The notes beneath the pieces are model-generated. The model made no database searches, had not been told where the DNA came from, and worked only from the letters and a program-made list of their open reading frames with translations. DNA of 20,210 nucleotides, from IMG/VR virus record IMGVR_UViG_3300040960_000812, positions 1 to 20,210 of that record; one strand, written 5' to 3'. Below, in pieces: positions 1-20,210 of the stretch; the stretch's first letter is position 1; each line of letters opens with the position of its first letter. The position numbers and the translations under genes were made by a program. This DNA is from a virus.

Positions 1-1446
1 CTCGCAGCCGTAGTAGGTAATGGCGGCCATCAGCTCGTCAGCGCCGCGCTGGGTGTCTAACTTCCCCAGGTTGGGAAAGGACAGGTAGCACAGGTTGTCG
101 AGGTCACCTGGGCCAAAGCCCATGGCTTGCAACCGCTCGCGCACATCACCGCGTGGGTCGTTCTCAAAGTCCACATACAGGGTGCGGATCGGCTCAGGGG
201 GCTTGGTGCCGAGCACTTCCCGGCCTGCGGCGATGTTGGCGGCGATCTCCAACATCAACAACGACTTGCCCACCTTGGGGGCTGAATACAAAGCGACCAG
301 CCGCCGGCGAGCCAGCAGCGGCTCCACGATCCATTCTTCTTCAGTCTCGTCAGCCCACAGTGCCGTCCAATCCAAGCGCGGCAGGTGCTCGGCCACCCAG
401 GCCGCCTGGGCGTCTAGCCGCTCGTCCTCGCTCGCGTCAGGGTCTAACTCCGCTTCCCAGGCAGGCAGGGCGTTGGCACCGATGGGGGTGCCGTAGCCAT
501 CAGCGGCGAGCGCTCGACTAGCCGCCGACAGGTCACCGCCGTGATGCAGGTAGGCATACACCTGCCCTTTGCTCAAGCCTTGCTCAGCGGGCCAGCCAAC
601 GGAGGTGGAGAAGCAATACAGCGGCCCGTCCTCAATGGTGGTGGCGCTGGTGCCTTCATGCAGGCTCTTGCCTGGCCGCACCCAATGCTCGCGGGTGCCG
701 TCGCTGTGGCTGTACGTCCAGCCCTGCGGCTCTAGGATCTCCCGCCAGGTGTGGCGGGTGCGGTAGTCGTCAAGCGCGCTGGTGCCATCACCGGGGGTGC
801 TCGCGGGCTTGTGTGGCTCGACCGGCGCGGGCTGCTCGTCTAGGGCGAGTTGGAACAGCAAGTGCAGCAGGTCGCGCTCTTCACTGGTGACCTCAATGGT
901 GCCGGCGGGGGTGCAGTTCTTCAGCAGCGCATACGAGCTGCCCTCAGGGTGGCCGCTGCGTCCTGGGGTGGGGGCGACGACAACGAACCCACCCTCCCCC
1001 CGGGTTTCTGCGATCACTTTGCCGTCAGCGTGGGCGAGTTTGGTGTTGCCGAGCGCGGGGCCGTCGCTGACGCGGTAGAACAGATGCACGCCGCCGCCTG
1101 CGGATTGTTCCGCGCACCCGCGTGCGAGGCGTTGCAACAGATCAGGCACACCCACTTGGGCGTAGTCGCGGGCAGCGCGGGACACCTTGGCTAGGCGCTT
1201 GAGGGCCAGGTCGAGCGGTCCTTCAATCTCTAGCATCTCCACGTTGCCGCTGGCGCTGCCGGTGAGTACGCCTATGCCGGTGTAGGTGCCGGTTTCCAGT
1301 AACGCCTGCAGTTGGTCCCAGGGCAGGCGCTCGGTTTGGTATTGCTTCCAGGCACCAAAGGGTCGCTTGCCGCCGTCCTCATGCGTGGGCACCACGCAAT
1401 AGCCAGCGTCAAACCATTGGCGTGCTGCGGTGATTAGTTCTGTCAC
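1..1446 (-). CDS. Prim-pol / RecA-like ATPase replication protein (partial, C-terminus beyond left edge)
   Basis: This is the N-terminal 482 codons of a phage replication protein; no stop occurs before the left edge. It starts at GTG (1446) with GCAGGGG just upstream. Residues 1-180 resemble a bifunctional archaeo-eukaryotic primase/polymerase domain: acidic MLEIEG (71-76), SAGGGVHLFY (115-124) and the glycine-rich GGFVVVAPTPG stretch (152-162). Residues 230-320 match a domain often seen in actinophage replication proteins (TWREILEPQGW, then HHGGD). Residues 373-482 begin a RecA/RepA-like ATPase with Walker A APKVGKS (389-395) and a beta-strand TLYVDFEND (422-430). The inferred role is primer synthesis plus helicase loading or unwinding at the phage fork. 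The family assignment is from remembered motifs; the ATPase half is incomplete here, so a helicase versus RepA-type call is open. Confidence 0.85.
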   Translation of the reverse strand, partial: MTELITAARQWFDAGYCVVPTHEDGGKRPFGAWKQYQTERLPWDQLQALLETGTYTGIGVLTGSASGNVEMLEIEGPLDLALKRLAKVSRAARDYAQVGVPDLLQRLARGCAEQSAGGGVHLFYRVSDGPALGNTKLAHADGKVIAETRGEGGFVVVAPTPGRSGHPEGSSYALLKNCTPAGTIEVTSEERDLLHLLFQLALDEQPAPVEPHKPASTPGDGTSALDDYRTRHTWREILEPQGWTYSHSDGTREHWVRPGKSLHEGTSATTIEDGPLYCFSTSVGWPAEQGLSKGQVYAYLHHGGDLSAASRALAADGYGTPIGANALPAWEAELDPDASEDERLDAQAAWVAEHLPRLDWTALWADETEEEWIVEPLLARRRLVALYSAPKVGKSLLMLEIAANIAAGREVLGTKPPEPIRTLYVDFENDPRGDVRERLQAMGFGPGDLDNLCYLSFPNLGKLDTQRGADELMAAITYYGCE

Positions 1447-1501
1447 GTCCCCTGCTCGGTCGTGAGCCGTCGCTGCCTAAATCAGGGCAGGGGGGTTGGT
1501 G

Positions 1502-1723
1502 TTACTCAACAAGTGCGCCGTAGGCGGTTGCTTCCCACGGCTGGTCCTCGTATGGGTCCACGATCACGCTGTTGACGCTGATGGACGCGAGGCTGCTGAC
1601 GTTTACAGCGTCAGCAAGTTGCACAAGCGCAAGGCGGGCAGCGCTCAGGGGGTCGGAGGCTGTGGCCTCAACGCTGATGGCGTTGCCCACCGGGATCGGC
1701 CTAAGCCGCTCGTCGCAACTCAT
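1502..1723 (-). CDS. Hypothetical phage protein, 73 aa
   Basis: I do not recognise this protein. It is a short acidic protein without cysteine-based motifs or membrane segments apart from one N-terminal Cys. It starts with an ATG whose ATGA overlaps the stop of the upstream 144-aa gene (1720-1723), so it is translationally coupled in the replication operon. It ends 55 bases before the prim-pol start. The mid-protein has a run of alternating small and hydrophobic residues (SAARLALVQLADAVNV) that could form a helix. Position between a candidate ssDNA-binding protein and the primase suggests a replication accessory role, but that is inference from context only. Confidence 0.75.
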   Translation of the reverse strand: MSCDERLRPIPVGNAISVEATASDPLSAARLALVQLADAVNVSSLASISVNSVIVDPYEDQPWEATAYGALVE

Positions 1724-2154
1724 GTGGTGATGTCTGCAAGGTTGTCGAGCGCAGCGTCTAGCGCCGAGGTGTCGGCCTTAGGTGCGGCCATGGTGTCGGC
1801 GGTTGCCTTGGTCAGGTAGTCGGTGGCTGCCTTGACGGCCTTGGCGTTGCCAGTGGCGTCCTCCAGTACCCACGGCGCTGCCTGGCCTGGCTTAGCCACT
1901 CCCTTGGTCATCACGCCCAGGACGCGCTTGCCGACCTGGGACTTCAGCGAGCCGATCAGCGCGGTGCCGAACAGCAGCACGTCGTTGTGGGTTTCCTTGT
2001 CGGTGACGTCGTGGACGGTCACCCTGATGGCGTCCTTCTCACCAAACGAGGTGGCGATGCTGGCGACGTATTCAGTCGGCTCAACGATGAGCAGGTGGCC
2101 CTCAACATCTGCGGGCCTCAGTGAGCCACCACCGGTGGCTGGTGCATCAAACAT
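1720..2154 (-). CDS. Conserved phage protein, candidate ssDNA-binding protein (144 aa)
   Basis: The protein has a beta-rich N-terminal 110 residues (HLLIVEPTEYV, AIRVTVHDVTD, DVLLFGTALIGSLKS, KRVLGVMTKGVAKPGQ) and an Ala/Asp-rich C-terminal tail (MAAPKADTSALDAALDNLAD). A beta-rich core followed by a flexible acidic tail is the layout of many phage single-stranded DNA-binding proteins, and the gene lies two genes upstream of the prim-pol. I recall similar phage proteins with GxAKPGQxxPWxLxD, mostly annotated as hypothetical. Start ATG 2154 is preceded by GAAAGGAACAACC, a good ribosome site. The ssDNA-binding role is inference; the coding call is firm. Confidence 0.8.
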   Translation of the reverse strand: MFDAPATGGGSLRPADVEGHLLIVEPTEYVASIATSFGEKDAIRVTVHDVTDKETHNDVLLFGTALIGSLKSQVGKRVLGVMTKGVAKPGQAAPWVLEDATGNAKAVKAATDYLTKATADTMAAPKADTSALDAALDNLADITT

Positions 2155-2221
2155 GGTTGTTCCTTTCGGTTGCGGGTGCGGTTTCCATGCGCAGGTGCGC
2201 AGGGTCTAGGGGGTGCGCCAT
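2147..2221 (-). CDS. Possible 24-aa micro-ORF
   Basis: A 24-codon frame starts with ATG inside a TGATG overlap with the stop of the methyltransferase (2221-2223) and ends eight bases into the next gene. The predicted peptide begins MAHPLDPAHLR. It exactly bridges the 66-base gap between two operon genes in an arrangement that fits translational coupling, but it is too short to judge by composition. It may simply be spacer that carries the ribosome site of the 144-aa gene. Confidence 0.25.
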   Translation of the reverse strand: MAHPLDPAHLRMETAPATERNNHV

Positions 2222-3180
2222 CAGGCCACCGTCACTTCATTGAGCAGCGGGCCGTCGTCGTAGATGCGTGACTCAGCAAGTGCTGCGTAGTCGGGGTTGA
2301 GTTCAATGCCGATGAAGTTGCGGTCATGTCGCAGCGCGACTACGCCGACAGTGCCGCTGCCTGCAAACGGGTCAAGAACGGTGTCACCGGACCTCGAGCC
2401 AGCCAAGAGGCATGGTTCAACAAGTCCGATTGGCATGACTGCAAAGTGCGCACCGCTGAATGGCTTGGTGGCTATGGTCCAAACGCTGCGCCGGTTGCGG
2501 GTTTCCGTTGTTGTCCCGTACTTGTCAAGGTTGTGATTGCGCCCGATTGCTGCAATGGCGCGTGGGTCTTGGCTGTATTGCTTGCCACCACCCCGATGCT
2601 GACCTGCAGTCTCTGCGGGTTCAGCGATTGCGTCAGCGTTGTAGCGATACTGCGCCGACTTGGTCAGCAGAAACACGTACTCATGCGCCTTGGTACAACG
2701 GTCGATCACACTTTCCGGCATTGGGTTTGGCTTGTGCCAGATGATGTCTTGGCGCAGCCACCAGCCGTCGGCCTGCAGGGCAAAGGCGACGCGCCATGGG
2801 ATGCCGACAAGGTCTTTGGTTTTCAATCCGTGTTTTGTTTTGATCGTTTTCATGCTCTGCCCGTTGTGCTCAGCCTTGGTGCCGACCAGCGTGCTTGAAC
2901 TGTCCGGCCCGCCGCTGCCCTTTGTGTCGCTTGCGTAACTGTCGCCAAGGTTGAGCCACAGCGTGCCGTCATCTGCAAGCACTCTGCGCACTTCAACAAA
3001 CACTGCAACCATCTCGGCCACGTAGTCGTCAGGCGTTTGCTCTAGTCCAATCTGACCTTCGTGCCCGTAGTCACGCAGACCCCAATACGGCGGAGATGTG
3101 ACAACGCATTGCACGCTGCCGTCGGGCAGCTCTTGCAGCCGCTGGCGCACGTCGCCAACGAGGATGCGAGCACTAGTCAC
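2221..3180 (-). CDS. DNA amino-methyltransferase, beta class (SPPY type, 319 aa)
   Basis: This is an S-adenosylmethionine-dependent methyltransferase for an exocyclic amino group of adenine or cytosine. The catalytic motif IV TSPPYWGLRDYG lies at residues 28-39 and the AdoMet-binding motif I DPFAGSGTVG at 270-279, followed by IGIELNPDY. Catalytic motif before motif I is the beta-class order. SPPY with a preceding Thr is most often linked to N4-cytosine enzymes, though N6-adenine cannot be excluded. A central segment of about 200 residues should hold target recognition. Start is GTG 3180; its GTGA overlaps the stop of the nuclease gene. No restriction partner sits beside it, so self-protection of phage DNA or regulation fits better than a restriction system. 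Confidence 0.9.
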   Translation of the reverse strand: MTSARILVGDVRQRLQELPDGSVQCVVTSPPYWGLRDYGHEGQIGLEQTPDDYVAEMVAVFVEVRRVLADDGTLWLNLGDSYASDTKGSGGPDSSSTLVGTKAEHNGQSMKTIKTKHGLKTKDLVGIPWRVAFALQADGWWLRQDIIWHKPNPMPESVIDRCTKAHEYVFLLTKSAQYRYNADAIAEPAETAGQHRGGGKQYSQDPRAIAAIGRNHNLDKYGTTTETRNRRSVWTIATKPFSGAHFAVMPIGLVEPCLLAGSRSGDTVLDPFAGSGTVGVVALRHDRNFIGIELNPDYAALAESRIYDDGPLLNEVTVA

Positions 3181-3989
3181 GGCACGTACTTCTCAATGGG
3201 CTTGGACTTGTAGACGGCGCGCACAGCGGTGGCGGTCTTGGCGAGTTGCCAGCCCACGGTCAGGTCGAGCAGGTAGAGATCGCATTTGGCTTTGCCTGCG
3301 GGCAGGTGGATCAGCAGCCCGACCTCGGTGCTGACCTCGTTCTCGGGCAGGTAGGCCAAGCGCTGTTGTTTCTCAATGTCGTAGCGCCAGGAGTGGGCGT
3401 AGATTGCGCACTGGGTGGTCACGCCGTGCGGGTAGCTCGGCTCTGTCGCGCCGGTCTTGAGGTCAGCAACCACAAGGCGCCCGTCAGGCAGACGCACGAG
3501 GCGGTCAAGCGTCCCGGCAGCCTTGAGGTGGTCGTTGACCACAAACATCTCCGTGGCCACCACCTTCAGCGGCTCAGTGGCCAGCGCGTAGGCGTCCAGG
3601 TCAGCGGCGTGGTTGGGAGGGATGGTGTCGAGCGTTCCGCGATCCATCTGCTCAGTAAGGGCGTGCAGCGTCGTGCCGATGTTGGCGGCCTTATCGCTCT
3701 CGGCTGCCTGCATCGCGCCGTCCACAATTTCCTTGAGCGCTTTCTTGTCGCTGGGGTCGGTGATCGCTGCCCGCTCAGCGAGGTCGGGGCGTTTACCTAG
3801 ACCCACGGCGGTCATGCGTTGCATCCACTGCATCAGCCCTTCTTTGCTGTCAAGGGCTTTGGCGAGCGTGGACACGCGCACGTATGGCTCAGGCTTGCCA
3901 CCGTCGGGTGGCTGGATAAGTGGACGGCCCCAGCGGTCGCGGGGTACGTCGGGCGCATCTATCGGCGCGAAGGTGATCTCAGCGGTCAT
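3177..3989 (-). CDS. PD-(D/E)XK nuclease, RecB/Cas4-like (270 aa)
   Basis: This is a nuclease of the RecB/Cas4 branch of the PD-(D/E)XK superfamily, common in actinophage replication modules. Visible motifs in order: GTTLHALTE (105-113, the His motif), AAGTLDRLV (157-165, metal-binding Asp), VVADLKTG (173-180, the D-x-K catalytic pair) and QCAIYAHS (193-200, the Q-x3-Y motif). There is no four-cysteine cluster, so it lacks the Fe-S element of true Cas4. It probably works as an exonuclease in recombination or end processing. Start ATG 3989 overlaps the stop of the upstream micro-gene as ATGA and has AAAGGAAGAA upstream; its stop overlaps the methyltransferase start. Confidence 0.88.
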   Translation of the reverse strand: MTAEITFAPIDAPDVPRDRWGRPLIQPPDGGKPEPYVRVSTLAKALDSKEGLMQWMQRMTAVGLGKRPDLAERAAITDPSDKKALKEIVDGAMQAAESDKAANIGTTLHALTEQMDRGTLDTIPPNHAADLDAYALATEPLKVVATEMFVVNDHLKAAGTLDRLVRLPDGRLVVADLKTGATEPSYPHGVTTQCAIYAHSWRYDIEKQQRLAYLPENEVSTEVGLLIHLPAGKAKCDLYLLDLTVGWQLAKTATAVRAVYKSKPIEKYVP

Positions 3990-4150
3990 CTTTCTTCCTT
4001 TGTTCGCAGGTGTTTTGTTAGGTCCAAGTTCTTATGGCACCCGCAGGAACATGGAGGTGGCGCAAGATGTGGACGTTTGCCACAAGTGCAATAAGCAAGA
4101 CGCTGATCTGCTAGACCAAACGAGTTGCACTCCCTGTCGTGTGCGATCAC
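3986..4150 (-). CDS. Cysteine-rich small protein (54 aa), putative zinc-binding
   Basis: A 54-codon gene with GTG start at 4150, preceded by AAAGGA six bases upstream. Its stop overlaps the nuclease start (ATGA) and its start overlaps the stop of the gene before it (GTGA), so it is coupled on both sides. Six cysteines at residues 8, 21, 23, 34, 36 and 38, with His 28 and 39, form CTCG and PCSCGCH clusters that look like a zinc-binding knuckle or treble-clef fragment. The protein ends in HLRTKEER. I do not recognise the family. Continuous 4-base overlaps and a strong ribosome site argue it is real. Function is unknown; a DNA- or RNA-binding accessory is possible. Confidence 0.75.
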   Translation of the reverse strand: MIAHDRECNSFGLADQRLAYCTCGKRPHLAPPPCSCGCHKNLDLTKHLRTKEER

Positions 4151-4175
4151 TTCACGTCCTTTGTTCGCAGGTGTT
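3996..4175 (-). repeat. Perfect 19-bp direct repeat at 3996-4014 and 4157-4175
   Basis: On the minus strand both copies read AACACCTGCGAACAAAGGA. Each is in the same reading phase, encoding HLRTK near the C-terminus of its gene, and each supplies the AAAGGA ribosome site of the following overlapping gene. The two copies are 161 bases apart. Outside the repeat the two genes are unrelated. Confidence 0.9.
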
Positions 4176-4263
4176 GGTAGAAGGCGTGGACGACCGAGGC
4201 AGGCCAGCGGTCAATGTCGGCAACGGAGTAGCGGTAGGCGATGACGGCGCGGGGATCGGTCAC
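4147..4263 (-). CDS. Small hypothetical protein (38 aa)
   Basis: This micro-gene starts at GTG 4263, whose GTGA overlaps the stop of the upstream methyltransferase, and ends in a GTGA overlap with the Cys-rich gene. The predicted product begins VTDPRAVIAYRY and contains VADIDRWPASVV, a compact amphipathic-looking sequence, and ends QHLRTKDVK. An in-frame GTG one codon earlier (4266) is an alternative start. No family is recognised. The case for coding rests on gap-free packing between two clear genes and on the shared HLRTK tail with its neighbour. Confidence 0.65.
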   Translation of the reverse strand: MTDPRAVIAYRYSVADIDRWPASVVHAFYQHLRTKDVK

Positions 4264-5600
4264 CACAGCACCTGCTCAATCGGCTTGGACAGGCGCTGGA
4301 CGATCAGCGGAAGGTAGTCCTCGGTCAGCTCGATGCCGATGACGTGGAAGCCCTCAACCACGCAGGCCTCAAGAGTCGTGCCGCTGCCGGCGAACGGCTC
4401 CAACACCGTCCCGCCTGGTGGCGTGACTAACTTGACCAGGTAGCGCATGAGGTCAAGGGGTTTGACGGTTGGGTGTGCAGTGTCGCCGTCGCGGGGGCGT
4501 TCACTGGCGTTGGCTTTGGGGACGTAGAAGAAGCGGGACGCGCCGACGGTGTCGTCATGGCCGCCACGATCATCAGTCCGTGGTTGCGCACCATCGCCGT
4601 TTACCGTCCATGTGCTTCCACTTGCTCCACCGCTGCGGCTGACGCTGACCCCACTCTGCCTGTCCAACTCGGCGGCCTGCGACTCGTCGAGGATGACGTT
4701 GGCGGGCCAGCGGCCTTTGTCTATTGTCGTGTAAGGCAACTTGTCTCGGTCGGCGTAGGCAGCCTTATCCTGCCCATAGTTGCCGCCTCGTATGTCCTGC
4801 ACTTCATAGGTGCGCGCCTCTCCGGTTCCAGTCCCAATCCGCGACCCGTCAATATTCAACGCACCCGTGCCGTGCCGCAGCACGTTCTCAGCCACCGTGC
4901 CGTCCAGTGGCTTACGCGCCACCACAATCGGCTCAAACGCGGGCTTGAGTGCGGTGCCCCAGCCCTGCCACTGCTGGGCGGCGGGGGTTGCGGGGGCGGT
5001 GATGTCGCGTACTACTTGACCAGACTCAAAGCCTGCGTCAGCGTTCCGCCGTTCTGCGCGGGTGTATGCCGCACCAGTAATAGATGAGCCGACAACCTCA
5101 CGCTGCACCCCCGCCGCCTTGTCAATCGCCTTGGACACGTCCAGCGATTTCGGAAACCCGCTGCCGTACATCCACGCAATCGAGTCGCGCACCTCAAACC
5201 CTGCGTCCTCAATCGCCACCGCCAACCGATGCCAGGTGCGGGTGCCGCCGAACGCGAGCAGGTGGCCGCCAGGCTTGAGGACGCGGAGGGCTTCAGAAGC
5301 GACCTCGGTGAACCATGCCTGAAACCCCGCCATGGCGTTTCCGTCGCGCCCGTACCTGATGCGGCTCCTGCTGAATGGATTACCGCCAGCACCGTCCTGA
5401 AAGCCACCGACGCTCGCCGGATCATCAACGACGTCACCGTTGTTCTTCCACGGCGCATCCCAGTCCTTGCCCATGAACTCCAAGCCATACGGCGGGTCAG
5501 TCACCACCGCGTCCACGCTTGCCTCGGGCAGCGAGCGCATAACGTCAATGCAGTCGCCGTGGTGCAGCGTCACCAGGTCGTCGCTGTAGTAGACGCTCAC
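4260..5600 (-). CDS. DNA amino-methyltransferase, beta class (DPPY type, 446 aa)
   Basis: A second beta-class methyltransferase, unlike the one at 2221-3180. Motif IV VTDPPYGLEFMGKDWD lies at residues 33-48 and the AdoMet motif EPFAGSGTTLEA at 401-412, followed by IGIELTEDY. DPPY favours N6-adenine methylation. The long central region (about 100-360) includes HPTVKP-LDLMRYLV just before motif I, typical of phage methyltransferases, and presumably the target recognition domain. Start was set at GTG 5600 because its GTGA overlaps the upstream stop; an in-frame ATG at 5621 would add only seven residues and deepen the overlap. No cognate endonuclease is visible. Confidence 0.88.
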   Translation of the reverse strand: MSVYYSDDLVTLHHGDCIDVMRSLPEASVDAVVTDPPYGLEFMGKDWDAPWKNNGDVVDDPASVGGFQDGAGGNPFSRSRIRYGRDGNAMAGFQAWFTEVASEALRVLKPGGHLLAFGGTRTWHRLAVAIEDAGFEVRDSIAWMYGSGFPKSLDVSKAIDKAAGVQREVVGSSITGAAYTRAERRNADAGFESGQVVRDITAPATPAAQQWQGWGTALKPAFEPIVVARKPLDGTVAENVLRHGTGALNIDGSRIGTGTGEARTYEVQDIRGGNYGQDKAAYADRDKLPYTTIDKGRWPANVILDESQAAELDRQSGVSVSRSGGASGSTWTVNGDGAQPRTDDRGGHDDTVGASRFFYVPKANASERPRDGDTAHPTVKPLDLMRYLVKLVTPPGGTVLEPFAGSGTTLEACVVEGFHVIGIELTEDYLPLIVQRLSKPIEQVLW

Positions 5601-5941
5601 AGCGGTTGCCCCCATCCGCACTCGCGCAGCACTTCCACGAACGCGCCCAAGCGGATCACCACCGGCCAGTCCTCAACGGACGCTGGGCCTTGGCCGTCCA
5701 GGCGCAGCACCGCGAACGGCAGCAAGGTGTCCTCAGCACGCTCGGCTTGCTGGCGCATGGCGGCGGCTGGGTTGAAACCTCGACGCGCTTTCACCTCAAT
5801 GTCTAGGCCGGGCACGCCGGTTACGTCGGTGCCGTCACGTCCAGCGCCGACCGGCTCGGCGTAAGGGAAACCGTGCGTGCGCAGGTAGTCGGCAACGATG
5901 CGTTGGCTGGCGTAGCCACGGTGCTTGCGGTGTTGGGTCAT
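5597..5941 (-). CDS. Small PD-(D/E)XK nuclease, resolvase-like (114 aa)
   Basis: A compact nuclease-like protein with the layout of Holliday-junction resolvases and VRR-NUC proteins: an N-terminal basic helix (HRKHRGYASQRIVADYL), then GAGRDGTDVTGVPGLDIEVKAR (given here in two parts: GAGRDGTDVTG at 32-42 and VPGLDIEVKAR at 43-53), which carries candidate catalytic D39, D47, E49 and K51. A C-terminal strand pair (LLPFAVLRLDG, DWPVVIRLGAF) completes the fold. The start is the ATG at 5941, in an ATGA overlap with the C5 methyltransferase stop. A longer frame back to 6049 was rejected because its first 36 residues overlap that gene. It could resolve replication or recombination intermediates, or be a nicking enzyme. 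Confidence 0.75.
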   Translation of the reverse strand: MTQHRKHRGYASQRIVADYLRTHGFPYAEPVGAGRDGTDVTGVPGLDIEVKARRGFNPAAAMRQQAERAEDTLLPFAVLRLDGQGPASVEDWPVVIRLGAFVEVLRECGWGQPL

Positions 5942-6999
5942 GCGGCACCGCCCAGCAACTGCAGCGCGAGTGCTGCCTGCTGCGGCACGACACCATTGCC
6001 GAGCATCTTGAGTTGTTGAGATGCGCTCAGGCCGTGACCGGTGACCCAACCTTCAGGCAGGCCCATCATCCATTCGACAAAGACGGGATTTAGGCGATCT
6101 CGTCCTGCTCGCTGAATAGTGGGGCTTGGTGATGGGCGTCCGATGACGTGCTGCCAGCGGTCAATGGCGGGGGCGTAGTCGCCCCAACGCGCAACGCTTC
6201 CTGTTCCAGGCTCTTGCCGTGCGGCGCTGGCCTGCCGTCTGCTGCCCTCTGGCGGGCTGCCCATTCGTCCCAGGCTTGCGGGTCCTTCCCCGCTCCCATG
6301 TCGTTCACCTCCGGCGTCGGCAGTAATGCCAGAGCGTTCTCCAAGTTCTGAGGCCCAACGTCCCGACGCCAGATGTTCTGATTTCGTGGCTCGCCGTTCT
6401 GCGCCCGCGGCGTCGGCAAATGCACTACTTGTTCTCGCAGATTGCCTGTTGCTTTGCGGTTCTTGCGCCCGCCCTGGTTCTTCGCCTTCTGGTAGGCCTC
6501 GCCCGTCCTGGCCGGCAGGTTGTCCATCGTCGTTGGAGTCGCCAACAACGATGAACAGGCGCGCTCGATTGTGGGGCGCTCCGGCGTCGGCAGCTCGTAC
6601 AACTCCCCACCGTGCAGACAGCCCCAGGGCGGCAAGGTCAGCGAGGACATCTTCAAAGCCCAAAGTGAGGTGGCCTCGGACGTTTTCCAGCACTGCTCGT
6701 TGGGGTCGTAGGACGCTAAGGGCATCCCTGACATAGGGCCACAGGTGTCGTTCATCTGCTGTGCCTTTCCTTGCTCCGGCGTTGCTGAATGGCTGGCAGG
6801 GGTATCCGCCTGTAATGACGTCAACTGGCTCAACCTCGGCCCAATCCACCTTGGTGATGTCGCCCAGGTTGGGCACGCCTGGGTAGTGGGCTTCCATGAC
6901 CTTGCAGGCCGCTGGCTCAATCTCGGAGTACCAGGCGAGATCGCCACCGACGGCCAGGTCTAGGCCGCCGTAGCCGCTGAACAGGCTGCCGACCTTCAT
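5938..6999 (-). CDS. DNA cytosine-5 methyltransferase (353 aa)
   Basis: A C5-cytosine methyltransferase with motifs in standard order: motif I LFSGYGGLDLA (6-16), motif IV GGYPCQPFSNAG with the catalytic Cys at 68, motif VI ENV (105-107), motif VIII GAPHNRARLFI (140-150), and C-terminal LGNGVVPQQA (motif X type). Just before it, FVEWMMGLPEGW is typical of phage enzymes. Between about residues 155 and 290 lies a hydrophilic low-complexity stretch with ADAxG repeats. Start ATG 6999 (MKVGSLF) was chosen over an upstream ATG at 7098 because the longer form would read through the operator region. It is the first gene of the leftward operon. It likely protects phage DNA; no restriction partner is seen. 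Confidence 0.93.
   Translation of the reverse strand: MKVGSLFSGYGGLDLAVGGDLAWYSEIEPAACKVMEAHYPGVPNLGDITKVDWAEVEPVDVITGGYPCQPFSNAGARKGTADERHLWPYVRDALSVLRPQRAVLENVRGHLTLGFEDVLADLAALGLSARWGVVRAADAGAPHNRARLFIVVGDSNDDGQPAGQDGRGLPEGEEPGRAQEPQSNRQSARTSSAFADAAGAERRATKSEHLASGRWASELGERSGITADAGGERHGSGEGPASLGRMGSPPEGSRRQASAARQEPGTGSVARWGDYAPAIDRWQHVIGRPSPSPTIQRAGRDRLNPVFVEWMMGLPEGWVTGHGLSASQQLKMLGNGVVPQQAALALQLLGGAA
6090..6947 (-). other. Long overlapping open frame (285 codons) inside the C5 methyltransferase, +1 frame, with LPTP repeats
   Basis: A same-strand frame, one base downstream of the methyltransferase frame, stays open from ATG 6947 to TAA 6090. It encodes recurring motifs: YELPTPERP, SSLLATPTTMD, VHLPTPRAQNG and ALLPTPEVND, followed by QAWDEWAARQ. 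I recall predicted phage proteins with LLPTP repeats joined to C5-methyltransferase-like C-termini, so the frame may not be purely accidental. It lacks a clear ribosome site of its own. High G+C often produces open shadow frames, so it is recorded as a candidate, not a gene. Confidence 0.25.
6312..6592 (-). repeat. Three in-phase copies of an 11-bp unit
   Basis: The minus-strand word TGCCGACGCCG occurs at 6582-6592, 6408-6418 and 6312-6322. Spacings of 174 and 96 bases are multiples of three, so all copies read A-D-A in the methyltransferase frame and L-P-T-P in the +1 frame. A degenerate fourth unit lies near 6540. Confidence 0.8.
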
Positions 7000-7031
7000 G
7001 CGACACCCCCAAAACTTTCTTGGAAATGTCC

Positions 7032-7061
7032 TTGACTTGTATATACGGCCTGCCTTAGTCT
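7032..7061 (+). promoter_or_regulatory. Candidate sigma70-type promoter for the plus-strand RHH operon
   Basis: TTGACT (7032-7037) is separated by 18 bases from TAGTCT (7056-7061), a -35/-10 pair of moderate quality. It lies 31 bases upstream of the ATG at 7092, which has GGGAG five bases before it. The spacer and the -10 both overlap the operator-like repeats. A promoter for the leftward C5 methyltransferase should lie in the same 92-base gap but no convincing hexamers were found for it. Confidence 0.45.
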
Positions 7062-7073
7062 GTATATACAGAC
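7038..7073. promoter_or_regulatory. Paired operator-like sites around TGTATATAC
   Basis: GTCTGTATATACAGAC (7058-7073) is a perfect 16-bp palindrome. The core TGTATATAC recurs in the same orientation at 7038-7046, 23 bp away or about two helical turns. The AT-rich sites stand out against G+C-rich surroundings and sit between divergent genes, overlapping the candidate -10 and the spacer of the plus-strand promoter. The ribbon-helix-helix protein encoded just downstream is the natural candidate to bind here. Confidence 0.65.
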
Positions 7074-7091
7074 ACCAACACGGGAGACACC

Positions 7092-7412
7092 ATGACAACC
7101 ATCAACTTCGACACTCTTGTTGCACTTATCAAAGATCGAGGAATGCCTGCTCAAATTGAGCAAACTGGAGGTGGCTGCGCCACCATTTACGTTGGAACAC
7201 CTGGCGCAGATGGTCTTTTCCAGGCTGTCGCTGGCCCAGGCTGGTTTGAGGGTCCAGGTTGGACCAACGGCCGCGGCACTTTTGAGGAGTTTTGCTGGGG
7301 TCTTGACGACTTTGGTGGCGAAACCGACCCGCACTACGAAAGAACGCCAAGGCCTTTGGCTGATATTGCCGACGACATCGTTGCGCTTGCCCGGCAGGTG
7401 TCTAATGCCTGA
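7092..7412 (+). CDS. Conserved phage hypothetical protein (106 aa)
   Basis: First gene of a two-gene plus-strand operon. The N-terminus (MTTINFDTLVALIKDRG) looks helical and is followed by IEQTGGGCATIYVG and AVAGPGWFEGPGW, a glycine- and aromatic-rich beta region, then acidic WGLDDFGGE and a C-terminal helix. I recall small actinophage proteins sharing the TGGGxATIYxG and AGPG motifs, without known function. The start ATG has GGGAG upstream and the gene overlaps the RHH gene by eight bases. Co-transcription with a small regulator raises the possibility of a regulator/partner pair, but nothing in the sequence marks it as a toxin. Confidence 0.8.
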   Translation: MTTINFDTLVALIKDRGMPAQIEQTGGGCATIYVGTPGADGLFQAVAGPGWFEGPGWTNGRGTFEEFCWGLDDFGGETDPHYERTPRPLADIADDIVALARQVSNA

Positions 7413-7536
7413 CACCCCACGCGCCATCCGCATCCCTGACGACCTATGGCAGGCAGCCTTGGATAAGGCACACGCCAACGGCGACACACTTTCCGACATC
7501 GTGCGACGCGCCCTGGAGCGGTACGTCAAGCGCTGA
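7405..7536 (+). CDS. Ribbon-helix-helix (Arc/CopG-type) DNA-binding protein (43 aa)
   Basis: A 43-residue protein with the complete ribbon-helix-helix pattern: strand RAIRIPD (6-12), helix A DLWQAALDKAHANG (13-26) and helix B TLSDIVRRALERYVKR (28-43). Such proteins dimerise and bind palindromic or tandem operator halves through the strand. The start ATG lies inside the upstream gene (eight-base overlap) after GCAGGTG, so the two are coupled. The gene is missed by 60-codon cut-offs. It probably represses its own operon, and possibly the divergent C5 methyltransferase, through the palindrome at 7058-7073; that link is inference. It ends four bases before a convergent gene. Confidence 0.82.
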   Translation: MPDTPRAIRIPDDLWQAALDKAHANGDTLSDIVRRALERYVKR

Positions 7537-7540
7537 CCCA

Positions 7541-7768
7541 TCACTTGATCGCCTCCAAGAGCGCCTGCCTATGTGCGGGCGCTTCTTGGTCGGTGCCGTA
7601 CAGCGCAAACCACAGGTAGGCCTGGCGTCGTAACTCGCCGCCGCCGTCTGCTTCATGCCAGGCCTCATTGAGTTGACCCATGACGTGGGTGAGTCGTCGC
7701 TGCCATTGCGCCTTGGCGCGGGCGTCCATCACCTTCAACTCGTCAGCGGTCGGGATAACGATGGGCAT
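7541..7768 (-). CDS. Small hypothetical protein (75 aa)
   Basis: Last gene of a four-gene minus-strand operon. The start is taken as ATG 7768 (MPIVIPTADELKV), which shares its A with the upstream stop (TGATG); a longer frame to 7891 would overlap the upstream gene and carries an unlikely Arg/Pro-rich extension. The protein is mostly helical by eye, with charged KVMDARAKAQWQRRLTHVMGQ (21 residues at about 11-31; key features are alternating basic and hydrophobic positions) and a C-terminal YLWFALYGTD. No family is recognised. Confidence 0.65.
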   Translation of the reverse strand: MPIVIPTADELKVMDARAKAQWQRRLTHVMGQLNEAWHEADGGGELRRQAYLWFALYGTDQEAPAHRQALLEAIK

Positions 7769-7947
7769 CAGAACTCCGACCCAGGCACCATGTTCTGGTG
7801 CCCAAAGGCGAGGAGGTCGGCTTGGTGTTCTTGGTCGCTGTGCGCGTAGCAGAACAAGCGCTCCACCTGGCGGTCGTCCACCTTCACCCACCAGTAGGCG
7901 GTGGCCTCGCGGTCACAGTCGTCTAGTTGGCATTGCACGATGCTCAT
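7768..7947 (-). CDS. Small protein with zinc-finger-like Cys/His pattern (59 aa)
   Basis: Start is ATG 7947, in an ATGA overlap with the transglycosylase stop; a longer frame from 8049 is rejected for overlap. The short product carries CQLDDC (Cys 6 and 11), then CYAH (Cys 33, His 36), a C-x4-C...C-x2-H arrangement that could bind one zinc ion, around a strand TAYWWVKVDD. The spacing is like small treble-clef or zinc-ribbon phage proteins that I recall with C....C.R.A......V.....LFC..H. Its function is unknown. Confidence 0.7.
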   Translation of the reverse strand: MSIVQCQLDDCDREATAYWWVKVDDRQVERLFCYAHSDQEHQADLLAFGHQNMVPGSEF

Positions 7948-8390
7948 GACCAGCAGCTCGTTCCCGGCACGGTGTGCCGCCAGTGGCCTCGACCATCGCC
8001 GCCGTCCCAGACAACCCAGAAGGCAAAGTCCTGCCAGAACGGTGCCCACTGGTTCATGGAGTGGCTCCGCAGCCGCTTGCCGATAGCGCGGGCTTGCTTC
8101 TTGGGAGTGCCGGTGGCGATCAACTCGCGCTGGATCATCCAGCCAGCGCCCACCGCCAACTCAGGGCTGAATTGGTAGGCCCCTCGATACCTGCCGGTGC
8201 GCGACACAGCGCGGTAATCGTTCTTGGATTCTCGCTGGCGCACGCATAGCCGCTTGGCGTTGTCGCGCTTGACGTAGTGCCGGCCCTGGTACAGCGAGAT
8301 GGGGCTGTCATGGGTCTTGGGGCCAACCTGGATGGGGTCTACCTCTGGCCCAGCCGCCATCACCAGCGCCAGCGCTGCCTCAGCAATCAT
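7944..8390 (-). CDS. Rpf/lysozyme-like transglycosylase (148 aa)
   Basis: The core CVRQRESKNDYRAVS (49-63) followed by GRYRGAYQFS (66-75) is the signature of resuscitation-promoting-factor-like and related actinobacterial transglycosylases, with E54 the likely catalytic acid cleaving the peptidoglycan glycan strand. FWQDFAFWVVWDGGDGRGHW (118-137) fits the C-terminal part of the domain. C49 and C146 could form a disulfide, which would suit an extracytoplasmic site. The N-terminus has a short hydrophobic stretch (AALALVMAAG) that is a weak export signal at best. It is coupled by ATGA to a one-helix membrane protein upstream. It could act in lysis, in superinfection or host wall remodelling, or as a prophage-expressed host-benefit enzyme. 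Confidence 0.78.
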   Translation of the reverse strand: MIAEAALALVMAAGPEVDPIQVGPKTHDSPISLYQGRHYVKRDNAKRLCVRQRESKNDYRAVSRTGRYRGAYQFSPELAVGAGWMIQRELIATGTPKKQARAIGKRLRSHSMNQWAPFWQDFAFWVVWDGGDGRGHWRHTVPGTSCWS

Positions 8391-8563
8391 CGGGCTACCC
8401 GCTGGGCGTCGTAGGCCATTGCGGCCTCACGGCGAGCCTGGCGCTCCATGGCGATCAGGCGGCGGGAATACAGGTGCTGGCGCTGCCGGTGCAGCCGTGA
8501 GCAGGTAGCCCACGCCACCCACCAAGTGAGGCCTGTCCAGGCACCTAGAATCAGGATCTCCAT
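8387..8563 (-). CDS. Small single-helix membrane protein (58 aa), holin-like candidate
   Basis: This 58-codon gene starts at ATG 8563 after a very strong ribosome site (AAGGAGGGG) and ends in an ATGA overlap with the transglycosylase. Residues 3-20 (ILILGAWTGLTWWVAWAT) form one Trp-rich membrane segment; the rest is strongly basic and helical (RLHRQRQ, RRLIAMERQARR). One membrane segment with a charged tail, placed directly before a wall hydrolase, fits a small holin, pinholin or membrane anchor. No family is recognised, and a separate r1t-type holin exists at 11891-12115, so function stays open. Confidence 0.75.
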   Translation of the reverse strand: MEILILGAWTGLTWWVAWATCSRLHRQRQHLYSRRLIAMERQARREAAMAYDAQRVAR

Positions 8564-8631
8564 GCTTCCCCTCCTTGGGTCGGCCTGGGGGCCGGGTTTA
8601 CGCAGGACTCCGACCCCCAGGCACGAAAAGA

Positions 8632-8668
8632 CCCCCCAGGCGTCGCGGGGGGCACGACGCCTGAGGGG
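8632..8668 (-). terminator. Hairpin, probable leftward terminator
   Basis: Arms 8632-8645 and 8655-8668 pair over 14 positions with one mismatch around a 9-base loop. Read leftward, the stem is followed by TCTTTTC, a fair U-tract; read rightward there is none. It would stop leftward transcripts before the membrane protein/transglycosylase operon. Confidence 0.5.
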
Positions 8669-8777
8669 AGATTGAGTGCGCGAACCTGACGATCCGCTGA
8701 CAGATGCAGAAAGACATTTGGCTTCCGCACCTGGTTGCGCTTACTGTGTTGCATGACAGGCCCCCTCGCCTGTTCTG

Positions 8778-8831
8778 GGCTTAGCGGGGGGCGGTGCGTT
8801 TCTTATCGAAAACGCATCTACCCGCTAAGCC
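8778..8831. repeat. Nested inverted repeat upstream of integrase
   Basis: GGCTTAGCGGG (8778-8788) pairs perfectly with CCCGCTAAGCC (8821-8831). Inside it TGCGTTT (8795-8801) pairs with AAACGCA (8810-8816) around an 8-base loop. The two-tier structure lies 72 bases before the integrase start. It may be an integrase or excisionase binding site, an RNA structure in the integrase leader, or part of attP. Confidence 0.6.
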
Positions 8832-8903
8832 TCGCCGTTTGGTTGTAGGGAATGGCCTGGTTTTGACTGGTCAGACCCCGCTGCCTTCTGGAAAGGTGGC
8901 ACC

Positions 8904-9719
8904 ATGTTTACCAACGGGGAAGTAGAAAAGAAAACGCAACACGCCGTCTGCGACATAATTGCGACATACGCAGTCTGGCTCCAAGCCCAGGGCTATGACC
9001 TGGACACCATCGCAGGCAAGGTGCGGCTGCTCAATCGGCTGCCCGCACCCCTGGAAACCGTCAGCGCTGACGATGTGCTGGCACTTATCGGTCAAGCAAC
9101 CAAGAACAGCAGCAAGCGCATTTATCTCAACAACCTGCGTCTAGCGTTCAAGGATCTCAAGAACCTGGGGCTTGTGCACCATGACCCCACGTTGGGGTTA
9201 CGCACTCCCCCAACTCAGCGCGGCAAGCCTCGACCGATACCAGTGGACGAGCTGGCGGTGCTGTTGACCATGCGCGAGCGCGAACGAGCCTGGACGATCC
9301 TGGGCTGGCGGGCAGGGCTACGAGCGGTGGAGGTCACCCGCGTGGAAGCCGAGCACCTTGAGCGCGGCGTGCACGGCTGGCAGTTACGCATCCCGCGTGG
9401 CAAGAACGACAAAGACGCCACGATCCCTGCACACCCTCAAGTGGTGGAGGTGCTGCGCAATGTCCACAGTGACGGGCCGCTGTGGCCGTTCCATTCTCGG
9501 TACATCTCGCGCAAGTGGCGAGAGATGGCTGAGGGCGTAGGCGTCACGGGCAGGCGGTTTCATGACCTGCGGCACACTTTTGCCACAAACGCCTACAAGG
9601 CCAGCGGCAATGATCTACTGGTGACTAAGGAGTTATGCCGGCACGCCTCGGTGCAGTCCACACAGATTTACGCTGGCATTGAGGATGAGCGGCCTTTTGA
9701 GGTTGTGGCTGGCCTGTAA
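8904..9719 (+). CDS. int: Tyrosine integrase (271 aa)
   Basis: A site-specific tyrosine recombinase. Residues 11-100 form the SAM-like core-binding domain; the catalytic domain follows. Catalytic residues can be placed: R140 in GWRAGLRAVEV, K167 or K170 in PRGKNDKDA, H220 and R223 in FHDLRHTFAT, H247 in LCRHAS, and nucleophile Y256 in QIYAG. The length is short, lacking an obvious N-terminal arm-binding domain, closer to XerC/D-like enzymes than to lambda Int. Start ATG 8904 follows GGAAAGGTGG. It is the only large plus-strand gene and is followed by a terminator. It indicates integration of the phage; neither attP nor an excisionase was identified. Confidence 0.93.
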   Translation: MFTNGEVEKKTQHAVCDIIATYAVWLQAQGYDLDTIAGKVRLLNRLPAPLETVSADDVLALIGQATKNSSKRIYLNNLRLAFKDLKNLGLVHHDPTLGLRTPPTQRGKPRPIPVDELAVLLTMRERERAWTILGWRAGLRAVEVTRVEAEHLERGVHGWQLRIPRGKNDKDATIPAHPQVVEVLRNVHSDGPLWPFHSRYISRKWREMAEGVGVTGRRFHDLRHTFATNAYKASGNDLLVTKELCRHASVQSTQIYAGIEDERPFEVVAGL

Positions 9720-9729
9720 AAAGGAGGTG

Positions 9730-9769
9730 GCCCCCGACTGCTCGGTGAGGCAGGCGAGCAGCCGGGGGC
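9730..9769. terminator. Strong hairpin between convergent genes
   Basis: Arms 9730-9744 and 9755-9769 pair over 15 positions with one mismatch and a 10-base loop. It lies ten bases after the integrase stop and fifteen before the end of the convergent gene. There is no U-tract on the plus side, so efficiency is uncertain, but position and stem strength suit an integrase terminator. Confidence 0.65.
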
Positions 9770-9784
9770 TGGGGGGAGGGACGA

Positions 9785-10018
9785 TCAGGGGGCTTCTTCC
9801 TCAAACCACTCAGGGTCAACCTCAACAAGGTTGCGCTCAGGGTCGAGTTCTAGGTGGGCGGTGAAGCCCAAGGCTTGCTTAGTGTCGGCTTCTTCCTCGC
9901 CGGTCATCGCCACGGCAATGGAGGCGCACTTGACGATGAAGCCAGAGATTTGCCGAGGTGTGAGGGTGACGCCTTCTAGGGCTAGCTCAACATCGCCCAC
10001 CGTCACCTTGACCTTCAT
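9785..10018 (-). CDS. Small acidic hypothetical protein (77 aa)
   Basis: An acidic protein beginning MKVKVTVGDVELALEGVTLT, with a middle helix (PRQISGFIVKCASIAVAM) and a very acidic end (EVDPEWFEEEAP). Alternating hydrophobic residues suggest a short beta-hairpin followed by a helix. Start ATG overlaps the upstream stop (ATGA). It is the last gene of the lysis/exonuclease operon, facing the integrase. No family is recognised; small acidic phage proteins of this type include DNA mimics and anti-defence factors, but nothing specific supports that here. Confidence 0.7.
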   Translation of the reverse strand: MKVKVTVGDVELALEGVTLTPRQISGFIVKCASIAVAMTGEEEADTKQALGFTAHLELDPERNLVEVDPEWFEEEAP

Positions 10019-10275
10019 GGCCGGGCTGAGGCTTCAGCCAGCAGGGTGTAGGCGATGGCGTCGAGGTAGTGATCACGGTCGTAAGCCGAGCGGCTGCGGG
10101 CTTGCTTGACCATCACCATCATCTGCGCAACATCGGTGGGGTGAATGTCCTTGCCCAAGTAGCCGGTCCACATCTGCGCAATGCGCGCCAGGGTGTCGGC
10201 AGGGTTGCCGTGCGTTCGCATCCGGTCGCCGTGCATGGTCGCTACTGCGTCGGATGCAAGCGCAGGGTCAATCAC
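10015..10275 (-). CDS. DUF6378-like phage protein (86 aa)
   Basis: The sequence HGNPADTLARIAQMWTGYLG (21-40 or so), then HPTDVAQMMVMVKQARS and RDHYLDAIAYTLLAEA, matches what I remember of DUF6378, a small all-helical phage protein family of unknown function (HGDxxxNxxRIAxxWxxYLG, DVAxMMxxxKxAR, DxxxDxAGYxxL). GTG start at 10275 follows a strong AAGGAGG. It overlaps the next gene by ATGA. The pattern of conserved His, Asp and Lys/Arg hints at a nucleotide-related role, but this is not established. Confidence 0.75.
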   Translation of the reverse strand: MIDPALASDAVATMHGDRMRTHGNPADTLARIAQMWTGYLGKDIHPTDVAQMMVMVKQARSRSAYDRDHYLDAIAYTLLAEASARP

Positions 10276-10292
10276 TGGGCCTCCTTAGTGGG

Positions 10293-11051
10293 TCATGCTC
10301 GACGGGTGGTGCCGTCTGTCATCACGCGGTTGAAGGCACCGCACTCACATGCCAGCCGCAGATAGGCAGCGGTCTTGGTGCGGGCGATGCCGTGCGGTGT
10401 CAAGGTGCGAGCGCCACAGGAATAGCAGCCGGCCAGGTCGCCGGTGAATAAGCCAGCGTGCGGCAGGCGCAACCACGGTTGCAGGTAGGTCAGAAGGTTC
10501 TCAGTGATTTGCACGTCGCTGCGGCAATAGTGGGCCATGACGTCCCAGGCTTTGGGGTCACCCGCCAGCACGCCCTTCCAGGTGTCAAAGCCACCAGGGT
10601 CTTGCTTGGCCTCCAACCCCAAGGAGTCCAGCACTGCGCCGAGTTTGTTGGACATAAACCGAAAGTGCTTGCGCACCTCTGTCAGCAAGTCCACGTCTAT
10701 CCACGGGCTGGGCGGCCCGTAACCAAGTTCGACCATCTCGCGGTGCAAATGAGGGATGTCAAACCGGACGTGGTTGTAGCCAACCACCACATCAGCTTCA
10801 TCGAGCAGCTGCCAGGCAGCCTCCACCATGGCTTGTCTACCGTTGCGCTCGTCAAAGAATAGCACCTGCTTGTCGTGCTGCCACTTGGCGGCAAAGCACA
10901 GCGTGCGTGACGGCTCAATGATCTGGTTGGGGGAGATGTAATCGGGCTTGAGTGAAAAGACAAACACGCTCGCCGGCGATGTCTCAATGTCCAGAGTCAA
11001 GACCTTGGCTGGCTTGGGTTGTAGTTCTTCCAACCTACTTTGCAGGCTCAC
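10293..11051 (-). CDS. DnaQ-like 3'-5' exonuclease with C-terminal zinc-ribbon (252 aa)
   Basis: A DEDD-superfamily exonuclease like the proofreading domain of family B polymerases. Exo I LTLDIETSP (18-26; D21, E23), Exo II GYNHVRFDIPHL (91-102; D98) and Exo III HYCRSDVQITENL (174-186; D179 with Tyr 175, DEDDy-type) are all intact. The last 60 residues hold CYSC (209-212) and CEC (235-237), which look like a zinc ribbon. GTG 11051 is taken as start, with AAAGGGG upstream; the longer frame to 11162 overlaps the previous gene and has a non-protein-like N-terminus. No polymerase domain is attached. It may trim DNA ends or act in recombination. Confidence 0.85.
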   Translation of the reverse strand: MSLQSRLEELQPKPAKVLTLDIETSPASVFVFSLKPDYISPNQIIEPSRTLCFAAKWQHDKQVLFFDERNGRQAMVEAAWQLLDEADVVVGYNHVRFDIPHLHREMVELGYGPPSPWIDVDLLTEVRKHFRFMSNKLGAVLDSLGLEAKQDPGGFDTWKGVLAGDPKAWDVMAHYCRSDVQITENLLTYLQPWLRLPHAGLFTGDLAGCYSCGARTLTPHGIARTKTAAYLRLACECGAFNRVMTDGTTRRA

Positions 11052-11292
11052 AGTTGCACGCCCCTTTGCGGTGGATCTCAACCGTCTTGTTGTGGACGTC
11101 GTAACCTTCAGCGCGCAACGCCTCACCAATGTCGGTGCTGGCGATGCGGTCAGGATTGCCAATCTCCGTGATTAGGGCAGCATTCAAGGCTGCGCGCTCA
11201 GCGTCTGATAATTGCTCCAGCACCCAACCAAGACGGCAGCTCGTACCTCGACTACGACGAGGTGCCTGGTCCAACCGATCAGCAAGGGTCAC
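11035..11292 (-). CDS. Small helix-turn-helix-like protein (85 aa)
   Basis: The pattern GTSCRLGWVLEQL, then DAERAALNAAL, TDIGEALRAEGYDVHNKTVEIHRKGACNC (from about residue 54; split here as TDIGEALRAEGYDV and HNKTVEIHRKGACNC) resembles a small actinophage family ending in HRRGxCxC that is often described as helix-turn-helix DNA-binding. The IGEALRAEGYDVHNKTVEIH segment would be the HTH. GTG start overlaps the amidase stop (GTGA) and the gene overlaps the exonuclease start by 17 bases. Regulation of late genes is possible; this is inference. Confidence 0.65.
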   Translation of the reverse strand: MTLADRLDQAPRRSRGTSCRLGWVLEQLSDAERAALNAALITEIGNPDRIASTDIGEALRAEGYDVHNKTVEIHRKGACNCEPAK

Positions 11293-11891
11293 TTGTAACG
11301 CGCCGCCCAGCGTCGTAGTGCCAGCAGCGTGTAGCGGCTGTCAATCTTGCGGTTGGGTGCCCATGTCTTGTGGTTAGGCAAGCGCCGATAGAAGCCTTTC
11401 CAGCCAGCAGCGTCCTTGCAGGCGTTGGCGAGCTTGCCCAGCGATACCTTCTGCGCCTTGGTGAAGTCGCGCTTGAGGCCTTTGCTAACGACCTCGACGC
11501 CCAGCATGTAGTCGTTGCCAAGGTTGTCATTGATGCCCAGGCGGTCGTAGGGCTTGACTCCCTTGAACGATCCCCTACCCGCGTGCCACACCGGCCAGGC
11601 TGAGTGCACGTACACCGTGCCATCGCGGTCCAGAGTGAAGTTGGCGGCTGGCACCTTGTAGTGGTTCTGCACAAAGTTGACGATGCCGGCGTTGGCACCC
11701 TTGCGGTTGCCAGGGTGGTTGGGGTCACGGCTGGATGTTGCAGCGCCAGCGGTGTGATGGACCATCAGCGCCACGGGCACGCCCTTACGCGGCCAGGGCT
11801 TGCGGCGCACCTTGTCCCAGTCGTCAATGAACACAACCTTGTCGCCCAGGCGTTGACGCAAGGCGACTTCCAAAGTCTTAGCCCACGACAT
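11289..11891 (-). CDS. Endolysin: N-acetylmuramoyl-L-alanine amidase, amidase_2 fold (200 aa)
   Basis: A zinc amidase that cuts the bond between muramic acid and the peptide stem. Zinc and catalytic positions can be placed: MVHHTAG (43-49; His 45), PVWHAGRG (100-107), GVEVVSKG (131-138; Glu 133) and NHKTWAPNRKID (173-184; His 174 and Asp 184). The domain covers nearly all 200 residues; no separate cell-wall-binding domain is present. Its ATG overlaps the holin stop (TAATG), giving the usual holin-endolysin order. No signal peptide is seen, so release should depend on the holin. Confidence 0.92.
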   Translation of the reverse strand: MSWAKTLEVALRQRLGDKVVFIDDWDKVRRKPWPRKGVPVALMVHHTAGAATSSRDPNHPGNRKGANAGIVNFVQNHYKVPAANFTLDRDGTVYVHSAWPVWHAGRGSFKGVKPYDRLGINDNLGNDYMLGVEVVSKGLKRDFTKAQKVSLGKLANACKDAAGWKGFYRRLPNHKTWAPNRKIDSRYTLLALRRWAARYK

Positions 11892-12115
11892 TAGTCAACC
11901 TTCACGGCGCTCGGGTTCTCAGGATCATTGACACCGCTGGACACCAGCGAGGTCAGAACCGAGGCAAGAGCTGCAATGGCAGTGACCGAGGCGAACTGCT
12001 GCCAGTCAACATCAAGCACGCCGGTCTGGCCAACGACCCAGAAACTTAGGGCGACCTGTGCCCAAGTTTTGACGGCCCGCTCGGCGGTTTGCTTCCAAAA
12101 GGACAGGGACCACAT
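11891..12115 (-). CDS. Holin, r1t-like (74 aa)
   Basis: The N-terminus SFWKQTAERAVKTWAQVAL and VLDVDWQQFASVTAIAALASVLTSL match the phage r1t-type holin family common in phages of Gram-positive bacteria. Two membrane segments are visible (about 18-36 and 44-62), and the tail is acidic (NDPENPSAVKVD). ATG 12115 is preceded by GGAGGTAGAT. It forms membrane pores that let the amidase reach the wall. It sits just after a strong terminator, so expression needs read-through or a promoter that was not identified. Confidence 0.88.
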   Translation of the reverse strand: MWSLSFWKQTAERAVKTWAQVALSFWVVGQTGVLDVDWQQFASVTAIAALASVLTSLVSSGVNDPENPSAVKVD

Positions 12116-12146
12116 ATCTACCTCCGCAGGTTGTTGGGCATAACAA

Positions 12147-12170
12147 AAGCCCCCACGGTTGTGGGGGCTT
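12147..12170 (-). terminator. Intrinsic terminator after the tail module
   Basis: AAGCCCCCAC (12147-12156) and GTGGGGGCTT (12161-12170) form a perfect 10-bp stem with a GGTT tetraloop. Read leftward it is followed by TTTTGTTA. This is a textbook intrinsic terminator for leftward transcription, placed between the structural genes and the holin. Confidence 0.85.
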
Positions 12171-12184
12171 GGGGCTAGTTCGGA

Positions 12185-12412
12185 TTAGCGTTGATCCATG
12201 TGCCACTCGATGTGATCATCAACCTTGCCGCGTATCTCGCGCACGTCTTTCTCAATGCGGTTGAGACTGTCACGGGTTGAACTGCCACCGTTAGGCCTGA
12301 ACTCCCGTTGCATCGCCACTTGAGCACGAATCAACCAAACGATGCCAGCCAGCAACGCCGTCAAGATACTGATGCAGGCGACGACAATGCCGACGATCTC
12401 TGCCGGGTTCAC
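12185..12412 (-). CDS. Membrane protein with coiled coil, DUF2746-like (75 aa)
   Basis: One membrane segment (IVGIVVACISILTALLAGIVWLI, about residues 6-28; shown by unbroken hydrophobicity) is followed by RPNGGSSTRDSLNRIE, a motif I associate with phage DUF2746-type membrane proteins, and a predicted coiled coil (DVREIRGKVDDHIEWH). GTG start overlaps the upstream stop (GTGA). Such proteins often sit next to holin genes and may be a second holin, an antiholin or a spanin-like factor. Here the terminator separates it from the holin, so it belongs to the tail transcript. Confidence 0.8.
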   Translation of the reverse strand: MNPAEIVGIVVACISILTALLAGIVWLIRAQVAMQREFRPNGGSSTRDSLNRIEKDVREIRGKVDDHIEWHMDQR

Positions 12413-12666
12413 GTTGCCGGGGTTTCTTCCTCAGCCGGTGGCTCAGGTGCAACGAACTCGTCCAACTCAGCGTCATAACGGTAACCGATACCGGCGTACC
12501 TGCCGCGAATGTTGCCGTTGTAACTCGTGCGAATCCACTCACCGTGCAAACCGATGCCGTGGATGTACGCCTCAACCGCTGCGTCGTTCTCGTCACCACC
12601 AAGATCATCAGGAACGACGATCACTTCACGGACGATGCCGTCCTCGATGCGTGCCGCGTGTGCCAT
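12409..12666 (-). CDS. Aquatic-phage conserved protein, SYNGN/YAGIGY type (85 aa)
   Basis: The segment GEWIRTSYNGNIRGRYAGIGY followed by YDAELDEFVAP (split: EWIRTSYNGN and IRGRYAGIGYRYD) is a very recognisable signature of small proteins found in marine and freshwater phages, usually near tail-fibre genes or structural module ends. The N-terminus MAHAARIEDGIVREVIVV is also typical. The tail is acidic and proline-rich (PEPPAEEETPAT). Role unknown; a structural or adhesin-associated function is the usual guess. ATG 12666 follows GGAGGTCAGAACTA. Confidence 0.82.
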   Translation of the reverse strand: MAHAARIEDGIVREVIVVPDDLGGDENDAAVEAYIHGIGLHGEWIRTSYNGNIRGRYAGIGYRYDAELDEFVAPEPPAEEETPAT

Positions 12667-12698
12667 TAGTTCTGACCTCCGTCTAGTTGGTTACTCAT

Positions 12699-14543
12699 TT
12701 ATGCTGTCCTCACTCGCACGATCACGACACCGCTACCGCCGTTGCCGCCAGCGCCGCTGTCTCCACCGCCGCCCGCGCCGCCGGTGTTAGCAGTTCCGGC
12801 GCTGCCTCCAGCACTGTTGCCACCAGCACCGCCTCCACCTTGACCGCCATTTCCTGCGGTCGTCGGGCTTGTGCCATCGCCAGCGCAACCTCCGCCGCCA
12901 CCGGCGTAATACGTTGCGCTGCCTGTGAAACTTGATTGCAGCCCATCACCGCCATCGCCGCCTACGCCAGCAGAGGCGGCATTGCCATTTGCGCCGGCAC
13001 CGCCACCGCCACCTCCGGCATAGTTTCCAGAAGAATTCCCTCCATTTTTGCCTTGTAATGGAAAGACGGACGTTCCAGCAGTTTCTGGAGCACCGTCGCC
13101 ACCAGCACCACCAGATGAAGCACCTTCCGATCGGCTTGGCTGATATTGCATACCACCACCGCCGCCACCCAAGGCTGCATAGTCACCCAATGCGGAATAG
13201 CCACCAATAGCGCCGTAATTTGTGGAACCACCAGCGCCACCGCTACCCACTGTAACCGTGACTGTGCCAGCAGCGGGAAGATAAACATTTGTCAAAGACA
13301 AATAACCACCCGCACCGCCACCGCCACCAGCATCATTACCACCGCCACCTCCCCCACCGCCCACGACGAGACAGTCCACGTAGCCAGCCACATTTACTGT
13401 CAGCGTGCCACTCGCCGTGAACTCGTAGTACGCATATGTCGCGCCACCAGATGAGTACGTTCCCGTAGCGGTGTTACCGATAGAAGCGAAACCAGCGACC
13501 GGGGTGTACGGACGCGCTACACGAACAACAACCTTACCGCTGCCACCAGCGCCAGCAGCAGCACTAATAGAACCACCACCACCACCACCAGTATTAGCAG
13601 TACCAGCAGTTGCGGCACTTGCATTAGAACCAGCACCGCCGCCACCCGAACCACCAGAAGTCGTGCCAGAAGTTCCTGCACCGCCACCGCCACCAGCGTA
13701 AGTAACAGAAGAACCCGTGTAAGAGTTTGCTAAACCATTGCCACCATTGCCACCAGCCGCGCCGGGTGCGTTAGCACCAACAGCACCAGCGCCACCGCCA
13801 CCGCCACCGCCATTGCTTGTTGAACCCGTGCCACCATCATTGCCTAAGCCGGATGCCGACGAACCACCTGAGCCACCAGCGGGGGTCGAACCGTTACCGC
13901 CGCCGCCTGACCCTCCTGCAAATCCGTCAAATGAGAACACGATGGTTCCAGATGAGTTTCTGCTAAGTGCACCACCGCCGCCGCCACCAGAGGAATAATA
14001 GGAACCAAGGCGGCTAGTTATTCCATTTCCACCGGGGTATCCGGCGTTTGTGGAAGATAAACTAAAACCAGTTCCACCAGCGCCTACGACAACTGTGTGA
14101 CTTCCAGACGCTAGATATGCGTTAGAGGCAACGAGCATACCGCCACCGCCACCACCGCCACCGTTCGATGTACCACCAGCACCGCCGCCGCCGATGACCA
14201 GCACATCAGCCAACCCCGCCTGCGAAACACTTATGGACGATGAGGCATCGAACTCCCAATAGTCATACGTCACCCCACCAGAGGTGTAGTTACCCGTCGG
14301 AGTGTCAGAGATCGCAGCACCAGCAAGCGCACCACTAACCTCAGTCCACGCGCTCCCGTCGTAAATCTCCAACTTATCGTCGTCGCTGCGGTAGCAAGCC
14401 TGACCCTCGACAGGTGAAGTGATCGCCGCGTCACGCGCAGTCGCGTCAGCAAACACAGCGATGCCCTGCATCAGGTAATCGTTCGTGTCAGCAGCCGTGA
14501 GCACATCTCCGGCGTTGAATGTCTTGAATCCACCTGCAGGCAT
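12699..14543 (-). CDS. Glycine-rich tail fibre / receptor-binding protein (614 aa)
   Basis: Residues 1-70 are a base domain (GFKTFNAGDVLTAADTNDYL, TARDAAITSPVEGQ, YDGSAW) seen at the start of many phage fibres. The rest is two tandem glycine-rich domains, about 78-346 and 355-614. Each opens with TGxYxSGGxTYxYxEF, has a DVLVIGGGG/DCLVVGGGG strand, long poly-Gly runs, and closes with GSGKVVVRVA or GSGVVIVRVR. Such Gly-rich domains can pack as polyglycine-II helices in phage adhesins, so this is the likely host-recognition tip. Start was set at ATG 14543 (TAATG overlap) in preference to an ATG at 14558. Confidence 0.88.
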   Translation of the reverse strand: MPAGGFKTFNAGDVLTAADTNDYLMQGIAVFADATARDAAITSPVEGQACYRSDDDKLEIYDGSAWTEVSGALAGAAISDTPTGNYTSGGVTYDYWEFDASSSISVSQAGLADVLVIGGGGAGGTSNGGGGGGGGMLVASNAYLASGSHTVVVGAGGTGFSLSSTNAGYPGGNGITSRLGSYYSSGGGGGGALSRNSSGTIVFSFDGFAGGSGGGGNGSTPAGGSGGSSASGLGNDGGTGSTSNGGGGGGGAGAVGANAPGAAGGNGGNGLANSYTGSSVTYAGGGGGAGTSGTTSGGSGGGGAGSNASAATAGTANTGGGGGGSISAAAGAGGSGKVVVRVARPYTPVAGFASIGNTATGTYSSGGATYAYYEFTASGTLTVNVAGYVDCLVVGGGGGGGGNDAGGGGGAGGYLSLTNVYLPAAGTVTVTVGSGGAGGSTNYGAIGGYSALGDYAALGGGGGGMQYQPSRSEGASSGGAGGDGAPETAGTSVFPLQGKNGGNSSGNYAGGGGGGAGANGNAASAGVGGDGGDGLQSSFTGSATYYAGGGGGCAGDGTSPTTAGNGGQGGGGAGGNSAGGSAGTANTGGAGGGGDSGAGGNGGSGVVIVRVRTA

Positions 14544-14755
14544 TAGAGTGTCTCCCAACTAGAGCCGTCGTAGTAGACCAGCGAATCGTCGTCTTTCAAG
14601 AAAGCGAACATGCCCTCGCTCGGGCTGGTGATTGCGGCGTCACGCGCTGTGCTGGACGCGAACACCATGATCTGTTGCTGCATGATGTAGGTGTTCACGT
14701 CCGACGCGGTGAGCACGTCACCACTCGCGAACGTCTTGAAACCGGCACCAGCCAC
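14543..14755 (-). CDS. Stand-alone tail-fibre base domain (70 aa)
   Basis: This short protein (GFKTFASGDVLTASDVNTYI, FASSTARDAAITSPSEGM, YDGSSW) is a clear paralogue of residues 1-70 of the fibre immediately downstream, and ends where the Gly-rich part would begin. GTG start at 14755 has AGGAGG five bases upstream. It may be a separate collar or tail-tip subunit that pairs with the fibre base, or a fibre gene that lost its adhesin half. Strong ribosome site and intact frame argue for expression. Confidence 0.85.
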   Translation of the reverse strand: MAGAGFKTFASGDVLTASDVNTYIMQQQIMVFASSTARDAAITSPSEGMFAFLKDDDSLVYYDGSSWETL

Positions 14756-14764
14756 CGTTACCTC

Positions 14765-15979
14765 CTAGAATCCGAGTCGGTCATCGTCAAGCTCACCGAA
14801 CGTCGTGTCATTCAAGATGAACGACGGCTTGGCTTCACTCATCGAGAACGTCACCACATGCTCACCAGGGACGAAAGCGTGAGCGATCCGGTCAATGGTC
14901 GCGAACTGCGTCACAGCTGGGCCGACAGCGGGCGCGAACGAAACCTGAACCGGCGAGTTGATCTCCAACTCCGCGACCGTGTTCTGCTGCGCCTCACTCA
15001 ACCCGTCCATCACGATCACGACCTGATTGATGCTGAACGTCGCATCCTTGAACCGAGCCAGCAAGTAGTCAGCGAGGTCCGCTACCTCAACGTCATCATC
15101 GAACAGCAACTTGGAGGCGGTGAGCTCGCTGATCCCGAACGTTGTCTTGCTGGTCGCGTCGCTGCGCTCAACCTCACTCCCACCGACCCGCTGCAACCGG
15201 ATCACGTTATGCAAATCATCGGTGCCGTTCTCGATCTGCACCGCGCTGATCGGGATACCACCAGAGCCGAGAACCGTGAACGTGCCGAAGTTCTGTGTCT
15301 CCTGACGGTCTTGGAATGTTGCCAAGCCTTCCCGACTCATGAACAGGGAACCGAACTCTGTGCTTTTCACGCGGCTGGCGTACTCAAGCAGGTTCGTGTC
15401 CGCGTCAGGCGTGTCAGCCTGCAACGTCACCTGACCCGTCGCGATATCTCTCTTGCTGGAAGGCCAGCCCGCCTCAGTCAACAAAGCGTCAATGCGGGCA
15501 CCAGATGTTTGCGCTGTTCTCGCGCTAGTGCTCACGTCAGTCTCCGCGAGAGTGATGAACCCGTCAGCGCACACGGCCCGACTGGTGGAGTCCTCATTGA
15601 TCTCATAATCAATGTCCCACGCATCAACGAGGCCGCTGAACACGGGCCGGTCGTTCACGGTCACTTGAACGTTCTTGCGTGGAACGATGCTGCTCGCGTA
15701 AGGGAAGGACGCGCCGCCGCCAGTCAGCGGGTCGTAAAGTCGAGCGCGGTTGTCAAGCAGGATCTCCGCCGTCGCGGACTCAATCTTGTCCAAGAGCCGT
15801 GAGCGACCACGGTTGATCGTGAGGCTGCGAACATCGCTGGTCACGTCCACGAGACTGAACGCTCCACCGAGGGTGTAGGTCGTGTTGTCCAGTTTCCCTT
15901 TGACGGCGCCGTCTAGCTCGAAGAAGTTGGTGATCCCGCCGGCGTCCTGATCGAAAGCGAAGATGACCTTGGTGGTCAT
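14765..15979 (-). CDS. Minor tail protein (404 aa)
   Basis: A baseplate/tail-tip protein of the type found directly after the tape measure in siphoviruses. It begins with a beta-rich segment (MTTKVIFAFDQDAGG), then DVTSDVRSLTINRGRS, a phrase typical of actinophage minor tail proteins, LYDPLTGGG, and DIDYEINEDSTSRAVCADG. It is beta-rich throughout without membrane segments. It probably serves as the distal tail or tail-associated hub that links tube to fibres. Start ATG overlaps the tape-measure stop (ATGA). Confidence 0.85.
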   Translation of the reverse strand: MTTKVIFAFDQDAGGITNFFELDGAVKGKLDNTTYTLGGAFSLVDVTSDVRSLTINRGRSRLLDKIESATAEILLDNRARLYDPLTGGGASFPYASSIVPRKNVQVTVNDRPVFSGLVDAWDIDYEINEDSTSRAVCADGFITLAETDVSTSARTAQTSGARIDALLTEAGWPSSKRDIATGQVTLQADTPDADTNLLEYASRVKSTEFGSLFMSREGLATFQDRQETQNFGTFTVLGSGGIPISAVQIENGTDDLHNVIRLQRVGGSEVERSDATSKTTFGISELTASKLLFDDDVEVADLADYLLARFKDATFSINQVVIVMDGLSEAQQNTVAELEINSPVQVSFAPAVGPAVTQFATIDRIAHAFVPGEHVVTFSMSEAKPSFILNDTTFGELDDDRLGF

Positions 15980-18255
15980 CCTGCGACCTTCAGGGGCAGC
16001 GGCCCGTTACTGCGCTGGTAATGCTTGAGCGCGTCAACGATCTGCTTGCTGACCTGCCGCGAATCGGTGCCCATGCCGGCGTTGACGGTCAGGTTGATGA
16101 CGTTCCCGCCGCTAGGCCGCAGTTCATTATTGGGGACGATCATGCCGCTGATATTCGGCACGAACAGTTCTGGTCCGCGCTCACCGACGAGGAACGGGCT
16201 GCCAGCGTCCACGGGGCCACCGAGGGCGCGTTTCCTGACGCTCTGCTTGATCTCCTCAATCTCTTCAGTTATGTGCTTGGTCACCTTCACGTCAATAATG
16301 ACCTGGCGGGCTGCTTTCTTGGCGAGCTTGTCCATGCGGTGCATCAGTTTCTTGAAGCCCTCCGCGCCAGGCTTCATGAACTCATCAAAGCCGACAACGG
16401 TTGCGTGGGCGCTCGTCACACCAGCGCCGAGGAAATGCTGCGCCGCATCCAACCCAACCTTGTCAGCGGCCTCCTGCGTGGACTGCACCAGCCGGTTGGT
16501 GTCGTCAATCGCGGTCGCGCCGCCCTCGATCAACTCATTCGCGATGTTCGTGCCCGCGTCAACACCAGCAGCGAGCACCTGAGTGATCGCCTCTTGGCTC
16601 AATCCCGCCGTGATTAGTTCTTGAATCTTGGTGGCGAACTCGCGGGCTTTCTCAGCCTGGGCCTGCAAACCCTCAAGGAACGTCATCCCAACTTCCTCGC
16701 CGTTCGCACCAACCTTAGTCATGGAGTCGGCGGCGGCGAAGTCAATCGCTCCCGTGATCGCGTTCGACACGTTCACGCTGAAGTCATCGAACTCCTGACG
16801 GGTCGCATCAAGTTCGTCCTTCAACCCCTGGCGCATCCGCTTGATGCCTTCAATGGCGCGACCACGAGCATCCTCGATCCGATCCGCGAGACTGTTGACC
16901 GCGCTGCCAGCACTACCAGCAGAACGACCCAGATTGTCAGCGGCCTCCGCTGCCGCTTCCTCATCGTCAGCGAGTCGCTTCAATCGAACACCCGCGTCAC
17001 GGTAATACTTATTAGCGGCCTGCACTTGGAACAACTGCGTGCCGGTTTCTGCTGCGAACTGACGAGCCGCTGCCGCTGCGCGTTGCGTCATCGAACTCAG
17101 GTCAGCGATTTCACCAACTAAATGATCCGCGACAGAAATGTTCCCTGACATAGCATCGTTCATCGCTCGCAAGGTCGCGGTGAACTGTTCTGTCTCAAGT
17201 TCGCCCTCTTTGACGCCCTCCCCATACTGTAAGAAACCGGAAAGATAAACGCCAATCAGCGGAATCCCCTGCAACAAACCTCTCGCTAAGGAAGTTTGCT
17301 CATCAGCGAACGTCTCTGTCGCATCTGCCGCACCCGTAACGCCGCCAATAAAGTTTTGGACGTTTCTAGTGAACTGACTCAAACCGACAAGCAACGAATC
17401 CACATCTTCAGCAGATTGGGAAATCGTTGCTTCCAAACCCCCAGGGCCTCCCATAGCGTCGGTCGCTCGCAGTATCGCCTCAACGAAACTTCTACCGATG
17501 GTCGCCTGTGCATCTTGAACCGCTGCCTGCAACGTCCGCGTCGTGTTCGCCAGTCCATCACTCGTGCGAGCGAAGTCACCCTGCGCCGTAGCGGTGTCAT
17601 CCATGATGAGGTTGAACGCCGCTTGTGCTTTCGCCGCAGCGTCAATCTGACCTTTGGTTTCCACCAATCCACTTGATAACGCTTCAGCGTTGATGCGTGC
17701 CGCGCTCAAGTTCACGCCTAGGCGACGCAACGGTTCAGTCTCACCGACCAGCCCACTGCGGAGAGCGATAATCGCTTCCTCAACCTCGATGTTGTTGAAC
17801 GAGGCGAGATCGGCAGCGAGCTGCACAATCTCTTGGGACAGGCTGGAGGCCTTGCCGGTGTTGATGCCCATGGCGGTGAACAGGTTGCCGAACGTGCTCG
17901 TCGCCTCAAGCGCAGCCTGCTCACTCAAGCCCAAGTTCGTTGCGGCGTCCTGCGCGAACTTCTCAACAGCGTCACTCGCGTCACCGAACACGGTGCGAGT
18001 CTTTGACAACGACTCATCCAGGTCGCTGGCAGCGCCAACGCTCTGCGCGGCGAAACGAGTCACGCCAACGGCAGCGCCAGCGGCGGCGGCAGCTATGGCG
18101 ACGCCCGCGAGTTTCATCCCGCGAGACATAGCGCCAAACTTTTGCGTTGTCTGCTGACTGTTGCGCTTTAGACTTTCAAGATCACGTTGCGCCCGCTTGA
18201 TATCGCGGTCGCTGTAGTCGCCTTCAATCTTGATGTTGATGGGGGCCTTTGCCAT
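15976..18255 (-). CDS. Tape measure protein (759 aa)
   Basis: The largest gene in the window and the tail-length ruler. The N-terminus has a helical coiled-coil region (DIKRAQRDLESLKRNSQQ), a hydrophobic Ala/Gly stretch (LAGVAIAAAAAGAAVGV, about 50-67) and the conserved ASDLDESLSKTRTVFGDAS and LRSGLVGETEPLRRLGVNLS. Coiled-coil sequence fills the middle. The C-terminus carries GGPVDAGSPFLVGERGPELF and SGMIVP, common at tape-measure ends. At about 1.5 angstrom per residue a tail near 110 nm is expected (a rule of thumb). No muramidase or peptidase domain was seen. Confidence 0.93.
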   Translation of the reverse strand: MAKAPINIKIEGDYSDRDIKRAQRDLESLKRNSQQTTQKFGAMSRGMKLAGVAIAAAAAGAAVGVTRFAAQSVGAASDLDESLSKTRTVFGDASDAVEKFAQDAATNLGLSEQAALEATSTFGNLFTAMGINTGKASSLSQEIVQLAADLASFNNIEVEEAIIALRSGLVGETEPLRRLGVNLSAARINAEALSSGLVETKGQIDAAAKAQAAFNLIMDDTATAQGDFARTSDGLANTTRTLQAAVQDAQATIGRSFVEAILRATDAMGGPGGLEATISQSAEDVDSLLVGLSQFTRNVQNFIGGVTGAADATETFADEQTSLARGLLQGIPLIGVYLSGFLQYGEGVKEGELETEQFTATLRAMNDAMSGNISVADHLVGEIADLSSMTQRAAAAARQFAAETGTQLFQVQAANKYYRDAGVRLKRLADDEEAAAEAADNLGRSAGSAGSAVNSLADRIEDARGRAIEGIKRMRQGLKDELDATRQEFDDFSVNVSNAITGAIDFAAADSMTKVGANGEEVGMTFLEGLQAQAEKAREFATKIQELITAGLSQEAITQVLAAGVDAGTNIANELIEGGATAIDDTNRLVQSTQEAADKVGLDAAQHFLGAGVTSAHATVVGFDEFMKPGAEGFKKLMHRMDKLAKKAARQVIIDVKVTKHITEEIEEIKQSVRKRALGGPVDAGSPFLVGERGPELFVPNISGMIVPNNELRPSGGNVINLTVNAGMGTDSRQVSKQIVDALKHYQRSNGPLPLKVAG

Positions 18256-18258
18256 GAC

Positions 18259-18810
18259 CTAGACCCTCCTACCTTCAACCGCTTTGGCGGCTTTTCTGAT
18301 TGCTTTGGTGATTGCTTTGGCTGCCTTTGGTCCCTCTATGTTTCGCGCATCTGTCAAGGCGCGAGGGAACGTGGTGCCACGCTTACGGTTGAGAAACTTG
18401 TTGAACGAATCGGTTTGATCCCGACTTCCCGCCAGCGAGTAAATGGCTCCTGCGGCTGTCCTGGTGACAACCATGCCGCTGAAACTTGTGACGCGCCCTC
18501 TCTGGCTGCGTCGCACCGCTGTTGGTTTGATCCCACGGCGAACAGAAGAACCTTGAAAGCCTAGGTCACGACTTCCCGTGACAAGACTGATGCTGCCCAC
18601 TTGCGCGGTTTGTCCGGTCGTCAAGTTCCACGGCCCCCAACCTCGCAACGCTCGACCACCAGGCGTCAAAGTTCTGGCTCTGCTTGCCACGTCGCCGAGT
18701 CCTTCCCGAACCTCTTTGGTCAGGATTTTGTAAACATCCTTGTCAAACTTGGCAAGACGGTTGACGAGTTCATTCACGCCCTCAACTTCAAGGTCAATGG
18801 ATGTGGTCAC
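18259..18810 (-). CDS. HK97-gp10-like tail completion/connector protein (183 aa), unusual position
   Basis: The first 60 residues (LEVEGVNELVNRLAKFDKDV, LGDVASRARTLTPGG) follow the HK97-gp10-like pattern of small tail-completion proteins: a starting GxxxLxxxLxxF strand-helix, then an A...TP turn. The remainder is basic, ending KAITKAIRKAAKAVEGRRV. Gp10-like genes normally precede the tail terminator; here the gene lies after the chaperones and just before the tape measure. GTG start overlaps the stop of the frameshifted chaperone extension (GTGA). The fold call is moderate and the protein may have been recruited for tail-tip or tube work. Confidence 0.65.
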   Translation of the reverse strand: MTTSIDLEVEGVNELVNRLAKFDKDVYKILTKEVREGLGDVASRARTLTPGGRALRGWGPWNLTTGQTAQVGSISLVTGSRDLGFQGSSVRRGIKPTAVRRSQRGRVTSFSGMVVTRTAAGAIYSLAGSRDQTDSFNKFLNRKRGTTFPRALTDARNIEGPKAAKAITKAIRKAAKAVEGRRV

Positions 18811-19222
18811 TTGCTCGCCGCCTTCCGGTACTCACTCGCACGCCACCGCAAGTACCTGCTCATGGTCGTCAACATTCTTGGAGACTCGTCAACCAGCTGG
18901 CTGGGCGCGACCTTCCATTCATAGGAAAGGTGCGCGATCAACCAGTGGGCTGACTGCTCTCCAAAGGGGGCGGGTCTGCAACCGCCTTCACCGTCACGCC
19001 GTCAACCGTTTCAGTCCACGGATCGAACTCAACGCTGACTTGCGTGGTGCGCTTCAATGCGTGCCACGCCAGCCAGACGATGTATTCCAACCGCAGATCA
19101 TCCGCGAACGCAGCGAACGACTTGTCAAACTTACGCTCGAAAGCGATCAGGTCAGGCGTGGTCGCTTCAACGTCCACGCCCGACCCGTCGCTCAAGTCAA
19201 CGTGCAAGGCAACCTTGTTCAT
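18807..19222 (-). CDS. Tail assembly chaperone G-T fusion made by -1 frameshift (138 aa)
   Basis: After codon 87 of the upstream chaperone, a one-base backward slip continues into a second open frame ending at 18807, adding 51 residues. The added part includes HWLIAHLSYEWKVAPSQLVD and RYLRWRASEYRK, the latter typical of C-terminal extensions of phage tail chaperones. Only the extended product contains it, since the second frame has no good ribosome site. The fusion ends in a GTGA overlap with the next gene. The pair chaperones tape-measure protein and tail tube during assembly, as with lambda G and GT. Confidence 0.82.
18938..19222 (-). CDS. Tail assembly chaperone, unshifted product (94 aa)
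   Basis: Upstream member of the G/GT-type chaperone pair, between the major tail protein and tape measure. Residues 23-60 are helical (PDLIAFERKFDKSFAAFADDL then YIVWLAWHALKR), as in other phage tail chaperones, and the protein ends within the Pro-rich segment where the slippery site lies. It is the majority product; frameshifting at its end makes the longer form. ATG 19222 has AGGT upstream. Confidence 0.85.
   Translation of the reverse strand: MNKVALHVDLSDGSGVDVEATTPDLIAFERKFDKSFAAFADDLRLEYIVWLAWHALKRTTQVSVEFDPWTETVDGVTVKAVADPPPLESSQPTG
18962..18968 (-). promoter_or_regulatory. -1 ribosomal frameshift site CCCTTTG
   Basis: In the zero frame the ribosome reads C CCT TTG, an X XXY YYZ heptamer with X=C, Y=T. 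Slipping back one base gives CCC TTT. It is 22 bases before the zero-frame stop and opens the 51-codon extension frame. The spacer contains GAGCAGTC, but no clear stimulatory hairpin was established by eye. Confidence 0.8.
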
Positions 19223-19240
19223 CGCAGGAACCTGACTCTC

Positions 19241-19648
19241 TTACGATTCAGCGCGAGTAATGTCGCCCGTAACCGGCCAGGTGACACTCACGGTCGCCAG
19301 GTCGCCGACGCTAGAAGCAAACGGCGAGTATTGCGTGACGAGGCAGTTGAACGAGTAGGTCGGGTTGGTTGCACCAGTAGCCGCGCTCGTCGGCTTGATG
19401 ACGATAGCCACGCTGGTGCCGATCAGCGGCTCAAGCGTCGCGTCAACGCTTGAAGAACCGAAGTCCTGATGGAAGTCGAGCGTGAGTGTTCCAGTTTGCA
19501 ATCCACCCACGCGAGTGCGGGAGGAATCACCAAACGCCGTCGTTTCAACATCATCAACCTCAATGCTGAGTTCAGCAGATGCGATGGATGAACTGAAATC
19601 GGAGCCGCCGATGGTGATGTTGTAATCCGTGGCGACGAACTTTGCCAT
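19241..19648 (-). CDS. Major tail protein (135 aa)
   Basis: The tail tube subunit. DYNITIGGSDFSSSIASAELSI, VETTAFGDSSRTRVGGLQ and LDFHQDFGSSSVDATLEPL, then YSFNCLVTQYSPFASSVGDL (each 20 residues or fewer as written except the first, which marks residues 8-29) are typical of small beta-rich phage tube proteins, and its slot after the tail terminator and before the chaperones is canonical. Start ATG 19648 follows AAAGGCAACTG. No Ig-like decoration domain is appended. Confidence 0.87.
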   Translation of the reverse strand: MAKFVATDYNITIGGSDFSSSIASAELSIEVDDVETTAFGDSSRTRVGGLQTGTLTLDFHQDFGSSSVDATLEPLIGTSVAIVIKPTSAATGATNPTYSFNCLVTQYSPFASSVGDLATVSVTWPVTGDITRAES

Positions 19649-19665
19649 GACAGTTGCCTTTCTTT

Positions 19666-20073
19666 CTAGGTTGCGTAAACGGTGACCGCGAACTCAGCAG
19701 CCAGGTAAGTGAGTTCACCGACCGGAAGGCTGCTGTAATTTCGCATCTCTGTGCATCGCAGGTTTTGTGCTTCCCCGCCGAGAGTCTTGTCACTCTCTAG
19801 CGCGGTCTTGATACTTGACGACCCTGTTGGGTTACAGAAACCGTCAAGCTTGTTTTGGGCGCTGCGCTCATCAACACGGCCCACGATCACGAGCACTTGA
19901 AACTCGTATGTGTCAAGACCGCGAGCGAATGAAGTGTCGAACGTAATCCCTTGCGGAGCGACAACGGCGATAGGAGGATTCACGTCGTCGGGGACTGTTG
20001 CGGACGTGCGAAGCCCGCTGATGGTTGCGAGGTTGGTGGCGATGCCGGATCGCAACGCGCTGAGAGTTGTCAT
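19666..20073 (-). CDS. Probable tail terminator protein (135 aa)
   Basis: The size, the gene position just before the major tail protein, and the pattern (LRSGIATNLATISGLRTSATVPD, FDTSFARGLDTYEFQVLVIVG, SALESDKTLGGEAQNLRC-like segment, then a C-terminal LTYLAAEFAVTVYAT strand) fit siphovirus tail terminators that cap the tube. ATG 20073 overlaps the previous stop (ATGA). The identification rests on context plus a remembered resemblance to actinophage homologues; a head-tail connector is the alternative. Confidence 0.7.
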   Translation of the reverse strand: MTTLSALRSGIATNLATISGLRTSATVPDDVNPPIAVVAPQGITFDTSFARGLDTYEFQVLVIVGRVDERSAQNKLDGFCNPTGSSSIKTALESDKTLGGEAQNLRCTEMRNYSSLPVGELTYLAAEFAVTVYAT

Positions 20074-20210
20074 GCCACACCGACGTGGCGAACATAGGGC
20101 GCGACGAGTTGCGCAACATCGGGGTCGAGTCCTTTGCTCACTCGCATCGCCCCGAAGTCACCGAACCCTGCAACGCCCAGCGGCGAGTCAAGCCGCTTGA
20201 AGATCCTCAT
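20070..20210 (-). CDS. Small head-tail region protein (46 aa visible; 5' end may be beyond window)
   Basis: A frame ending in an ATGA overlap with the tail terminator. The first in-window codon is an ATG at the very last base (MRIFKRLDSPLGVAGFGDFG), so it could be the start or an internal methionine of a longer gene. The sequence includes VAQLVAPYVRHVGVA. It occupies the slot where a gp10-like protein is usually found. No family is recognised. Confidence 0.55.
   Translation of the reverse strand: MRIFKRLDSPLGVAGFGDFGAMRVSKGLDPDVAQLVAPYVRHVGVA

Follow-up and report, generated by a model that had tools for sequence, protein, structure and literature searches.

A one-helix membrane protein and an Rpf-like enzyme appear to head early genes of actinobacterial viruses and may alter the host wall early

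Phage enzymes that cut the cell wall are usually filed either as late lysis proteins or as virion proteins for entry. Among the closest described systems is Tgl of the staphylococcal kayviruses, a secreted, early-transcribed enzyme with an Rpf/SLT-type lysozyme core that lyses only once the proton-motive force has been dissipated, and that complements an endolysin with amidase/CHAP activity (PMC7150955). Rpf-like 'hydrolases' are likewise known in Streptomyces phages (Stanwilliamsviridae, e.g. Kenrey gp21), where an exported-looking Rpf-type domain with a long linker is encoded in a tRNA/thyX/methylase cluster, with the endolysin on the other strand, and where the annotation shows no one-helix gene directly upstream. 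Wall-cutting motifs shared with actinobacterial proteins also occur in mycobacteriophage tape measures (mt3 of TM4; Rpf-like motif 1 in Barnyard), in which they are part of the virion and are used at entry (PMC1796659). Among cellular proteins, the catalytic domain of RpfB, RpfC and RpfE (PF06737) belongs to secreted actinobacterial proteins with a lysozyme-like fold, a catalytic Glu, a G-x-x-Q-F region and a Cys pair.

The window analysed here, the whole of a 20,210-bp IMG/VR virus record that is probably a fragment, carries a four-gene cassette whose second product, P2, resembles each of these. It shares with Tgl a phage origin, an Rpf/SLT-type lysozyme core and the company of a separate major endolysin; Tgl, however, is of a different subfamily, its signal peptide is experimentally shown, and tgl sits a few genes from lysK whereas the P2 gene does not adjoin its endolysin that closely. 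We know of no one-helix gene coupled to tgl. P2 and the Streptomyces-phage 'hydrolases' have the exported-looking Rpf-type domain in common, with about 33% identity over half of a P2-family query (E 0.02-0.9), and P2 and the tape-measure motifs a wall-cutting character, although P2 would be a free, early-coded protein. Fold, catalytic Glu, Q-containing region, Cys pair and likely secretion recall Rpf, but in the P2 family some 20-25 additional residues (approximate count) separate the motif from the C-terminal part, a Cys stands at -5 of the Glu where Rpf has one at -1, and there are no accessory domains and no Pfam score. What is new is a family that lacks a profile, is widespread in uncultured actinophages, appears to head an early operon with a one-helix partner, and can be replaced by another enzyme in the same slot.

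The cassette and its leader

All four genes lie on the minus strand, which the first-pass annotation had left unnamed, and are preceded by a structured leader:

8632..8668, minus strand: intrinsic-terminator-like hairpin, 16 pairs then TCTTTT; L002 and L139 keep the structure but differ in stem sequence
8583..8622, minus strand: second leader hairpin, GCCTGGGGG ... CCCCCAGGC, between terminator and ribosome-binding site
8568..8576, minus strand: strong ribosome-binding site of P1, AAGGAGGGG; conserved as AAGGAGGG in L002 and L139
8387..8563, minus strand: P1, 58 aa; one predicted N-terminal transmembrane helix, then a basic helical tail
7944..8390, minus strand: P2, 148 aa, Rpf-like (lysozyme-superfamily) transglycosylase-like protein; Glu54, Cys49, Cys146; N-terminus short, hydrophobic and signal-peptide-like
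7768..7947, minus strand: P3, 59 aa; C-x4-C ... C-x2-H pattern
7541..7768, minus strand: P4, 75 aa, no function assigned; kept in L002, L003, L010 and L139

The first-pass annotation had described this as a translationally coupled operon with a strong ribosome-binding site, a one-helix membrane protein, an enzyme bearing RESKNDY and a small Cys/His protein, and in these respects it was right. P1 and P2, like P2 and P3, overlap by a 4-nt ATGA and P3 and P4 by a 1-nt TGATG; AAGGAGGGG at 8576-8568 precedes the P1 start; and P3 carries the pattern listed, a possible zinc site. The one predicted helix of P1 is weak in hydropathy (Kyte-Doolittle maximum 1.4, as against up to 2.8 in positional counterparts); the charges of P1 predict an N-out/C-in topology. 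Values of dN/dS between the window and L003 are 0.24 for P1, 0.18 for P2, 0.51 for P3 and 0.24 for P4, and over comparisons of the window with L002, L003 and L008 those of P1, P2 and P4 span 0.18-0.30 (P1 alone 0.24-0.30). These ratios indicate coding, conserved genes, with clear purifying selection on P1, P2 and P4 and weaker selection on P3.

The leader spans 8564-8690 (minus strand) in the window, 5035-5161 in L002 and 610-738 in L139, and in all three a terminator hairpin with a U tract, a GC-rich second hairpin and AAGGAGGG recur, the stems altered yet still complementary, that is, with compensatory changes. The leader resembles an attenuator, or a site of antitermination, heading an early operon. 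A search upstream of P1 turned up no consensus sigma70-like promoter in the window, which as a whole gave neither an Rfam nor a tRNA match.

Rpf likeness and spread of the P2 family

That P2 is Rpf-like, as first proposed, is borne out by an invariant Glu54, the fit of its model to RpfB, RpfC and RpfE, and a bridging enzyme in L139. Glu54, Cys49 and Cys146 are invariant in a 20-member alignment, the RGAYQ motif is conserved in the family, and Glu54, which in P2 lies within RESKNDY, is invariant across all aligned relatives; an alignment of 51 proteins from phages, from chromosomes and of the Rpf type keeps Glu54 throughout and places it on the Glu of CESGG in RpfC. As in the Rpf domain, the catalytic Glu of P2 closes the first helix, and a G/Y-x-G-x-x-Q motif comes after it. 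When a profile of the joint alignment (phage, chromosomal and Rpf proteins) was searched against the PDB, the top matches were eight Rpf entries (RpfC/B/E; RpfC at 2.9e-6), while a phage-only profile gave no relevant match to PDB sequences. An AF2 model of P2 (m15a23cb42abf; pLDDT 87, pTM 0.84), built from an alignment that includes Rpf relatives, has an Rpf-type lysozyme-like fold, and VIA-align placed it with RpfB at Z 8.7 (79/80 residues, 2.7 A), RpfC at 8.6 and RpfE at 8.3, ahead of phiKZ gp144 and c-type lysozymes; Foldseek E values were weak. A first model from 20 phage sequences (pLDDT 78, catalytic loop poor) retrieved only unrelated helical proteins with Foldseek and VIA-align.

The cellular Rpf proteins were picked by the shared motif, so that their motif likeness was selected for, and the unselected bridge is the enzyme of L139, to which P1 led and no enzyme motif. 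Its homology to P2 extends over 114 aa at 31% identity (E 2e-8), and its match to PF06737 (E 1.4e-4) scores 22.9 bits, below the curated cut-off of 27. P2 falls short of that cut-off too: it has no match in Pfam or PHROG, and neither it nor its relatives match PF06737 at E<=1. P2 is accordingly filed as Rpf-like and not as a PF06737 member. The catalytic segment of the P2 family recurs in canonical Rpf proteins (PF06737) from Acidimicrobiia.

Relatives of P2 occur on 37 IMG/VR contigs besides the window at 39-81% identity, a count that leaves out two shorter matches resembling canonical Rpf-like proteins, and grouping at 90% identity, with L015 and L016 joined by eye, gives about 19 lineages (the enzyme rows of L015 and L017 were read by eye using stop-to-stop frames). 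Among 50,697 phage records, tblastn with P2, L111 and L117 found no match, and the L004 homologue found weak Streptomyces-phage matches only. Lower-GC phages also carry the enzyme with no one-helix partner directly upstream (L109 at 7917-8384, L111 at 3425-3934 on a contig of 40% GC, L112 and L113); the family therefore spans very different phage groups.

Full-length, secreted-looking relatives are encoded on the chromosomes of 33/119 sampled genomes in one actinobacterial order (E <= 1e-30), which may be the freshwater Nanopelagicales in the GTDB sense; several of these copies adjoin genes that read as fumarase-like and PhoH-like. Because of these homologues and of WhiB-like genes in related operons, gene content points to a host among the Actinomycetota. 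Recent capture of the phage gene from a host was considered and rejected, as the chromosomal relatives group in a single clade of the tree, to which none of the phage proteins belongs.

This kinship invites the reading that P2 remodels the stationary-phase wall or makes muropeptides, so that the infected host or its neighbours grow and the phage replicates in starved cells. The nearest characterised structures are those of Rpf, the secreted chromosomal relatives and the WhiB-like gene in the early operon of relatives agree with it, host rpf genes rise during infection of Rhodococcus by phage WC1 (PMC10986025), and a wall-hydrolase motif of a mycobacteriophage tape measure aids infection of stationary cells (PMC1796659). 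Likeness of fold to Rpf, however, does not show signalling, and in the kayvirus precedent a similar enzyme gives lytic help; we hold growth stimulation to be possible but doubtful. That P2 should be a resuscitation factor encoded by the phage, waking or sustaining starved actinobacterial cells and possibly uninfected neighbours, is unlikely.

Genomic position, partner and export

Three features of the window bear on the position of the cassette:

11891..12115, minus strand: r1t-type holin of the late lysis module (Pfam E 1.7e-26)
11289..11891, minus strand: Amidase_2 endolysin of the late lysis module (E 1.5e-12)
8904..9719, plus strand: tyrosine integrase (context; profile search); L010 and L139 have none next to the cassette

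The separate holin and amidase at 11289-12115 were already recognised in the first pass, and profile search confirms both. In relatives the gene order runs from tail genes through a small one-helix gene, an r1t-type holin, the endolysin, an exonuclease-like gene and two small genes to a terminator, the cassette and early genes, the last reading as nuclease-like, WhiB-like, RecB-like, single-strand-binding-like and primase-like. In 11 related contigs of one group, an intrinsic terminator is followed by TTGACA-N18-TAGTNAT and then by a pair of the P1-P2 type, and within these contigs that promoter occurs nowhere but before the cassette. Since terminator and promoter precede it there, the pair would therefore head an early operon. 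The early expression first suggested for the cassette thus has sequence support in these relatives, with their terminator and dedicated promoter, but such a promoter was not found in the window. The enzyme lies kilobases from the holin-endolysin pair in every contig showing both, and in none of the contigs examined is it, or any homologue, placed inside the late lysis operon. Other genes of the window were noted in passing. Three in the early region, on the minus strand (2221-3180, 4260-5621 and 5938-7050), read as DNA methyltransferases, and a 43-aa Arc-like repressor, a candidate regulator, lies at 7405-7536 on the plus strand, convergent to the cassette (PHROG 6506, E 1.4e-13 with a longer frame); its counterparts in L002 and L003 match it at about 88-90% identity, and L010 has it too.

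Being first in an early operon with an early-type promoter in relatives and a probable wall location, exported P2 and membrane-bound P1 might alter the wall and so block injection by later phages. Nothing in the evidence is specific to such superinfection exclusion, though; muralytic enzymes more often help entry than block it, and the cassette is conserved in phages with no adjoining integrase, so that we rate this role as quite improbable.

The site beside the integrase, to which the first-pass annotation had attached meaning, does not carry it: L010 has the same cassette without an integrase and L013 with one inserted, and L139 has no integrase, so that the integrase neighbourhood is best read as incidental. 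The same comparison (L010 against L013, and L139) led to rejection of the idea that the cassette serves lysogenic conversion as part of the integrase region. In L002, a match to the integrase's first 32 codons only (4729-4824, minus strand) lies in a gap of about 550 bases, apparently the remnant of a lost integrase. Nor are the four genes kept together as a set, as had been supposed: only P1 and P2 are regularly found together, while P3 and P4 come and go, P3 being kept in L003, L008, L014, L114 and L139 and absent from L002. L139 is closely related to the window and conserves P1, P3 and P4, but where P2 would lie between them (909-1376) it encodes a divergent Rpf-like enzyme whose signal peptide looks classical, an arrangement indicating that the enzyme was swapped.

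Immediately upstream of the enzyme, a P1-like gene is present in 11 lineages that share one synteny block and hence are not independent (the window, L002 with two such genes, L003/8, L009-13, L014, L015/16, L018/22/24/25, L019/20, L023, L114 and L139), and not in nine (L004-7, L017, L021, L108, L109, L111, L115, L116 and L117); as a background rate, 62/411 other adjacent same-strand gene pairs have an upstream gene of one-helix type. Between groups the P1 counterparts are barely alignable, but they have a common layout of helix, basic region and helical tail. The two tandem one-helix genes before the enzyme in L002 (5162-5553), of which the second is about 36% identical to P1, are likely a duplication of the P1-type partner.

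Signal peptides that look classical begin the enzymes of L108, L111, L115 and L139 as well as the chromosomal homologues, whereas the leader of the window-group P2 is short, Ala-rich and hydrophobic with no positive n-region; this leader may suffice as a signal, or P2 may depend on P1 for export. The pair of conserved cysteines, Cys49 and Cys146, might form a disulfide like the one that ties the catalytic helix to the C-terminus in Rpf; their presence is in keeping with a location outside the cytoplasm, and P2 is probably exported.

One-helix membrane protein and muralytic-type enzyme, tightly coupled in translation, had suggested a self-contained second lysis cassette, with P1 as holin or pinholin and P2 as endolysin for alternative or prophage-triggered lysis, and the Ala-rich, weakly hydrophobic leader could indeed be a signal-arrest-release domain. 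Profile search, however, matched P1 to no holin family, and of its counterparts a single one, in L114, touches an Rz-like spanin profile (E 0.009). Moreover, nine lineages carry the enzyme with no one-helix gene directly upstream, homologues have cleavable-type signal peptides of their own and therefore would not need a holin for export, and a canonical holin-amidase pair exists apart from the cassette, which is not itself a holin-family member beside an endolysin in a late operon. The proposal does not survive this comparison well, and we consider such a lysis role very unlikely.

An accessory wall hydrolase as the favoured function

In each of the window, L002 and L014 the late endolysin that was identified is an amidase, and its bond specificity and that of P2 would therefore be complementary. 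Because the window's late endolysin is an amidase in which profile search found no glycosidase domain, a division of labour between it and P2 like that of Tgl is plausible by analogy. Given the Tgl precedent and this amidase-only late endolysin, we favour, at a rough probability of one half, the reading of P2 as an early-made, exported, Rpf-type accessory wall hydrolase that complements the late amidase as Tgl does; Rpf-like remodelling or growth stimulation ranks next, and a lysis cassette and superinfection exclusion are less likely. The reading builds on what the sequences show, namely the conservation of the family, its invariant Glu, the fit to the Rpf fold and the separation from the late module, together with the dedicated early-type promoter and the classical-looking signal peptides of relatives. 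For this phage we infer the enzymatic activity of P2, the export of the window's protein, its timing, its cooperation with the amidase and any role of P1. P2 would be made early in infection as an Rpf-type transglycosylase; its hydrophobic N-terminal leader would take it across the membrane, perhaps with help from the translationally coupled P1. Loaded into the host wall, it would nick glycan strands there and be tolerated while the membrane stays energised; once the r1t holin collapsed the membrane potential, P2 would cooperate with the late Amidase_2 endolysin, which would cut a different bond. Against an accessory hydrolase count the lack of a Pfam or PHROG match, the failure of the phage-only profile to match the PDB and the inclusion of Rpf relatives in the alignment behind the model, as well as the short leader with no positive n-region, the failure to find a sigma70-like promoter before P1 in the window and the distance of the gene from the endolysin, unlike tgl.

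If P2 did act as a resuscitation factor, it would let the phage replicate in soil and freshwater populations that are largely dormant. More broadly, the P2 family adds a second case beside kayvirus Tgl, and exported-looking kin of Rpf in what appears to be an early operon make the question of whether phages edit the actinobacterial wall or growth state early in infection directly testable.
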